64,000 nt of DNA, taken from contig JAGCTE010000071.1 of NCBI GenBank assembly GCA_017963805.1, forward strand, positions 1 through 64,000, read 5' to 3'. Below are positions 1 through 64,000 of this stretch, one piece after another; the stretch's first letter is position 1, and each line of letters opens with the position of its first letter. The stretch comes from a bacterium (GTDB taxonomy: Bacteria > Auribacterota > UBA3054). The notes beneath the pieces were generated by a model. That model saw nothing but the letters and a program-made list of their open reading frames with translations. It made no database searches and was not told the origin of the DNA. Position numbers and translations under genes: made by a program.

Positions 1-579
<579 letters not shown>

Positions 580-606
580 GCGAATCTAAATAGAACCTCC
601 AAAAAG

Positions 607-639
607 GGGCGGGAGGCTTTGGCCGCCCGCCCTTTTTTT
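607..639 (+). terminator. Intrinsic terminator/attenuator between gap and pgk
   Basis: GGGCGGG (607-613) pairs perfectly with CCCGCCC (626-632), followed by seven T. It ends the gap transcript or sets partial read-through into pgk, whose start is only 25 nt further on. Confidence 0.85.
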
Positions 640-663
640 CATAAAACTCAAAAGGAATTTTTT

Positions 664-1956
664 ATGAACAAGAAAACTTTAAGAGACGTTGAATTGAAAG
701 GCAAAAGAGTCGTCATGCGCGTGGACTTCAACGTGCCTATGGCCAAGGACGGCTCCGGCAAAATAACGGACGACACCCGCATCGTGGCCGCTCTCCCCAG
801 CATCAAGTACGTCCTGGAACAAGGCGGATCACTTGTCCTCATGAGCCACTTGGGTCGGCCCAAAGGCAAAGGCTTTGAACCGGAATTCACCTTGAAGCCG
901 GTCGCCGAAGCCTTGAGCGCCAAGCTGGGCCTCGAAGTGAAATTCGTTCCGGACTGCATGGCGGCCGACGACGTCGTCAAAGCCCTCAAGCCCGGCGAAG
1001 TAGCTCTGCTTGAAAACACCCGCTTCTACAAAGCCGAAGACGGCAAAGTCAAAAAGGACGACGAGAAGAAGGGCATTCATCTGACTGAGGAAGAATACCA
1101 GCAGAAGAAAGCCGAACTGAAGACCAAGCGTCAGGAAATGGCCAAGAAGCTTGCCTCTTACGGAGACCTCTACTGCAACGACGCCTTCGGCACGGCTCAC
1201 AGAGCCCATGCCAGCACGGCCGTCATCGCCGACTATCTCAAGCCCGCCGTTTCCGGCTTCCTGCTTGAGAAAGAGATCCAGTTCCTCGGCGACGCGGTCG
1301 AGAATCCCGTGCGTCCCTTCGTCGCCATTTTGGGCGGCGCCAAGGTCAGCGACAAGCTGGCCGTGGTCAAGGCGCTCTTAGCCAAGGTCGACACTCTCAT
1401 CATCGGCGGCGGCATGGCCTACACCTTCAAGAAGGCCCAGGGCATAAAGATCGGCAACTCCCTCTGCGAGGACGACCAGGTCGCTTACTGCAAGGACATG
1501 CTGGATGAAGCCGCCAAAAAAGGCGTCAAGATCCTTCTGCCCGTCGACAACGTCATCGCCGACAAATTCCCCGAAACGAAGGACGCAACTGACATTCAGA
1601 TGAAAGAATGCGAAGGCGACATCCCCGACGGCTGGATGGGCCTCGACATCGGCCCCAAGAGCGTCGCTCTCTTCAGCGAGGCTCTCAAGGACGCCAAGAC
1701 CGTGGTCTGGAACGGACCTATGGGCTGCTTTGAGTTCGCGCCCCTCTCCAAGGGCACCTACGGCGTCTGCGACGCGGTCGCCAAAGTCAAAGCCAACGGC
1801 GGCGTTTCCATAATCGGCGGCGGCGACAGTGTCAGCGCCGTCAAGAAGAGCGGCAAAGCCGCCGAGATGAGCCACGTCTCCACGGGCGGCGGCGCCTCCC
1901 TTGAATTCCTGGAAGGCAAAGTCCTCCCCGGCGTGGCCTGCCTCGACGAAAAGTAA
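664..1956 (+). CDS. pgk: Phosphoglycerate kinase
   Basis: Transfers the acyl phosphate of 1,3-bisphosphoglycerate to ADP in glycolysis. The start is ATG at 664 ([16 protein letters not shown]), preceded by an AAAAGGAA ribosome site; an in-frame upstream start at 619 lies in the terminator stem and is rejected. Landmarks: [37 protein letters not shown] and the C-terminal GGGDS and [13 protein letters not shown]. The protein has 430 residues, longer than the usual 390-400, because a charged Lys/Glu-rich insert of about 30-35 residues sits at about 125-159 between [11 protein letters not shown] and the conserved AKKLASYGD. thiD begins 3 nt after the stop, so the two are probably co-translated. 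Confidence 0.97.
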
Positions 1957-1959
1957 AAA

Positions 1960-2769
1960 GTGCGGCCCAGAGCTCTTACGATAGCGGGTTCCGATTCCGG
2001 CGGAGGCGCTGGGATCCAAGCCGACCTCAAGACCTTCACGGCCCTCAAGGTCTTCGGTATGACGGCCGTCACAGCGGTCACCGTGCAGAATACCCTGGGC
2101 GTGCAAGGCTACCAGTTGATCGAACCGGAGACCGTCTCCGCGCAGATCGAGGCTGTCTTGGATGACATCGGGACCGACGCCGTAAAGAGCGGCATGTTGG
2201 GAACCGCGGATATAATCGCGGCGGTGGCGCATTCCCTGCGTCACCGCCGCCTTACTTATGTACTCGACCCCGTGATGATCGCCAAGGGCGGAGCGAAACT
2301 CCTAGCCCCCGACGCGATCCAAAATCTCAAGGATCTTCTCATCCCGCTCGCTACCATAGTCACTCCCAATATTCCGGAAGCGGAAGAAATAAGCGGTATA
2401 AAGATCGACTCCGAAGAAGCGAGAATTTTAGCCGCCCAGAAGATCCTTTCTCTAGGCCCCAAGGCCGTCATTATAAAAGGCGGCCACGGCAAATCTGAGC
2501 AGGGAAGTCACGCCTTCGACGATCTCGTTCTCATCAACGAATCCGACTCGGTAAAACAATATTATCTTCCGACTGAGCGCATCAAAACGCGCTGCGACCA
2601 CGGCACCGGCTGCACCTTCTCGGCAGCCCTGACGGCTTTTCTCGCTAAAGGCGAAGATATCTATTCCGCCGCTAAAAACGCCAAAGCTTTCCTTACCAAC
2701 GCGCTGAGATCAGCCGTACCCAACGGAAGCGGCCACTGCTCGGTCGATCATACTTTCGCTTTAAAGTGA
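1960..2769 (+). CDS. thiD: Hydroxymethylpyrimidine/phosphomethylpyrimidine kinase
   Basis: Phosphorylates HMP and then HMP-P for the pyrimidine branch of thiamine synthesis. It opens with [20 protein letters not shown], the ribokinase-fold substrate site of ThiD; GGHG and the C-terminal [19 protein letters not shown] contain the catalytic Asp/anion-hole segment. Its 269 residues are normal for the family. The start is a GTG, 3 nt after the pgk stop; no ATG is available and the ribosome site is weak, so expression probably depends on coupling to pgk. No TPP riboswitch is visible, and no other thi gene lies nearby. Confidence 0.94.
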
Positions 2770-2789
2770 TTTTTGTTTTTCCGGAATAT

Positions 2790-2829
2790 TAAAAAGCTCT
2801 TCCCAAATTTAAAGGAAAGAGCTTTTTTA
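2790..2829 (+). terminator. Intrinsic terminator after thiD
   Basis: AAAAAGCTCTT...AAGAGCTTTTTT stem (one small bulge) with a T tail. It closes the pgk-thiD unit before the AT-rich toxin-antitoxin island. Confidence 0.8.
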
Positions 2830-2883
2830 TTACACAAGCCATCACGATCAATAGAATTTTCAAAAAAGCTTTTATTTTTTTGC

Positions 2884-2973
2884 AGCATGTGTTAACATGC
2901 TCAAAAATAGTATTCAACAAAGAAGTTTGCAAACAGAATATCAAAAGCATGTATGGCATAATTATGATATAAT
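2884..2973 (+). promoter_or_regulatory. Toxin-antitoxin promoter and putative autoregulatory operator
   Basis: A perfect inverted repeat AGCATGT-GTTA-ACATGCT occupies 2884-2901, and the same AGCATGT half-site recurs at 2946-2952. A consensus TATAAT lies at 2968-2973, 16 nt before the AGGAGG ribosome site. Phd-type antitoxins typically repress their own promoter through such palindromes; assigning this one as the operator is inference from position. Confidence 0.55.
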
Positions 2974-3004
2974 AGTGCTACAACTAAATAGGAGGTTATA
3001 TCAT

Positions 3005-3268
3005 ATGCCAACGATCATCCCAATCAGAGACCTTAGAAAAACCAGTGAAATATCTGAAATGGCTCACAACAAGAAAGAACCTATTTTCGTAACCAAAAAC
3101 GGATACAGCGATCTTGTGATCATGAGCGCGGAGCTCTATGACCGTCTCATAAGGAACAGCAGGATAGACCAGGCGATTTTTGAAGCGGAAAAAGAAATCG
3201 AGAAGGGCGGGAAGACAATGGACTTGAAGAAAGCCAAGAAAGAACTAGACAAGAAATATTATGGATAA
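3005..3268 (+). CDS. Phd/YefM-type antitoxin
   Basis: 87-residue cytoplasmic antitoxin that should bind and neutralise the downstream toxin and repress the pair. The N-terminal MPTIIPIRDLRKTSEISE and the KKEPIFVTKNGYSDLVIMS segment are the Phd/YefM DNA-binding fold; the C-terminal part from about residue 55 is Lys/Glu-rich and probably the toxin-binding tail. The start is ATG at 3005, 9 nt after an AGGAGG site; an in-frame ATG at 2897 lies inside the palindrome and upstream of the promoter, so it is rejected. The coding sequence is visibly more AT-rich than its neighbours, suggesting horizontal acquisition. It overlaps the toxin gene by 8 nt. Confidence 0.9.
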   Translation: MPTIIPIRDLRKTSEISEMAHNKKEPIFVTKNGYSDLVIMSAELYDRLIRNSRIDQAIFEAEKEIEKGGKTMDLKKAKKELDKKYYG

Positions 3269-3563
3269 ATATCATGTCAGACTGTATCCAAGAGCGTTCC
3301 GCGACATTGAGAATATTTATAGATACATCATGTCGGAAAAACTATCTCCCGAAAATGCTAAAAAGCAAACTGATCGGATAATAGCGGCCATAGAATCGCT
3401 CGAAATATTTCCTGAATCACATCAAGAAAGATTGGAAGGACGATTCATTGGAAAAGGATACAGACAACTGCTGATAGACAATTATCTTGCCATATACAAA
3501 ATCGATGACAAGAATAAGATCGTTTATATAATTACCGTCCAATATCAAGGACAGAATAGTTAA
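3261..3563 (+). CDS. RelE/ParE-family toxin
   Basis: 100-residue toxin. YHVRLYPRAFRDIENIYRYI is the N-terminal strand-helix pattern of the RelE/ParE superfamily, and GKGYRQLLIDNYLAIYKIDD with IVYIITVQYQ forms the typical C-terminal beta sheet. Whether it is an mRNA interferase (RelE-like) or a gyrase poison (ParE-like) cannot be decided from sequence alone. Its ATG lies inside the last codons of the antitoxin (8-nt overlap), the usual antitoxin-first arrangement. It is AT-rich like its partner and is closed by a shared terminator. Confidence 0.88.
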   Translation: MDKYHVRLYPRAFRDIENIYRYIMSEKLSPENAKKQTDRIIAAIESLEIFPESHQERLEGRFIGKGYRQLLIDNYLAIYKIDDKNKIVYIITVQYQGQNS

Positions 3564-3597
3564 AAAAAGAAGGCAGCGTTTCGCCGCCTTCTTTTTT
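3562..3597. terminator. Bidirectional terminator between the toxin and iorB
   Basis: AAAAAAGAAGGC...GCCTTCTTTTTT hairpin with A and T runs on both sides, so it can serve both convergent transcripts. It overlaps the last bases of iorB. Confidence 0.85.
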
Positions 3598-4075
3598 AGT
3601 TGTTGTTTGCTTCACGGCCGACCTTGAAGGCGATCGTGTTCGATTCCCGGAGTTTTTCGGGGAAGTTGTTTTCTAAAGCTTTCTGCCAGTTCTCTTCCGG
3701 GATCTCCGGAAGCATTTTGGAAAGATAGCCCAGCAGCGCTACGTTCAGTCCTTTCGGATTCGGAAGCGATTCTATTTTTATTACCTCCGGCTCGATGACA
3801 ACGGTCTTTTCGCTGCGGCATAGCGCGTTCGGATCTTTTTGCGAAGCGTCCAGAAGGACTAAAAAATCAGCTGTGCCGGCGGGGATCATCGGGCTCTTGA
3901 TGCCGGAGCCGAATCTCACGTCGCTGCTGACGGAACCGCCGCGCTGGCTCATGCCGTGCACTTCCGCTTTCTTAACGTCGAAGCCTGTAAGGAAGGCGGC
4001 TTCCGCGGTGATGTCAGATGCTCTCAAAACGCCCTGTCCGCCGAGGCCCGCGAAAACTATATTGATGTTCTTCAT
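3596..4075 (-). CDS. iorB: Indolepyruvate ferredoxin oxidoreductase, beta subunit
   Basis: Gamma-type domain subunit of an anaerobic, ferredoxin-linked 2-oxoacid oxidoreductase that decarboxylates aryl pyruvates from aromatic amino acids to aryl-acetyl-CoA. Visible signatures: NIVFAGLGGQGVL at the start, then KKAEVHGMSQRGGSVSSDVR, both diagnostic of IorB/POR-gamma proteins. At 159 residues it is slightly short for the family (about 190). The start overlaps the iorA stop by 4 nt (ATGA), so the subunits are translationally coupled. Confidence 0.92.
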   Translation of the reverse strand: MKNINIVFAGLGGQGVLRASDITAEAAFLTGFDVKKAEVHGMSQRGGSVSSDVRFGSGIKSPMIPAGTADFLVLLDASQKDPNALCRSEKTVVIEPEVIKIESLPNPKGLNVALLGYLSKMLPEIPEENWQKALENNFPEKLRESNTIAFKVGREANNN

Positions 4076-5667
4076 GCTTTTTTCTCCGCTTCTGCTTTTT
4101 CCCTGTCTTTAAGATGCTTCAGAGCCAAAAGGCAGGATCGCTTCATGATTATCATGCAAACGTCTTCACGGTCGAGCTGTTCCTGGATGAAGTCCTTCAA
4201 AGTATCCTTCATGGCCAGGGGATCGACTTCCTCCACTCTCACGCCTATCGCTCTGGCGACGGCGGCGGGATCGACTCTAACGGTCTCCGTGTGGTCCAGC
4301 CTGCGGCCGGTGCCCGGATGTTCCTGAAGGCCGGTCATGGCGGTGGTGGAGTTGTCGAGCAATATCACGACATGCCCGTGGGGCGGTCTGTTGTAGACCA
4401 TGTCGACGAGGCCGGTAAGCCCGCTGTGCATGAAGGTACTGTCTCCGATGACGGAGACAATCTTTTTCGCCTGCTCGGCCGGCAGAACTTCCCTCATGCC
4501 GAGAGCCGCGCCTATTGAAGCGCCCATGCAGACGCAGGTGTCCATGGCTTCATAAGGAGGCAGCACGCCCAGGGTGTAGCAGCCGATGTCGCCGCAGACC
4601 GTGCAGCCCAAGTCGTGCAGCGCTTGGAAGGTAAGGCGGTGAGGGCAGCCCGGGCAGAGCTGAGGCGGTTTGCCGGGTGCGGGCGCGGGATCGGGAGTGA
4701 CGTCGTCCGCGGCCAGTTTCTTAACTCTGGCCACGGAGAGTTCCCCAAAGCGGAAGGCTTCCTTTTTACCGCGCACTTTAAGCCCGCTTGCCAATAATGT
4801 CTCCACCACGATGGGATCGCCTTCTTCCACGACAAGGTTGTCATTGTGAGCGTTCACGAATTCCCTGATTTTCGCCATGGGCAGGGGGTATGTCATGCTG
4901 GGCTGCATGACGCGCGCTTCGGGCAAAGCTTCCGCGGCGTGCATGGCGGAGATCCCGGTGGCGATGACGCCCGACGCGGCGTTCTCGGGACCAAAGAAGG
5001 AGCAGGGACCTTCCTTGCAGTTCCACTCTTCCAAGTCATGCAGCCTTTTTCTCAAACGAACGTGCGCCAGCCTCGCAAAGGCCGGCACCATCACGTGGCT
5101 CTTGGCGTCCTTCGTGTAGGAAGGAGTCTCGGGCTTTTTGAATTCTCCTATGGAGACGATAGTCTTGCTGTGACAGACTCTGGTGGTCAGGCGCAGAATG
5201 ACCGGCGTTCCGAAACGCTTGGACAGTTCCGTCGCCAAAATAAAATAATCGTAGCACTGCTGGGAGTCGGCGGGCTCGAGCATCGGCAGTCCGGCGGCCA
5301 CGGCGTAGCGGCGGCTGTCCTGCTCGTTCTGGCTGGAGGCCATGCCTGGGTCGTCCGCGGCGCAGATGACAAGCGAGCCTTTCACTCCAGTGTAGGCGGC
5401 GGTGAAGAAGGGGTCCGCGGCCACGTTCATACCCACGTGCTTCATGGTGACCACGGCCTTGCCGCCCGCCAGCGCTGCGCCGATGGCGACTTCCGCCGCC
5501 ACTTTCTCGTTGGGAGCCCACTGGGCGTAGCCGCCCAGGGCGGAGAAAGTCTCCAAAATTTCCGTGGAGGGAGTTCCCGGATAACCTATCCCGAGGTTCA
5601 CTCCGGCCACCCTTGCGGCGTGGGCGATAGCCTCGTCGCCGTTCAAAAGTTTCTTCATTGGATCCAT
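4072..5667 (-). CDS. iorA: Indolepyruvate ferredoxin oxidoreductase, alpha subunit, without C-terminal ferredoxin domain
   Basis: Thiamine-diphosphate-binding catalytic subunit. The N-terminal pyrimidine-binding domain has GYPGTPSTEILE and NEKVAAEVAIGAA; CPGCPHR at about residue 337 and GDSTFMHSG...DNSTTAMTG at about 405-440 are the IorA metal/ThDP site. The start is ATG at 5667 with AAAAGGAA upstream; a second Met three codons later is possible. Usual IorA proteins run to about 600 residues and end in an 8-Cys 2[4Fe-4S] ferredoxin domain. This one stops at 531 in a Lys/Glu-rich tail (REKAEAEKKA) with no Cys cluster, so electrons must leave by another carrier. Confidence 0.93.
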   Translation of the reverse strand: MDPMKKLLNGDEAIAHAARVAGVNLGIGYPGTPSTEILETFSALGGYAQWAPNEKVAAEVAIGAALAGGKAVVTMKHVGMNVAADPFFTAAYTGVKGSLVICAADDPGMASSQNEQDSRRYAVAAGLPMLEPADSQQCYDYFILATELSKRFGTPVILRLTTRVCHSKTIVSIGEFKKPETPSYTKDAKSHVMVPAFARLAHVRLRKRLHDLEEWNCKEGPCSFFGPENAASGVIATGISAMHAAEALPEARVMQPSMTYPLPMAKIREFVNAHNDNLVVEEGDPIVVETLLASGLKVRGKKEAFRFGELSVARVKKLAADDVTPDPAPAPGKPPQLCPGCPHRLTFQALHDLGCTVCGDIGCYTLGVLPPYEAMDTCVCMGASIGAALGMREVLPAEQAKKIVSVIGDSTFMHSGLTGLVDMVYNRPPHGHVVILLDNSTTAMTGLQEHPGTGRRLDHTETVRVDPAAVARAIGVRVEEVDPLAMKDTLKDFIQEQLDREDVCMIIMKRSCLLALKHLKDREKAEAEKKA

Positions 5668-5705
5668 ATGAATTCCTTTTATTTTTAGACTATTTACAAA
5701 TCTAA

Positions 5706-5734
5706 ACTATACCACAGCGAGGAAGAAAAAGCAA
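5706..5734 (-). promoter_or_regulatory. Promoter of iorAB
   Basis: Read on the minus strand: TTGCTT, 17-nt spacer, TATAGT preceded by TGG (extended -10). It lies 39 nt upstream of the iorA start. Confidence 0.65.
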
Positions 5735-5781
5735 CTTGACATTGACCTTCGGAAGCGTTTGGGAAGGCTCGCAAAACATAC

Positions 5782-5802
5782 TTGCAATTTTTTTGCTAAA
5801 AT
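5782..5802 (+). promoter_or_regulatory. Promoter of the FGE-domain gene
   Basis: T tract followed by TGC-TAAAAT (-10 at 5797-5802), an extended -10 form seen repeatedly in this window. No good -35 is found at 17 nt. A GAGAGG ribosome site follows at 5821. Confidence 0.55.
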
Positions 5803-5831
5803 ATATTTATAACTTAAACAGAGAGGTTATT

Positions 5832-6140
5832 TTGAAACGCGTTTTAACTTTCGCCGCCGTTCTTTTAACGGCCGGTTCGCTCTTCGCCGGATCGATCGTC
5901 ACGCAGCGCGTGGTTAACGTCCAGGGCTTTGTGAAAGGCTCGACCACGGTTAGTTTGAGCGGACAGCTTGACCAAGCCTTCTTGGACAGCCTGGCTGCCG
6001 GAAACGGCATGGCGATCTATAATTACCTGGACAGCTATCTGACTTTCCCGATCTTGCTTCCCCAGACCAAGAGCGGCTACGGAACGAAATCCAAAGCTCA
6101 GAGCGTTTCCGTCAGCACGAAAAACGGCAAGTTCTCCTGA
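5832..6140 (+). pseudogene. N-terminal signal-peptide fragment of a secreted FGE-domain protein, ended by an in-frame TGA
   Basis: TTG start at 5832, five nt after GAGAGG, encodes KRVLTFAAVLLTAGSLFAG, a clear Sec signal peptide, then about 80 residues of a Ser/Thr-rich domain. The frame hits TGA at 6138-6140 (codon 103) and continues open in the same frame for another 520+ codons, without any frame change. TGA is an ordinary stop here (thiD uses it). TGG to TGA would restore Trp in KFS-W-TEKD. The simplest reading is a nonsense mutation or sequencing error splitting one gene of about 627 codons. Stop read-through cannot be excluded. Confidence 0.65.
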
Positions 6141-6152
6141 ACTGAAAAAGAC

Positions 6153-7715
6153 GTGACGCCTTACTTTGCTTTTGCCAGCGGCTTGGAGAAGGTAAGCTCC
6201 GCCAAGGCTACCATTAAATCTTCCGGCACTATCCCGACGCAGGAGCTGGCGAAGCTGGATTCCCAGAAATTGGCTCTCTTCGACATCGCTTGCGACATGC
6301 AGGGACTTGGCTTTTTGGCCTCCCTTTCTTTCAGTCCGGGAAAGAAAGGCAGCAACTATAAGTTCAGCTTAAAAGACCCGTACATGCAGGTCAAGGTCTC
6401 CATCAATTCGAAAGGCAAGGCCACGGCCTCTTACAAACTGTCTCCGCAGGTCGTTTCCCCGGCAATCATCGAGAGCGAATACATCTTCACCAACAAGTAC
6501 GACTATTCCTTTGACCAGACTGGAGAAGGAAGCGTTGAGCACGGCTTCATCGGCCCTGATAAGGTCGAACTGAAAGTGAAGGAAAACAACGACAAATTCC
6601 GTTATTTCCTTTTCAACGGGGAAAAGATCACCAACGACTATCTCCTGACCGATCTGGAAGAAGACTCCGAGTTCGCAGCCGTCTTCGGCACCTACGACCT
6701 CACAGTTAACATTGTTGGCAGCGGATCTGTGGGCGTGGAATATGTCGGTCCGGACGACGTGGTTGTCACCGCGATCGATGGCAAAGATATTTTTTCCAAT
6801 TTTACATGGGGTGACAACGTAAGCGAAGAGAATCCCGTTTACATCGTCATGACTTCCGACACTACGGTCACGGCGAAATTTATTGAGGCGTATCTTGTCA
6901 TAGACATCAGCGGCGGATCTTCGGCGGCCAGCTGGCCGTACAGATATTCTTCAGACGCTCCGGAAACGCAAAGCAACGCTTGCAAAACGACGGAATTGTG
7001 GCTGAGATATATTCCCGCGGGAATATTCAGAATGGGGTCCCCGGAAAGCGAGTACGGCCGCGGAAGTAGGGAAGTTGCGCATAAGGTGACTTTTACAAAA
7101 GGCTTCTATATCGGCGTGTTTGAATTGACCGTAAAGCAGTATGAGCTTATAACGGGGGACATGGTATCTGGCGGAGACGCCAGCCCGGTCGTGGACGTGA
7201 CTTTCGACAGCTTGAGAGGAACCGTCAAAGGCGCCGAGTGGCCAGCTTCGGACGAAGTGGACGCGGATTCCTTTATGGGAATAATCAGGGCGAAGACCGG
7301 ACTAAGATTCGATCTGCCTACGGAAGCACAGTGGGAATACGCTTGCCGCGCAACCACAATAACGGCGTTTAACAACGGCAAAAATTTGGATGACGAGGAT
7401 CTCAATTTGGCGGAGATCGCTTTTTATAACGCACCTACCAGCGGCCGGATCAATGTGGGAAGCCGCAAGCCGAATCTTTGGGGTCTCTACGACATGCACG
7501 GAAACGTTTGGGAGTGGTGCCTCGACTGGTACACCGATAATTTGGGAACCGATCCTGTGGTCAACCCTGTCGGAGAGGAATCAGGCGATTACAAGACCCT
7601 TCGCGGCGGCAGTTTCAACGACGGGGCTAGCGCCTGCCGTTCCGCTTACCGCGCCTACACCGAGACGTACCACAACATGGACCGTCTGGGCTTCCGTCCG
7701 GTGATCAATCAGTAA
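6153..7715 (+). CDS. FGE-sulfatase/SUMF1-domain protein, C-terminal part of the interrupted gene
   Basis: The last 240 residues form a formylglycine-generating-enzyme-like (SUMF1) domain: IPAGIFRMGSPESEYG, FYIGVFELTVKQYELITG, FDLPTEAQWEYACRA, GLYDMHGNVWEWCLDWY, LRGGSFNDGASACRSAYR and GFRPV at the end. The preceding part resembles beta-rich surface modules (VNIVGSGSVGVEYVGPDD, VTAKFIEAYLVIDISGG). It is in the same frame as the signal-peptide fragment 5832-6140 and has no signal peptide of its own; the GTG at 6153 has no convincing ribosome site. True FGE enzymes use Cys or Cu residues that cannot be confirmed here, so the domain may be structural, as in many surface proteins. Confidence 0.8.
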   Translation: MTPYFAFASGLEKVSSAKATIKSSGTIPTQELAKLDSQKLALFDIACDMQGLGFLASLSFSPGKKGSNYKFSLKDPYMQVKVSINSKGKATASYKLSPQVVSPAIIESEYIFTNKYDYSFDQTGEGSVEHGFIGPDKVELKVKENNDKFRYFLFNGEKITNDYLLTDLEEDSEFAAVFGTYDLTVNIVGSGSVGVEYVGPDDVVVTAIDGKDIFSNFTWGDNVSEENPVYIVMTSDTTVTAKFIEAYLVIDISGGSSAASWPYRYSSDAPETQSNACKTTELWLRYIPAGIFRMGSPESEYGRGSREVAHKVTFTKGFYIGVFELTVKQYELITGDMVSGGDASPVVDVTFDSLRGTVKGAEWPASDEVDADSFMGIIRAKTGLRFDLPTEAQWEYACRATTITAFNNGKNLDDEDLNLAEIAFYNAPTSGRINVGSRKPNLWGLYDMHGNVWEWCLDWYTDNLGTDPVVNPVGEESGDYKTLRGGSFNDGASACRSAYRAYTETYHNMDRLGFRPVINQ

Positions 7716-7728
7716 AGCGATTTAGTTC

Positions 7729-7763
7729 AAAAAAAGCCCGGAACATTTGTCCCGGGCTTTTTT
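7729..7763. terminator. Bidirectional terminator
   Basis: AAAAAAGCCCGG...CCGGGCTTTTTT with a 9-10 nt loop; serves the FGE gene and the convergent tatC transcript. Confidence 0.88.
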
Positions 7764-7769
7764 GTTTGA

Positions 7770-8459
7770 TCAGCGCGTGAAGAGGAGGCCCAGTTCGAAG
7801 AGGGCGTAAGCAGGGAAGAAGAGAAGCAGCTGGCTGATTACGTCAGGCGGCGTCGCGACAGCCGCCAAAATGAGAAGTATGACAATGACATAGGGGCGGG
7901 CGCGCTTTAGTTTGTCCTTTTCCACGACGCCCAGTCTGTTGAGGACAATGATGACCAGGGGGAGCTGGAAGATCAGTCCCCCGGCTAACATCAATCCTCC
8001 TGCGAGGCCCAAAAAATTGGCGAGCCCAAAGGTGGGCTGAAGGTTCGGGCTGGCGAAGCTGAAGGCGAAGCGCATCAGAATGGGAAGGATGACGTAGAAT
8101 ATGAAAAGCGCTCCGGCGATGAAAAGGAGGGAAGAAAAGACGACGGCCTTGCCCAAGACTTTCTTTTCCTTTCTGTAGAGGGCGGGGGTTATGAAAGTCC
8201 AGAACTGCCAGGCGACGTACGGGAATGATAGGGCGAAGGCAATAATGGCGCCCATTTTCAATTCCGCGATGAAGGCCTCCATCGGCGAGAAATAATGAAG
8301 CGTCGCCTGTCCCGGGGGAAGAAGGAGATTTGTGAAAACAGGGATCAATCTTCCGGACAGGTACCAGCAGACCGGGAAAAGGATCGCGACCGCAATAAAA
8401 GAGCGGAGAATGACTTTTCTCAGGGCTTCCAAATGTCCCAGAAAAGTGTTTTCTTCCAT
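7770..8459 (-). CDS. tatC: Sec-independent translocase TatC
   Basis: Multi-spanning inner-membrane receptor for twin-arginine signal peptides. The N-terminus EENTFLGHLEALRKVILRS contains the HLxELR-like signature, followed by FSPMEAFIAELKMG and FPYVAWQFWTFITPAL, the cytoplasmic/periplasmic loops that contact the RR signal. Six membrane segments are discernible in 229 residues, normal size. It ends the tldD-tldE-tatA-tatC operon; tatA is 6 nt upstream. The two aldo/keto reductases at 20576 and 21802 carry RR signals and are likely clients. Confidence 0.96.
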   Translation of the reverse strand: MEENTFLGHLEALRKVILRSFIAVAILFPVCWYLSGRLIPVFTNLLLPPGQATLHYFSPMEAFIAELKMGAIIAFALSFPYVAWQFWTFITPALYRKEKKVLGKAVVFSSLLFIAGALFIFYVILPILMRFAFSFASPNLQPTFGLANFLGLAGGLMLAGGLIFQLPLVIIVLNRLGVVEKDKLKRARPYVIVILLILAAVATPPDVISQLLLFFPAYALFELGLLFTR

Positions 8460-8465
8460 GGAAAA

Positions 8466-8669
8466 TCAGTTTTCTTTCTTTTCTTCGGTTTCAGGGGACT
8501 TGTCGTCAGAAGCGACTTCTTCCACTTCGGTCTCCACCTCGTCCTTGGCTTTCTGGAATTCCTTTTTGGCTTTGCCCAGGGCCCTTGCCAATTCGGGAAT
8601 GCGCTTGGCGCCGAAAAGGAGGAGCACCACAAGGATGATTAAGATAATTTCTGTATAGCCTATATGCAT
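8466..8669 (-). CDS. tatA: Twin-arginine translocase subunit TatA
   Basis: 67-residue pore-forming Tat component: a single N-terminal membrane helix (TEIILIILVVLLLFG), the conserved FG hinge, then an amphipathic helix AKRIPELARALGKAKKEFQKAK and an acidic tail. Only one TatA/B-type gene accompanies tatC, so this protein may act in a two-component TatAC system. The start ATG has AGGAGA upstream, which overlaps the tldE stop region. Confidence 0.94.
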   Translation of the reverse strand: MHIGYTEIILIILVVLLLFGAKRIPELARALGKAKKEFQKAKDEVETEVEEVASDDKSPETEEKKEN

Positions 8670-8678
8670 GGTCGTCTC

Positions 8679-10061
8679 CTAGAAGGAAGTGTTGGCTAAG
8701 GTTATGGGAACTTTTTCTATGCAGGTGAAGCGCGGGGTCAGCATCGCTTCGGGATGCCTTCTGCCGTAAAGACCGGTTAGGTTGAGGGCAGCCCTTCTCT
8801 GCGAGATCCACTTGATGTTGGCGAAGAGGTCTTTCAGAGAGGCCGAGAAGCGCATGTTGTAGGGGACGGCGATCGAGCCGTCCTTCTTCAGGTAGAGCGC
8901 GCCGAAACGGGTGGAACCGGTCACGATGCCCTTGGCGGCGTTCACAATGCCCATGTAATGCAGATACGGTATGTAGAGTATGTCTTTTTCCCTCGGGGCC
9001 GTCAAAAGGTCGCCGAGCGTGTTTATGGGCGTGTTGCCGGAGCCGATGGCGATAGACATGCTGGGAACGTCGTGTCCGGTCGGTTCGCCGCCGAATTCTT
9101 CCACGGTCTCCTTGTCCCAGAAAAAGTTCTGGAAGACGCCTTCTTTGATCAGCGGGAAGGCCTGGCGTTCGATGCCGCTGGCGTCGAACGCGTAGGGGTA
9201 AGTGTCGGAGAAGGATGGATCGTCGACCACGGTCAGAAGCGGGCTGAATACTTGCTTGCCGATGTCGTCTTCCTTCAGGAAGCTCATGTCGTGCTTGAGG
9301 CTTCTTCCGTTGAAGCCGATCCAGCCGAAGTAATTCATGAGGTTGGCTATGGCGTCTCTGCCGAAGACGACTTCGTATTCGCCGACGGGAACGCTCATGC
9401 GCTCCTTGTTTTTGTACTGCTCCAAGAGAAGCGCGAACTCTTCCCTCAGCTCCTCGGGAGCGAACTGGCTGAACTTAACGGCGGATTGCGAGGACTGTAT
9501 CTCCCATTTCTCCTTGTCGTTCGTTATGACGAGCTCCATGTTCGCGTCCGTCCCGGCGTGGTAGAGCAAATTGTTGTTAAGCGTGTTTGCGCGCGCTTCG
9601 TAGACGGCGCCGCTGCTTACCATGCCGGCAAGCGTGAGGCCGTCGCCTAGAAGATCGTCCGTCGCTTGTCCTACGAGGTCGAGGGCGTCGGAAGTTGTCA
9701 TGTTCTCGATGCGCTGGTCGAAGTTGCAGTCGTCCGGGAGTCTTTCCGGAAGAATGGGGATCTTGCGTTCGAAGCTGACGGGGACGGCGAATTTGGCTAT
9801 CTCGGCGGCTCTTAAGAGCGCGATCTTCATGCCGTCGATGTCTTTTGGCGAAGAGGTGGTGGAAAACGAACCTCTGGCGCGCCCTAAGGTGACGTCCACG
9901 TCCAAAGAGAAAGTGTCCTCGTTGGTGTTGGCGGAAACGCCGGAATTGGCGAAGCGGACAAGTTTGGAAACGCCGCGGTGGAAGGTGAATTCCGCCGCGA
10001 TGTTGCGTTCGCGGGCGAAATTGCGGAGTTCATTGGCTGCGGCGGCGAATGTTTCTTTCAT
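8679..10061 (-). CDS. tldE: TldE/PmbA-type metalloprotease partner
   Basis: Non-catalytic partner of TldD in the TldD/TldE heterodimer, which cleaves small unfolded peptides such as modified-peptide leaders. The 460-residue protein has the PmbA fold landmarks (FHRGVSKLVRFANSGVSANTNEDTFSLDV; GSTRFGALYLKKDG near the end) but lacks a HExxxH motif, which separates it from the upstream paralogue. AAGGAGA lies 8 nt before the ATG. It is 14 nt downstream of tldD and 9 nt upstream of tatA, so it sits mid-operon. Confidence 0.88.
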   Translation of the reverse strand: MKETFAAAANELRNFARERNIAAEFTFHRGVSKLVRFANSGVSANTNEDTFSLDVDVTLGRARGSFSTTSSPKDIDGMKIALLRAAEIAKFAVPVSFERKIPILPERLPDDCNFDQRIENMTTSDALDLVGQATDDLLGDGLTLAGMVSSGAVYEARANTLNNNLLYHAGTDANMELVITNDKEKWEIQSSQSAVKFSQFAPEELREEFALLLEQYKNKERMSVPVGEYEVVFGRDAIANLMNYFGWIGFNGRSLKHDMSFLKEDDIGKQVFSPLLTVVDDPSFSDTYPYAFDASGIERQAFPLIKEGVFQNFFWDKETVEEFGGEPTGHDVPSMSIAIGSGNTPINTLGDLLTAPREKDILYIPYLHYMGIVNAAKGIVTGSTRFGALYLKKDGSIAVPYNMRFSASLKDLFANIKWISQRRAALNLTGLYGRRHPEAMLTPRFTCIEKVPITLANTSF

Positions 10062-10075
10062 ATCACTAAATCTCC

Positions 10076-11551
10076 TTATAGACCGATTTGTACGTTGTCG
10101 AAGCGGCAGACTGGAACCAAGTGTCCGAGACGCATGACCTGGCTGGGCAGTCCCTTTCCACAGTTGGCGACCTGGACCAGTTCGCAGGTCGAGGCGTTGC
10201 CGACGGCTGACATGGAGCGCCAGAAGGGAAGCGTCGGGCTGGAGTAGGTGGGATTACGGACGATGCCCGTTATGGCGCCGTCCTCAACGAGCCAGCCTAT
10301 CTCGCAGGCGAAGTGGAACTGCTCCCTGTTGGAGCCGATGGACCAGGAGCGGTCGCCGTCCATGATTATGCCTTTCTTGGTGGATCTCACGATGTCTTCC
10401 AGCGTGCCGTCCGTGCCGGGAAGGATGTTGATGTTCGTCATGCGCTCGATAGGGGGCCTTGTGAAGTCGGTGGCGCGGTTAGAGGCGCCGGACTTCTCAA
10501 AGATGATCATGCCGGCCTTCTCGTTGGCTTCCGTAATGGTCTGGCGCGAGGTCAGGGCGCTCTGGAGAATGCCGTTTTTAATGAGCGTGACGTTCTGGCA
10601 GGGGACGCCGTCGTCGTCGAAACCGAAAGAGCCGGGGGAGTTGGGAAGCGTCGCGTCGGCCGCCACGTTCATCTTGTCGGAGCCGTAGCGCAGGTTGCCG
10701 AAGTCCTCCAGCCTTACGAAGGAACCGCCGGCGAAGGAGAGCTCGTAACCCAATATGCGGTCTAGTTCCAGGGCGTGGCCGACGACTTCGTGCGTCTGCA
10801 AAAACATGATGCCGGGCTTAAGGATGACCGAGCGCACGTCTTTCGGGCAAACGGGAGCGTTTAGGACGGACTCAAGCTCGTTGACTATCCTTTCCGCGTG
10901 GTTGAGGAAGCATTTGGGATCTCTCAGAAGTTCCCAGCCCCTGGTGCCGTTGGGGTCAAGCGTAAGATGGTAGGTGCGCTCCTGGCTCAAGCCATCGACG
11001 TCTATGCCCACCACGCGCATCCCAGCGAAGATGTCGACGATCTCGCGGACGCCGTAGGAGCCTTCGCTGTCGAGGAAGTGGATCTGGCGGTGTTCGGATT
11101 CGTAGCTCAAAAAGCGCTGCTTTACGAAATCCTTCCTAAGCTTTTCATCCACGCTTTTGAAGAACTCGATCTTCTCCTTCAGGGGAATGTCGAAGGGGTC
11201 TATCTTGCAGGGGGATTTGAAGCGGACGTTATCGAGCACGTCCCTGGGAGCGAGGGAAACCGGGCGCTCAAGGCATTTGGCGGCTTCCTTGGCGGATCTT
11301 AGGGCCCTTTGGAAGGTGGCGTCAAGGTCGCCAAGCGAGGAGGCGGAGGCGAATCCCCAGGCGCCGTCGGCAAGGACTCTGACGCCGAGGCCGAATTTCG
11401 AGTTCTGCTCGCAGCCTCTCAGTTCGCCCTGCAAAAAGAAAAGCGACTCGGATTCGTCGTAATCGTGGAAACGAACGTCGGCGTAATCGGCGCCGGACTC
11501 TTTCAAGCGCGCGAGCTGGTCGCGCAGGAGGGGAAGGTAAACGCTGTTCAT
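10076..11551 (-). CDS. tldD: TldD metalloprotease
   Basis: Zinc-dependent peptidase subunit of the TldD/TldE complex. The catalytic segment MFLQTHEVVGHALELDRILG contains HEVVGH (HExxxH), the zinc motif of this family, at about residue 255. It ends with a Cys/Gly-rich segment of TldD type. Its 491 residues match the family. It is the first gene of an operon with tldE, tatA and tatC, headed by a near-consensus promoter. The pairing with tat genes may be physiological (maturation of exported peptides) or incidental. Confidence 0.92.
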   Translation of the reverse strand: MNSVYLPLLRDQLARLKESGADYADVRFHDYDESESLFFLQGELRGCEQNSKFGLGVRVLADGAWGFASASSLGDLDATFQRALRSAKEAAKCLERPVSLAPRDVLDNVRFKSPCKIDPFDIPLKEKIEFFKSVDEKLRKDFVKQRFLSYESEHRQIHFLDSEGSYGVREIVDIFAGMRVVGIDVDGLSQERTYHLTLDPNGTRGWELLRDPKCFLNHAERIVNELESVLNAPVCPKDVRSVILKPGIMFLQTHEVVGHALELDRILGYELSFAGGSFVRLEDFGNLRYGSDKMNVAADATLPNSPGSFGFDDDGVPCQNVTLIKNGILQSALTSRQTITEANEKAGMIIFEKSGASNRATDFTRPPIERMTNINILPGTDGTLEDIVRSTKKGIIMDGDRSWSIGSNREQFHFACEIGWLVEDGAITGIVRNPTYSSPTLPFWRSMSAVGNASTCELVQVANCGKGLPSQVMRLGHLVPVCRFDNVQIGL

Positions 11552-11588
11552 AGATCCTTAATGATGTAAGTTTAATAATCTTACTTTA

Positions 11589-11617
11589 ATTTTACTCATA
11601 TCGCGCCTTTTTGTCAA
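11589..11617 (-). promoter_or_regulatory. Promoter of the tldD-tldE-tatA-tatC operon
   Basis: On the minus strand TTGACA, 17-nt spacer, TAAAAT: the best match to a housekeeping sigma-70 promoter in the window. The leader is about 30 nt and has an AAGGA ribosome site. Confidence 0.8.
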
Positions 11618-11649
11618 AGCGGCGGCGGCTTAAAAAGCGGGTCTTAGAT

Positions 11650-11660
11650 TTTGCTATAAT
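11650..11660 (+). promoter_or_regulatory. Leaderless-type promoter of the UvrD-like helicase
   Basis: TTTTGC-TATAAT (extended -10; TATAAT at 11655-11660) ends 7 nt before the ATG at 11668, so transcription should begin at or next to the start codon. No Shine-Dalgarno site and no -35 are visible. Confidence 0.6.
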
Positions 11661-11667
11661 TCTCCCC

Positions 11668-13677
11668 ATGAGCGTTGATCTGAGAGGATTGAATTCCCGG
11701 CAGCGGGAAGCGGCCGAGGCCATAGAAGGGCCCGTTCTGGTGCTTTCCGGAGCGGGCACCGGCAAGACCAGGACGATCACTTACAGAATAGCCAATATGC
11801 TTAAGCACGGCATCGCTCCCGGAAACATCCTGGCCGTGACTTTCACAAACAAAGCTGCCGCGGAAATGGCGGAAAGAATAAGGTCTCTGGCGGGGGAGGC
11901 GGCCAAAGAGATGCAGATCTCGACTTTCCACAGCCTCGGCTTGAAGATCATAAGAGAGAACACGGATTATTTCGAGCTTCCCTCCGCTTTCACCATTTAC
12001 GACACCGCGGACCAGGTGGCGGTCGCGAGGAAAGGTCTTAGGGAGCTGAAAGTTCCCAACAAGAAATTCGACCCGGAGAAGATACTTTGGCAGATGAACA
12101 GCGCGAGGACGGTCGATTACGGAAAGATCGCGCCGGAGTGCCAGGACCCCGACGACGCCTGGGCCATTCAGCACCTGTGGCCCTATTATCGCGAGGCTCT
12201 GAAAAAATGCGGGGCGGTCGACTTCGAGGATCTGCTTTTCCTGCCCTTGCAGCTCTTCAAGGCAAGGAAGGATATCTTAGCGAAATATCAGGAGCGTTTT
12301 AAGTACGCCCTGGTGGACGAATACCAGGACACGAACGAGGCGCAGTTCGAGCTTATGCGTCTTCTGACCATAAAGAGCAGGAACCTCTGCGCGGTCGGCG
12401 ACGACGACCAGTCCATTTACGGCTGGCGCGGCGCGGTCATAAGGAACATCTTGGATTTCGAGAAGAATTACAAGGAAGCCAAAGTCATAAGGCTTGAGGA
12501 GAATTACCGTTCGACGCAGACGATCCTGGACGCCGCCAACTGCGTCATTAAAAACAACAAGTTCAGGAAAGCGAAGAGACTTTTCACCGGCAACGGCCGC
12601 GGGGAGAAAGTCAAGCTCTACTGCGCCGAGAACGAGGAGTCGGAGTGCGCGAGGTTAACGGAGCTGATCATTGATCTTCACGCGAAGAAAGTTCCTTTCG
12701 GCGACATCGCCATACTTATGCGCACCAACACGCAGTCGATGCGCTACGAGGAGGCCTTGCGCAGGGCAAGGATACCTTACGTTTTGAAAGGCAATCTAAG
12801 TTTCCTGGACCGCAAGGAAATGCGGGACTTTTTGGGCTACCTTAAGCTGATGGTCAACACGCTCGACGAAGAAGCAATAATGCGCGTCATCAACATCCCG
12901 AAAAGGAAGATCGGCGCGACCAGTTTGAAAAAGCTTTCCGATTTCGCCGGCAGCAACAACTGGGACCTCTACACCGCGCTGGGCCATATAGAGGAATGCA
13001 AGGAAATAAAAGGCCAGACTAGAGAGGCGATGAAAGCGTTCCATGACCTGGTCGAGCGCTACCGCGGACTTGTCAGGCCGGGCAACTACGCGCGTTTCGT
13101 CAGAGACCTCTGGGAGGATCTCAATTACGAGCAGGAGATCAGCGAATTAGAGACTGCTGACAGGGAGGAGCGCCTTGGGAACGTCAGCCAGCTTATAGAG
13201 AGCATAAGCTACTTCGAAAGGGAGAATCCCAATTCCGGCCTGGACGATTACCTCCAGCAGCTGCACTTGCAGGAAGAGGACGAGGAAGATGACGACGACA
13301 AGGATATGTTGGACAAGAACAAGGTCAAGATGATGACCATCCATTCCAGCAAAGGCCTGGAGTTCCCTTATGTCTTCATCGTCGGAGTGAACGACGGCAT
13401 ACTGCCTCACGAGCGCTCGGTCACGGAAGGCAACCTTGAGGAAGAGCGCCGGCTTTTCTACGTCGCCATAACCAGGGCGAAAAAAGATCTATTCCTCCTC
13501 TATCCAGCCGAAAAGACGCGCTACGGCGTTACGGAAGCCTGCGAAAAGTCGCGCTTCATAGAAGAGATCGACGAAGATCTGCTCGAAACTTATGACGAGA
13601 CCGTTCCCAATGAAGTGACGGACGAAGAAGAAGATCAGATCTTCGCGAAATTGAAAGGCATGTTCGATAAAAAATAG
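11668..13677 (+). CDS. UvrD/Rep/PcrA-family superfamily 1 DNA helicase
   Basis: 669-residue ATP-dependent 3'-5' helicase for repair or replication-fork restart. Motifs in order: Q motif LNSRQREAAEA, Walker A SGAGTGKTRTI, motif Ia TFTNKAAAEM, motif II VDEYQDTN, motif III GDDDQSIYGWRGA, motif IV LEENYRSTQTILDAAN, motif V MTIHSSKGLEF, motif VI RRLFYVAITRAKKDL. There is an acidic stretch EEDEEDDDDKD at about 550, before motif V. Start ATG 11668 was chosen because the upstream in-frame start at 11611 lies ahead of the -10 box. Rep, PcrA and UvrD cannot be told apart with certainty; the length is closest to Rep. Confidence 0.93.
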   Translation: MSVDLRGLNSRQREAAEAIEGPVLVLSGAGTGKTRTITYRIANMLKHGIAPGNILAVTFTNKAAAEMAERIRSLAGEAAKEMQISTFHSLGLKIIRENTDYFELPSAFTIYDTADQVAVARKGLRELKVPNKKFDPEKILWQMNSARTVDYGKIAPECQDPDDAWAIQHLWPYYREALKKCGAVDFEDLLFLPLQLFKARKDILAKYQERFKYALVDEYQDTNEAQFELMRLLTIKSRNLCAVGDDDQSIYGWRGAVIRNILDFEKNYKEAKVIRLEENYRSTQTILDAANCVIKNNKFRKAKRLFTGNGRGEKVKLYCAENEESECARLTELIIDLHAKKVPFGDIAILMRTNTQSMRYEEALRRARIPYVLKGNLSFLDRKEMRDFLGYLKLMVNTLDEEAIMRVINIPKRKIGATSLKKLSDFAGSNNWDLYTALGHIEECKEIKGQTREAMKAFHDLVERYRGLVRPGNYARFVRDLWEDLNYEQEISELETADREERLGNVSQLIESISYFERENPNSGLDDYLQQLHLQEEDEEDDDDKDMLDKNKVKMMTIHSSKGLEFPYVFIVGVNDGILPHERSVTEGNLEEERRLFYVAITRAKKDLFLLYPAEKTRYGVTEACEKSRFIEEIDEDLLETYDETVPNEVTDEEEDQIFAKLKGMFDKK

Positions 13678-13689
13678 CCGATTATCGGC
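13669..13689 (-). terminator. Terminator over the stop codon of the glycosyltransferase gene
   Basis: GCCGAT-T-ATCGGC palindrome (13677-13689) followed on the minus strand by TATTTTTTA. It includes both convergent stop codons, making this a very tight tail-to-tail junction. Confidence 0.6.
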
Positions 13690-14899
13690 AGATGCCTTGC
13701 AGCGCTTCGGATAAAATGGCGGTCGTGTTCTCGGAAGAGAAGAAGGAAGACTCCTCTTCAGTATAGCGGTAGGCTTTCAGATCCGGATCTTTTTCCCACG
13801 TCTTCGCGAGCGTTTCCAATTTTTCCGCGATGTCGTTGACGTCCGACTGCTCGGCGGTCAGCCCGTGAAGTTTTTCAACGTACCGTGAGGTCGGGCTTCC
13901 CTTGTCGGAAACGGCCAGTATCGGTTTTCCGGAACCGACGTAGTCCGGAAGCTTTGAAAGCAGGGAGTTTTTCACGACGTCGATGGAGAAAAGCGCGTTT
14001 GCTTTCTTCATCCATCCGAGGCTCTCGAGGTAGGGGACTTTCGGCACAAAATCAAGATTCTCTTCCAAACCGAGCGCTTTCGCTTCGCTTTGGTATTTCC
14101 TGGGATCGAGTCCTACGAAGTGCGCGACGATTTGTGAACGAAATCTCGGTTCCTTGTCAAAGAAAATTTTGAGAGCTTGGAAAAAGTTGAGGGGATTGTG
14201 CCTGCCGTAGAAACAGCCGACATGGACAAGATGAAGCTTGTCGGTAAAAGGTTCGGCTTCGGGATAGAGGGCTTTATCAAAGCAGTGGGGGACGGTGAGG
14301 CCTTTCTTCTGAATGTCCTTGGAATATTTGCCGAGAACAAGTTTCTGAGCCGCTTCCGTCGTGAAGCAGAGCTTGTCCGCCAATTCCGCAACTGATCGCT
14401 CCTGCGCGCGGTTCACGGCGGAGATTGGCCAGATCCTTCTGTGGTAGGCGTTGTCCACCCAGGGATCGCTGAAATGGGCCAGCCAGGGAAGATCTGAAAA
14501 CTTCTTAACTTCCTTTGCCAAAAGATGGCTCGACCATTGCAGCCCGAAGGAAGCCACGCAGTCGAAGCTTTCTTTCTCCAAGAGTTTTTTCAGTGCAGCT
14601 TTTCCCGCGCAGCGCCAGGCGTACTTGTCGTCCGGCATGCCGAGGGAAAGACTGGCGGTCGCGTTGGAGAAGAACCAGTTCTCGAAAGTGTAGCCCGGAA
14701 TAAGCTTTATCCTTTTGTCCAGTTTTTCAGAAAGGGCCGGATCGAGCTTGTCTTTCAAAAGCTTGGGATCGGCCGTGTAGACCGTTAGGTCCCAGCCGGC
14801 TTTTGAAAGGGCGTTGGCGGTCTTAAGGAGCTGCAATGACCGCGCCAGAAGCTGGGGCGGAAAGATGAAGGAGACTATCAAAAGCCTTTTATTCGGCAT
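13682..14899 (-). CDS. Glycosyltransferase, GT4-like
   Basis: 405-residue cytoplasmic or membrane-associated GT-B glycosyltransferase. The N-terminus KRLLIVSFIFPPQLLARSLQLLKTANALSKAGWDLTVYTA is the acceptor-domain Rossmann start; the C-terminal half carries HLVHVGCFYGRHNPLNFFQALKIF and a sugar-nucleotide region LFSIDVVKNSLLSKLPDYVGSGKPILA, matching the GT4 pattern where the usual E(x7)E is degenerate. The sugar and acceptor are unknown. It is last in the LysM-gcvT-YfhO-like unit and overlaps the preceding gene by 11 nt, suggesting a role in envelope glycan or surface polysaccharide assembly. Confidence 0.82.
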   Translation of the reverse strand: MPNKRLLIVSFIFPPQLLARSLQLLKTANALSKAGWDLTVYTADPKLLKDKLDPALSEKLDKRIKLIPGYTFENWFFSNATASLSLGMPDDKYAWRCAGKAALKKLLEKESFDCVASFGLQWSSHLLAKEVKKFSDLPWLAHFSDPWVDNAYHRRIWPISAVNRAQERSVAELADKLCFTTEAAQKLVLGKYSKDIQKKGLTVPHCFDKALYPEAEPFTDKLHLVHVGCFYGRHNPLNFFQALKIFFDKEPRFRSQIVAHFVGLDPRKYQSEAKALGLEENLDFVPKVPYLESLGWMKKANALFSIDVVKNSLLSKLPDYVGSGKPILAVSDKGSPTSRYVEKLHGLTAEQSDVNDIAEKLETLAKTWEKDPDLKAYRYTEEESSFFSSENTTAILSEALQGICR

Positions 14900-16163
14900 T
14901 CTTTTTGGGCAGCAAAAAAAGCGCTAAAGTTAAAAGGGACATTAAGGGCAAAATGATGATGTGCGAATAGTCGCAGATAACGGAGCTAAGGTCGCGCTTG
15001 GAGAAAACGAAAGTCACCTTGTGGCTTCCCTTGGGAACGGCGACCGCCTGCTGCATCAGGTTGCAGCGGACAACGCCGGCTTCGGCGCCGTCAACTTCAG
15101 CCTTCCAGCCTTCAAGCGGTTCGCAGACCAGAACAGCGTAGCCGGGGAAGTCGAAGGAGGTTTCAAGTTCGACTTTCTCCGGCGTGAAGTTAACCAAAGC
15201 AAGCGTGTTTGTGCCTTCGCCCCTTTCCAGCGGCTCGCCGGAATGGATAAGACAGACCGCCAGAGGATCAGTTTCCTTCCTGTTCATGACTTGAAGGGCG
15301 TCCTCGATCTTGGGGGTCAACACCGCGCTTTGCGGAGCGTAGAACCTCGGGAGAGTCTTCTTCAGCTCTCCGATGGTTTGGCGCTGCCCCTGGTAGCTGA
15401 AAGTGCCTATAGGTTCGTATTGAACGCCGAGGCTCTTCAGATAGCCTAACTCTTCGGCTCCTCCCAAAACATAGCGGACGTTGGCGTAGAGCAGGCGTTT
15501 CGGAATCTTAAGGTCTTCGCCGTAGAAGAAGGCTTTGCGCCAGACGCTCGGCCTGGAGTCGGCCGGCACGTCTATGGTCGGGATGTCGTAAAGCGGGAAA
15601 TACTCCGAGATCCAGGGATTGAAGAAAGCCTTGTTGACGGCGTGGACCCTGTAGAGCTTGTCGAGCTTCGCGAGCTTTTTGATGCCGTCCGGGCAGGAGA
15701 GGTCGCGGTAATCGGGAATGATGTAGCGCGTCGCGGTGTACAAGCCTTGGATGATCAGGACAGCGATGATAACGCCGAGAACGAAGGCTCGTTTTTCTTT
15801 TCCAATGCCGGATCCTGAGCGGAGAAGCAGAATGGCGGCGCCGACAATGATCAAGGCGACGCTGCCCCACAATACCGCCCTCGAGCGTTGGGCTACGATC
15901 AAGCCGAGCTTTCCGTCGGTCATCTGGGCGAGCTGACTGTCTATGGCGCTCTTCGGCACGCCGCGCTGCCTCAAGATCTGCACTTGGCTTTGGACCATGG
16001 GATTCTGATTGAGATCAGAGATCATCTCAGCTCTTTTGGAAGAGCCGAAGCTTCCGCTCACAACGGAGAGGAAGAGAAGCGTTCCCCAGAGCAGCAAGAC
16101 AAGCCAAAAGATCGCGAAAAGCTTGTCGCCGTTGCTTAATTTTTGCCAGAAGCGCTTAAGCAT
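14889..16163 (-). CDS. YfhO-like membrane protein, C-terminal half
   Basis: 424-residue protein with an N-terminal membrane helix (about 16-36), two more by about 150, a large extracytoplasmic domain, and a C-terminal anchor (VICDYSHIIILPLMSLLTLALFLL). The segment GWKAEVDGAEAGVVRCNLMQ...VAVPKGSHKVTFVF is the signature end domain of YfhO-family proteins (GWkayVDGk...vpaGkhtvef). The ATG lies within the end of the upstream gene (8-nt overlap ATGCTTAA). Together with that gene (412 residues) the pair adds up to about the length of a single YfhO protein, so it looks like a YfhO encoded in two pieces. Confidence 0.7.
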   Translation of the reverse strand: MLKRFWQKLSNGDKLFAIFWLVLLLWGTLLFLSVVSGSFGSSKRAEMISDLNQNPMVQSQVQILRQRGVPKSAIDSQLAQMTDGKLGLIVAQRSRAVLWGSVALIIVGAAILLLRSGSGIGKEKRAFVLGVIIAVLIIQGLYTATRYIIPDYRDLSCPDGIKKLAKLDKLYRVHAVNKAFFNPWISEYFPLYDIPTIDVPADSRPSVWRKAFFYGEDLKIPKRLLYANVRYVLGGAEELGYLKSLGVQYEPIGTFSYQGQRQTIGELKKTLPRFYAPQSAVLTPKIEDALQVMNRKETDPLAVCLIHSGEPLERGEGTNTLALVNFTPEKVELETSFDFPGYAVLVCEPLEGWKAEVDGAEAGVVRCNLMQQAVAVPKGSHKVTFVFSKRDLSSVICDYSHIIILPLMSLLTLALFLLPKKNAE

Positions 16164-17394
16164 GGCTTTCCTCCCTGCAGAGAATGGAGAAACCCGCGGC
16201 GCTCAAAAAGGAGAGAGCGAGCATTACGGGATAGAGGAACTTTATCGGGTTGCGCATGTCGCTCATCATCGGCAGATGATAGAAGAGCCTGTACGGCCCG
16301 AAGCCCGAAGCGGCCGTCGGCGAGACGTCGCAGTAGCGGCCGTAGGAAAGCAGAAGCCCAATGAAAGCCACTATCGTAAAGAAAAGCAACAATCCTTTTT
16401 CTTTCGCGAAGAAGAGCGAAGCGATGGCCAAAAGTGCCAGAAGCATTACGGCGGCGCCTTCCGCTTGCGTGTTCAGGGAGAAATTCTCCATGCCGCCCTT
16501 CGGATAGGAGAGGCTCTGCCCGATCTTTCCGTAGTAGGGCCCTTCCTCGTCCTGGTTGCCCCAGCCCATGATGCCCGGGAAGACTAGCGAACTGGTCTCC
16601 GTAACAGGCAGCGACCATTGCGTGGCCCAGTCCCATTTTTCCAAGGGGCTTTCCTTCGCTGCCTGCGCTTCCGTCTGGTTGGCGCTCTTGGAAATCCCCA
16701 GCACATAGAAAAAAGCGTGGGAGCCGAACGAGGCGAAGACAATGGCGGCAAGGAAAACGCCCAGGACTAGTTTGCCGAACTGCTTTTTCTCCCTTGTTTT
16801 CCAGAGCAGGAAGAGTCCGAAGAAGAAGAGCACTATAAGCATTATGAAGCCGATGTCGAATTGGTAGCGCAAAACCAGAGCGGAAAGGATGCCGCTCCAT
16901 ATGAGCGCAATGACGCTTCTTTTATTGAGCGCTCTCGCAAGCGCGAAGAGGTCGAATGAGAAGGCGGCCCACATCATGAACGTGCCGGCATGCCCTGAAA
17001 ACACGCAGGTGATGTAGTGTCCGGAGAAAAGCAAAGACAGCGCTCCGACAAAGGCCGGCAGCGCCGTGAAACCCATTTCCAGAAGGAAAAAGTAAAAGCC
17101 CAGCGCGGAAAGGAAGGCGCAAAGCGAAAAGACTACGGTGTTGTAAAAAGCGGGCGGCACGAACCTTCTTATGGGGGAATAGACCTCATAGTTGGCCGTG
17201 TGCCCGTTTCCCAGGTATCCGTCTTCCGACCACATGACGCCGTCCTGTTTGGCGGCTATCTGGGCTTTCCTTACGATCTGATGGTAAGGCGAATCGTTGG
17301 CCACAACGGGTCTCGGCGGCAGCAACACATTGTGAAAGACTGCCGCCGTGACGCAAAGGAGGCCGAAGATCGAGAGAAGATGTTTGCGCATCAA
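16156..17394 (-). CDS. YfhO-like polytopic membrane protein, N-terminal half (GT-C-like)
   Basis: 412-residue protein with about ten membrane segments. Features typical of GT-C/YfhO proteins: an early membrane helix, the extracytoplasmic SPYHQIVRKAQIAAKQDG and WSEDGYLGNGHTANYEVYSP loop, GALSLLFSGHYITCVFSGH, and FLYPVMLALSFLSAAGFSIL at the end. YfhO of Firmicutes helps transfer sugars to lipoteichoic acid. Here the likely role is membrane sugar transfer or flipping with the adjacent glycosyltransferase (inference). It overlaps gcvT by 4 nt and the C-terminal-half gene by 8 nt. Confidence 0.7.
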   Translation of the reverse strand: MMRKHLLSIFGLLCVTAAVFHNVLLPPRPVVANDSPYHQIVRKAQIAAKQDGVMWSEDGYLGNGHTANYEVYSPIRRFVPPAFYNTVVFSLCAFLSALGFYFFLLEMGFTALPAFVGALSLLFSGHYITCVFSGHAGTFMMWAAFSFDLFALARALNKRSVIALIWSGILSALVLRYQFDIGFIMLIVLFFFGLFLLWKTREKKQFGKLVLGVFLAAIVFASFGSHAFFYVLGISKSANQTEAQAAKESPLEKWDWATQWSLPVTETSSLVFPGIMGWGNQDEEGPYYGKIGQSLSYPKGGMENFSLNTQAEGAAVMLLALLAIASLFFAKEKGLLLFFTIVAFIGLLLSYGRYCDVSPTAASGFGPYRLFYHLPMMSDMRNPIKFLYPVMLALSFLSAAGFSILCREESHA

Positions 17395-18491
17395 GCGGTG
17401 GTCTTACGTCTGGCCGTGCCTTCCTTGTAGAAGGGCGTGGGAACGACTTCGGCTTCGAGAAGCTTGCGGCCGTTGTCGATCGCAAGTTTCGTGCCGATCT
17501 CGCAATAGTCTTTGTCAACGTAGGCGAAGGCGATGGCGTAGCCAAGGCTCGGCGCCAAGGATCCGCTCGTCACTGTGCCGACGACTTTGTCGCCGCTAAG
17601 GACGTTCTGGCCGTTGCGGCCGCTCTGCTTGGTCGTGAGCTGAAGGCCCACGAGTTTCCTCGGCGTGCCTTCCGCCAATTCTTTCATGACGACGTCCCTG
17701 CCGATGTAGTTCTCTTTCTCTTTGGCGATGGCGAAAGTAAGGCCGCTCGCGACAGGGGACATCGTGTCGTTCATCTCGTGCCCGTAGAGGGGAAGCCCGC
17801 ATTCAAGTCTGAGCGTGTCCCTGGCGCCCAAGCCGGCGGGAACGGGAACGCCCGTGGCAAGCAGGGCGTCCCAGACGGGCTTGCACATCTCGACGTCGAT
17901 GTAGATCTCGAAGCCGTATTCGCCGGTGTAGCCGGTGCGGGAAACGATGGCGCGGGATCCCAGGACTTTCGTCTCGACGAAGGTGTAGTATTTCATCTGC
18001 TGAAGGTCGTATTCGCAGATCGGCTGCAAAGCTTCCGCGGACGCGGGACCCTGGAGGTCGAGCTTCGCGACCTGGCTGGAGGCTTCGTCAAATTTGGTGT
18101 CCGGGGAAAGGCGCGCGCTGATCCACTTGGCGTCGTTCTCCCTGGTGCCGGCGTTCACGACCACCATGAATTTCTCCTCGGAAAGGCGGTAGGTGATAAG
18201 GTCGTCCTGAGTTCCGCCCTGCTCGTTGAGCAAGAAGCCGTAGCGGCAGCGGCCGATGGCCAGAGTCGAGAGCTCGCAGGTGAAGAGCTTGTTGAGGTCA
18301 TTCAAAGCGTTGGGGCCGGAAACGAAGAATTCGCCCATGTGGCAGATGTCAAAGAGAGCGGCTTTCGTTCTGCAGGCGGTGTGTTCTTCGACTATGGAGG
18401 TGTACTGGATGGGCATGTCCCATCCGCCGAAGGGGGCCATTTTGGCGCCCATAGCGACATGAACGTCATACAAGGGGGTTTTCAGGCACAT
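17391..18491 (-). CDS. gcvT: Aminomethyltransferase (glycine cleavage T protein)
   Basis: Transfers the methylene group from the aminomethyl-lipoyl H protein to tetrahydrofolate, releasing ammonia. Signatures: GAKMAPFGGWDMPIQYTSI at the start, CHMGEFFVSGPNA, LDLQGPASAEAL, SRTGYTGEYGFEIY, and GARDTLRLECGLPLYGHE, which contains the folate-site Asp/Arg. 366 residues is a full-length GcvT. Start supported by AAAGGAAA 7 nt upstream. gcvH, gcvP and a glycine riboswitch are absent; instead it lies 30 nt after a LysM lipoprotein gene and overlaps an envelope gene by 4 nt. A GcvT-like folate enzyme of another role (YgfZ type) is less likely given the high motif match. Confidence 0.92.
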   Translation of the reverse strand: MCLKTPLYDVHVAMGAKMAPFGGWDMPIQYTSIVEEHTACRTKAALFDICHMGEFFVSGPNALNDLNKLFTCELSTLAIGRCRYGFLLNEQGGTQDDLITYRLSEEKFMVVVNAGTRENDAKWISARLSPDTKFDEASSQVAKLDLQGPASAEALQPICEYDLQQMKYYTFVETKVLGSRAIVSRTGYTGEYGFEIYIDVEMCKPVWDALLATGVPVPAGLGARDTLRLECGLPLYGHEMNDTMSPVASGLTFAIAKEKENYIGRDVVMKELAEGTPRKLVGLQLTTKQSGRNGQNVLSGDKVVGTVTSGSLAPSLGYAIAFAYVDKDYCEIGTKLAIDNGRKLLEAEVVPTPFYKEGTARRKTTA

Positions 18492-18521
18492 ATTTGTTTC
18501 CTTTGATTGGGTGGTTGGTTG

Positions 18522-19148
18522 CTATTTCTGAGGAACGTAAAGGACGTCGCCTATCTGCAGGGAGCTCTTTTCGGTATTGTTCATCTTCATCAAAGTGGCG
18601 GAGGCGACGCCGAAAGTCCTCGCGATCTTCGAGAAGGTGTCGCCCGGCACCACGGTGTAGGTAGTGACGTCCGGCGCCTGGCTGATCTCGGAAGTGTCGG
18701 CTCTCAAAAGAAGGACCTTCCCGACGGAAAGCGTGGAGCCCGGCCTCAGGCCGTTCAGGTTGCACAGCAATTTCTCGTCGATGCCGTAGGCTTTGGCGAT
18801 GCTTTCCGTGGTGTCTCCCCCAATGCATTTGTGCAGGTAATTCTTGGAATTGACGGCGGAGCCCTTGCTGACGTTCAGCCCGGCGGAAGCCGGGACCAAA
18901 AGATCGGTGTCAGGGCCCTTCTTTTCCTCTTTGCCAACCGTTACGGTGGGGCCTTCGGGGGTGTCGGGAACGCTTATTGGCTTCTCGACGGCCGGGCTGA
19001 CGGTAGTCTCGGTCAAAAGGGCGGGCTTAAGGATAGGCTCGGGCGGTTCCGTCGGAGCGGAGAGCATGACTTCCGAGCTCTTGCGGCAGCCGAAGAAGGC
19101 CAGCGAAAGAGCGGCGGCCAAAAATAGATATAATCTCAAGGTATTCAT
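18522..19148 (-). CDS. LysM-domain lipoprotein
   Basis: 208-residue envelope lipoprotein. The start is placed at ATG 19148 (MNTLRLYLFLAAALSLAFFGC), which gives a lipobox with Cys21; the longer form begins 11 codons upstream, ahead of the -10 box. A Pro/Glu/Val-rich linker (25-100) is followed by two LysM modules: about 118-160 (GDTTESIAKAYGIDEKLLCN) and about 163-206 (YTVVPGDTFSKIARTFGVAS). LysM modules bind peptidoglycan, so the protein probably tethers or scans the cell wall. It heads the minus-strand gcvT/YfhO/GT unit and is divergent from the ferredoxin gene. Confidence 0.88.
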   Translation of the reverse strand: MNTLRLYLFLAAALSLAFFGCRKSSEVMLSAPTEPPEPILKPALLTETTVSPAVEKPISVPDTPEGPTVTVGKEEKKGPDTDLLVPASAGLNVSKGSAVNSKNYLHKCIGGDTTESIAKAYGIDEKLLCNLNGLRPGSTLSVGKVLLLRADTSEISQAPDVTTYTVVPGDTFSKIARTFGVASATLMKMNNTEKSSLQIGDVLYVPQK

Positions 19149-19155
19149 ACTCTTT

Positions 19156-19185
19156 ATTCTACCAAAAGAGCGGATTTTCATACAA
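19156..19185 (-). promoter_or_regulatory. Leaderless-type promoter of the LysM lipoprotein gene
   Basis: Minus strand: TTGTAT, 18-nt spacer, TAGAAT preceded by TTTTGG. The -10 box ends 7 nt before ATG 19148, predicting a leaderless mRNA. The spacer carries CCGCTCTTTT, mirrored in the divergent promoter. Confidence 0.6.
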
Positions 19186-19190
19186 TTGCC

Positions 19191-19219
19191 TTGCTAAAAA
19201 ACCGCTCTTTTCCTACAAT
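19191..19219 (+). promoter_or_regulatory. Leaderless-type promoter of the NapH-like ferredoxin gene
   Basis: TTGCTA (19191-19196), 17-nt spacer, TACAAT (19214-19219), then 7 nt to the GTG start at 19227. The TTG of the -35 box is in frame with the gene and can be miscalled as its start codon. Confidence 0.6.
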
Positions 19220-19226
19220 AACAAGT

Positions 19227-20579
19227 GTGAAGAAAAGTGTGTTTTACCGATGTGTGTGGGGGTTAAGGCTCCTTCTCTCCGCCCTGACGGTCGCTCTTGG
19301 GTCGGCTGCCTTCTTATGCTCCGCCGAATTTTTGGAACAGCTTCCCCTGTGCCAGGCCGGTCCTTCCGCGCTCCGCTTGTTTTTTTCTTTCGGGCTGTCC
19401 TCTCTTGCTGTCGTCCTTGTGCTGGCAATTTTAACGCTGCTCTTCGGCCGCCTTTTCTGTTCCTTCATGTGCCCTCTGGGTTCCGCTCTGAGCTTCATCG
19501 CGCTCTGTTCCAGAAAAGGCAGGAAAAAGATTTTTCCGATCACGGGCGGGCTTATCCTCGGCCTATTTGTCGGCGCTATGGTTTTCTCCCTTGCTTTCGT
19601 TTTCCGTCTGCTTGACCCTTATTCGCTCTTCGGCCGCGCCGTTACGGCGCCGCTTTGGTTCGGCGTCGTTTTCCTTGCCGTCATTCTTGTCGTTACGCTC
19701 CTTTTCGGCCGCCTCTTCTGCACCAGCGTATGCCCCGTCGGGATGCTTCTCAGCCTTTTTGCCAGAAAATCAGCATTCGGCATCGCGATCCCCGATGAGT
19801 GCGTGCATTGCGGCAAATGCGAAAAGGTCTGCCCGACGGGCTGCATCGACCAAAAAAAGAGCGAAGTGAAAAGAGGTTACTGCGTAATGTGCCTGGACTG
19901 CCTGACGGTCTGCCCGAAGACAGGCCCGACTTTTTCTTTCCTCTGGAAGAGCTCTGAAAAAGAAAAGGCGCCCGACCTGGAGCGCCGGAAATTTCTTGTT
20001 TCTCTTACCGTCGGCGCGGCCATAGGATTGGCCGGCGGCGGACTTTTCAAGGCGATCTTTAAGAAGCGCCTTTCCGAAGGAACCGAAAAGAAGCTTCTAG
20101 TCAGGCCTCCAGGCGCAATTACGGAAGGCTCTTTCCTAGCCAAATGCACCGCCTGCGGCCTGTGCGTCTCGAAATGCCCGCAAAAAGTTCTGACTTTGGG
20201 CCCGGCCGGCTTCGGCGCTCCGCGCCTTGATTTCAAGCGCGGCGCTTGCTCTCTTGACTGCGTGAAATGCTCCTTGGTCTGCCCGACCGGAGCTCTCAGA
20301 AAGATCGAGCCCGCAAGGAAGAAAACTTTCGTAATAGGAAAGGCGGTCTTCACGGCGAAGCAATGCATTGCTTTCCAGGGCGGATCCTGCGGCAAATGCG
20401 CTGCGCCCTGCCCGACCGGAGCCATAACTTTAAGAGCCAACGGCACGCCGAAACTGGAAGCCGAAGCGTGCCTCGGCTGCGGAGCCTGCAGCCATGTCTG
20501 TCCCGCCGGCGCCATGCAGATCGCCGGCGCACCCATACAACATTACCTTGACGACACAAACCAAGGAGCCTCATTATGA
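19227..20579 (+). CDS. Membrane-bound polyferredoxin, NapH/NapG-like fusion
   Basis: 450-residue electron-transfer protein. The N-terminal part is NapH/NosR-like: four to five membrane helices with two CxxxCP motifs (FGRLFCSFMCPLG and FGRLFCTSVCPVG), then a cytoplasmic ferredoxin pair CVHCGKCEKVCPTGC and CVMCLDCLTVCP. A second RR-type segment ERRKFLVSLTVGAAIG follows at about 253, then NapG/MauM-like clusters CTACGLCVSKCP, CVKCSLVCPTG, CGKCAAPCPTG and CLGCGACSHVCPAG. It thus looks like NapH joined to NapG. It overlaps the following Tat-exported aldo/keto reductase by 4 nt and probably passes electrons from the membrane to it. Donor and acceptor are unknown. Confidence 0.85.
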   Translation: MKKSVFYRCVWGLRLLLSALTVALGSAAFLCSAEFLEQLPLCQAGPSALRLFFSFGLSSLAVVLVLAILTLLFGRLFCSFMCPLGSALSFIALCSRKGRKKIFPITGGLILGLFVGAMVFSLAFVFRLLDPYSLFGRAVTAPLWFGVVFLAVILVVTLLFGRLFCTSVCPVGMLLSLFARKSAFGIAIPDECVHCGKCEKVCPTGCIDQKKSEVKRGYCVMCLDCLTVCPKTGPTFSFLWKSSEKEKAPDLERRKFLVSLTVGAAIGLAGGGLFKAIFKKRLSEGTEKKLLVRPPGAITEGSFLAKCTACGLCVSKCPQKVLTLGPAGFGAPRLDFKRGACSLDCVKCSLVCPTGALRKIEPARKKTFVIGKAVFTAKQCIAFQGGSCGKCAAPCPTGAITLRANGTPKLEAEACLGCGACSHVCPAGAMQIAGAPIQHYLDDTNQGASL

Positions 20580-21799
20580 ACAGACGAGAATTCATCAAGA
20601 CCGGCGCCGCCATCCTGGCGCTTTCCGCCCTGGGCGGCTGCAAAAAAGAAGAGCTTGCCAAAGCCGTGAAAAAGGGGACTATGACCTACCGCGAATTCCC
20701 CGGCATCGGCGCGAAGATCTCGCTCCTCGGCTACGGCCTTATGCGCATGCCTAAAACCGGCAGCGGCCCCGAGATCGACAAAGAGAAAGGGTTCGCCCTG
20801 ATCGACGAAGCCATAAAAGGCGGAATAAACTATTTCGACACCGCCTGGTTCTACCACGACGGGCTCTCCGAAACTTTCGCCGGCGAAGCGCTTTCCCGTT
20901 ATCCGAGGGACAGCTACTATTTGGCCAGCAAGCTTCCCATGCGCCTCCTTGAAAGCGGCGAGCAGGCGGAGGAGATCTTCAATAAGCAGCTGGAGAAATG
21001 CAAGGTCGACTATTTCGACTTCTACCTTCTGCACAACCTGAACGGCCCGCTTTGGGAAAAGACTTTGAAAAACGGCGCCGTGGATTTCGCCATGACTCTG
21101 AAGGGCAAAGGCAAAATAAAAAAGCTGGGCTTCTCCTTCCACGGTGAAAACAAGGATTTCCCGAAGATCTTGGACTACACGAAGTGGGATTTCGTCCAGA
21201 TCCAGGCCAACTACTACGACTGGGACGCCTTTTCGAAAGAGCAGTATGAGGAAGCCGAAAAGAGAGGCATCCCGGTAGTCATTATGGAGCCTCTGAGAGG
21301 CGGCGAATTGGCCAAGCTCAGGCCGGACGCCAGGGAAGTTCTTGAAAAGGCCGAGCCCGGCTCCACGCCCGCCAAGTGGGCTTTCCGCTACATCGCGGGA
21401 AAAAAGAACGTCCTTACGGTCCTCTCCGGCATGACGCAGATGGAGCATCTCATAGAGAACATAAACACCTTCTCGCCGCTCGAACCTCTTTCAGACGGGG
21501 AGGAGAAGACTTTGGCGGCGGCTCTCAAGACCTACAAGGAAGCCGGCATCGTGCCCTGCACGGCCTGCCGCTATTGCACGCCCTGCCCCGTCGGCGTCGC
21601 CATCCCCGACATCTTCAAGATCTACAACGACTACAGGCGCGGCGTAAGGATCTCCCAAACGAAGAAAGCTTACGAAGCGCTTGGCAGTGACGCGATGGCC
21701 ACTTCCTGCGTGGAGTGCGGCGCCTGCCTGAAGAAGTGCCCGCAGGGCATAGAAATTCCCAAGGAACTCAAACGCATTCACAAAGAGATCGAAGGATAA
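20576..21799 (+). CDS. Tat-exported aldo/keto reductase with C-terminal 2[4Fe-4S] domain
   Basis: 407 residues. N-terminus NRREFIKTGAAILALSALGGC is a twin-arginine signal with a lipobox Cys, so the enzyme is probably a membrane-anchored periplasmic lipoprotein. The AKR core shows the catalytic set: Asp and Tyr in FDTAWFYHDG (about 88 and 93), Lys in LASKLP (about 119), His in YLLHNL (about 153). The end carries CTACRYCTPCPVGV and CVECGACLKKCPQG, a two-cluster ferredoxin. NADPH is scarce outside the cytoplasm, so the Fe-S tail and the membrane polyferredoxin may replace or regenerate the reductant. The substrate is unknown. Confidence 0.87.
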   Translation: MNRREFIKTGAAILALSALGGCKKEELAKAVKKGTMTYREFPGIGAKISLLGYGLMRMPKTGSGPEIDKEKGFALIDEAIKGGINYFDTAWFYHDGLSETFAGEALSRYPRDSYYLASKLPMRLLESGEQAEEIFNKQLEKCKVDYFDFYLLHNLNGPLWEKTLKNGAVDFAMTLKGKGKIKKLGFSFHGENKDFPKILDYTKWDFVQIQANYYDWDAFSKEQYEEAEKRGIPVVIMEPLRGGELAKLRPDAREVLEKAEPGSTPAKWAFRYIAGKKNVLTVLSGMTQMEHLIENINTFSPLEPLSDGEEKTLAAALKTYKEAGIVPCTACRYCTPCPVGVAIPDIFKIYNDYRRGVRISQTKKAYEALGSDAMATSCVECGACLKKCPQGIEIPKELKRIHKEIEG

Positions 21800-21801
21800 A
21801 A

Positions 21802-23052
21802 ATGAACAGAAGAGATTTCATCAAAGGCTCCCTGGCTGTCGCCGCGCTGGCGGCCCTGGGCGGCTGCAAGCAAGGAAAGGAAACCACGGACGTGAAAGAA
21901 GGCAGTAACGGGAAAAAGAAAGGCGAAATGACGAAACGCAAGCTCGGCAGTATCGCGGGCGAAGTTTCCCTTCTGGGCTACGGCCTTATGAGGCTTCCCC
22001 TGAAGGACCGCAAAAATCAAGCTGAGATAGACAAGGAAAAAGCCCAGGAACTCATCGACAAGGCCATGGCAGGCGGCGTCAACTACTACGACACCGCCTG
22101 GGTCTATCACCAGGGCATGTCTGAGAGATTCGCGGGCGAGGCTTTGAAAAAGTACCCGAGGGAATCCTACAACCTGGCCGACAAGATGCCGGTCTGGGAA
22201 GTCAAAAGCATAGACGACGCGAAGCGGATCTTCCAGGAACAACTCGACCGCTGCCAGGCCGAGTACTTCGATTTTTATCTCATGCACTCTCTGAACGGCG
22301 GCGCCTGGCCGAACGTGAGGGACAACGGCGCCCTGGAATACGCCCGCCAGATGAAAAAGGAAGGCAAGGTGAAAAACCTCGGCTTTTCTTTCCACGGAGA
22401 CAACAAGGACCTGGCTGTCATAGCCGACTTTGGCGGCTGGGATTTCGCCCAGATCCAGCTGAACTACTTCGACTGGGATGACTATTCGAAGGAGCAGTAT
22501 GAGATCCTAACCAGCCACGGCATTCCCGTAGTCGTCATGGAGCCGCTTAAGGGCGGCGAACTCGCTAACCTCCGGCCCAAGACGCTGGAGATGCTGACGA
22601 ACGCGAGGCCCAATACGACGGCCGCGCAGTGGGCCTTCGAATTCATCGCCTCGCTTCCCAACGTCCTCACCATTCTCTCCGGCATGACCTACATGGAGCA
22701 CGTGGAAGAGAACCTCAAGACCTTCTCTCCCATCGAACCTTTGAGTGACGAAGGCAAAGAGCTTCTGGCTAAGGTCAAGGAGTTCATGAAGGAAGAGGGG
22801 AAGATTCCCTGCACGACCTGCCGCTACTGTACGCCCTGTCCGGTTGGCGTGGTCATTCCCGACATCTTCAAGATGTACAACAACTACCGCTCATCGCTCG
22901 TGAAGTGGATGTCGCAGAGGGAATACTTCCAGCTTGCCAAAGAATCGAGGGCCGACGCCTGCGTGGAATGCGGCGCCTGCCTGAAGAAGTGCCCGCAGAA
23001 GATCAATATCCCCGAAGAGCTCAAGCGCGTGCACAAGGAGTTCACTAGCTAG
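21802..23052 (+). CDS. Tat-exported aldo/keto reductase with C-terminal 2[4Fe-4S] domain (paralogue)
   Basis: 416-residue tandem paralogue of the preceding gene. The start is ATG 21802 (MNRRDFIKGSLAVAALAALGGC), two nt after the previous stop; an upstream in-frame ATG at 21715 is inside the first gene and is rejected. RR signal plus lipobox, AKR residues in YYDTAWVYHQG, NLADKMP and YLMHSL, and a tail CTTCRYCTPCPVGV...CVECGACLKKCPQK are all kept. It differs mainly by a Lys/Gly-rich linker after the signal. The pair may be subunits or have different substrates. The stop codon abuts a long palindromic repeat. Confidence 0.87.
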   Translation: MNRRDFIKGSLAVAALAALGGCKQGKETTDVKEGSNGKKKGEMTKRKLGSIAGEVSLLGYGLMRLPLKDRKNQAEIDKEKAQELIDKAMAGGVNYYDTAWVYHQGMSERFAGEALKKYPRESYNLADKMPVWEVKSIDDAKRIFQEQLDRCQAEYFDFYLMHSLNGGAWPNVRDNGALEYARQMKKEGKVKNLGFSFHGDNKDLAVIADFGGWDFAQIQLNYFDWDDYSKEQYEILTSHGIPVVVMEPLKGGELANLRPKTLEMLTNARPNTTAAQWAFEFIASLPNVLTILSGMTYMEHVEENLKTFSPIEPLSDEGKELLAKVKEFMKEEGKIPCTTCRYCTPCPVGVVIPDIFKMYNNYRSSLVKWMSQREYFQLAKESRADACVECGACLKKCPQKINIPEELKRVHKEFTS

Positions 23053-23156
23053 CCAAACAAAAAAAGGACATATCCCCAAGTGAACTCACGGAGGACGCAA
23101 ATCAAGGCCATGCAAGCGTAGTCCGTGAACGGGGGATATGTCCTTTTTTGTTTGGC
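23052..23156. repeat. Palindromic repeat element, full copy A
   Basis: Outer arms GCCAAAC...CATATCCCC (23052-23077) and GGGGATATG...GTTTGGC (23132-23156) pair over 25 bp with one bulged A. Inside is a 54-nt core (23078-23131), identical at 50 of 54 positions to copy B. The core itself folds: TCACGGA/TCCGTGA plus ACGC/GCGT around a 17-nt loop containing AAGGCCATGC. A/T runs in the arms let it act as a bidirectional terminator. It fills nearly the whole gap between two convergent stop codons. Confidence 0.85.
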
Positions 23157-23161
23157 GTGAC

Positions 23162-24304
23162 TTATTGAAGAGCTAGATGGCGCCGCGCTTGAAGGGCGAA
23201 GCGGAACGAGAGGTCTTCGATGCCGAAGACGCGGCGGCCGATGAGGTAACTTTCCTGGATGTCGTTGAAGGGTTCGTACCAGTGCGGTGAGAGTGTTGAG
23301 TTTCCCCAGGCCGCGCCGGCAATGGAGCCGGCGGTGGCGGCGGTGCAGTCGCAGTCATGGGCCATGGCGACGCACTGCGAGATGACGGTGTCGATGGACT
23401 TCGTCTCGTGTCCGAGGCCCAGGGCGAATATGGTCAGGCAGGCGTTGTTGACGGTATGCACCGGGGACATATCCGGGAAGCGCTCGTCTACGAGTTTCGC
23501 GGCCTCTTTGTAATCTTTCACTTTGCCGTAAAGGGAAAGCGCCCATCTTACGGCTTCCGAAAGATCGCATTTTTCCGGGATCTCAAGTAGCCCCGCTTCC
23601 AGGGCGGCTTTGGGATCCTTAAGGGCGAAGGCGGAGCTTATGACCGCGGCGAAATACATTTCCCCGTAGATGCCGTTTTTGCGGTGGCTGATGTAGGCGT
23701 CGGTGTAGGCTAATTTGGCGGCCAGTCTCGGATTCCCGGGGGCCATGTAGGCGAAGCCGTCGCAGCGGATGTCCGCGCCGATCCATTCGTCGTAGGGATT
23801 GTCCTTTTCCGCGGCTTTTTCAGGCGCTATGCCGGCCTTGAGGTTGTCCAAGGTCACTTTCTCGGCGGTGCAGGCCATGGGAAGATATTTCAGCCAGGCG
23901 TCGGCCACGTCCTGAAGCGTGAAGGGGAAATTCTTGGCTTCCTCGGCGATGATGAGGCCTAAGATGGTGTAGGTGGTGTCGTCGTCCACCGGCGAATACT
24001 TCATCTCGGGAGCGGTGTACTGGCGGTTTCTGCCCAGGATGTAGCGCGGCTCCTCAGGGTCCGGCGAGGAGGGCCAGTAGTTCGTCATAGGGTAGGGGAC
24101 GCCGATTTCTTTGGCATAATTCTCCATCTTTTCCAATGACCAGCCTTCCACTATGGCTCCCAAATTACAGCCCGCTATACGGGCTCTGAGGGAGCTTAAA
24201 ACCATGCTCTGGTAGTTATCGGGGATCGTGTTCCAAAATTTCTTGGAGCCGGCGGGGCAGGCGGCCAGTATTTCTTCGTATGCGTTCGGTTCGCGATCAG
24301 GCAT
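23162..24304 (-). CDS. ADP-ribosylglycohydrolase family protein
   Basis: 380-residue all-helical metal-dependent hydrolase of the DraG/ARH type, which removes ADP-ribose from proteins or small molecules. The two Mg-binding motifs are present: SPVDDDTTYTIL (about 105) and MAHDCDCTAATAGSIAGAAWG (about 312), the latter being the DxDTxAxxxGxxxGA signature with Cys in place of the residue after Asp. It is the last gene of the VTC/DUF4956 unit; its ATG overlaps the preceding small membrane gene by 8 nt. A link to reversal of ADP-ribosylation in that system is inference. Confidence 0.87.
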   Translation of the reverse strand: MPDREPNAYEEILAACPAGSKKFWNTIPDNYQSMVLSSLRARIAGCNLGAIVEGWSLEKMENYAKEIGVPYPMTNYWPSSPDPEEPRYILGRNRQYTAPEMKYSPVDDDTTYTILGLIIAEEAKNFPFTLQDVADAWLKYLPMACTAEKVTLDNLKAGIAPEKAAEKDNPYDEWIGADIRCDGFAYMAPGNPRLAAKLAYTDAYISHRKNGIYGEMYFAAVISSAFALKDPKAALEAGLLEIPEKCDLSEAVRWALSLYGKVKDYKEAAKLVDERFPDMSPVHTVNNACLTIFALGLGHETKSIDTVISQCVAMAHDCDCTAATAGSIAGAAWGNSTLSPHWYEPFNDIQESYLIGRRVFGIEDLSFRFALQARRHLALQ

Positions 24305-24602
24305 TTTGCTTTTCCTTTTGGCGCGCTATGAAGGCTAAGACGACCTGGATGAGCTCGGCGGCGGCAAAGCCGCTCCAGCTGATGACGAGAAGGCCGTTCG
24401 AGGCGGCCTCGGCGTTCCAGAGGCCGATGACTTTGGCTTTCAGTTCATTCGTTACGGTTGGGGCGTTCTGGAAGGCCGCCACGGCCTCTTCGTGAATGGA
24501 GGTGAAATTGGCGAAACGGGGGGCGAAGGCTATGAGCATGGCGACGGCCCAGAGAAGGACGACAATGGCAAGGGCGTCCGCTGCTTTGCGGTAAGGATTC
24601 AT
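24297..24602 (-). CDS. Small two-helix membrane protein
   Basis: 101 residues with hydrophobic helices at about 10-28 and 70-92 (NGLLVISWSGFAAAELIQVVLAF) separated by a charged loop; no family recognised. The start shares one base with the DUF4956 stop (TGATG), and the end overlaps the ADP-ribosylglycohydrolase start by 8 nt, so it is a tightly coupled component of the operon. It may be an accessory subunit of the DUF4956 membrane protein. Confidence 0.75.
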   Translation of the reverse strand: MNPYRKAADALAIVVLLWAVAMLIAFAPRFANFTSIHEEAVAAFQNAPTVTNELKAKVIGLWNAEAASNGLLVISWSGFAAAELIQVVLAFIARQKEKQNA

Positions 24603-25327
24603 CAGGGTTCCTCAACTTCGGATGGTGAGAAGAGGCTCACGGATTCCACGCACTTCAAGCCCATCAGCTGGGCGGTGGCGTATTCTTCCGTCACTCTGAA
24701 CCTGAGGCGGAAAGAGTAGGTGGCCTCGATGGCTGTGCCGGATTTTATGGTGCGGGAGTGCAGCATCTTTATGGAAGTGCCCAGCTGCTTCATGCGGCCG
24801 GCGATCTCGGCGCCGCTGTCAAGCTTGCTCTCGGGATTCTCGGTGCTGAAGATGATCTTCGCGATTATTTCCCTGTGGCGGAGGCTCCAGGGAGTGTATT
24901 CCGTGAAGACAAAGGAGAGCCAGATGATGACGAATCCGATGGCGCCTATCCTGTGCTGGCCTGTGCCGGCGGCCATGCCCAAGGCAACGGCCATGAAGAC
25001 GAAGGCGGTGTCGCGGTTGTCCTTTATGATGGTGCGGAAGCGGACGACAGACATGGCGCCCATCAATCCGAAGGCCACGGCTACGGCGGAAGAGCCCCTG
25101 ACGTTCAATATCACCATCATCACAAGCGTTATGATGATCTCCATCATGACAAGCGTCTGCATGAAGGTCTTGTTGCCGTGGACGCCGCGGCAGAAGCGGT
25201 AGAGGAGAACTAGAAGCAGGGCGAAGAGCGCGCTGACGGCGAAATTGTTGACCACGTCTATCCAGGTGGTCGGCGCCAGGGCATTCAAGGTCCACTGCAT
25301 CATTTCATATTCGGCAGTCTGGTTCAT
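24602..25327 (-). CDS. DUF4956-family membrane protein
   Basis: 241 residues with about four membrane helices from residue 25 to 140 and a cytoplasmic C-terminal domain. The block GLMGAMSVVRFRTIIKDNRDTAFVFMAVALGMAAGTGQ is the hallmark of the DUF4956 family, which commonly lies next to VTC-domain genes. Function is unknown; proposed roles involve polyphosphate or anion handling at the membrane with VTC. Here it sits 3 nt downstream of the VTC gene. Confidence 0.85.
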   Translation of the reverse strand: MNQTAEYEMMQWTLNALAPTTWIDVVNNFAVSALFALLLVLLYRFCRGVHGNKTFMQTLVMMEIIITLVMMVILNVRGSSAVAVAFGLMGAMSVVRFRTIIKDNRDTAFVFMAVALGMAAGTGQHRIGAIGFVIIWLSFVFTEYTPWSLRHREIIAKIIFSTENPESKLDSGAEIAGRMKQLGTSIKMLHSRTIKSGTAIEATYSFRLRFRVTEEYATAQLMGLKCVESVSLFSPSEVEEP

Positions 25328-25330
25328 AAA

Positions 25331-26074
25331 TCAACTTTCCTCCTCGCGCAGCACGACCTTTTCTATGCAGTGCGCGTATTTGGATATGGAAGTTTGGGTG
25401 AGCTCGAATTTGGTCAGAAAGCGCCGCATCCATTCCGGCATGAGGCGGTCGAATTTAAGTTCAAGGATCGCTCCGGGAAGCGTTATCTGCTCTTCCTCGT
25501 AGGGCTCGAAAAGCTCGTAGGAATAAGAGTGGTCAACGGCCCTCAGGTTGGTGTCTATGGTGAACCTTACTTCGCCGTCGTCTTTCCCGATGAAGGGGTT
25601 GCGGTCGTAGATTACCGTGGTCATTGGGCGGTAGCCCTTGACGAAACAATTATGCAGGAAGCGATGGGCGTTGGCTCTGAGATAATCGGTGGGGAATTCG
25701 ATCTCGTCAAGCGTCTTTTCCCGGTCCATGATCTTTTGAAGGTCGCTTAGCTTCATGGGCGCGCGGTCTTTTCCTACCTGCTGGCGGGAGCGGTATTTTA
25801 TTTCGAGGAAAACGCTGTTTTCGGGAGTGACGTTGGCGTATCCCCTGACGCGGAATTTTCTCCTGTCCTTAAGGCCTATGAGTTTTTCCTTGTAAAGCGT
25901 CAGATTGTCGTCGTCGAAATAGACGGAGCGGATGGTGTAGCCGGGAACGCCCAAACCGTTCGGCTTGGCGTGCTGGTCGGGCTGGACGTAGGGCGAGGCG
26001 AAAGCTATGGCCTTGTCGATAAGATCGAAGGGGAGATAATATTTCAGCTCGTAGCGGCCGTGGAAATTCGCCAT
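25331..26074 (-). CDS. VTC-domain protein (polyphosphate-polymerase fold)
   Basis: 247-residue cytoplasmic tunnel-fold (TTM-like) enzyme. Diagnostic residues: RYELKYYL at the start (basic/acidic tunnel strand), IRSVYFDDDNLTLYKEK, RRKFRVRGY, FLEIKYRSR and LELKFDRLMPEWM. In yeast the VTC catalytic domain polymerises ATP gamma-phosphate into polyphosphate; bacterial relatives occur with CotH kinases and DUF4956 proteins and are poorly characterised. No SPX domain or CotH gene is present here. It is co-transcribed with the HlyD-like protein 3 nt upstream. Confidence 0.88.
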   Translation of the reverse strand: MANFHGRYELKYYLPFDLIDKAIAFASPYVQPDQHAKPNGLGVPGYTIRSVYFDDDNLTLYKEKLIGLKDRRKFRVRGYANVTPENSVFLEIKYRSRQQVGKDRAPMKLSDLQKIMDREKTLDEIEFPTDYLRANAHRFLHNCFVKGYRPMTTVIYDRNPFIGKDDGEVRFTIDTNLRAVDHSYSYELFEPYEEEQITLPGAILELKFDRLMPEWMRRFLTKFELTQTSISKYAHCIEKVVLREEES

Positions 26075-26077
26075 TTC

Positions 26078-27172
26078 TTACTCCTTGCGAAGGGAGTTGC
26101 TAAATTTCTCGTAGAGAGCGCGGAGAGCCGCAAGCGAGGAGTGGAAAGGATCGATCTTGATGGAAGGGATGGAAGCTTCGCCGGTCATGGATGAGATGGC
26201 GGAGAAGGGGACGTCCCTGATGGGAATGAGGGCGTGCACGACGGAAAGGCCCATCAAAGGGACAGGGACGATGGAAACGGATTCCACTCTGCCGGTAACG
26301 GTCAGATCCTCGTTGTGGAAAGTGAGAACCGCTTCCAGACCGGGCTGGATCTCGTTGGAAAAATTGAGCGGAGCCACAACTCTGGCGTAAATGGGATCTT
26401 CGTTCACGACGCGCAGGATGGTCTTGATCTCGGGGTCAAGGGAGACCTGCGTGACGCGGCCGGAAACTGGAGTTGTTATCGTCCTGGCCGCCAGGCGGTC
26501 GTTGACCATCTCAAGCTCTTTCTGAGCGACTTTGAGCTCGGCCTTGGCCGTATTGATGACGTTGGATGAGCAGGCCATTTTTCTGGCGTTCAGATCGGCT
26601 TCCGCCACGGCGATCTCGGCGAAGCGGCTGTTCAGCTCCTCCTCAAGCTGCTGAACCTCGTCGTTGGAGATGTAGCCGGTGTTGAAAAGCTCCCGGCGGC
26701 GTTCCACCAATGGCAGGTAGCTGTAGTAATTCGTGTAGGCCAGCGTGACCAGTCTTTCGCCCTCCGTGACGCGGCTCTGCAGTTCGCCGGACAAAAGATT
26801 GTCAAGCGTGGCCTGGTACATTTCGACCTTGGCCTGGAGCATCTTTTTCTGGGACTCGTCGTAGAGGGAGCGGAAGGTCAGGACGTGGTCGCCGGCCTTG
26901 ACGAGCGAGCCTTCCCTTATGCCGGGCGCCAATTCCGTGTTGACCACGTCGTAGCGCTCAAAACGGAAGGTGGTGACGCCGGCCAGAGCCTGCATGCGGC
27001 CTTTTAGGTGTTTGGCTATGAAATCTCCGGGCCTTTCCTGCTGGATGGTCCACTGCTCGGAAGCTTCGAGCTCAAAGGGACACTTCAAAGCGGCGACGTC
27101 AGTCTGCAAAACGAAATACAGAACGACGCCGGAAAGGGCGATTATAAGGAAATATCTAAGCCAAAGCCACAC
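26078..27172 (-). CDS. HlyD-family membrane fusion protein
   Basis: 364 residues: one N-terminal membrane helix (WLRYFLIIALSGVVLYFVL), a beta-barrel/lipoyl-type start (LAPGIREGSLVKAGDHVLTF), a helical hairpin from about 110 to 220 with coiled-coil character, then RTITTPVSGRVTQVSLDPEIKT, the second lipoyl half typical of HlyD/EmrA/CusB proteins. Such proteins bridge inner- and outer-membrane export parts, yet no transporter or TolC gene lies in this operon. It lies between the lamin-tail PEP-CTERM gene and the VTC gene. Confidence 0.83.
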   Translation of the reverse strand: MWLWLRYFLIIALSGVVLYFVLQTDVAALKCPFELEASEQWTIQQERPGDFIAKHLKGRMQALAGVTTFRFERYDVVNTELAPGIREGSLVKAGDHVLTFRSLYDESQKKMLQAKVEMYQATLDNLLSGELQSRVTEGERLVTLAYTNYYSYLPLVERRRELFNTGYISNDEVQQLEEELNSRFAEIAVAEADLNARKMACSSNVINTAKAELKVAQKELEMVNDRLAARTITTPVSGRVTQVSLDPEIKTILRVVNEDPIYARVVAPLNFSNEIQPGLEAVLTFHNEDLTVTGRVESVSIVPVPLMGLSVVHALIPIRDVPFSAISSMTGEASIPSIKIDPFHSSLAALRALYEKFSNSLRKE

Positions 27173-27187
27173 TTTATGACTCTCAAA

Positions 27188-28633
27188 CTACCTTCTGCGG
27201 CAGGCCGTGGCTAAGGCGGCAAGGGCTAAAAGGCAGAAAGCCGGTTCCGGCACGCTGTTGGTATCGCAGGGCGTGCCGTAGACCGCGACAGAAGAGGCCC
27301 AGGCTTCGGGCTTGGAATTGTCGGCGGTGGGATCGCTCAGCTCCAGCGAGGGGCCGCGTCCGGCGCAGCCGGTGGGCCAGGGGGAGGTGGATTTGTAGGT
27401 GACGGAATCGACTTCCTGGCCGTTGGCGTTCTGGAGGTAGATGGTGTCGCTGTCGTTGGAGAGGCCGAAGTCGAACTCATAGATCACAGCGCCCTGCGGC
27501 AGGGAGTAAACGGTCTCGATGGCTTCTTTGCGGTCGGTGATGAGCAAAAACTCCCCGGCGCCCAGGACGGTGTCCCCGGGGAGGCGGTATTTGTCGTCTT
27601 CAGTCTCGAAGCGCCAGTAGCTGACGTCAATTTCTTCCTCGGTGCGGTTGAAGAGCTCAACGTACTCGTAATTCTTGCAGTTGCCCTTGGAGTTGGTGTA
27701 GGCGGTGTCAAGGCACTGGTACATGATCTCGTTGATGACGACGCCGGAATAGACCGGATCGTCGGTGACGATGTACATGTAGGGGGCTCTGTAGCCGTTC
27801 CAGTATTTCCTTAAGGTGTTGCCGTCGTGGTCTTCTACCACGGCGTAGTAGAAGACGGTCGTGCCGTCAGGGAAGACAGGCAGGGTGCAGACCCATTCGT
27901 TGCCTTCCGCAAGAGTCATGTCAACGGGAGTGTACGAACCGCTTTCTTTGGTGTTGTAGTAGATCTTGGCGCTCTTCACTTGCTTGTCAGCTCTGCTTGC
28001 GTCGTAGGCCCAGATATGGATCTCCGGGGCGGTGACGGAAGTCGGGGCATTGGGGTTGCGGCTGTGCTTTGAGGCGTAAAGGCCGCAGGTCTCAGGGTTT
28101 TTCACGCCAGGAGAGCCGCCTTCGGAGGAACTGACGTTCCAGGTCTGCCAGGAGTTGTTGTAGTCGGCGAAGGGGAAAACCAGAACGTTGGAGTAGGCGG
28201 AGCCGTCCGGCCATTCGCCGCCGTCAGAAATGGTGGAGTATTCGATCTTGTGCTGAACTTTGCCGGTCTTGTCCATAAGGACGACGGCGTCGTCGCTCTT
28301 GCTGAAACCTATGCCGGTGGGGCCTAAGATATTGTCAACGGTGGGATAGATGCTTGTGAAGGCCGCGTCGGAATAAAGGACTACGCATTCGCCAGGGGCT
28401 AACGTGGTGCCGTCCGGAACGGTGAAAAGATTGCCGCCCTCGTCGTATTTGTCATCGCCCAGCTTCCAGCCGGAGATGTCGACGGAGGCGCCGCCGTAGT
28501 TGCAGATCTCGACCCAGTCGTCGCTCTTGAAGGGCTTCTTGGCGTCGTAGGTGAATTCGCTTATCAAAACGTCAGCCATAAGCGAAACGGAGGCCAGGGC
28601 CGCCAGCAGGACGAAATAGGTTCTTTTTTTCAT
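27188..28633 (-). CDS. Secreted lamin-tail-domain protein with PEP-CTERM sorting tail
   Basis: 481-residue surface protein. Signal peptide KKRTYFVLLAALASVSLMA; first lamin-tail (LTD) module at about 22-150 (VLISEFTYDAK...DWVEICNYGGASVDISGWKLGD); a middle beta domain; second LTD at about 290-440 (VVINEIMYQ...YEYVELFNRTEEEIDVSYWRFE). The end has VPEP, a hydrophobic helix and RRR, a PEP-CTERM signal for exosortase processing. LTD proteins are often found with CotH/VTC genes. First gene of a six-gene unit, divergent from the metzincin gene. AAAGGAG lies before the ATG. Confidence 0.86.
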   Translation of the reverse strand: MKKRTYFVLLAALASVSLMADVLISEFTYDAKKPFKSDDWVEICNYGGASVDISGWKLGDDKYDEGGNLFTVPDGTTLAPGECVVLYSDAAFTSIYPTVDNILGPTGIGFSKSDDAVVLMDKTGKVQHKIEYSTISDGGEWPDGSAYSNVLVFPFADYNNSWQTWNVSSSEGGSPGVKNPETCGLYASKHSRNPNAPTSVTAPEIHIWAYDASRADKQVKSAKIYYNTKESGSYTPVDMTLAEGNEWVCTLPVFPDGTTVFYYAVVEDHDGNTLRKYWNGYRAPYMYIVTDDPVYSGVVINEIMYQCLDTAYTNSKGNCKNYEYVELFNRTEEEIDVSYWRFETEDDKYRLPGDTVLGAGEFLLITDRKEAIETVYSLPQGAVIYEFDFGLSNDSDTIYLQNANGQEVDSVTYKSTSPWPTGCAGRGPSLELSDPTADNSKPEAWASSVAVYGTPCDTNSVPEPAFCLLALAALATACRRR

Positions 28634-28663
28634 ATATTGCTCCTTTGTAAGTGGGAAATTAGC

Positions 28664-28669
28664 ATTATA
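28664..28669 (-). promoter_or_regulatory. Candidate -10 box of the lamin-tail/VTC operon
   Basis: TATAAT on the minus strand, 30 nt upstream of the start. The surrounding 28640-28700 is AT-rich and includes a GTAATATTAC palindrome (28686-28695). No convincing -35. Confidence 0.4.
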
Positions 28670-28754
28670 TTATTGAAGCGTAATAGTAATATTACCACAA
28701 AGAAGGAACATAAACAAGACAAGCGGAGGCCGCGCCGGGAACAAACGCCCCCCG

Positions 28755-28768
28755 TTTTTTGGTAAAAT
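28755..28768 (+). promoter_or_regulatory. Promoter of the metzincin gene
   Basis: TTTTTTGG-TAAAAT, the T-tract/extended -10 form common in this window. ACGGAG ribosome site and ATG follow 20-32 nt later. Confidence 0.5.
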
Positions 28769-28799
28769 GGAAACAAATAAAAAAATCACGGAGTTTCTT

Positions 28800-31700
28800 A
28801 TGTTAAAATCCCACGCCTTAGCCGCCCTTTGCGCGGCCGTTTTGACCGCGACGTCTTTCGCCGCGGACTTCTGTCTTACCCTTGACCCCAACGACGCTCA
28901 GGCTTCCAAGCTTTGCTCAGTTTACCCTGGCGCGCCGGAACCGAAAGTCGAGAACGCCATGTATTCGCTTGCTTCCCTAAAGATCGGCGACACGGTAACG
29001 TTTTTGACTCCCCAGGGCGAACTTAATGGCAGCGTCACTTACGCTGTCAAAGACGTGAACGGCATCGTGTGCCGGGCCGGCGACCTTGATGATTTCGCCG
29101 GGCAGTGGCGCGTCGCGGCCGGCCCGAACGTCCTTTACGGCGTCGTGGAAGATCTCAAGGCCGACGTTCTCTATGAGATCAACGGCACCAAGAGCCAGGG
29201 CGTCTATTCGGTCAAGGAATGCTCTTTCAGCGAGCGCTGCGCCGAACTGACCTGCCCTGAAGAGGTGCCTGTCTGGGAAGAGAACTCCCTTATGGGAGCC
29301 CGCGTCATGGACCTGACCCCGGAGCAGGCCGCCTGGGCCGCCAACTGGGACGACGACGAAGAGGTCGAACTCACGATAGCGGTTGTTTTCTCCCCGCTGG
29401 CGGTTGAAGAGGCTGGCAGTCTTGAGGCCGCCAATGCCAAGGTGGCATCCGGCATGGCCTATGGCAACCAGGCTATGCAAAATAGTCAAATCCATGCCAA
29501 GCTTACCTGCGTGGGCACTTACCTCTCTGATTATGAGGAAACGAAAGACTCCAGCCTCGACCTCAGCCGTTTCTCATCCGGCATCGATGGCTTCGAGTTT
29601 GTTCCGGCCTTGAGAAACAAGCTGGGCGCCGATTTCATGTGCTATTGCCCCAAGTATATGACTCCTGGCTGGGCCGGCCTTGGCTATGTTCACGGCAGCC
29701 CGACAGGCTCTGAAGGATCGGCTTACCATGTGGTTCTGCTCAGCTACATAGGCGGGACCAGCTATTCCTGGATACACGAGTGGGGCCATAACATGGGCTG
29801 CAACCACTCCCACGAACAATCCGGCAGCTCCGGCCCCGAGGACGGCGGCCTCTTCGGACACAGTTTGGGCTGCTACTTCTACGCCACGAACCTTACCCAG
29901 AGATGCTGCTCGATCATGACCTACCAGGGCAGCTGGGACGGCCAGTACTGGGGATACAGGGTGCCTTATTTCTCAGAACAGTTCCTCAACTACGGCGGTT
30001 CCGCGGTCTACTACAACAGCAAGACAAGGAACGCCACCACCTGGCAGAAGATCAGAAAATACGCTTCCCTTTACCGTACGCCGCCCGTGCTCTCCGAATT
30101 CAACACCGGCTTCGAAGCTGACGAGGATTATCGCCTCGGCGACGCCACCTGGCAGCAGGGATTGATATCGTTGGGCGCCGTCGGCCAGATCAAGGACAGC
30201 AGCGGCAACTACTATCTCCACAGCCAGGGCGGCAACGGCTTCCAGCAGCCCGTCAACGTCAAGTCCGACAACGGATTCGGCACCTACAAAGTCAGCGTGC
30301 GCGTGAACCCGACCTTCGGCGGCACCTATTTTGACATCAGGGGCGCGAAGGACAGCCTCTGCTACGTCTACGTGACGAGCTCCGGTTCTTTGAATCTTGC
30401 CTGCTCCTCCACGCCGGGCGGCACCGTCAGCAAGGCCACGGCCCTGCAGCAGATCTCTACCGGCTGGCAGGAATGGACCTTCTTCATCGAAGAGAGCACC
30501 AAGCAGTTCATGGGCTGGGCCGTTAACGGCGAATACCATGCCGCCACCGACTGCTACGTCGCCGGCGAGGACGACGTTTACGTCAGCTCCGTCTGGCTGA
30601 AGGACGTCAGCGCGAACGGCGCGGACTTCGACGACGTCCACGTTGACAGCGGCATCGGCGATCTCTTTCTCTCCGCCGAATCGATGGCTATCGGCTCCAC
30701 TATGACCACCGTTAAATTGTCGAACCTCAATGAAAACACCACTATCAAGTACAAAGCCGAGGTAGTCGAGGGCGACGACTATTTCACCATCTCTCCTGTG
30801 GAGGGCCTCTTCAAGGACGAAGCCTTCATCAGGGTCGAAGCCCACGACCTTCCCGCCACTCCCCAGTTCCTGGAATGCGTGGTGGAAGTCGACGCCGGCA
30901 ACGCCGGAAAAAAGAGGATCCGTTTGGGCGCTCCCTGCGGCAACGAAACTGACGGCTACGGCTTCTACTCCGCCGATCTCTCGTCTTTCCCGAAAGGCAG
31001 CCCCGGCGATTACGATTCCCACTGGGAAAACAGCGGAACTCTTGACTACGCTTTCGACCACTATGTGACGGAAGTTCTCCTGGACGAAGATTTCGAAGAT
31101 TATCCCGGCAACACCAACATGGGCGGCATCGGCGGCTGGTCAAGCGGATACGGCACCATCGACCGCGACGGCTCCATCTATGTGAGGGAAAGATTCGGCA
31201 ACAGATACTGCGAAGTCGCTTACGTCAACAACCTCTTCGGCGCCCATAAGAAACTGGAGAAGCAGATGAAGCCCCATTGGTGGGAAGGCCACACCAAGGG
31301 CTATTTCCGCATCAGCTTCGACGCTATGCTGACCGGCACCTCCAGCAAATTCTTCGGCCTCTGGGATCCCCAGATGGTCGAGGGCAATTTCGAATACGTC
31401 GCCGGCAGCGGATACCGTTTCCGCAGCAACGCCAGCGACACCAGCCATTCCGAATTCGTTTCCCAGAACTACATCCCCCAGGCCACCTGGACGAGGATCA
31501 GCATGATCATTGAGGCGGTGCCTGTTTTGGACTCTTCCGACCGCTACCGCCACATCCTGCGCCAGTACAAGGTGGATGGCAAAACCGAAAACTGCAGGGC
31601 CTTCTGCGATCAGGACAGCAACAATGACGCTTTCAACACCCTGCGCTTCTTCCTCTGGGGAAGCGGCACCTTCTGCCTGGACAACCTGAAAGTCGAGACC

Positions 31701-33866
31701 ATCGTCAGCGAAACTGATTACGATATCCTCGACTTCCCGGATGAAGATCCCATGGATCTTTATTTCAACAGCAGGCAGGACGTCGAAGTCAAGCTGGGCT
31801 TCACGGAAGAGATGGCCAGAAAGTACGACATCATCATCGCCGCCAAGATGCTGCTTCCCGCCGATTTCGGCGGAACGCTGACCTTCGGCCAGGACGACTT
31901 CCACAAGCAGTTCGCCACGGAATTCAAGCTCAAATCCGGTCAGGTCAGCGTTGCTTATCCCAACGTCAAAGGCGTGAAAGACACCTTCACGGCCGACGCC
32001 GGCGAATGGTTCGTTTACGGCTACAACATCTCCACCACAGAGAAGAACCTTAGGCAGCTCTTGTGGGACGGCTCGTTCCACAAGGAGAATCTGCCCATTA
32101 CCGGCGCGGACGCCACCACGGCCATCGACAAGATAAAGTTCTCCGTCAGTTCCGGTCAGGCCCGCGTCGGAGCGGTGGACGCCAAGCTTATCCCGCGCAC
32201 CTCTTCCCAGCCGATCGTGGCTTTCAACTATTATCCGATAACCTTGGCTGAGCCGACGGGCGTCATCTGCCTCACCAACGAGCTTCCCGGCGCTACGGGC
32301 GAGTTTACGGTCTCCTTCAAAGACGGCTCGCATTTCAAGGCCGAGCCCGCTGCCGGCACCCTTGGAAGGTACCAGGAGATCAATGTCACGGCCAAGGATC
32401 TCCCGACCAAAGCCGCCTATGTCGCCGACGAGATGACCGTGAGCTGCGGAGATTTCACAAAGACCATCCGCGTGGGCAGCCCGGCGGGCAGCGCCGAAGC
32501 GGGCTACACTCTCTACATGGCGGAATTCTCCAAATTCCCCCAGGGCGATCCCAGGGAATACGACTTCGCCGTCACGGGCGGATCCGACGTCGCTGTTGAG
32601 GTCGAGAACATTTCCGATTGGACGATCGTCGACACGCTCCTAAGCGAGAACTTCGAAGGATACGCGGCCAACACCGACCTCTGCGGCGAGGACGGCTGGA
32701 GCGTGGCCTACGGCGCCGTCGACGTCAACGGCACGGCGATAGTGAAAGAAGAGGACGGCAACAAATATCTGAAGATAAAAGATATCAACAGTCTCTTCGG
32801 CGTCCACAAGAAACTTACCAAAGTTCCCTCCGACGATTGGACCGCGAATTTGGACGGCAAGAAGGGCTTCTTCCGCGTGAGCTTCAAGGTGAGGCTTGGC
32901 GGAACATCCGCCAAGAACCTCGGCCTCTGGACGCCGCAGTGCGTGGAGACGCAGTTCCGCTATGACAACGGCGTCTACAGATTCGCCAGCAACAAGTCCG
33001 ACAGCACCCATGAGGAATTTGTCTCCCTGAGCGCCATGGAGCCGGAAAAATGGGTGAGCTTCAGCGCCGTCTTCAGCGCCGAATCCGTCAACGACGACGG
33101 TGGAGAGCCCAGGCACATTCTGCGCAGCGTCACTATAGACGGCGGCCACGAATACGGCCAGTACCTTTGCGACCAGGCCAACGCAACGACGATCTTCAAC
33201 AACCTGCGCTTCTTCCAGTGGGGCGAAGGGTATCTGGATATCGACGACATTTGTGTCGAGACCGTTGCCGCCGAGGACAAGGACGGAAGCGAGACCTTCT
33301 CGGAAGCTCTCACCGCGACGATAAACAAGGTCGAGCAGGCCTCCGGCGGCCTCTTCTGCGAGATCGGCCTCCCCGAAGGAATGGCCGACGCCTACGACAT
33401 GATCGTCTACTACGCTCTGGGCGTCCCCAACGGCTTCCTCACCGGCGACGTTATCCTTAGCCAGGACGAGGAACACCGTCAGCTGGAAGCCAGGATCTCC
33501 CCGGACGGCGAAGACAAGCTTAAGCTGACCTTCCCGGACTGCCCGGCCGCCGACGCCCTTGTCAGCGAAGAAGCGCCCGTAGGCAAGATCAACCCCGTGG
33601 CTATCAAGTTCAACACCAAGACCGGCAGCAAGGAGCTCAAGACCGTCCTGTGGGGCATGCAGGTCGCTTCTATGGAAGAGGCCATAACCGGGTCCGATGT
33701 CAAGGATACGGAAGCCATAGACAAGGTCAGGATAGATCTCTCCAACACCGGCGACACAGCCGTGGTCAAGACGATCATGGTCCAGCTGATTCCCGTCGTC
33801 CCCGAACCGACTACTGCGCTGCTCCTGCTGGCGCTCCTCGGCTTAGGCTTCCTTCGCAGGAAATAA
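28800..33866 (+). CDS. Secreted metzincin metalloprotease with duplicated C-terminal modules and PEP-CTERM tail
   Basis: 1688-residue exported zinc endopeptidase. ATG 28800 follows ACGGAG and gives signal peptide SHALAALCAAVLTATSFAA. Catalytic motif HEWGHNMGCNH at 326-336 (HExxHxxGxxH) and Met-turn CSIMTY at about 372 define a metzincin, closest to reprolysin-like M12. Two related modules follow, about 760-980 and 1280-1490, sharing DEDFEDYPGNTNMGGIGGWS / SENFEGYAANTDLCGEDGWS, NNLFGAHKKL / NSLFGVHKKL and RHILR...FCDQ / RHILR...LCDQ patterns, probably glycan- or surface-binding. The end VPEP-hydrophobic helix-RRK is a PEP-CTERM signal. Likely degrades host or environmental protein such as mucin (inference). 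Confidence 0.9.
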   Translation: MLKSHALAALCAAVLTATSFAADFCLTLDPNDAQASKLCSVYPGAPEPKVENAMYSLASLKIGDTVTFLTPQGELNGSVTYAVKDVNGIVCRAGDLDDFAGQWRVAAGPNVLYGVVEDLKADVLYEINGTKSQGVYSVKECSFSERCAELTCPEEVPVWEENSLMGARVMDLTPEQAAWAANWDDDEEVELTIAVVFSPLAVEEAGSLEAANAKVASGMAYGNQAMQNSQIHAKLTCVGTYLSDYEETKDSSLDLSRFSSGIDGFEFVPALRNKLGADFMCYCPKYMTPGWAGLGYVHGSPTGSEGSAYHVVLLSYIGGTSYSWIHEWGHNMGCNHSHEQSGSSGPEDGGLFGHSLGCYFYATNLTQRCCSIMTYQGSWDGQYWGYRVPYFSEQFLNYGGSAVYYNSKTRNATTWQKIRKYASLYRTPPVLSEFNTGFEADEDYRLGDATWQQGLISLGAVGQIKDSSGNYYLHSQGGNGFQQPVNVKSDNGFGTYKVSVRVNPTFGGTYFDIRGAKDSLCYVYVTSSGSLNLACSSTPGGTVSKATALQQISTGWQEWTFFIEESTKQFMGWAVNGEYHAATDCYVAGEDDVYVSSVWLKDVSANGADFDDVHVDSGIGDLFLSAESMAIGSTMTTVKLSNLNENTTIKYKAEVVEGDDYFTISPVEGLFKDEAFIRVEAHDLPATPQFLECVVEVDAGNAGKKRIRLGAPCGNETDGYGFYSADLSSFPKGSPGDYDSHWENSGTLDYAFDHYVTEVLLDEDFEDYPGNTNMGGIGGWSSGYGTIDRDGSIYVRERFGNRYCEVAYVNNLFGAHKKLEKQMKPHWWEGHTKGYFRISFDAMLTGTSSKFFGLWDPQMVEGNFEYVAGSGYRFRSNASDTSHSEFVSQNYIPQATWTRISMIIEAVPVLDSSDRYRHILRQYKVDGKTENCRAFCDQDSNNDAFNTLRFFLWGSGTFCLDNLKVETIVSETDYDILDFPDEDPMDLYFNSRQDVEVKLGFTEEMARKYDIIIAAKMLLPADFGGTLTFGQDDFHKQFATEFKLKSGQVSVAYPNVKGVKDTFTADAGEWFVYGYNISTTEKNLRQLLWDGSFHKENLPITGADATTAIDKIKFSVSSGQARVGAVDAKLIPRTSSQPIVAFNYYPITLAEPTGVICLTNELPGATGEFTVSFKDGSHFKAEPAAGTLGRYQEINVTAKDLPTKAAYVADEMTVSCGDFTKTIRVGSPAGSAEAGYTLYMAEFSKFPQGDPREYDFAVTGGSDVAVEVENISDWTIVDTLLSENFEGYAANTDLCGEDGWSVAYGAVDVNGTAIVKEEDGNKYLKIKDINSLFGVHKKLTKVPSDDWTANLDGKKGFFRVSFKVRLGGTSAKNLGLWTPQCVETQFRYDNGVYRFASNKSDSTHEEFVSLSAMEPEKWVSFSAVFSAESVNDDGGEPRHILRSVTIDGGHEYGQYLCDQANATTIFNNLRFFQWGEGYLDIDDICVETVAAEDKDGSETFSEALTATINKVEQASGGLFCEIGLPEGMADAYDMIVYYALGVPNGFLTGDVILSQDEEHRQLEARISPDGEDKLKLTFPDCPAADALVSEEAPVGKINPVAIKFNTKTGSKELKTVLWGMQVASMEEAITGSDVKDTEAIDKVRIDLSNTGDTAVVKTIMVQLIPVVPEPTTALLLLALLGLGFLRRK

Positions 33867-33890
33867 AGCCTCGCTTGGAAACCGATGAAA

Positions 33891-33924
33891 GAAAGGCGCG
33901 CCAGCCGGCGCGCCTTTCTTCGTT
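33891..33924 (+). terminator. Intrinsic terminator after the metzincin gene
   Basis: GAAAGGCGCGCC (33891-33902) pairs perfectly, 12 bp, with GGCGCGCCTTTC (33907-33918) around AGCC, followed by TTCGTT. Confidence 0.85.
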
Positions 33925-33960
33925 ATAAAAAAAGCAGGCTTGCCCTTGCGTCTTGGACTG

Positions 33961-33989
33961 TTGACTTTAAGAGCCTCTTATCGTAAAAT
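33961..33989 (+). promoter_or_regulatory. Promoter of thrS-infC-rpmI-rplT
   Basis: TTGACT, 17-nt spacer, TAAAAT, leaving a leader of about 50 nt before thrS. No T-box or threonine leader peptide is visible. Confidence 0.75.
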
Positions 33990-34047
33990 ATCAATTCCTA
34001 ATAAAAATATATAACTCTCTTTTGAGCAACTATAAAAAGGTCGTCAC

Positions 34048-35826
34048 ATGAACTTCGAAGATCCGAAATACCGTGAAACTTTCTGGCACACCGCGAGCCA
34101 CTGCCTGGCTCAGGCGGTCCTGCGCCTTTACCCTGATGTTAAGCTGGCCATCGGCCCGGCTATTGAAGAAGGTTTTTACTATGATTTCGACACGCTGACG
34201 CCTTTCTCCCCCGAAGATCTCGTAAAGATCGAGGAGGAGATGAAAAAGATCGCCGAGGCCGACTATAAGCTGGAACGCGAGGAATGGTCCAGGGAGAAAG
34301 CCCTGGAGTATTTCAAAAGTAAGGACCAGACTTACAAAGTCGAGATCATAGAAGACCTCGACGCCAAGGAAGTCTCCGTTTACAAGCAGGGCGAATTCTT
34401 GGACCTTTGCCGCGGACCGCACCTTCCTTCCACTGGCCCCGTGAAGGCCGTGAAACTTCTTAGCGTGGCCGGCGCCTACTGGCGCGGCGACGAGCACCGC
34501 CCGATGCTGCAGCGTATCTACGGCGTGGCGTTCCCGACCCAGGAACAGCTCGACGAATACTTGAATTACCTCGAGGAAGCCAAGCGAAGGGACCACCGCG
34601 TCCTTCTGAAGGACATGGACCTCGGAAGCTTCCACGAAGAGCTCGGCCCCGGGCTCATGGTCTGGCACCCCCGCGGCGCCTGCATCAGAAACGAGATCGA
34701 AAACTTCTGGCGCAGCGAGCATCTTAAGAACGGTTACGATCTGGTCTATTCCCCGCACGTCGGCAAATCCACCCTTTGGGAGACCAGCGGACATCTTTCC
34801 TTCTACCGCGAGAACATGTTCCCCTCCATGGATGTTCCTCTGGACAACGACCAGACTCAGGAATATTTCGTGAAGCCGATGAACTGCCCCTTCCATATCC
34901 TGATCTACAAGAACAAGACCAGGTCCTACCGCAACCTGCCCATGCGCATGGCGGAACTCGGCACGGTCTACCGCTTTGAGAGGAGCGGCGTCCTGCACGG
35001 TCTTCTGAGAGTCAGAGGCTTCACGCAGGACGACGCGCACATCTTCTGCCGCGAAGACCAGATGGAAGAAGAACTCGAAAGGACTCTGAAATTCTGTCTG
35101 CAGATGCTGCACAACTTCGGCTTCACCGAATACCACGTATACATCTCCACACGTCCTGAAGGCAAGTGCGTGGGTGAGGAGAGCCGCTGGAACGCCGCGC
35201 AGACGGCCCTGGAAAAGATCGTCGCCAAGCTCGGATTGAAATATGACATCGACAAAGGCGGCGGCGCTTTCTACGGCCCCAAGATCGACATCAAGATCAA
35301 AGACATGCTGCACCGTGAATGGCAGTGCTCGACCATACAGTTCGACTTCAATCTGCCTGAGCGCTTCAATATGACCTACGTCGGCGAAGACGGGCAGGAA
35401 CATGTGCCTTACATGATCCACAGGGCGCTTCTGGGCGCCATAGAGCGTTTCTTCGCGGTCTATCTTGAGAACTGCGGCGGCAACTTCCCCTTATGGCTCG
35501 CCCCCGAGCAGGTGAGGATCGTGCCCATAAAGGACGCGCATCTCGACTACGCCAAGGAAGTCTTGGCGGCCCTGCAGGAAAGAGGCCTTAGAGCGACCGT
35601 GGACGAGACGCACCGTCCGATGGGCGCCAAGGTCCGCCAGGGGAAAATGGACAAGGTTCCTTATACGCTCGTCCTGGGCGACAAGGAAGCGAGCGAAAAG
35701 ACTGTGTCCGTCAGAACGCGCCAGGGCAACCAGGCCAACGCTCTGCCGCTTGAAACGCTTATCAATTCTCTCTGCAAAGAGCGCGACACCCACGCTCCCT
35801 GCGGCGAGTGGGATAAAACCGAATAA
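34048..35826 (+). CDS. thrS: Threonyl-tRNA synthetase lacking the TGS domain
   Basis: Class II aminoacyl-tRNA synthetase charging tRNA-Thr. The protein begins directly in the editing domain: HTASH at residues 14-18 is the HxxxH deacylase motif, which lies near residue 73 in Escherichia coli ThrRS, so the usual N-terminal TGS domain of about 60 residues is missing. The matching LCRGPHLPSTG, catalytic-core MNCPFHI (zinc-binding Cys), RMAELGTVYRFERSGVLHGLLRVRGFTQDDAH and anticodon-binding end are all present. 592 residues. Start supported by AAAAGG; nothing TGS-like lies upstream. Confidence 0.96.
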   Translation: MNFEDPKYRETFWHTASHCLAQAVLRLYPDVKLAIGPAIEEGFYYDFDTLTPFSPEDLVKIEEEMKKIAEADYKLEREEWSREKALEYFKSKDQTYKVEIIEDLDAKEVSVYKQGEFLDLCRGPHLPSTGPVKAVKLLSVAGAYWRGDEHRPMLQRIYGVAFPTQEQLDEYLNYLEEAKRRDHRVLLKDMDLGSFHEELGPGLMVWHPRGACIRNEIENFWRSEHLKNGYDLVYSPHVGKSTLWETSGHLSFYRENMFPSMDVPLDNDQTQEYFVKPMNCPFHILIYKNKTRSYRNLPMRMAELGTVYRFERSGVLHGLLRVRGFTQDDAHIFCREDQMEEELERTLKFCLQMLHNFGFTEYHVYISTRPEGKCVGEESRWNAAQTALEKIVAKLGLKYDIDKGGGAFYGPKIDIKIKDMLHREWQCSTIQFDFNLPERFNMTYVGEDGQEHVPYMIHRALLGAIERFFAVYLENCGGNFPLWLAPEQVRIVPIKDAHLDYAKEVLAALQERGLRATVDETHRPMGAKVRQGKMDKVPYTLVLGDKEASEKTVSVRTRQGNQANALPLETLINSLCKERDTHAPCGEWDKTE

Positions 35827-35845
35827 CCAAAAAGAGGACAAAACT

Positions 35846-36379
35846 ATTCGTAAGTACAATCAAACCGACACGACCAGGGTCAACGAGGATATCAAAGCCC
35901 CGGAAGTGCGCCTGATAGCCGATGACGGCAAGCAGCTTGGCATCGTCAGCCGTCAGCGCGCGCTCGAGGAGGCCGAAAAAAGGAATCTTGATCTGGTAGA
36001 AGTCGCGTCCGGCGCCCAGCCCCCTGTCTGCCGCATCATCGATTACAGCAAGTATCGCTATGAGCAGACCAGAAGGGAAAAGGACTCGCGCAAGCAGAGC
36101 CAGAAGACCCGGACCAAAGAGATCAAGTTCAGACCCGGCATCGACAGCGGTGACTTGGAAACGAAGAAGAAACACATAATGGAATTTCTCGAGGACGGCT
36201 TCCACGTTAGAGTGGTCTGCTTCCACAAGGGCCGCGAGGCGGCCCACCAGGAAATGGGCCAGGAGCTGCTGGTCCGTCTGACGGAAGAACTGAAGGATTT
36301 TGGCGCGGTAGAGATACCCGTCAAGAAAATGGGCGCGAATTACACTATCGTTTTTGGGCCTGTGAAGGCCAAGAAATGA
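35846..36379 (+). CDS. infC: Translation initiation factor IF-3, AUU start
   Basis: Binds the 30S subunit and proofreads start codons and initiator tRNA. The start is ATT at 35846 (I/M-RKYNQTDTTRVNEDIKAPEVRLI), 7 nt after AGAGGA; no ATG/GTG/TTG exists near the conserved N-terminus. An AUU start is the known self-regulating feature of infC, because IF-3 discriminates against it. Domains: N-terminal RLIADDGKQLGIVSRQRALEEAEKRNLDLVEV, linker, C-terminal KHIMEFLEDGFHVRVVCFHKGRE. 177 residues. Lies 19 nt after thrS. Confidence 0.95.
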   Translation: MRKYNQTDTTRVNEDIKAPEVRLIADDGKQLGIVSRQRALEEAEKRNLDLVEVASGAQPPVCRIIDYSKYRYEQTRREKDSRKQSQKTRTKEIKFRPGIDSGDLETKKKHIMEFLEDGFHVRVVCFHKGREAAHQEMGQELLVRLTEELKDFGAVEIPVKKMGANYTIVFGPVKAKK

Positions 36380-36382
36380 AAA

Positions 36383-36417
36383 GCGTCGTGCGGGGAAAAC
36401 AGACTCCTCCTCGACGC
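36383..36417 (+). promoter_or_regulatory. Hairpin between infC and rpmI, possible L20 autoregulatory site
   Basis: GCGTCG (36383-36388) pairs with CGACGC (36412-36417), with inner GGGG/CTCC pairing; no T tail, so not a terminator. L20 represses rpmI translation through a structured leader in other bacteria; this assignment is by position only. Confidence 0.35.
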
Positions 36418-36456
36418 GCGCCTTTAAATTAACAAAACAAAAAGACAGGAGCAATT

Positions 36457-36654
36457 ATGCCAAAAGTCAAAACCAAAAAGTCTGTGAGCAAGCGCTTTTC
36501 CGTCACCAAAAGCGGCAAAGTGAAACGCACAAACACCAAGTCCCGCCACCTGATGACGGGCAAGACCAGAAAGAACAAACGTTCTTTCCGTGACACGTCC
36601 ATTTGCGGCACCACCGATGCCCGCAATGTCAAAGAAATGCTGCCGTACGGTTAA
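36457..36654 (+). CDS. rpmI: 50S ribosomal protein L35
   Basis: 65-residue basic ribosomal protein: MPKVKTKKSVSKRFSVTKSG and GKTRKNKRSFRD match L35. AGACAGGAG precedes the ATG. It sits between infC and rplT in the conserved translation operon. Confidence 0.96.
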   Translation: MPKVKTKKSVSKRFSVTKSGKVKRTNTKSRHLMTGKTRKNKRSFRDTSICGTTDARNVKEMLPYG

Positions 36655-36696
36655 GGGCCACCTGCGGTAATAATCTAATCATAGGAGAATCTACTT

Positions 36697-37047
36697 ATGC
36701 CAAGAGCCACTAATAGTCCCGCCAGCAGGGAACGCAAACGCAAAATGCAGAAACTCGCTAAGGGTTTCTTCGGACTGCGCCGCAACGGCAACCGCAACAT
36801 GCAGGAAACCGTGGTCCGCGGTCTGGTCTACCAGTACCGCGATCGCCGCAACAAAAAACGCAGCTTCCGCGCCCTGTGGATCACTCGTATCCACATCGCC
36901 GCCAACGAAGCCGGCATTTCTTACAACGCTTTCATTTCCGGCCTGGCCAAAGCCGGCGTGACGCTGAACCGCAAGGTCCTCGCCAACCTCGCCGCCACCG
37001 AGCCCAAAGCTTTCGCCGAACTGGTGAAAGTCGCCAAAGAAGCGTAA
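36697..37047 (+). CDS. rplT: 50S ribosomal protein L20
   Basis: 116-residue early-assembly 23S rRNA-binding protein. MPRATNSPASRERKRKMQKLAKGFFGLRRN and LWITRIHIAANEAGISYNAFISGLAKAGVTLNRKVLANLA are diagnostic. In other bacteria it represses its operon by binding an mRNA mimic of its rRNA site. A strong terminator follows. Confidence 0.96.
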   Translation: MPRATNSPASRERKRKMQKLAKGFFGLRRNGNRNMQETVVRGLVYQYRDRRNKKRSFRALWITRIHIAANEAGISYNAFISGLAKAGVTLNRKVLANLAATEPKAFAELVKVAKEA

Positions 37048-37067
37048 GGACGTTTTGTGCGTAAAAT

Positions 37068-37098
37068 AAAAAAGCCCTCCGCGAGGAGGGCTTTTTTT
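37068..37098. terminator. Bidirectional terminator after rplT
   Basis: AAAAAAGCCCTCC-GCGA-GGAGGGCTTTTTTT, perfect stem with A and T runs; shared with the convergent membrane-protein gene. Confidence 0.92.
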
Positions 37099-37117
37099 AT
37101 TGCTTGGAGCTTTGCTT

Positions 37118-38458
37118 TTACTGCACTTCTTCCTGCTCGCTCTCGCGGTTGATGGAAGAGTTGAGCTTGAAGCTGTCGGCGTAGTTTTCCTCCGCGGACG
37201 CTGCCAGGCGCTCCTCTTCGTCGGAGAGGACCTTGAAGGCGCAGTAGGCTGTGAAGAGAAGTACCATTCCGGCATAGATGAAGCAGAAGGCCATTGTCAC
37301 TTCTTCCAGGGTGTTCTCGACTATGATCCTTGCGATGCCGCCCACCACTATGAAGAAGAGGGCGAAGACTCTGAGCAGGATGCGGCCTTCCTTGAAGCTT
37401 ACCCAGATGTTGAAGAAGAGATAGACGAACCAGATAAGGAAGAAGAGATTGGAGTAGAAGGCTTCGGGCAGAAGATAGAGCGTGTCGCCGATTTTCGTGC
37501 TCGTCCCTATGTTGCAGCAAAGGAAGATCAGAGTCATAATGACCGGCATCAGGTAGGTGACCTTTGCCCTGGCTTTGGGACCGGTCTTCCAGAAGAAGAG
37601 GAAAGCGTACGTGGTGACCGTCAGTTCAAGGACGTAGAAGAGCGAGGTGAAAATAGAATAGGGGACGTTTTTCCTGAAGACGGCCAGGCTCAGATGATTG
37701 TTGAACCAGTCGAATCCCCAGATATCCTCGAAAGCAAGGATGTAGAGGACCACGGACGTTTCCAAAAAAGCAATGACGTAGGCGGTCTTGGAGAACTTCT
37801 CGTTGAATTCCCTGATCTGCGGAGAACAGGCGAGACCCCAGAAGACCAGGGCGTTCAGAGAGAGCTGAAGCGGCCTGAAGGGGAGGATGTTCCCGAAGAT
37901 GAACTGAGACATGCCGAGCGTCGCCAAAGCCGCGGCGAAAGCCACGACGCTTTTTTTCAAGTAGGCCTCCAAACTGAAAACAGCCATGACAAAGAAGATG
38001 CCTATATAGTAGAAGCTGCTGCCGAAATCGTCGTCAACCTCACCCTTATAAAAGAGCATGAGGACCAGCGCGTAACTGAGGATGGCGTGCAGCTTGTAGT
38101 TTCTAAGCAGGCCTATCGTCATAGAGAGCAGAAGAATGCACCCGAGCTTCGTGCGGTCGAGCCAGGCGGAAGGAAGCAAATGCCAAAGCGCGAAGCCGAC
38201 GAGCGCCGTGCCCATGGCGGCCAGAACTTCGGGAAAAGCTTTGAAGATCTTCTTTGTGGAAGGCGCCAGCGCCAGGCCGTGCAAAGCCACGCCGCAGGCT
38301 AAAAGGAACCACTTGGAGGAAAAAATGTTGTGCCAGTAGTTGACAAGGAGAATGAGCAGACCGATTCCCATGGCGATGCAGCCAAGGATCGCTATGAACT
38401 GCACGGTGTCTCTTTTGGCATCGATCTCTTTTACTTTGTTCTTTTCGATGTTATCCAT
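37118..38458 (-). CDS. Polytopic membrane protein of unknown function
   Basis: 446 residues with about 12 hydrophobic helices, a short charged N-terminus and an acidic cytoplasmic tail (DEEERLAASAEENYADS...ESEQEEVQ). The first part (IAILGCIAMGIGLLILLVNYWHNI...KWFLLACGVALHGLALA) resembles the general layout of DUF2157/DUF4401 membrane proteins, but the match is weak. It is monocistronic, with a GAGGAGG ribosome site and its own promoter. No function can be assigned. Confidence 0.7.
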   Translation of the reverse strand: MDNIEKNKVKEIDAKRDTVQFIAILGCIAMGIGLLILLVNYWHNIFSSKWFLLACGVALHGLALAPSTKKIFKAFPEVLAAMGTALVGFALWHLLPSAWLDRTKLGCILLLSMTIGLLRNYKLHAILSYALVLMLFYKGEVDDDFGSSFYYIGIFFVMAVFSLEAYLKKSVVAFAAALATLGMSQFIFGNILPFRPLQLSLNALVFWGLACSPQIREFNEKFSKTAYVIAFLETSVVLYILAFEDIWGFDWFNNHLSLAVFRKNVPYSIFTSLFYVLELTVTTYAFLFFWKTGPKARAKVTYLMPVIMTLIFLCCNIGTSTKIGDTLYLLPEAFYSNLFFLIWFVYLFFNIWVSFKEGRILLRVFALFFIVVGGIARIIVENTLEEVTMAFCFIYAGMVLLFTAYCAFKVLSDEEERLAASAEENYADSFKLNSSINRESEQEEVQ

Positions 38459-38488
38459 AAAAACCTCCTCGATTTTGTTTACGCTAAT

Positions 38489-38494
38489 ATCTTA
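38489..38494 (-). promoter_or_regulatory. Promoter of the polytopic membrane-protein gene
   Basis: Minus strand TATGT-TAAGAT (TG-extended -10) within an AT-rich gap; TTTCAA lies 17 nt upstream. The remaining 38495-38582 shows only a weak AACCA/TGGTT hairpin after the transporter gene. Confidence 0.45.
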
Positions 38495-38582
38495 ACATAA
38501 AAGTGGAAAAATTGAAAGGTAAACAATTTACTGATAAACGTTTTTTAAAATTAAACCAGTTATCTTGGTTAATACGAATTAT

Positions 38583-40097
38583 TTAAAAGAATATGCCAAG
38601 GCCTTTCAGGAAGGCCATAATTACCAAAACGGGTGAGATGAAGCGCACCACGAACAGCCACATCTTGGAAAAGAGCCAGTCGAAAGCGTTGAAGCAGTTC
38701 ATCTCTTCCAGGGCGGATTTGTTGCCCCAGACATAGCTTACATATAGCAGCGTCATCAGTCCGGCCAAGGGCATCAGCCAGAGGCAGGTGGTGTTGTCCA
38801 ATATGGCGAAGAAGGATTCGGAGCGCAGTTTCAATGTCTCTGTAAAGAATTGTCCGAGCTTGGGAACATTGCTGTAGTTCGCGGCCGACACGGCGGTCAG
38901 GGGAACGAGCGGGCCCAAGACTATGATGAGAAGGATAACGGCTTTCGCACGGGAAAGGTAAAGCTTCTGCATAATGCCCTGCACGGCGCCTTCCAGCATC
39001 GAGATCGAACTTGTCAGGGCCGCCAAAAGCAGCATGAGGAAGAAGAGTGTTCCCCACAGCGGGGACAAGGGCAGTTTTCCAAAAGCTACGGGCAGGACTT
39101 TGAAGACTAATGACGTTCCTTCCTCAGGAGAGAGACCGGTGGAGAAAAGCAGAGGGAAGATGGCAAGCCCGGCGAGGATGGAGGCGAAGGTGTCCATTAT
39201 GACGATGGTGCAGGCGGTCTTGGGAAGCGAGCTGGAGCGCCCAAGGTAGGAGCCATAGGCGATACCAACGCCGGATCCCAAAGATAGCGTGAAGAAAGCC
39301 TGCCCCAGGGCCGCCATGACGCCCTCGGCACTCAATTTGCTGAAGTCCGGCAAGAAGAGGAAGCGCAAGCCTTCATGAGCGTTCGGCAGCGTGAGCGCTC
39401 TTATGATGATCGCGACGATCAGGATAAAAATGAGCGGCATGAAGATCTTGGAGAAGCGCTCGATGCCTTTCTGAACTCCCGCCATGACGATAAAGGCGGT
39501 GGCTAAAAAGAAGGCTAACGCAGCCGCGATGGTCACCCAGAATTGACTGCCGGAGGCCGTGACGATATTGTCGAGCAACTCCGCGGAAAACGCCGGCTCG
39601 CGGAAGATCCTGCCCATAGGAGAAATGATCGCGTAAACGATGATCCAGCCGCCCACCACGGAATAGAAGACCGCGATCATAAGGGGAGTCAGGAACGTCA
39701 CCGTAAAGCCGAGGAATCCCCAGCCGAAAAGCAGCGCTCCCAAAGCGAAGAAGCCGCAGGTCCCGGCGTAAAAATACAGTCCTTTTAAAGCAAAAGCCGT
39801 CGCGCATAAGATAAGCGCAACGGCCGCGAGAAATGAAAGCTTCGTTTTTTTGGGAGCCAATTCCGTCATGGCTTCCAAAGGCCCCTTGCCAGAGGCGCGC
39901 CCCAACGAAAGCTCGCAGAGCATAATGGGAAGGCCTATTAAGAAAATGGCGGCGAGATAGACAAGCATGAAAGCGGCTCCTCCGTATTTTCCCATGATGT
40001 AGGAAAAACGCCAGATGTTGCCAAGCCCTATGGCGGATCCCGCCATGGCCAGAACGAAACCTTTGGAGGAAGACCAGAATTCTTTGTTGGGACTCAC
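38583..40097 (-). CDS. Neurotransmitter:sodium symporter family transporter (NSS 2)
   Basis: 504-residue Na+-dependent amino-acid importer of the LeuT/MhsT type. TM1 carries GFVLAMAGSAIGLGNIWRFSYIMGKYGGAAF, the unwound substrate/sodium site; TM6-region ALGQAFFTLSLGSGVGIAYGSYLG and TM8-region LAALTSSISMLEG are also typical. About 12 helices. It overlaps the upstream paralogue by 4 nt (ATGA). The substrate is likely an aromatic or branched amino acid, judged by family only; both paralogues follow pheS in the same operon. Confidence 0.9.
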   Translation of the reverse strand: MSPNKEFWSSSKGFVLAMAGSAIGLGNIWRFSYIMGKYGGAAFMLVYLAAIFLIGLPIMLCELSLGRASGKGPLEAMTELAPKKTKLSFLAAVALILCATAFALKGLYFYAGTCGFFALGALLFGWGFLGFTVTFLTPLMIAVFYSVVGGWIIVYAIISPMGRIFREPAFSAELLDNIVTASGSQFWVTIAAALAFFLATAFIVMAGVQKGIERFSKIFMPLIFILIVAIIIRALTLPNAHEGLRFLFLPDFSKLSAEGVMAALGQAFFTLSLGSGVGIAYGSYLGRSSSLPKTACTIVIMDTFASILAGLAIFPLLFSTGLSPEEGTSLVFKVLPVAFGKLPLSPLWGTLFFLMLLLAALTSSISMLEGAVQGIMQKLYLSRAKAVILLIIVLGPLVPLTAVSAANYSNVPKLGQFFTETLKLRSESFFAILDNTTCLWLMPLAGLMTLLYVSYVWGNKSALEEMNCFNAFDWLFSKMWLFVVRFISPVLVIMAFLKGLGIFF

Positions 40098-41680
40098 CTG
40101 AAAACTCCCAGCCCGTCGAGGAAAGCCAGAAGCACCAGGAGGGGCGATATGAAGCGGATGAAAAAGGCCCAGATGACGCAGGGGGACAGAGGCGAGGGAT
40201 CGCCTACGGTATTGTATTCATGGACGCCTGAAAGCAGATGCCAGCAGTGCGTGTCCATGGCGCCCGTGGAGCCGCTGCGCATTTCTTTGACGGCTTCCTT
40301 GGGACCCCAGACCCAGCCGGCGTACAAAAGCGTCAAAAAGCAGGCTATCGGGATGAGCCACTGGCAGGCGCCGGTGTCGAAGGTGTCGAAGAGGCTGCCC
40401 TGGGCGGTCAGGAAAGTCTTCTGGATGAATTCGCCGAGCGCAGGGAAATTGGAGTAGTCGCCGGAAGTCAATGTGATGACGCAGGAGACGAGGCAGAGTA
40501 TGGGAACAAGGACCAAAAGCACCCTGCTTCTCTTCCACTTCAGCTCTTCCACCATAAGGCAGACAGGGCCTTCCAGGAGGGATACGGCGCTCGTCAAGGC
40601 CGCGATGAGAACGGCGACGAAGAAGATAACGTTCCAAACAGTGGACAAGGGCAGTTTCTGGAAAGCCAGCGGCAGCACCTTGAAGATCAGCGAGGGACCG
40701 GAATCCGGGGCGAAGCCCATGGCGAAGACCACCGGAAAAATGGCAAGGCCTGCCATGACGGAAACGAGAGTGTCTAAGAGCGCTATTATGACCGTGGAAC
40801 GCGGCAGATTGTTGTCACGCTTCAAATACGCGCCGTAGGTGATGGTTATGCCCATACCCAGGGAAAGCGAATAAAAGGCGTGTCCGAGAGCCGCGAGGCA
40901 GGAGCGCCCTGAGAGCTGCGAAAAGTCTGGGACGAAAAGGAACCTCAGTCCCTTGGAAGAGCCTTCCAGCGTCAGGCCTCTGAAGATCAGAACGATAAGA
41001 AGCAGGGCCAGAAGCGGCATGAAGATCTTGGAGAAGCGCTCGATGCCTTTCTGTACGCCGATCCAGATGATAGCGGCCGTGGTGAGCATGAAGCCAAGCG
41101 TCGCTACCAGCGGCGTGGCCCAGTAGCCCTTGGGCGTCATGATGATGGGCGTCATGACGGCGGTGGCTTCCGCGACCGTATGGACGTTCAATTGCCCGGT
41201 CACGGATTTCCAAACGTAGATGAGCGTCCAGCCTCCCACCACGCCGTAGTAGGCCAGGATGAAGAGGGGAGTGATGGCGCCGTACAGAACGCCCAGCGTC
41301 ACCCAGCCGAAAGTTATGAAAGAGACGCCGGCGATGGCAAAAAGCGCGGCGTAGAAGAAATGTCCGAAACTGAGGAAAGAGATGGCGCACACCAGAGCTA
41401 AGACCCCGATGGTGCTGGAGAGGTTAGAGCGTTCAGGCCCCAGCTTGTGGAAGGTCCTGACAGGATTGGACTGGGCCGCGCGGCCCATGGTCAGTTCGCA
41501 AAGCATTATGGGGATGCCGACCAAAAAGACGCAGCCAAGGTAAACAAGCAAAAAAGCGCTGCCGCCGTTCTGTCCGGTTATGAAGGAAAAACGCCAGATG
41601 TTGCCGAGCCCCACCGCGGAGCCGGCCATAGCCATAATGAATCCGAAAGAGGATCCCCAGTGTTCTTTTTTCACAGACAT
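40094..41680 (-). CDS. Neurotransmitter:sodium symporter family transporter (NSS 1)
   Basis: 528-residue paralogue of the following gene: GFIMAMAGSAVGLGNIWRFSFITGQNGGSAF in TM1, ALGHAFYSLSLGMGITITYGAYL in the TM6 region, ALTSAVSLLEGP in the TM8 region, and GVQKGIERFSKIFMPLL identical in layout. It carries a longer loop near the C-terminus (GSTGAMDTHCWHLLSGVHEYNTVGDPSPL region, about 478-506) that the paralogue lacks. Adjacent to ispF with no gap. Confidence 0.9.
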   Translation of the reverse strand: MSVKKEHWGSSFGFIMAMAGSAVGLGNIWRFSFITGQNGGSAFLLVYLGCVFLVGIPIMLCELTMGRAAQSNPVRTFHKLGPERSNLSSTIGVLALVCAISFLSFGHFFYAALFAIAGVSFITFGWVTLGVLYGAITPLFILAYYGVVGGWTLIYVWKSVTGQLNVHTVAEATAVMTPIIMTPKGYWATPLVATLGFMLTTAAIIWIGVQKGIERFSKIFMPLLALLLIVLIFRGLTLEGSSKGLRFLFVPDFSQLSGRSCLAALGHAFYSLSLGMGITITYGAYLKRDNNLPRSTVIIALLDTLVSVMAGLAIFPVVFAMGFAPDSGPSLIFKVLPLAFQKLPLSTVWNVIFFVAVLIAALTSAVSLLEGPVCLMVEELKWKRSRVLLVLVPILCLVSCVITLTSGDYSNFPALGEFIQKTFLTAQGSLFDTFDTGACQWLIPIACFLTLLYAGWVWGPKEAVKEMRSGSTGAMDTHCWHLLSGVHEYNTVGDPSPLSPCVIWAFFIRFISPLLVLLAFLDGLGVFR

Positions 41681-42157
41681 TCAGATCTTTTCGATAAGCG
41701 CGCAGGCTAATGCGGCGATTCCTTCCTTTCTGCCCGTGAAGCCTAATTTTTCCGTAGTGGTGGCTTTTACGCTGACGCAATCGAGGGAAGTGCCGCAGCA
41801 GGACGCCAGGATCGCCCGCATCGATCCCACATAAGGGCTGATCTTCGGTTCCTGCGCGATGATGGTTATGTCAAAATTAACGATTCTATAACTGTTCTTG
41901 CCAAGGAGGGCGACGACTTCTTTCAAAAGCGCAGTGCTGTCGGCGCCTTCGTATTTACTATCGGTGTCGGGGAAAAGTTTTCCGATGTCTCCAAGGGCGG
42001 CGGCGCCGAGAAGGGCGTCCATCAGGGCGTGAGTGGCCACGTCCGCGTCGGAGTGCCCCGCTAGTCCCAGATCATAGGGAATATTGACGCCGCAAAGCTT
42101 GAGAGTTCTTCCCGGCGCGAAAGCGTGAACGTCGAATCCCTGGCCGATCCTGAACAT
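41681..42157 (-). CDS. ispF: 2-C-methyl-D-erythritol 2,4-cyclodiphosphate synthase
   Basis: Fifth step of the MEP isoprenoid pathway, cyclising CDP-ME-2-phosphate. [16 protein letters not shown] and [36 protein letters not shown] hold the zinc-binding Asp-x-His and His residues; [17 protein letters not shown] is the C-terminal signature. 158 residues, full length. IspD is not fused or adjacent. It is 2 nt downstream of pheS. Confidence 0.96.
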
Positions 42158-42159
42158 AA

Positions 42160-43221
42160 TCAGATGAACTGCTCCAGGAAGCGGATATCGTTTTCGTAGA
42201 AGAGGCGGATGTCGTCGATCCTATACTTGAGGATAGCCAATCTCTCGACGCCCAGACCGAAGGCGAAGCCCGTGATGTCGGGATCGGTGTAGCCCGCGGC
42301 CTTGAAGACGTTGGGGTGCACCATGCCGGCGCCCAAAACTTCCACCCAGCCCGTGCCTTTGCAGACGCTGCAGCCTTTGCCGGAGCAGACCGTGCAGGTG
42401 ATGTCGACTTCAGCGCTTGGTTCCGTGAAGGGGAAGAAACCCGGGCGCAGCCTTATGGAAGCCTGCGGGCCGTAGTAGATCTTCGCGAAATTCATCAAAG
42501 TGCCTTTCAATTGAGCGAAGGTCACGTTCTTGTCAACGTACAGTCCTTCGATCTGGTGGAAGATGGTGTAGTGGGAGGCGTCGATCCTTTCGTTCCTGTA
42601 AACGCGGCCCGGCGCGATGAAGCGGATGGGCGGCTGCTGCCTTTCCATCGTCCTGGCCTGCACCGGGGAAGTGTGGGTGCGCATAAGTATCTTGTTGCCG
42701 GATTCGGCGACTTCCTTGGGGGACTTCACGAAGAAGGTGTCCTGAACGTCGCGGGCAGGATGGGTGTCGGGAATGTTGAGGGCGTCGAAGTTGTGCCACT
42801 CGTCCTCAACGTCCGGGCCTTCCTCGATGGTAAAGCCCAACCTCAGGAAGATGTTGGAGATCTCTTTCAAAGCCGCGGAAGTCGGATGGATGGAGCCAAG
42901 CGTGGCGAAGCGCCCTGGCAGCGTCACGTCGATCTTGTCTTTCTGCAGCTTGGCGGTGTCTTCCGCTATCAAGAGCGCGATCCGCTTGTCGGAGAGCGCG
43001 GCGGAAACGGCGGTCTTGGCCTCGTTGACGATCTTGCCGAAAGCGGGCCTTTCCTCGTTGGAGAGATCTTTCATGCGGGACATGTAGGCCGCGAATGATC
43101 CTTTGCGTCCCAAATATTTGATGTCAAGCTCAGCCAGTTCGGAGGTGCTTTTGGCAGCCTCTATGGCCGCGACCGCTTCGTTTTTAAGATTTTCCAGTTC
43201 GTTAGCGATTTGTTCCAGCAT
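42160..43221 (-). CDS. pheS: Phenylalanyl-tRNA synthetase alpha subunit
   Basis: Catalytic class II subunit of the alpha2beta2 enzyme. N-terminal coiled coil (about 1-85), motif 2 [28 protein letters not shown], the Cys-rich insert [17 protein letters not shown] common in many bacterial PheS, and motif 3 [16 protein letters not shown]. 353 residues, full length. GGAA lies before the ATG. pheT normally follows but is not here; the operon continues with ispF and two transporters, so the beta subunit must be encoded elsewhere. Confidence 0.96.
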
Positions 43222-43248
43222 AGAGTTATTCCTTGATTTTATTTGTTT

Positions 43249-43257
43249 ATTATATCA
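43249..43257 (-). promoter_or_regulatory. Promoter of pheS-ispF-NSS-NSS
   Basis: Minus strand TGA-TATAAT, an extended -10 box, giving a leader of about 20 nt; too short for a T-box or attenuator. Confidence 0.6.
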
Positions 43258-43310
43258 GAAAGTCCCGTCCTTTTGGGGCAAAGACTTGTGAACATATCAA
43301 ACGGTCACAA

Positions 43311-43325
43311 CTTTTTTGCTATAAT
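43311..43325 (+). promoter_or_regulatory. Promoter of the GH20-like gene
   Basis: CTTTTTTGC-TATAAT, T tract plus extended -10, about 80 nt before the start codon. Confidence 0.55.
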
Positions 43326-43404
43326 AAACTTAAAGTTGCTAAAAGTCTCTAGAGTTTCACGAATGGGATATCTATAGGATAATTTGACACAATTGGAACA
43401 AATA

Positions 43405-45024
43405 ATGACATTGAAAACTATCGCCTCGATAGCCGCCCTTGCCGGCGCGCTCGTCTGTACGGCCGAGGAGCCGCAGTCCAAAGGAGCCGGATTTAAGAAG
43501 CTCGGCGCCATGCTTGATCTGTCGCGCGGGCGCGTCTACAAGGTCCCTTATCTGAAGCGCTGCTTCGAGCGCATGTCAAAAATGGGCTACAACAGCGTCA
43601 TGCTCTACACCGAGGACACCTACCGCTTGGAAGGCGTGCCGAAATGGGGGCTGAACCGCGGCGGCTATACAAAGGAAGACGTGAAGGAGATCAAGGCGGC
43701 CGCGGACGCGAACGGACTTGAACTCGTTCCCTGCATCCAGACGCTCGGGCATCTCGAAAAATGGCTTAGATGGAGCGATTCCAAGGACGTGCGCAATAAC
43801 GACTGGACGGTTTTGGTCGGCGAGCCGAAAACCTACGAGCTCATCGAGAAGATGGTAGCGTTCTGGCAGGAAGCCGCCGGCGGCAGCCGCATCCACGTCG
43901 GCATGGACGAAGCCTGGGGCTTCGCGGACCATGAATACGCCAAACGCCACGGCAAGCGTCCGGACTTCGACGTTTTCCTTGAGCATTTAAGGAAGGTCTG
44001 CGAGATCTGCAGCCGCCACGGCTACAAGGAAGTTCTCATTTGGAGCGACATGTTCTACGGCTTGTACCGCGACAGCGGCGGAACGAACGCCGAGGAGATC
44101 TCTGAAAAGATCCCGGAGGGCGTGCGCCTGGTCTTCTGGGAATACGACTCCGAGGACGTTGAATATTATTCCAAAACGATCGACGGACACGCCGAGCTCA
44201 ACGGCAAGCCCATATTGGCGGGCGGCGCCCAAGTGTGGGACCGCTTCATTCAATTCCGCGAGAAGATGCTCAGAGCCTCGCGCGCTTTCCTTGCCGCCGC
44301 GAAAGAGAAGGGCTGCCCTGAGATGTGGTTCACCTTTTGGGGCGACAACGGCGCCTACCATATTCCCGAGATCATTGACGAAGCCATGTTCGTCTGCGCC
44401 GAACTCGCCGCCGGGCGGCCTACCGAGCCCAACGACGACAATTGCGCGCGCTTCAAGGCCATTACGGGTATGGACTACGGAACCCTCGCCAAGATCTCCG
44501 ATTGCATGAGCCATCCGAACTACAACCTGGGATTCCGCGAGAGGACGTTCTTCTATGACGATCCGCTTTACATGCTCGAAGTAAGAAACGCCCTCTCGAA
44601 GTGGGACGGCGACGGTATCAACCGCCTCATAGCGTGGCGCGACGCCATGGCCGACATTGAAGCGGGCGCGAAGGAGTCAGGCGCCCCCGTCTCGTGCGCT
44701 TTCAACCGCGCGACGCTGACAAAGCTGGACTATTCGCTTTCTATGCTTGAGGCTTGGAAGGCGAAGGACGCCGAGAAGATCAAGACGGCCGCGGCGAAAC
44801 TCGGCAATGCGGTTGCGGCGATGCGCGAATTCTGCGAAGTATACCGCGACAACTGGAACGAGACTTCCCAACCATTCGGTTTTGAGCTTATCCAGAATCG
44901 CAATGCCGGTGTGCTTTCCCGCATGGAGGAGGCCAAGCGCCGCGTGGACGAGTATATCGCGGGCAAAGCGGCGACGATCCCCGAATTCGACGAGGCTGTT
45001 GAGCCTTTCGGCAACACATGGTAA
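43405..45024 (+). CDS. Secreted GH20-like beta-N-acetylhexosaminidase
   Basis: 539-residue glycosidase. ATG 43405 gives TLKTIASIAALAGALVCTAEE, a plausible signal peptide. The TIM-barrel shows YNSVMLYTEDTYRLEG, LVPCIQTLGHLEKWLRW and HVGMDEAWGF with Asp168-Glu169, the substrate-assisted GH20 catalytic pair. The layout, starting at the barrel and with a helical C-terminal part, resembles exo-acting GH20 enzymes without the usual N-terminal domain. It would release GlcNAc or GalNAc from host or microbial glycans. A lipoprotein peptidase gene follows 38 nt later. Confidence 0.83.
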   Translation: MTLKTIASIAALAGALVCTAEEPQSKGAGFKKLGAMLDLSRGRVYKVPYLKRCFERMSKMGYNSVMLYTEDTYRLEGVPKWGLNRGGYTKEDVKEIKAAADANGLELVPCIQTLGHLEKWLRWSDSKDVRNNDWTVLVGEPKTYELIEKMVAFWQEAAGGSRIHVGMDEAWGFADHEYAKRHGKRPDFDVFLEHLRKVCEICSRHGYKEVLIWSDMFYGLYRDSGGTNAEEISEKIPEGVRLVFWEYDSEDVEYYSKTIDGHAELNGKPILAGGAQVWDRFIQFREKMLRASRAFLAAAKEKGCPEMWFTFWGDNGAYHIPEIIDEAMFVCAELAAGRPTEPNDDNCARFKAITGMDYGTLAKISDCMSHPNYNLGFRERTFFYDDPLYMLEVRNALSKWDGDGINRLIAWRDAMADIEAGAKESGAPVSCAFNRATLTKLDYSLSMLEAWKAKDAEKIKTAAAKLGNAVAAMREFCEVYRDNWNETSQPFGFELIQNRNAGVLSRMEEAKRRVDEYIAGKAATIPEFDEAVEPFGNTW

Positions 45025-45062
45025 CATTGGCACAAAATAACAATACATAGAAGGAGAACAAA

Positions 45063-45872
45063 ATGAAGAGCCATGACAAAAACTGGTTAAAACTGATGGT
45101 CGCCTGTCTTTTTATCCTGCCGCTGACTTCCGCGTGCGTGCCCGATGGCGGCAAGGAGACCGTAAAAGAGACCGGCGACCCCAACAAACTTGAAGTCGCG
45201 ACGAGTATCGCGACGCTGGAATTCGACACCTCGAACGCCCCGGACCTCAAGCAGTGGACCAAGGAAAAATTCGCGCCCGCGATAGAGGAATGGGTCGTTA
45301 AGCTGACCGACGTCATGGCTTCCGACGGCTGGACGCCGCCCTCTAAGATCTACTTCCAGTTCGTCGTCGTTAAGCTGGAGAACGCCGATCACGCGCCGGC
45401 GTGGGCTGTGCCGAGCGAAAGCCGGGTCAGCCTCCGCGTCGACTGGTTCAGGGAAAACTTGAACGGCGAGGCGCTCGGCTCTACCATTCACGAGCTCACC
45501 CACGTCATGCAGAACTACTGGACGGAAGGGGCGAACGAGAAGAATTGCCCGGAATGGGCGAGCGAGGGCTACGCGGACTACGTCAGGTGGGTCCTTTTCG
45601 AGCCCGAGTCCAAAGGCTGCGATTTCGTGTACCTGGCTCCCGACAAATATCACTACAACGACTCCTACCGCGTCACCGCGCATTTCTTAGGTTTCGTGGA
45701 AAGCCGATTCCCCGGGACGATGAAAAAGTTCAACGCCGCGCTCCGCGACCACACCTTCGACGACGGCAAGTTCTGGAAGGACGCGACCGGAAAAACCGTC
45801 AAAGAGCTCGAAGCTGACTGGAAGGCCGACCTCAAGAAGACCGCCGCCGATTTGAAGGCGAAAAACGCTTAG
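45063..45872 (+). CDS. Lipoprotein with basic secretory protein (BSP)-type peptidase domain
   Basis: 269 residues. LMVACLFILPLTSAC is a lipoprotein signal (lipobox LTSAC). HELTHVMQ at 143-150 and WASEGYADYVRW downstream are the gluzincin-like zinc motif and third-ligand Glu of the BSP family, named from plant proteins and found in gut bacteria. The C-terminus is Lys/Asp-rich. AAGGAG lies before the ATG. Paired with the GH20 gene, it suggests joint attack on glycoproteins. Confidence 0.82.
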   Translation: MKSHDKNWLKLMVACLFILPLTSACVPDGGKETVKETGDPNKLEVATSIATLEFDTSNAPDLKQWTKEKFAPAIEEWVVKLTDVMASDGWTPPSKIYFQFVVVKLENADHAPAWAVPSESRVSLRVDWFRENLNGEALGSTIHELTHVMQNYWTEGANEKNCPEWASEGYADYVRWVLFEPESKGCDFVYLAPDKYHYNDSYRVTAHFLGFVESRFPGTMKKFNAALRDHTFDDGKFWKDATGKTVKELEADWKADLKKTAADLKAKNA

Positions 45873-45883
45873 TTCCCGCGGCC

Positions 45884-46810
45884 TTATTTCCAGATAAGAA
45901 TCATGTAGGCAAGATATGCGGCAAAAAAGAGCGCGCCGGCTAAGCGGCTTATTTTCCCGCGTATCATGAACAGTATGAAAACGACCGTGACCGCGGTCAT
46001 GACGGCGAAATCAAAAAGGATGTTTTTTTCGACCGGGAAAGGTTTTATGATCGCGGTTACGCCGGGGATCATCAGGGCGTTGAAGATGTTGCTGCCTATG
46101 ATGTTCCCTATGGCGAGGTCGCTCCTTTTGTGGATCGCCGATATAAGGGAGGCGGCCAATTCCGGAAGCGAAGTGCCGACCGCCACTATCGTGAGACCGA
46201 TGACCGTTTCGCTGACGTGCCAGTCCCTGGCCAAGGCGACGGCGTTCGTGACCATAAGTTTGGCGCCGCCAATCATGACGGCTATGCCGACGGCGGTCAC
46301 CATGAAACTTATGAAAAAGTTGTTCCACGGTCCCGTCAGATCCGGGACCTCTTCGCTTTTCGCGTCAGGGCTGAAGACGCTCCAAAGGATATAGGATAGC
46401 ATCGCGGCGGTCATGATCATCCCGTAAGGGCGGCCGATGTATCCCAAAAAGAAAGTCAGGCCGAGCAGGACGACGCTGAGGGCTAGCGAGAAGATCTCCC
46501 TGAAGCGGGCCTTTTCCGTAAAGACGACGGGATTGACCAAGGCGGTCAAGCCGAGTATCAGGATGATGTTGGCTATGTTGCTGCCTATTACGTTGCCAAT
46601 GGCGAGCCCGGGAGAGTTTATCTTTCCGACGACCGAGAACAGGCTGGCCAAAAGTTCCGGAACGGACGTCCCGAAGCCGACCACGACGATCCCGATAACA
46701 AGGCCGGAAACGCGAAGCTTTTTGGAGAGCGCTATGGCGCCTCTCACCATCGCTTCGCCGCCCGCTATCAGGAAAGCGAGCCCAAGAATGAAAAGCAGTC
46801 CTTCTTTCAT
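45884..46810 (-). CDS. Calcium/sodium (CaCA) antiporter, YrbG-like
   Basis: 308-residue inner-membrane cation exchanger with ten helices in two inverted repeats. The alpha repeats GFGTSVPELLASLFS with GNVIGSNIANI and VGTSLPELAASLISA with GNIIGSNIFNA hold the ion-binding Glu and Ser/Asn residues. Most likely exports Ca2+ against Na+. Starts 3 nt after the oligoendopeptidase gene; last in its operon, tail to tail with the BSP gene. Confidence 0.92.
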   Translation of the reverse strand: MKEGLLFILGLAFLIAGGEAMVRGAIALSKKLRVSGLVIGIVVVGFGTSVPELLASLFSVVGKINSPGLAIGNVIGSNIANIILILGLTALVNPVVFTEKARFREIFSLALSVVLLGLTFFLGYIGRPYGMIMTAAMLSYILWSVFSPDAKSEEVPDLTGPWNNFFISFMVTAVGIAVMIGGAKLMVTNAVALARDWHVSETVIGLTIVAVGTSLPELAASLISAIHKRSDLAIGNIIGSNIFNALMIPGVTAIIKPFPVEKNILFDFAVMTAVTVVFILFMIRGKISRLAGALFFAAYLAYMILIWK

Positions 46811-46813
46811 GCG

Positions 46814-48604
46814 TTAAAGTTCTTCGTACCTGTTTACCCAGTTTTCAACGACGGAAAGCGAGTTGTCCCAGAATTCGGATCTGGTTATGTCATACCCGAA
46901 ACGCGCCGCAAGTTCCCTGGGCGAAGCTTGGCCGGCGGAGCGGAGGAAATCCATGTACTTGGGAATGAAGGCCGCGCCTTCTTTTCGGTAGAGGGAATAG
47001 AGGGCCATGGCGAAGAGGCGGCCGAAGGCGTAGGGATAGTTGTAGAAATTGAAGCCGCTGAAGTAATAGTGGGGCTTCCAGGTCCACATGTAGGGGCCGA
47101 GGCAGTTAGGATCCAAAGCGTCGCCGAAAGTGGCCTTCTGGGCCTTCTCCATGATGGCGCAGAGTTCTTTGGCGGTCAGTTCGGCCTCTTCGCGGCGTTC
47201 CATGACTTCTTTTTCGAAAAGGAAACGCGAGGCGATGTCGACTATTACGCCGCTGGTGCTCGCGATGGCGTTCTCAAGGATGTAGAGCTCCTCATCCTTG
47301 CTTTTAGCTTCTTTGAGGGCGGATTCGCTGACGATCATCTCGTCCATTATGGAGGCCGTCTCGGCCAGCGTCATGGGGCACTTGCGCTGCTTCATGGGCA
47401 GCCCTTTCATGCAGTAGTTGTGGAAGGCGTGGCCCAGTTCGTGGGCCAGGCAGTTGACGGAATCGAAATTGCAGGCGTAATTTGCCAGGATGCGGGATTC
47501 CTCAAGTTTTCTTATAGGCATGCAGAAGGCGCCGCCTCTTTTGCCGTCCCTGGGCTCGGCGTCGATCCAATTGTTCTCGAAGGCTCGTTTCGCCAGGTTG
47601 CGCAGCTCTGGGGAGAAACTCTCGAAATGGCGGTAGAGGAAATTTTGGCAGTCTTCGATGGAATAATTTCTGGAGCTGTCGCCCACGGGAGCGTCCAAGT
47701 CGCACCAGCGCAGTTTCGGAAGGCCGAGCTTTTTCGCTTTGCTCTTGAAGTAGCGCCTGAAAAGCGGGAAGGAGCGTTCCATAGCGTCCCAGAGGGCGGA
47801 AAACGTCTCGTCGTCAAGCCGGGAGATCCTTAGGCTCTGTTCGAGAGCGGAGGAGTAGCCTCGCGCCCTGGCCATGGTGTTGGCGCTTCCTTTGACGCCG
47901 TTCAAACAGGCGGCGATCTGATCTTCAAGCTGTTTCCAGGCGGCTTCCTCGGTCTTCTGGGCATTCAATCTGACGTCGGGATCGCTGTCGGTCTGGTAGG
48001 CTCTGACAGCCGTCAGGGGCAGCCTTTTCGTTTCGCCTTTGTAGGTGAACTCCGCGGAGGCTCTCGAAGTTATGAGGCCCTGCATCTTGGCCCAGGCATG
48101 GGTGCCGCACTGCTCAAGTTTGGCGGCCAGCTCCTCTTCCTTTTCGCTTAAAAGATGGGAGGCGTTGTCTCTTTCCTCGCTGAGGGCGAATCTGAAATCT
48201 ATGAGATCGTTTGAAGCGTTGGAAGCCCAGAATTCGTTCCAGAGTTTTTCGGGAACGGCGGCGAGCCATTTGAGATAACGGACCCTGAGAAGGCCGAGGG
48301 CCACCATGGCGCCGGAAAGCGAAGACTCTATTTTGACCGCTTCGGAGTTGTAGGAATCAGTCGTGATGAGGGCGTGGCAGTAGACGCTTATGGCTTCCAC
48401 GGGCTCGGAGAGCTCTTCTTCCTGGGCGATCATTTTTGCGAGGTCGGACGCGAGTTCCTCAACGCTCCCGGGGCAGGGAGGGAATTCCAATTCCTTAAGA
48501 GCGGAGACGTTGTTTTTGATCTTAAGAAGATCAGCTTTCAGTTCGGGGGAATCAAGGGAAGGATAAAGCTCCTTCAATTGCCAGTGGGGAAGAGCGTTCG
48601 ACAT
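46814..48604 (-). CDS. pepF: Oligoendopeptidase F (M3 family)
   Basis: 596-residue cytoplasmic zinc peptidase. NCLAHELGHAFHNYCMKG carries the HExxH motif at about residue 389, followed by an ETASIMDEMIV segment with the third-ligand Glu. The helical N-terminal domain and PYAFGRLFAMALYSLYRK at the end match PepF. It degrades oligopeptides of about 7-17 residues. Sits 11 nt after the PfkB kinase gene. Confidence 0.93.
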   Translation of the reverse strand: MSNALPHWQLKELYPSLDSPELKADLLKIKNNVSALKELEFPPCPGSVEELASDLAKMIAQEEELSEPVEAISVYCHALITTDSYNSEAVKIESSLSGAMVALGLLRVRYLKWLAAVPEKLWNEFWASNASNDLIDFRFALSEERDNASHLLSEKEEELAAKLEQCGTHAWAKMQGLITSRASAEFTYKGETKRLPLTAVRAYQTDSDPDVRLNAQKTEEAAWKQLEDQIAACLNGVKGSANTMARARGYSSALEQSLRISRLDDETFSALWDAMERSFPLFRRYFKSKAKKLGLPKLRWCDLDAPVGDSSRNYSIEDCQNFLYRHFESFSPELRNLAKRAFENNWIDAEPRDGKRGGAFCMPIRKLEESRILANYACNFDSVNCLAHELGHAFHNYCMKGLPMKQRKCPMTLAETASIMDEMIVSESALKEAKSKDEELYILENAIASTSGVIVDIASRFLFEKEVMERREEAELTAKELCAIMEKAQKATFGDALDPNCLGPYMWTWKPHYYFSGFNFYNYPYAFGRLFAMALYSLYRKEGAAFIPKYMDFLRSAGQASPRELAARFGYDITRSEFWDNSLSVVENWVNRYEEL

Positions 48605-48615
48605 TTTATGTTTCC

Positions 48616-49512
48616 TTAAAATTTGTATGCTAAAACTTCTTTGAGCGTCGGTATGGAAGGCGCGGCGCCGGAGCGCGTCACAGAGATGGCGGCGGCAATG
48701 GACGCGAGATTGAGCGCGTCTTTCGGAGCCAGGCCGCTGATCACGGAGGCGAAGAAGTATCCCGCGAAGGTGTCGCCGGCGCCCACGGAATCAACGGCTT
48801 TGACGGGATAGGCCTCCTGCCTTACGACTTCTTTCCCGTCGTCATAGTAGGCGCCGTTTTCTCCCAGGGTCAGGATCGTTTTGGTGTTGGGGAATTTTTC
48901 CCGCATGCTTTTCAGGATATCCACAGGACGGTCGGAGGGAACTCCGGAAATGGTTGCGCCCTCCACTTCGTTCACGATGAGATACGACGTCTTTTCAAGC
49001 GGAAGGGCTTTTATGGAGTCGTCGCAGGGCGAGGGGTTGAAGGCGATGACGACGCCTTTTTCTGCCAGTTCGTTCATTATTTCCGGCAGAAGGTTCACTT
49101 CGTTCTGGGCTATGAACCAGTCGCCGGCGGACAGGAAAGCGTCCAGGTTTTCGACGAGTTTTTTCGGCACGCAGCGGTTGGAGCCGCCGAAGTGCACGAT
49201 GGCGTTCTGCCCCGAGGGCGTCACCTGAATGACCGCGTGCCCCTGGGGAACGTCCAAGGGGTAGAGGAAGTCGCACTTCACGCCTTCCGTTTCGAGATAG
49301 TCCTTGAAGTCCAGTCCGTCGGAGCCGCGCGCGCCCGAGAGGTAGACCTCGGGAAGGCCCGCTCTCTTAAGGGCGATCGCTTGGTTGAAGCCCTTGCCGC
49401 CGTGGAAAACGCCGAGCTCCTTGGCGGGCAGCGTCTCGCCCGGGTTTACGAAATGCGGGACGCGGTAGATCATGTCCCTGACAAGGGAACCGTAGCAGAC
49501 GACTTTCGGCAT
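48616..49512 (-). CDS. PfkB-family sugar kinase, ribokinase-like
   Basis: 298 residues. The start is ATG 49512 (MPKVVCYGSLVRDMIYRVP), 2 nt after the ruvA stop; the longer frame to 49623 lies inside ruvA and is rejected. Signatures: FHGGKGFNQAIALKRAG (PfkB motif 1) and VDSVGAGDTFAGYFFASVISG (motif 2 with the catalytic Asp). It phosphorylates ribose or a related sugar or nucleoside; the substrate is not determined. Confidence 0.9.
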   Translation of the reverse strand: MPKVVCYGSLVRDMIYRVPHFVNPGETLPAKELGVFHGGKGFNQAIALKRAGLPEVYLSGARGSDGLDFKDYLETEGVKCDFLYPLDVPQGHAVIQVTPSGQNAIVHFGGSNRCVPKKLVENLDAFLSAGDWFIAQNEVNLLPEIMNELAEKGVVIAFNPSPCDDSIKALPLEKTSYLIVNEVEGATISGVPSDRPVDILKSMREKFPNTKTILTLGENGAYYDDGKEVVRQEAYPVKAVDSVGAGDTFAGYFFASVISGLAPKDALNLASIAAAISVTRSGAAPSIPTLKEVLAYKF

Positions 49513-49513
49513 A

Positions 49514-50095
49514 TCAGCTCCGGTTCTGGATGACGTATCTGACAAGCTGGTCCGTGCTGGCGTCCGGATCTTTCTGCAAAGCTTTCTGGACGGCTTCCTG
49601 GACTTCCGTCTGGCGGAAGCCAAGGGCGACGAGCGCCATAACGGCGTCCTGGGCGTTCTTGGAAATGCCGGCGGGCGCGGTCTTGCCGGCCAGGTGCGTC
49701 AGCTTGTCTTTCAGCTCCACGATGATCCTTTCGGCGGTCTTTTTCCCGATGCCTTTGATGGAGGAGAGGGCTTTCACGTCTTCACTGGCGATGGTGTGGC
49801 AGAGGCTGGATATGGGCTGGCTGCTGAGGATAAGGAGTGCCGATGCCGGGCCGATGCCGGACACTTCTATAAGTTTCAGGAAGACTTCCCGTTCCTCGCG
49901 GTTCGCGAATCCGAAAAGCTTCTCCTCGTTCTCCCTCAAGTGATGGAAGATCAGTATTCTTGCCTTGTCGCCGACGGAAGGGAGCGTTTCGTAAGTGTTG
50001 AGGGAAATGCTGACTTCGTAGCCGACGCCGCCTACGTTCAGAACGACAAAGGCCGGCTCTTTTTCATCTATTATGCCTTCCAGAAACGTGATCAT
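49514..50095 (-). CDS. ruvA: Holliday junction branch-migration protein RuvA
   Basis: 193-residue junction-binding tetramer subunit that loads RuvB. Domain I (OB fold) ITFLEGIIDEKEPAFVVLNVGGVGYEV; helix-hairpin-helix segments LIEVSGIGPASALLIL and LSSIKGIGKKTAERIIVELKDKL; C-terminal RuvB-binding domain AVMALVALGFRQTEVQEAV. Overlaps ruvC by 4 nt. ruvB is separate, at 59812. Confidence 0.96.
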   Translation of the reverse strand: MITFLEGIIDEKEPAFVVLNVGGVGYEVSISLNTYETLPSVGDKARILIFHHLRENEEKLFGFANREEREVFLKLIEVSGIGPASALLILSSQPISSLCHTIASEDVKALSSIKGIGKKTAERIIVELKDKLTHLAGKTAPAGISKNAQDAVMALVALGFRQTEVQEAVQKALQKDPDASTDQLVRYVIQNRS

Positions 50096-50595
50096 TTTTC
50101 CTCCGCGTCAGTGATTGTCTGCCCGTATTTCAGGGCGTGGATATGGGTTATGGCTATCGCCAGGGCGTCCGAGGAGTCCGGCAGCATGCGGGTGTCCTTT
50201 ATTTTCAGCATGTTGGTCACCATCGCCTGGACCTGGTCTTTGGTGGCGGCGCCGATGCCGACCACGGCTTTCTTCACCCTGGTGGGGGAGTATTCCATAA
50301 CGGGGATCCTCCTAAGGGCCGCGGGAAGAACCGCGGCGCTCCTCGCTTCGCCGATCTTCAATGCGCTGCGGGCGTTCTTGTAGAAAAACTGGCTCTCTAC
50401 AGCGACCGTCGTCACGTCGTAGCTTTTCAAAAGCTCGTCGATACCCTCGAAGATCCTGGCGTAGCATTCCACAAGGGGAAGACTGGCGGAATTCTTTATG
50501 ACACCGAATTCCGCGCACTCCGTCACGCCGCTCTCAGAGCGGACAAGGCCGTAGCCTGTGACGCGGGTGCCGGGATCGATGCCGAGAACAAGCAT
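50092..50595 (-). CDS. ruvC: Crossover junction endodeoxyribonuclease RuvC
   Basis: 167-residue resolvase with an RNase H fold. LGIDPGTRVTGYGLV bears the first catalytic Asp (residue 6); VAVESQFFYKNARSALKIGEARSAAVL bears the Glu and substrate-contact residues; DSSDALAIAITHIH the final acidic residues. Its start shares one base with the stop of the upstream PPIase gene (TAATG). Confidence 0.96.
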   Translation of the reverse strand: MLVLGIDPGTRVTGYGLVRSESGVTECAEFGVIKNSASLPLVECYARIFEGIDELLKSYDVTTVAVESQFFYKNARSALKIGEARSAAVLPAALRRIPVMEYSPTRVKKAVVGIGAATKDQVQAMVTNMLKIKDTRMLPDSSDALAIAITHIHALKYGQTITDAEEK

Positions 50596-52025
50596 TACTT
50601 AACCTCGATTTCCTTCATCTCGAAAACGGGCGCTCCGGGATTCGGCTTGGCGCCTGGGAGATTCTGGTCGGCGGCCTTGGCATCCAATTGGGCGTCCAGT
50701 TCCTTCAGAGGATCAACGTTTTCCGGTTTGCTCTCGGGAACGTCGAAGGCGGATCCTTTGACTTCGACGGTCTCAACCGTTTCGGTCACCGCGGGGGAAT
50801 CGAAGGCGGAACTTGTCTCCTCAGCTTTTTCCGCGGCCTCTTCAACTTTCTCTTCGGCCTTCACTTCCGAATTTTCCGGGAACTCCAATGGATTGCTTTC
50901 CACGACCTCGACGGATGTCGGGGTTATGGCGGGAACGTTCTCGACGGTTTCTTCAGCGGCTTCTGTCTTGGCGGCGGGCTTAGTCATAAAGTCGCCGACC
51001 TTCTTGCCAGGTCTGGTGGCGGGCTTGGCGTCCATGAGCTCGGGATCGAAAACTTCGATGCTGCAGGAGCGCCTGAGACCGTTCATGTAGGGCTCGTAAA
51101 CGGAAGCGCTCTTCGATTCGGCCACCCTGCGGTAGATGTCGTCGTAGGCTTCCCTTTCCGTCTGAACGTGGGCGTCCTGTTTGGCGCTGACATAGACGAT
51201 GTGGTAGCCGAAGGTGGTCTTTATGACGTCGCTGTACTGGCCGGGAGCAAGGTTGAAGGCCGCTCTTTCCACCTCGGCCATCTCTTCGCCGAAGTGGCCC
51301 TGCTCGATTATGCCCCAGTCGCCGCCGGAGTCTTTCATAGGGCCTTCGGAATACATGAGGGCCAGTCTCTGGAAATTGGCACCCTGCGCAAGCTGCGACC
51401 TGATGTCCCTGATCCTGGTCTCGGGATCAAGTTTTCCTTCCTCCGTCTTGTCCTTTATCAGGATCTGGTAAAGATGGACGCTGGGCTGGCGGGTGTAGAT
51501 CAGATTTTTGTTCTCGGTGTAGAATTTGTGCACTTCGTGCGGAAGCACCCTTACTCTTTTGAAGACCTTTTCCTGGAGGACCGCCTGGGCTTTGATGGCG
51601 TCGGCCATGTGCTGCCTGAATTCCAGAAGCGTTATCTTGTTTTCCTTCAGGTAAGCCTGGAATTCCTCTTCCGAAGCGTAGCGCTCCCTCTCCTTGTTGA
51701 GCTGTTTGTCGATCTCGATGGGAGGGATCTTGACTTCGAGTTTGTCAGCTTCCTTGACGAGCAGCTTGGTGTCGATGATGCTTTTCAAGGCGTTGACTCT
51801 TTCCTTGCGGTACTCGCTCCTGATCTCCTCGTCGTTCGGCATCATTTTGGCGTACGACTTGAGAGTGGGGCTGATGTAACGGTCGAGTTCCACCGCGGTG
51901 ATGGACGCGTCGCCGACCTTGGCTACGATGCTGTTCACTTCCTCGGCGCAAACAGGAGCGCCAAAAAGGAGCAGAACGGCAAGAAGCTTAATACTGTTCG
52001 ACCAATTTTCTAATGAGGCTTTCAT
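50595..52025 (-). CDS. SurA-like periplasmic peptidyl-prolyl isomerase
   Basis: 476-residue outer-membrane-protein chaperone candidate. Signal peptide ending GAPVCA-EE; SurA N-domain at about 30-175 (VAKVGDASITAVELDRYISP); parvulin domain at about 180-285 (SVHLYQILIKDK...ALMYSEGPMKDSGGDWGIIEQG...SDVIKTTFGYHIVYVSAK). From about 325 on, the chain is Glu/Val/Ala/Pro-rich and probably disordered, unusual for SurA. Its start lies 38 nt inside the upstream PPIase gene. Confidence 0.86.
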   Translation of the reverse strand: MKASLENWSNSIKLLAVLLLFGAPVCAEEVNSIVAKVGDASITAVELDRYISPTLKSYAKMMPNDEEIRSEYRKERVNALKSIIDTKLLVKEADKLEVKIPPIEIDKQLNKERERYASEEEFQAYLKENKITLLEFRQHMADAIKAQAVLQEKVFKRVRVLPHEVHKFYTENKNLIYTRQPSVHLYQILIKDKTEEGKLDPETRIRDIRSQLAQGANFQRLALMYSEGPMKDSGGDWGIIEQGHFGEEMAEVERAAFNLAPGQYSDVIKTTFGYHIVYVSAKQDAHVQTEREAYDDIYRRVAESKSASVYEPYMNGLRRSCSIEVFDPELMDAKPATRPGKKVGDFMTKPAAKTEAAEETVENVPAITPTSVEVVESNPLEFPENSEVKAEEKVEEAAEKAEETSSAFDSPAVTETVETVEVKGSAFDVPESKPENVDPLKELDAQLDAKAADQNLPGAKPNPGAPVFEMKEIEVK

Positions 52026-53091
52026 TGCGGATCACCTTATATTTGTTGGTTAGGGACTGCAGGACCGCTTCGTAGGCTTCGCCGGTCTTTCGCAGCGCCA
52101 GCTGATTTTTCAGTTCGTCTTTTATTTCCTCAAAGGACAGCGTCCTCTCCGGGACTCTGTCGGTAAGCTTTATCACATGGTATCCCTGGGAAGTCTCGAC
52201 AACGGGGGAGATGTCGCCGATGCTCATTCTCTCGACAGCCCTTTCGAAGGAAGGGTGCGTCTGACCCTTGGTGAAGAAGTCGAGGTCGCCGCCTTTGACT
52301 TTGGAGGGGCAGTCCGAATAGGCCGAGGCCAATTGCCCGAAATCTTCGCCTTCCAGGGCGCGGCGCCTCAGTTCGCTCGCCCTCGCGTAGGCGTTGCTGA
52401 CTTCCGCCCTGTAGGCGTTGGGAGAAACTTTCACAAGGATATGGGAAGCCCTGAACTGGGCCGGCTTGGTGTATTCGCTCTTGTGCGCCTCGAAGTAGTC
52501 CCTGGCTTCCTTTTCGCTGACTTCTCCTTTCACGTTGATGTAGCGGTCGTAGAAATATTCAAGGTTGACCTTGTGCACAGCGTCTTCTATCGCTTCCGCG
52601 TACCCCTTTTCACCGCTGAAATCCTCGTGCGCCGCGGCGTATTCGAAGACCTTGTTGTTGATGAGCTGCGTGATGAACTCGCTTCTCCTCTTGTCGAAAT
52701 CCCTTCTCAAATATCCTGGCAGAGTGTCGAGGTTGGGCTGGGCGAAGAGCTGATAGAATTCGGCCGTCGGAACGGGTATGCCGCCGACCAGGGCCAGGTC
52801 GTTGCTGGTGCAGTGGTCCTGCGGCGTATGGATAGGCAGCGATATCAGCTGGCTTCCGACTTTGGCGGAAGGCTGCTGAGCGCTGGCTTGGAAGACCGTG
52901 ACGGTAACGACCGCGGCGTTGGCAAGCTTGCTTTGAACAGGGGCTTCCCGGACGACGGACGTCTTGGCGCCGGTCTCCCTCAGGACGACGGGCACTACTT
53001 GCAGGTTCTCCTCCGCTTTCTCATCGAAGGCGTTCTTGTCGCAGCCGTAAAGAAGCGCGAGCGCACTGAAAACTAAAAGGTATCTTTTCAT
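51988..53091 (-). CDS. PpiC/PrsA-type parvulin lipoprotein
   Basis: 367-residue envelope foldase. [16 protein letters not shown] is a lipoprotein signal (Cys17). After a linker, a SurA-N-like region spans about 100-195 and a parvulin domain about 205-305 ([20 protein letters not shown]...[28 protein letters not shown]...[15 protein letters not shown]). Overlaps prfA by 4 nt. Two consecutive PPIases suggest a dedicated outer-membrane assembly module. Confidence 0.87.
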
Positions 53092-54164
53092 AACGAGATG
53101 CTTTCTTTGAGCATTTCCTCCGTGTCATGCTCGATAAGTGGCAGAATGAGACGGTCGAGGTCGCCGTCCATTATTTCTCCCAGGGCGTGGACCGTCAAGC
53201 CTATGCGGTGATCCGTCACGCGGTTCTGGGGGAAGTTGTAGGTTCTTACTTTGTCGCTGCGGTCTCCGCTGCCGACCATCGTCTTCCTCTGGTCGGAGCG
53301 TTCCTTCGCGGCGTCCTGTCTTTCTTTTTCCAGAAGGCGGGCCTGCAGGACGCGCATGGCTTTCGCCTTATTCTTATATTGGCTTCTCTCATCCTGGCAG
53401 GTGACGACAAGCCCGGTCGGGAGGTGCGTTATCCTGATGGCGGAGTCGGTCGTGTTGACGTGCTGGCCGCCGGCGCCGGTGGAGCGGTAGATGTCGATCC
53501 TCAAGTCCTCCGGCTTGATGTCGACCGTCACTTCCTCCTGCTCAGGCAGGACCACCACGGAGGCCGCGGAGGTGTGTATCCTGCCCTGCGTCTCCGTTTC
53601 CGGCACTCTTTGCACCCTGTGCACGCCGGCTTCGTACTTCATGTGCGAATATACGGCTTCGCCCTGGATGCTGAAGATTATTTCCTTAAGGCCTCCGGCC
53701 GCGGCAGGGCTCGTGTTCATCGTCTCGATCTTCCAGCCCTGGCGTTCCGCGTAGCGGGAATACATCCTGAAAAGCTCGGAAGCGAACAGCGCCGCTTCTT
53801 CGCCGCCGGTGCCGGCCCTGATTTCCATAATGGTGTTCGCTTCGTCGTAAGGGTCTTTGGGCAGAAGCAGGACCATCATGGCCTTTTCGAGCTCCTCAGC
53901 TTTGGCGGTCATTTCCGTAAGCTCGCTCTTGGCCAGCTCGACCAGTTCGTGATCCTCGTTTTCGGAAATGATCTTTTCGCAGTCCTCCACAGCCGACTGG
54001 GCGTCGCCGAGGGCTCGGCCTGTCTCCACCACGGCTTTCAAGTGTTTGTGGCGGCGGGTCAGTTCGCGCAGACGCTTAGAATCGGAAGCGGTCTCGGGCA
54101 GCCCGAGCTCTTCTTCGATCCTCGCTATCTCGGCGGCTTGTGCGGTTATGTCGAATACTTTCAT
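53088..54164 (-). CDS. prfA: Peptide chain release factor 1
   Basis: 358-residue factor for UAA/UAG stops. [22 protein letters not shown] contains the GGQ peptidyl-hydrolysis motif; [17 protein letters not shown] carries the PxT (P-E-T) stop-codon recognition tripeptide of RF1 rather than the SPF of RF2. The Gln of GGQ is normally methylated by PrmC, whose gene is not adjacent. Upstream lies rpmE with a terminator between them. Confidence 0.96.
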
Positions 54165-54180
54165 GCCTTAAGTGAAGAGC

Positions 54181-54233
54181 AAAAAAAACGAAGCCCACAG
54201 CCCGTCAAAAATAACGCGCGTCGTGAGCTTCGT
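54181..54233 (-). terminator. Intrinsic terminator after rpmE
   Basis: Minus strand ACGAAGCTCAC...GTGGGCTTCGT (11 bp, one G-U) followed by at least seven T. Confidence 0.78.
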
Positions 54234-54255
54234 GTGACAGGGGAAAAAAGACCTC

Positions 54256-54459
54256 TTAGTCTTTTTTGCCGTAACGACGGTTGAACTTCTCGACGCGGCC
54301 GGCCGTGTCGACGAATTTCTGCTTACCCGTGAAGAAGGGGTGACATTCGGAGCAAATACCGATATGCATGTCCTTTACTGTGGCGCCGACTTTGAAAACA
54401 TGGCCGCAGGCACAGGTGATGGTCGTCTGTTCGTAGTTGGGGTGGATCTTTTCTTTCAT
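54256..54459 (-). CDS. rpmE: 50S ribosomal protein L31, zinc-binding type
   Basis: 67 residues. [11 protein letters not shown] and [29 protein letters not shown] are diagnostic, with Cys at CxC and CxxC positions for the zinc-bound (C+) form. AGGTCAAAGTA precedes the ATG weakly. Transcribed from its own promoter and mostly terminated before prfA. Confidence 0.96.
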
Positions 54460-54502
54460 TACTTTGACCTGATTCAGTTATAGTTATTTAATGGTAGAGG
54501 AT

Positions 54503-54531
54503 ATTATACTGAAACAAGGGCTCAAAAGCAA
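54503..54531 (-). promoter_or_regulatory. Promoter of rpmE
   Basis: Minus strand TTGCTT, 17-nt spacer, TATAAT. The same TTGCTT -35 is used for iorAB. Confidence 0.7.
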
Positions 54532-54541
54532 GGGAGGCCTT

Positions 54542-55378
54542 TTAAACCAAAGCCATCATTTCGTAGGCTAAGGTGGCGGCGGTGAAGTCGTAGGCGTGGA
54601 AATTCTTGATGGGGGAGAATTCCACCAGGTCCAGGCCGATTATCGTTCTTCCTTTGGTTAGTTCCGCGAGGAGGTCAAGCGTTTGGTACCAGAGGAGGCC
54701 GCCGGGAACGGGTGTCCCGGTGGCGGGCATAATAGCGGAGTCCAGGCCGTCGATGTCGAAGGAGACGTAGATCTTCTTGGGGAAATTCGCGGGAAGGAGT
54801 TTGTTTTTCTTTCTTTCCTTGAAGCGGCGGAAGAGTTCCTCAGCGTCGTGGAAAGTCACTTTGTTTTTCTTGTCCTGTCTAAAGTCTTGTTCTTCCTGAC
54901 AGTAGGAGCGGGTGCCGAACTGCGCTATGGGGATATTAAGCTCGCTGATACGGCGCATGACGGAGGCGTGGGAGAGAGGGTCATCTTCGTAGGCGAAGCG
55001 GAGGTCGGCGTGGGCGTCAAACTGTATGAGGCCTATTTCAGGGCCATAGAAGGCTTTTAAAGCCTTGATCGCCGGAAGAGTGACTGTGTGTTCGCCTCCC
55101 AGAAGAAAGGGGGTAGAATGGCACTTCAAGGCGTACGAGACGGCTTTTTCAATGGCATTGAGAGTGGGGGCGGGCTTGGCTGTGTAGATGCCATTTTCGC
55201 CGGGAGCAAAGCCTCGCTGAATCTTCTCAAGCTGGGAGGAGGATTCTATTATGGCTTTGGGGCCGAGCTTCGTGCCGGTGCCGTAGGAAACGCTCTTTTC
55301 GTAGGGGGCGGGAATGACGTGGAAAGCGGCCTCGGTGGGCTTGGCGGGCTTGAATTCGGAATCAAGGAAGGCGGTCAT
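54542..55378 (-). CDS. speB: Agmatinase (ureohydrolase)
   Basis: 278-residue manganese enzyme converting agmatine to putrescine and urea. The start is ATG 55378 (MTAFLDSEFKPAKPTEAAFH), overlapping the decarboxylase stop by 4 nt; the longer frame to 55495 is inside that gene. Metal ligands appear in LLGGEHTVTLP, IQFDAHADLR and SFDIDGLDS. Context with the carboxynorspermidine genes supports agmatinase over arginase or formiminoglutamase. Confidence 0.9.
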   Translation of the reverse strand: MTAFLDSEFKPAKPTEAAFHVIPAPYEKSVSYGTGTKLGPKAIIESSSQLEKIQRGFAPGENGIYTAKPAPTLNAIEKAVSYALKCHSTPFLLGGEHTVTLPAIKALKAFYGPEIGLIQFDAHADLRFAYEDDPLSHASVMRRISELNIPIAQFGTRSYCQEEQDFRQDKKNKVTFHDAEELFRRFKERKKNKLLPANFPKKIYVSFDIDGLDSAIMPATGTPVPGGLLWYQTLDLLAELTKGRTIIGLDLVEFSPIKNFHAYDFTAATLAYEMMALV

Positions 55379-56516
55379 AGTTTTGCTCCCAGTCTTGAGG
55401 CGTAGTCTTCGTAGGTGAATTCTCTTATGAGCTTCGTTTCGCCGCTGGCTTTCTGGTAGGCGAGGCTGGGAAGATCGATGCCGTTGAACATGCAAGTCTT
55501 GACGAAGGAATAGATCGCCATGTCGGTGAAGACAAGGCGGTCTCCGACTTTAAGCTCGTGGTCGAAGGAGTAGTCGCCGATGTAGTCGCCGGCCAAACAG
55601 GTGAGGGCGCCCAGACGGTAGGTGTAGGGCTTTTCCTTGGGCTGTCCTGAGCCAATGATGTAGGGGCGGTAGGGCATCTCCAGAACGTCCGGCATATGGT
55701 TGGCGGCGGAGGTGTCCAAGATGGCGATCGGCATGCCGTTCTCGATGATGTCGAGGACGGTCGTTACGAGGTATCCGGCGTTGATGGCCACGGCTTCGCC
55801 CGGCTCGAGATAAACCGTCTTAAGATCGAAAGCGGTCTTGAACTGTTTGATGAGCTTGACGAGATGATCGCGGTCGTAGTCTTCGTTAGTGATGTGCTGG
55901 CCGCCGCCCATGTTGATCCAGTCAAGGTCGCGGAGGAACTTGCCGAATTTTTTTGCGACGACGTCGAGAGTGCGCTCAAGAACGTCGGACTTCTGCTCGC
56001 ACATGGTGTGGAAATGCAGCCCGGAGATCTCCTTTACGCCATGCTTTTCCAGATCCTCGGCTTTCACGCCGAAGCGGGAATAAGGGGCGCAGGGGTCGTA
56101 AATCTTGGTTTCAACTTCCGAATACTCGGGATTGATCCTTAAACCTGTTTGTATCTCACGGCCGGAATTCTGAAGCGTCGGTTTGTGATGACGGAGCTGG
56201 GAGAAGGAGTTGAAGACGATGTGGTCGGCGAGCTTGACGATCTCCTGCATGTCCTCATCAGAGAAAGCCGGGGCGTAGACGTGAGTCTCACCGCCAAAAT
56301 TCTCTTTGCCGAATCTGGCTTCGAAAAGGCCGCTGGAGCAGGTGCCGTCAAGATAAGGCTTGAGCGTTTGGGCAGCCTCCGGCATGGCGAAACACTTGAG
56401 AGCCCAGAGGATCCTGCAGTCCGCTTTCTCCCGGACTTCCTTGAGAAGCTGGCCGTTTCTTATGAGATCAGCTTCCGTGATGACGAAAGCCGGAGTCTTC
56501 AGTTCCGGGAAATTTT

Positions 56517-56538
<22 letters not shown>
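55375..56538 (-). CDS. nspC: Carboxynorspermidine/carboxyspermidine decarboxylase
   Basis: 387-residue PLP fold-III enzyme giving spermidine (or norspermidine). RILWALKCFAMPE holds the PLP Lys; SGLHFHTMCEQ, DWINMGGGQHIT and YLEPGEAVAINAGYLVTTVLDI match NspC; SAANHMPDVLEMPYRP is a family-specific block. It overlaps the synthase gene by 22 nt and the agmatinase gene by 4 nt. Confidence 0.93.
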
Positions 56539-57707
<1,169 letters not shown>

Positions 57708-57728
57708 TGTTGTTCCTTGATGTGTTTT

Positions 57729-58679
57729 TTAAAGAATATTTTCCTTTTCCTCTTTCAGGACTTCCGGGGATTTGCTGTCCATGATGCGGTCTTTCATTTC
57801 CCTGATGTCGGAGGCGCTGCGCCTTCTGTTTCCGTAGCGGCGTTTTTTACGCCTGGGCTTTCTTTCCGTTTCGTCGATCGGTTTTATGACGGGCTTGCTG
57901 CTTTCCTCCGCCAGTTTCCTCGCGGCTTTCTTTTCCTTCTTCTCCAGGCTCGGGTTGGGAGTGAAGAGAATGAAGAGCGACATGTAGAGGCTCTGCTTGA
58001 AGTCCCTTCTGGCTCTGGCGGGCTTCGTCACGTAATTCTGCCCGACCGTGACCGCCAGATGCCCGACTCTCAGTTTCAGCCCGTAGGCGTGGCGCAGGAT
58101 GTGGGCGGTCAAAAGATAATTGTGCTTGCAGGGCGGCAGCGTCGCGATGACTTTTTTGGAGAGCATGCGGTAATTGCACAAGGGGTCGTTCAGCCTGTAG
58201 CCGTACTTGAACTTGATGCAGGAATCGGCCAGAATGTTGGCCCACTTGGTTAGGGTGGGGATGCTTCTCCTGTTCTTCTCGCGGCTCCCGCAGATGATGT
58301 CGGCGTTCCTGATCTGCGCTATCCTGACGAAGCGGTGCATGTCGCCTGGCTCGTGCTGGCCGCTGCCGGACAAGAAGATCGCGTATTTGAAATTGCTGTC
58401 CCTGAGATAGGCTACGGCGGTGTTGAACGAGGCGATCATGCCTCTTGTGGAAACGTGCGTTATGATCTCCGCCCTCGACTGCTGGGCAAGTTCGACGGTA
58501 CGGTCAGAGGAACCGTCGTCAACGACGATGCAGCGCTCGCATTTGCGCAGCGATTTCTTGACCACGTTCTGGATCGTCTTCTCGTCGTTGTACGCCAGTA
58601 TTACGGCGACGAGCCCGTCCGAGAGGGGCTGCTTGCGTCCAGTTGATCCGCTTTCGTATTCGTCCGGGAAAGTGATCAT
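57729..58679 (-). CDS. Glycosyltransferase family 2 protein with altered metal site
   Basis: 316 residues. VAVILAYNDEKTIQNVVKKSL and CIVVDDGSSDRTVELAQ form the GT-A nucleotide fold of dolichyl-phosphate-mannose-synthase-like enzymes. Where that family has a DAD/DxD metal motif before GQHxP, this protein reads FLSGSGQHEPGD, lacking the Asp pair, so its activity is uncertain. The C-terminal 75 residues are highly basic then mixed-charge (KPRRKKRRYGNRRRSAS), with no clear membrane helix. Adjacent (no gap) to the lipoyl-domain gene. Confidence 0.8.
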   Translation of the reverse strand: MITFPDEYESGSTGRKQPLSDGLVAVILAYNDEKTIQNVVKKSLRKCERCIVVDDGSSDRTVELAQQSRAEIITHVSTRGMIASFNTAVAYLRDSNFKYAIFLSGSGQHEPGDMHRFVRIAQIRNADIICGSREKNRRSIPTLTKWANILADSCIKFKYGYRLNDPLCNYRMLSKKVIATLPPCKHNYLLTAHILRHAYGLKLRVGHLAVTVGQNYVTKPARARRDFKQSLYMSLFILFTPNPSLEKKEKKAARKLAEESSKPVIKPIDETERKPRRKKRRYGNRRRSASDIREMKDRIMDSKSPEVLKEEKENIL

Positions 58680-58919
58680 TTACACTTCCATGGTTAGGAG
58701 GACCGTGTCGTTTTCGAGACGGTCGTCAGATTTAACGAGCAGATCCGAGATCCTGCCGTCGCAGGGGACGGACAGGACGAGACTGGCCTTGTCGGTCACG
58801 ATCTCGCAGAGGTCGTCGCCTTCCTTAACGGTATCGCCCGGCCTGACCAGCCAATCGACGAAGGTGACGTCCTTAAGTTCGTCCGCCAGGAAGGCGAGGG
58901 TAAATTCTTTTTTTGCCAT
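58680..58919 (-). CDS. Stand-alone lipoyl/biotinyl-domain protein
   Basis: 79 residues comprising just one swinging-arm domain: FLADELKDVTFVDWLVRPGDTVKEGDDLCEIVTDKASLVLSV..., with TDKAS holding the expected lipoylated Lys at about residue 44. Too short for GcvH (about 125) and not fused to an E2 or carboxylase. It lies between hisG (1 nt) and the GT2 gene (0 nt). Which enzyme it serves is unknown; a lipoate ligase or E3 is not seen here. Confidence 0.82.
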   Translation of the reverse strand: MAKKEFTLAFLADELKDVTFVDWLVRPGDTVKEGDDLCEIVTDKASLVLSVPCDGRISDLLVKSDDRLENDTVLLTMEV

Positions 58920-58920
58920 T

Positions 58921-59805
58921 TTAGGGAATGACCTTGCTTAAAGGATATTCGATGATGTCCTGGGCGCCGAGCGATTTCAGCTGCGGGATGAGATCCCTGC
59001 TGGTGACTTCGTCGAGCACGACTTCCATGGCCACCCAGTCCTTGTTCTTCAGAGGCGAGATCGTCGGTTCCCTCATGCAGGGAAGAATGGCGGAGATCTC
59101 CTCAAGTTTCGACAAAGGAGCGTTGAGCTTCAATCCGACTTTGTCCCTGGCTCTCAGGGCGCCCTGAAGGAGCGTGGCGAGATTCTCTATCTTCGTCTTT
59201 TTGAAGGGATCTTTCATCGCTTCTTTGTTGGCGATGAAGCGCGTCGTGGAAGTTGTGAGCGTGTCGATGATCCTGAGGTTGTTCGCTCTCAGGGAGGAGC
59301 CGGTCTCTGTCAGCTCGACGATGGCGTCGACGAGGTTAGGGCACTTGACTTCCGTGGCGCCCCAGGAAAATTCGATCTTAACGTTGATGCCTTTTTCCGC
59401 GAAATATTTCTTCGTCATGTTGACGGCTTCCGTGGCAATCAGTTTGCCCTCTAAGTCCTCGGGCTTCTGATAGGGGCTGTCGTTGTGGACGCAGAGCACC
59501 CATCTCACCGGGTTGGCGGTGGCCTTGCTGTACATCATCTCGCAGATCTCGACGACGTCGCTCTGGTTCTCGACGATCCAGTCGTGACCGCAGATGCCAC
59601 AGTCAAGGTGCCCGGCTTCCACATAGCGGGACATTTCCTGGGAGCGGATGAGGATCGGCTTGATGTCGGGATCGTTGATGGACGGATAATAGGAGCGGCT
59701 GCTGATATTGACGGTGTAGCCGGCTTTGCGGAATATCTCGCAGGTGGCGGCTTCCAGACTGCCTTTTGGGAGCCCAAGCACCAGTTTGCCTTCAAAAGTT
59801 TCCAT
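58921..59805 (-). CDS. hisG: ATP phosphoribosyltransferase, long form
   Basis: First and regulated step of histidine synthesis, joining ATP and PRPP. LVLGLPKGSLEAATCEIFRKAGY is the start signature; DCGICGHDWIVE, ATEAVNMTKKYFAEKGI and ELTETGSSLRANNLRIIDTL form the catalytic domain. The last 80 residues (APLSKLEEISAILPCMREPTISPLKN...) are the ACT-like feedback domain of the HisG-long type, so no HisZ is needed. No other his gene is nearby. Confidence 0.95.
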   Translation of the reverse strand: METFEGKLVLGLPKGSLEAATCEIFRKAGYTVNISSRSYYPSINDPDIKPILIRSQEMSRYVEAGHLDCGICGHDWIVENQSDVVEICEMMYSKATANPVRWVLCVHNDSPYQKPEDLEGKLIATEAVNMTKKYFAEKGINVKIEFSWGATEVKCPNLVDAIVELTETGSSLRANNLRIIDTLTTSTTRFIANKEAMKDPFKKTKIENLATLLQGALRARDKVGLKLNAPLSKLEEISAILPCMREPTISPLKNKDWVAMEVVLDEVTSRDLIPQLKSLGAQDIIEYPLSKVIP

Positions 59806-59811
59806 TATTTT

Positions 59812-60843
59812 TTACTGATTGTTGTTGAAGTTGAAAAGTTCGTCCACGATGGGACCGTCGTAATTCAGATGAAGATGATCGTAAGCTTTTTTCAGAGGAA
59901 CGCGGCCCTTGTTGGTCCGCATGATGAAACCCTGCTGGATGAGGTAGGGCTCTATCACTTCCTCGATGGTGGAGACTTCCTCGCTTATGGTCACGGCGAT
60001 GTTGTTGACGCCGGTGGGGCGGCCGCCGAATTTTTCGATGAGCGCCAGAAGATAGGCGTGATCCATGTCGTCGAGGCCGAGTTCGTCTATCCTAAGCATG
60101 TCGAGGGCTTCCCTCGCCAGTTTTTGCGTGATGACGCCGTCGCCCTTGACCTGGGCGTAGTCCCTGACGCGTCGGACCAGGAAGTTCGCGATCCTAGGCG
60201 TTCCGCGGGACCTCCCGGCTATCTCGGAGAGAGCCTCCTCTTCGATGCCTGTCTTCAGGATCATGGCGGAGCGCCTCACGATCTCGCAGAGTTCCTTTAC
60301 GCTGTAGAATTCGAGCCTCAAGGATATGCCGAAGCGCTCCCTCAAAGGCGCCGTCAGGTTTCCCATCCTGGTCGTCGCGCCGATAAGCGTGAAATGCTTG
60401 AGGTCGAGCCTCACCGAGCGAGCCTGCGGGCCCTGGTCGATCATGATGTCGATCATGAAGTCCTCCATGGCGGAATAGAGATATTCCTCCACGGAAGAAT
60501 CGAGGCGGTGGATCTCGTCGATGAAGAGGATGTCGCCGTTCTCAAGGTTGGTCAGAAGCCCGGCCAGGTCTCCCGGCTTTTCGATTATGGGGCCGGAAGT
60601 CGTCTTGATGGACACGCCTCTCTCCTGGGCGATGATGTTAGCCAGCGTCGTTTTGCCGAGCCCCGGAGGGCCGTAAAGGAGGATGTGGTCGACAGCTTCG
60701 TCTCTTCTTCTGGCGGCTTCCACCGCGATGTGAAGCTGTTCCTTGATCCTCTCCTGCCCGGTGAAGTCAGAGAAGCGCTGGGGCCTCAGGGTGAGGTCGA
60801 CAAGGTCGTCCTTTTGCGGAATATTTCTAATAAGGGAACTCAT
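59812..60843 (-). CDS. ruvB: Holliday junction helicase RuvB
   Basis: 343-residue AAA+ motor. [19 protein letters not shown], Walker [16 protein letters not shown], Walker [25 protein letters not shown], sensor [26 protein letters not shown], and C-terminal winged helix [17 protein letters not shown]...[13 protein letters not shown]. Unlinked from ruvAC. It heads a seven-gene unit ruvB-hisG-lipoyl-GT2-polyamine genes with gaps of 6, 1, 0 and 21 nt, then overlaps. Confidence 0.97.
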
Positions 60844-60851
60844 ATCTTTTC

Positions 60852-60862
60852 ATTTTACCAAA
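60852..60862 (-). promoter_or_regulatory. Near-leaderless promoter of ruvB
   Basis: Minus strand TTTTTGG-TAAAAT; the -10 box ends 8 nt before the ATG at 60843, leaving at most one or two leader bases. Confidence 0.55.
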
Positions 60863-60898
60863 AAGTCCCCGCGATGAATGTCATGATTATACCGAGAC

Positions 60899-60938
60899 GA
60901 AAAAAGGATACCTCCCAAAGCGAACTCACGGAGGATGC
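60899..60938. repeat. Palindromic repeat element, partial left-half copy
   Basis: Left-arm-like AAAAAAGGATACCTCCC followed by a 21-nt block (60918-60938) identical to the left core of copy B (60975-60995). The loop and right half are missing. It stands 14 nt before copy B, in the same orientation. Confidence 0.75.
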
Positions 60939-60952
60939 CAATGATGTTCGAG

Positions 60953-61052
60953 CGCGAACGCGGCATGTACCCTTAAGCGAACTCACGGAGGATGCAAATC
61001 AAGGCCATGCACGCGTAGTCCGTGAGCGAGGGGTATATGCCGCGTTTACGCG
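60953..61052. repeat. Palindromic repeat element, full copy B
   Basis: Outer arms AACGCGGCATGTACCC (60957-60972) and GGGTATATGCCGCGTT (61031-61046) pair over 16 bp including one G-U, with CGCG/CGCG extending outside. The core 60975-61028 is identical to copy A at 50 of 54 positions; the inner stem TCACGGA/TCCGTGA is kept and ATGC/GCGT pairs with one G-U. The arms differ in sequence from copy A yet still pair. Located between the rho stop and the ruvB promoter. Confidence 0.85.
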
Positions 61053-61058
61053 ACGCAA

Positions 61059-62303
61059 TTATCCGCGGAGCGAGGCCAGTAGCGCTTTATTCGTATCGTA
61101 GCGCGCGATGAGTTCCTTCAGTGTCACCGCGGCGTCCTTCACGTTCTCATCCGCCAGGATGCGGCGGAGCGTCACGATCTTGGCGTATTCTTTCGCGGAG
61201 TAGAGAAGCTCTTCGCGGCGGGTGCCGGACTGATAGACGTTGATGGCGGGGAAGATCCTCGCTTCCGCCAAGACGCGGTCGAGGACGATCTCGCAGTTGC
61301 CGGTCCCTTTGAATTCCTGGAAGATCAGTTCGTCCATGCGGGAGCCGGTGTCAACTAAAGCGGTGGCGATGATGGTGAGCGATCCGCCGTTCTCTATTTT
61401 CCTCGCCATGCCGAAGAAGCGGCGGGGTATCTCCATGGAGCCGGGCGCCAGGCCGCCGGACATAAGCTTGTTGGAGTAAACGTTGTTCAGGTTGAAAGCG
61501 CGGCCGGTCCTCGTTATGCTGTCGAGCAGCACGACCACGTCTTTGCCGCATTCCAGTTCCACCTTTATCGTGTCCATGGTGGCCCTGACCAATTCGACAT
61601 GCTCCTTGGGAGTCTGGTCGTTGCAGGAGGCGAAGACGTCGACGCCCTCGAGGACGCGCTTGAACTGGGTGACTTCCTCGGGCCTTTCGTCGACAAGAAG
61701 GACTATGACGTGGGTTTCCGGGGAAACTTTCTTAATGGAAGAGGCCAGCTTTTCCAGAATGGTGGTCTTGCCGGCCTTCGGGGGAGAGACGATCAAGGCT
61801 CGCGTGCCTTTGCCGATCGGCGTCACCAGGTCTATTATGCGCATGGTCTCGTCGCCGGTCGCGGCGAGGTTGAAGCGTTCGTCGGGGGCCACGGCCGGAA
61901 GTTCCGGAAGCTGTGGCCTGAAGCGGAAAACTTCGGGTAGCAGTCCGTTCACGGAATCGATCTCATAGACCCATTTCTTGCCGTCTATTTCGGCCATGCG
62001 CCCTTCAATGAAGGCGCCCTGTATGAGGCCGTAGCGGCGGCAGAGCTCCTGGCGGATGTATATCTCGTCGCCATCGGGCTTGAAGGACCTTTCCGGTTTC
62101 CTTAAAATTGGGCCTTTGTCGTTGCGTCTCACCACGCCGGAAACGGGGGTGAATTCCTGAGGCGGTTCCTCAAGGACGGGATCTTTGTGGAACTTGTTGT
62201 CGAAATAACGTCTGCGGCCGCCGTAATTCCGGAATTTGCCGTTGTTGTTGTTTCTGTTTTTGTAGAAACGACCTTTGCGCTGTTTGTTGCTGTAATTAGC
62301 CAT
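61059..62303 (-). CDS. rho: Transcription termination factor Rho with unusual N-terminus
   Basis: 414-residue hexameric RNA translocase. Walker A SPPKAGKTTILEKLASS, Walker B VIVLLVDERPEEVTQF, Q-loop region NDQTPKEHVELVRATMDTIKVE, DSITRTGRAFNLNN and EFKGTGNCEIVLDR are all present. The N-terminal 60 residues are Asn/Arg/Gly/Lys-rich (NKQRKGRFYKNRNNNNGKF) instead of the normal helical Rho-N domain, before a cold-shock-like RNA site (EIYIRQELCRRYGLIQGAFIEG). Such basic low-complexity insertions are known in Rho of several phyla and alter RNA binding or phase behaviour. Confidence 0.96.
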   Translation of the reverse strand: MANYSNKQRKGRFYKNRNNNNGKFRNYGGRRRYFDNKFHKDPVLEEPPQEFTPVSGVVRRNDKGPILRKPERSFKPDGDEIYIRQELCRRYGLIQGAFIEGRMAEIDGKKWVYEIDSVNGLLPEVFRFRPQLPELPAVAPDERFNLAATGDETMRIIDLVTPIGKGTRALIVSPPKAGKTTILEKLASSIKKVSPETHVIVLLVDERPEEVTQFKRVLEGVDVFASCNDQTPKEHVELVRATMDTIKVELECGKDVVVLLDSITRTGRAFNLNNVYSNKLMSGGLAPGSMEIPRRFFGMARKIENGGSLTIIATALVDTGSRMDELIFQEFKGTGNCEIVLDRVLAEARIFPAINVYQSGTRREELLYSAKEYAKIVTLRRILADENVKDAAVTLKELIARYDTNKALLASLRG

Positions 62304-62440
62304 GTAATTGCAAAAATTGATTAATGAGCTTCTTGCAAGAGGGAGGGAAAATGCCGTCGCGTGAGCGACAAAAATAAACGATCAGTCGTAAAACTCTTAA
62401 GGCGCGGTAAAAAAGAAGAGCGCCATGATCATTTGTGGAA
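62304..62440 (-). promoter_or_regulatory. Long 5' leader of rho
   Basis: About 130 nt between the predicted start site and the rho ATG. It contains a GTCGC-TCAC-GCGAC hairpin (62354-62367) and C/T-rich stretches. Rho commonly attenuates its own mRNA in the leader; this role is inferred. Confidence 0.4.
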
Positions 62441-62470
62441 ATGGTAGCATAAGCGCTCTTTCGTTGTCAA
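62441..62470 (-). promoter_or_regulatory. Promoter of rho
   Basis: Minus strand TTGACA (62465-62470), 18-nt spacer ending TGC, TACCAT (62441-62446): consensus -35 with an extended -10. Confidence 0.7.
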
Positions 62471-62474
62471 GGTC

Positions 62475-63365
62475 TCACCAGAGGTAATAATTTCCCGTAG
62501 CCACGACGTAAAGGCCCAAAAGGAGATTGGAGACGCCGTGCGCGAAGATGCAGAGGGGAATGCTCTTTTTATAGTAATAAAGGAAGAAGATCAAGCCGCC
62601 CCAGATGAGCGCCACGAACCACCAGGGGTGCGAGAGAATGAAAAATCCGATGGCGATCAAAAAGCTTTTCTTGGTGTAGTATCCTATCGGCACTTCCTTG
62701 TATTGCTCGGCCACGCAGAACCTGGTGAGGGCTGAGCGGCTGAAAAGCTCCTCGAAGAAGGGGACCATAACGGCGGCCCCGGCGATCCTGACGGAAAGCA
62801 AAATGTTGGCCAGCACTCCGGCGTCTATCCCGAGATGAAGGAAATCTTTCATCTGAGCGGCGCCGACCTGAAGGATCTGAGCGGAAAAGGAAGATTTCGG
62901 AAGCTCGCTTGGAAGCAGTATCAGCGCGCCCTGGGCTTTGTGGAAAGCGTCCTCGGCAAATTCGAAGCCGTAGGTCAGGGAAAGATAGATGTTCTCGTTG
63001 CCGAAAACAGGGATCCTCGCGAACATGACTTTCCAGGCGAAGTGGTAGGGAAGTATCCAGAGCACGATGCCGACTACGCCGATGAGGAAGGCCAGAAGCC
63101 AGTCGCCCAGTTTCAGCCCTTTGAGCGAGAATTCCGGATAATCGCCCTTCGCGTAATAGACTCCCACGGTGAGAAGAGTCAAAACGAAGGCGAATATGTA
63201 GGCCTGGTAGGGGTTGATTATCTTGGCCAGCACGGCCGTGCAGATCCCGTAGACCACGTACGGCACGATATGGGGCTGGGCGTAGGCGAGCAGCTTGCCG
63301 GTCGGCATCACTAATCGTTCTTTGGGAGGCTCGTAATCGAGCCCGCGGTTCAGAAAAGAGAACAT
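62475..63365 (-). CDS. CPBP/CAAX-type intramembrane protease, PEP-CTERM-associated type
   Basis: 296 residues with about seven membrane helices. FFEELFSRSAL (about 212) is the EExxxR motif, ILSHPWWF (about 243) the His motif, and FAHGVSNLLLGLY the second conserved His; together they form the CPBP glutamic-type active site. A subgroup of CAAX-protease-like proteins accompanies exosortase/PEP-CTERM systems, and two PEP-CTERM proteins are encoded in this window, so a role there is plausible but inferred. Confidence 0.82.
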   Translation of the reverse strand: MFSFLNRGLDYEPPKERLVMPTGKLLAYAQPHIVPYVVYGICTAVLAKIINPYQAYIFAFVLTLLTVGVYYAKGDYPEFSLKGLKLGDWLLAFLIGVVGIVLWILPYHFAWKVMFARIPVFGNENIYLSLTYGFEFAEDAFHKAQGALILLPSELPKSSFSAQILQVGAAQMKDFLHLGIDAGVLANILLSVRIAGAAVMVPFFEELFSRSALTRFCVAEQYKEVPIGYYTKKSFLIAIGFFILSHPWWFVALIWGGLIFFLYYYKKSIPLCIFAHGVSNLLLGLYVVATGNYYLW

Positions 63366-63384
63366 CGCAGAATAAGGTGAGGTT

Positions 63385-63407
63385 AAAAAAAGCCGCTTGA
63401 AGCGGCT
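63385..63407 (-). terminator. Intrinsic terminator of the tRNA-Ser gene
   Basis: Palindrome AGCCGCTT-G-AAGCGGCT (63391-63407) followed on the minus strand by TTTTTT. Confidence 0.85.
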
Positions 63408-63420
63408 CTTTAGTTAGTGG

Positions 63421-63510
63421 CGGAGAGAGAGGGATTCGAACCCTCGATACGGTTAAACACCGTATGACGGCTTAGCAAGCCGTTGCTATCGTCCACTCAG
63501 CCATCTCTCC
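63421..63510 (-). tRNA. tRNA-Ser (anticodon GCU)
   Basis: Acceptor GGAGAGA/TCTCTCC with discriminator G; anticodon arm ACGGC-TTGCTAA-GCCGT, anticodon GCT at the loop centre; long variable arm (TCATACGGTGTTTAACCGTATCG region) typical of serine; T arm GAGGG-TTCGAAT-CCCTC. CCA is encoded immediately after (63418-63420 on the plus strand). Reads AGC/AGU codons. Confidence 0.97.
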
Positions 63511-63525
63511 ACGAACTGTGAGGAA

Positions 63526-63554
63526 AGTCTATCAAAAGAGCGTTTCTTTTGCAA
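63526..63554 (-). promoter_or_regulatory. Promoter of tRNA-Ser
   Basis: Minus strand TTGCAA, 17-nt spacer containing CGCTCTTTTGA, TAGACT (63526-63531). The CGCTCTTTT block also appears upstream of the LysM and ferredoxin -10 boxes. Confidence 0.6.
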
Positions 63555-63563
63555 TAGCGCCTC

Positions 63564-63592
63564 TTGGTCGGCGGGCGTTTTTTTGCTAGAAT
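63564..63592 (+). promoter_or_regulatory. Promoter of the GtrA-family gene
   Basis: TTGGTC, 17-nt spacer ending in a T tract and TGC, TAGAAT (63587-63592). Confidence 0.6.
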
Positions 63593-63619
63593 ATGTTCGG
63601 TTTAGAGAAATCATCACAA

Positions 63620-64000
63620 ATGGCGAAATCAGGAAAAAAGAAAAGCACTAAGAAAGAGGTGATGGCCTATTTGGTCTGCGGCGTCCTCACGACCGTCGTC
63701 AACGTGGCCGTTTACCACATCCTCTACAGGCTGGGATGCGGGGTTACGACTTCCGGCGTCATCTCGGTCGTCTGCGCAAAGATCTTCGCCTACCTTTCCA
63801 ACAAGCTCTTTGTTTTCAACTCCAAGTGCGAAAACAAAAAAGAGCTCGGCATGGAAGTCTGGCGCTTCGTTTTGGCCAGGGGGCTTTCCGGCCTGCTGGA
63901 CGTCGGCTTGACCAAGCTCCTTTCGGTCGTTATCCCGGAAAATTACGAACTTGCCCTCTCTCTGGGAGGATGCTATATGGCGTTCCGGATCATAACGCCT
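63620..64000 (+). CDS. GtrA-family membrane protein (3' end beyond window)
   Basis: 127 codons are visible. AYLVCGVLTTVVNVAVYHILYRLG, SGVISVVCAKIFAYLSNKLFVFNS and RFVLARGLSGLLDVGLTKLL match the four-helix GtrA/DPMS family, thought to help move polyprenyl-linked sugars across the membrane. ATG 63620 was chosen; an in-frame ATG at 63593 directly touches the -10 box and cannot be in a transcript from that promoter. N-terminus Lys/Ser-rich and cytoplasmic. Runs off the window end. Confidence 0.85.
   Translation, partial: MAKSGKKKSTKKEVMAYLVCGVLTTVVNVAVYHILYRLGCGVTTSGVISVVCAKIFAYLSNKLFVFNSKCENKKELGMEVWRFVLARGLSGLLDVGLTKLLSVVIPENYELALSLGGCYMAFRIITP

Follow-up and report, generated by a model that had tools for sequence, protein, structure and literature searches.

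A genus-specific family of long REP-like hairpins with paired variable arms, self-nesting and inverted interiors

Introduction

Among the dispersed palindromes described so far, the GTAG- and CGTC-tagged REP elements are small hairpins (PMC3733652). They are extragenic, lie mostly outside open reading frames, reach 20 to 100 copies per genome and occur as head- or tail-paired copies with variable stems of 5–13 bp. GTAG REPs carry the tetranucleotide at the base of the stem-loop and are associated with a RAYT (Y1, PF01797), whose gene is typically flanked by the repeats; CGTC-class REPs have no dedicated transposase, and some REP families are located inside palindromes. In REPINs, which also go with a RAYT, two inverted half-sites form a single hairpin (PMC3116915). 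Mobile-looking intergenic repeats are known from mitochondria as hairpin-forming and double-hairpin elements, some of them in tandem, with conserved stems and variable loops (PMC2800124). Template switching between inverted repeats homogenizes their arms and inverts the spacer (PMC8604942), and a role in the origin and upkeep of hairpins has been proposed for it (PMC8794818).

Here, we analyze a hairpin family that came to light as two similar copies, A and B, in a stretch of 64,000 nucleotides (contig JAGCTE010000071.1, positions 1 to 64,000; hereafter the window). A sequence-only reading had described them as a dispersed palindromic element with a conserved core and arms that differ and yet pair. 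The home genome (G000; 2.05 Mb, 74 contigs) was compared with seven other genomes of the genus (G001 to G007); all are draft MAGs, 83–93% complete.

Results

Both copies were found in the sequence, and the family proved larger than had been noticed. BLAST aligned the first 58 nucleotides of copy A to copy B with 91% identity. The unit folds into a hairpin approximately 100 nucleotides long, with an invariant, asymmetric core (CTCACGGA-GG-ACGC on the 5′ side, GCGT-AG-TCCGTGAG on the 3′ side), conserved 5′ bulges (AAG and GAA), and a conserved loop of 17 nucleotides (AAATCAAGGCCATGCAC/A). The inner hairpin of the sequence-only reading is present, but its stem extends past a conserved 2 × 2 mismatch (GG/AG) into ACGC/GCGT, and the true loop of copy A is the 17-nt AAATCAAGGCCATGCAA. 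The single change reported there for the inner stem, from C–G to U–G, is the exchange of ACGC for ATGC against GCGT. An invariant GTAG tetranucleotide is located beside the apical loop (GCGTAGTCC). The core is closed by a conserved foot, CATAYCCC, which is followed by 12 to 18 further pairs varying by site; the complete stem exceeds 30 bp.

Copy A, as read directly from the sequence, covers positions 23053–23155 of the plus strand and lies, as described before, in a convergent gap with A/T runs on both sides. The stop codon (TAG) of the plus-strand gene is at 23050–23052, the minus-strand gene ends at 23162, and one of the two genes has weak matches to aldo/keto reductases, the other to ADP-ribosylglycohydrolases. 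According to sequence and fold, the 5′ arm (CCAAACAAAAAAAGGACATATCCCC, 23053–23077, including the A-run; the same letters are found in the sister genome G003) and the 3′ arm (GGGGATATGTCCTTTTTTGTTTGG, 23132–23155, including the T-run) form 25 bp with a bulge of one base and the runs A7 and T6. The arms enclose the conserved 5′ half of the core (23078–23098: the bulge AAGTGAA, the stem CTCACGGA, the GG mismatch, and ACGC), the apical loop (23099–23115), and the conserved 3′ half (23116–23131: GCGT-AG-TCCGTGA-ACG). The predicted fold has a free energy of −57.6 kcal/mol (z −8.5), and none of 200 shuffled sequences was equally stable.

Copy B (60952–61051, plus strand) is located between rho, directly after its stop codon, and ruvB (window 61059–62303 and 59812–60843). 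It is situated immediately downstream of rho, which encodes the termination factor Rho, and upstream of ruvB. For the stretch with copy B, the predicted free energy is −66.9 kcal/mol (z −5.5). The copy comprises a 5′ arm (GCGCGAACGCGGCATGTACCC, 60952–60972), a core (60973–61030, with the 5′ half at 60981–60995, the loop at 60996–61012, and the 3′ half at 61013–61025), and a 3′ arm (GGGTATATGCCGCGTTTACGC, 61031–61051). Directly upstream, at 60894–60951 of the same strand, we identified the remnant of a second, older element, namely, its 5′ half, which the sequence-only reading had missed. It consists of the 5′ arm GAGACGAAAAAAGGATACCTCCC (60894–60916) and, at 60917–60951, the core 5′ half AAAGCGAACTCACGGAGGATGC followed by the start of an altered loop, CAATGATGTTCGA. 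Both arms of this older element (GAGACGAAAAAAGGATACCTCCC-AAAGCGAACTCACGGAGGATGC) are present in G001 to G004. In G003, the element is complete and has no other copy in its loop, whereas the home genome has lost the 3′ half. Copy B is nested in the loop of this older element.

The core search suggested with the sequence-only reading revealed many copies in the home genome and its relatives, in line with the dispersed element proposed there. BLAST with copy A gave 39 matches in the home genome, about 27 of them substantial copies (E ≤ 6e-6), and each of the seven further genomes of the genus contains the element, with 16 to 24 matches in G001 to G004 and one to five in G005 to G007. In a covariance model search, in which weaker opposite-strand matches to the same hairpin were discounted, the counts rose to about 34–40 loci each in G003 and G001. 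Chance is ruled out as the source of the likeness between copies A and B, because about 27 copies are present in the home genome and 16 to 40 in the high-copy sister genomes. Outside the genus, the element was absent from 51 out of 51 genomes. A scan of approximately 85,000 GTDB species genomes for the core pattern returned 85 stretches from that genus only, all of them in seven ruminant-gut MAGs (RGIG3546, 7086, 7520, 7788, 8200, 9704, and 9765). Carriage by phages was rejected, the core pattern being absent from the viral contigs scanned. The Rfam search of the window yielded only a tRNA above the gathering score and no family matching the element, which agrees with the earlier statement that no known family was recognized.

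Most copies (123 out of 135) lie outside the open reading frames called with a crude ORF caller. Counted once per orthologous site, and with a crude gene caller, 24 sites are in tandem, 18 in convergent, and six in divergent gene context, with convergent exceeding divergent sites (p 0.02). Neighboring elements, observed as pairs at nine loci, are always arranged minus-then-plus with short linkers, similar to REP doublets. At three loci, an open reading frame with a PEP-CTERM-like tail (VPEPAFLGLLALTALAFLRRK) is located upstream of the element; such a tail may point to a Planctomycetes–Verrucomicrobia relative.

Other palindromes were also observed. A second hairpin family with the core CCCTTGGCAAACAGGCTTCGCTGAGTTTGCTTACGGG and variable palindromic arms of its own was seen at more than 24 loci. 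The two families have AGTTYGCTTAVGGG in common, and since both also have variable palindromic arms, their sequences suggest a superfamily. A third palindromic family (core CCCCTCTTGATTTTACTTCGTAACAAAATCTTGAGGGG, A/T-rich arms; four loci) often adjoins the element. Within the window, an imperfect inverted repeat at 19144–19231, with 35-nt arms (80% complementary) spaced by 18 nucleotides, surrounds a divergent gene start.

The pairing of the differing arms was confirmed by the covariance analysis, which showed strong covariation. Across 40 copies, 22 of the 23 pairs of the outer helix have changed on both sides, and 90.6% of the positions are paired. For the structure taken as a whole, the covariation score reached 0.385, compared to 0.158 for shuffled and at most 0.140 for slid alignments; the covariation above these controls resides in the outer helix, the inner stem being almost invariant and hence uninformative. 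In 47 pairs of orthologs with similar arms, 89 pair changes were compensated, 34 proceeded via G–U, and 50 were one-sided and broke the pair. Compensation also occurs within the orthologs of one arm; at one site, for example, four out of four changes that separate G003 from G001 are compensated. In the table of 40 copies, G–U accounts for approximately 3.6% of the paired outer-arm cells. Such a low share fits maintenance of the double strand at the DNA level as well as maintenance in two directions and does not separate the two.

Strong covariation by itself is no proof of a functional RNA, because template switching can keep arms complementary in the absence of selection. The sequence-only reading had taken the maintained pairing as an argument for selection on structure. 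This is not established, given the inverted interiors between unchanged arms described below and template switching as an alternative (PMC8604942, PMC8794818); selection on structure is a reasonable assumption but not a necessary one.

Copy A, which is single in G000, holds a complete second element in its loop in G003, where the flanks are about 96% identical. The nested form reads TAGAAAGCCGCA - GTGCGAG...CTCGCAC - TACAC, with 12 nucleotides before and five after the inner element. The loci analyzed contain eight complete nested copies. In every one of them, inner and outer element point the same way, mostly with the same 12/5-nt split of the loop. Duplication links two of these copies and orthology accounts for a further one, which leaves fewer than eight independent events. 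At all three sites that offer both forms for comparison (A, B, and a third represented by L022 and L090), the outer loop differs between the nested and the unnested form. Because the uninserted loop sequence is not kept in the nested forms, nesting reads as a replacement of the loop and not as a plain insertion. The arms are inverted repeats, and at the three nested sites, the uninserted and interrupted loops differ with no duplication readable. Of the REP/MITE-like nature considered earlier, the REP-like part stands; a strict MITE is not indicated, as no target-site duplication was shown and no transposase of the families searched was found in the high-copy genomes. Among the nested elements, the arm sequence types GTGCGAGCTAAGCAC and GTGCGAACGCAGCAT recur, which suggests mobile sub-families and perhaps an undetected mobilizer.

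G001 to G004 share their arms at site B, but G001 and G002 carry the interior in the opposite orientation to G003 and G004. The loop is of type I (AAATCAAGGCCATGCAC) in G003, and the remaining genomes have type II (GGAGTTCCTCGAAAATTGAGC or a similar sequence). A second site shows the interior inverted between G001 and G004 with 25 out of 25 arm positions identical. An inverted interior between unchanged arms, as at these two sites, is the pattern of a template-switch palindrome. Further flips go along with differing arms and may have arisen independently. Among closely related species, the hairpin of a given gene end is thus seen as a single, a nested, or an inverted form.

In G003 (L121:1800–4900) and G006, two inverted nested copies border a segment of 2.7 kb with one open reading frame of 821 amino acids. 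The counterpart of this site in G000 has one nested copy and lacks the gene. An autonomous, cargo-bearing form was considered for the segment and rejected, since by eye, the 821-aa open reading frame shows no obvious transposase.

Copy A has the appearance of an intrinsic terminator in both directions, consistent with the terminator cassette considered before: it lies where genes end, and in either direction its stable stem leads into a T-run. A simple consensus terminator scan, which permits loops of 3–8 nucleotides only, did not call it. At site A, the element is present only in G000 and G003. By reading, AAACGCACGCC-TATC-GGCGTGCGTTTTTT follows the homologous stop codon in G002 and G004, and hairpin-plus-T-run sequences occupy the same place in G005, G006, and G007. 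As these five sister species have another terminator-like hairpin in the position of copy A, intrinsic termination in both directions is the probable role of the A/T-flanked copies. A T-run is found in 50 out of 135 copies, and A-run and T-run together in 37 out of 135. Since most copies are devoid of a T-run, they are not obvious terminators, and termination cannot explain the whole family. In G001, G002, and G004, a small open reading frame similar to a Phd-type antitoxin was observed near or in place of copy A.

Candidate mobilizers were sought with five protein families. No match to PF01797 (Y1), PF00078 (reverse transcriptase), PF00239 (serine recombinase), or PF01548 (IS110) was obtained in G000 to G004, which leaves these enzymes as rejected candidates in the five high-copy genomes; this absence is suggestive only, as it comes from draft genomes and from a search that covered the named families and no other DDE families. 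The fifth family, PF00589 (tyrosine recombinase), is represented by two proteins per high-copy genome, which are probably the host XerC/XerD pair and not an obvious dedicated mobilizer. One Y1 gene and one reverse transcriptase gene, each the only one of its kind found, are present in the low-copy genome G006. Its Y1 protein is RAYT-like (308 amino acids), and no element was detected on the 2.9-kb locus around the gene.

Discussion

The reading we favor, with a rough probability of 0.55, is a genus-specific family of long REP-like elements that is remodeled at the DNA level and whose A/T-run copies have taken on a terminator role. The units are located at gene ends, where those with arms ending in A/T runs most likely fold in RNA made from either direction and replace an ordinary terminator. 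Remodeling takes place in situ: the segment between the arms is inverted or exchanged for another loop type, or alternatively, the interior gives way to 12 nucleotides, a whole further element oriented like the outer one, and five nucleotides, resulting in a hairpin within a hairpin. The most probable engine acts on the DNA: at replication forks, hairpin copies would undergo template switching or ectopic conversion with one another, and this would also keep the arms complementary. Template switching may in this way account for both the covarying arms and the inversions without selection, and selection for stem pairing is likely to be added in the terminator copies. Nesting would need an extra step, for instance, ectopic copying from another hairpin or an enzyme, because template switching alone does not obviously yield it. 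As a tentative generalization, the family might represent a class of mobile hairpins free of transposases, in which the folded core is the site of exchange and copies invert, swap loops, and insert at a fixed position into the loops of fellow copies, so that nested terminators would form with no dedicated enzyme involved. Two questions become testable, namely, which share of stem covariation stems from selection and which from template switching, and how small palindromic repeats are dispersed where no transposase can be seen.

A doubtful but possible alternative is a non-autonomous transposable hairpin, REPIN- or MITE-like, served by an undetected transposase that reads the folded core and prefers the apical loops of existing copies. 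Such an enzyme would be in accordance with the dispersal of the copies, with a defined nested unit of approximately 96–105 nucleotides, with nesting that is specific in position (12/5) and orientation in eight out of eight complete cases, and with the REP-doublet-like pairs and recurrent arm types. However, the five high-copy genomes yielded no gene for any of the four enzyme types searched for besides tyrosine recombinases, and the sole Y1 gene belongs to low-copy G006, with no element detected on its 2.9-kb locus. Furthermore, no clean target-site duplication accompanies the nested copies, in which the loop is altered, and the compared copies are mostly at sites shared across species, although the comparison set is element-centered and most aligned sites in it carry the element.

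It is improbable that the elements are solely a cis-acting structured RNA or terminator family, shaped by selection on RNA pairing and spread by ordinary duplication. Covarying arms, compensated changes at orthologous sites, the near-invariant loop, the bias to the 3′ ends of genes, and the terminator-like hairpins in the place of copy A in sister species are all compatible with it. Nevertheless, it leaves the inversion of interiors between the same arms, the nesting, and the swapping of loops unexplained; the G–U share of about 3.6% appears small if the RNA is made from a single strand only, and the T-run is missing in many copies. Insertion of the core into pre-existing, locus-specific palindromes, by which arm differences would be target differences and covariation would not be compensatory, is very improbable: nested elements do sit within another palindrome, as do some published REP families (PMC3733652), but most copies have the CATAYCCC part of the arm in common, the site A hairpins of the element-free species have stems unlike the arms of copy A, and compensated changes also separate orthologs of one arm.

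Taking the DNA-level remodeling of a REP-like family as the preferred reading, the element can be set beside the known systems. Copy A shares with bidirectional intrinsic (Rho-independent) terminators the stable stem, the preceding A-run, the following T-run, and the convergent stop codons; in contrast to these, it belongs to a dispersed family with an invariant core and a 17-nt loop, most members of which have no T-run. The mitochondrial hairpin elements (PMC2800124) resemble it as mobile-looking intergenic hairpin repeats. In these organellar elements, the stems are conserved and the loops variable, whereas in the bacterial family, loop and inner stem are conserved and the outer stems vary. 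A search of the literature on nested palindromic elements found nothing closer. With REPINs (PMC3116915), the family has in common that two inverted half-sites give one hairpin and that adjacent inverted pairs occur; it differs in its conserved 17-nt loop spacer, its site-variable arms, and the absence of a RAYT from the five high-copy genomes, which are incomplete MAGs. The likeness to REPs (PMC3733652) extends to the dispersal in extragenic regions, the copy number, the variable hairpin stems, the paired copies, the location of some copies inside palindromes, and, for the CGTC class, the lack of a dedicated transposase. Unlike REPs, the element has a stem of about 30–37 bp, nests within itself, and shows inverted interiors. 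Because its GTAG is located by the apical loop and not at the hairpin base and no RAYT is associated with it, the family is neither a GTAG REP nor a REPIN; as a dispersed extragenic palindrome with about 27 copies in G000 and 34–40 in G001 and G003, it is a REP in the broad sense.
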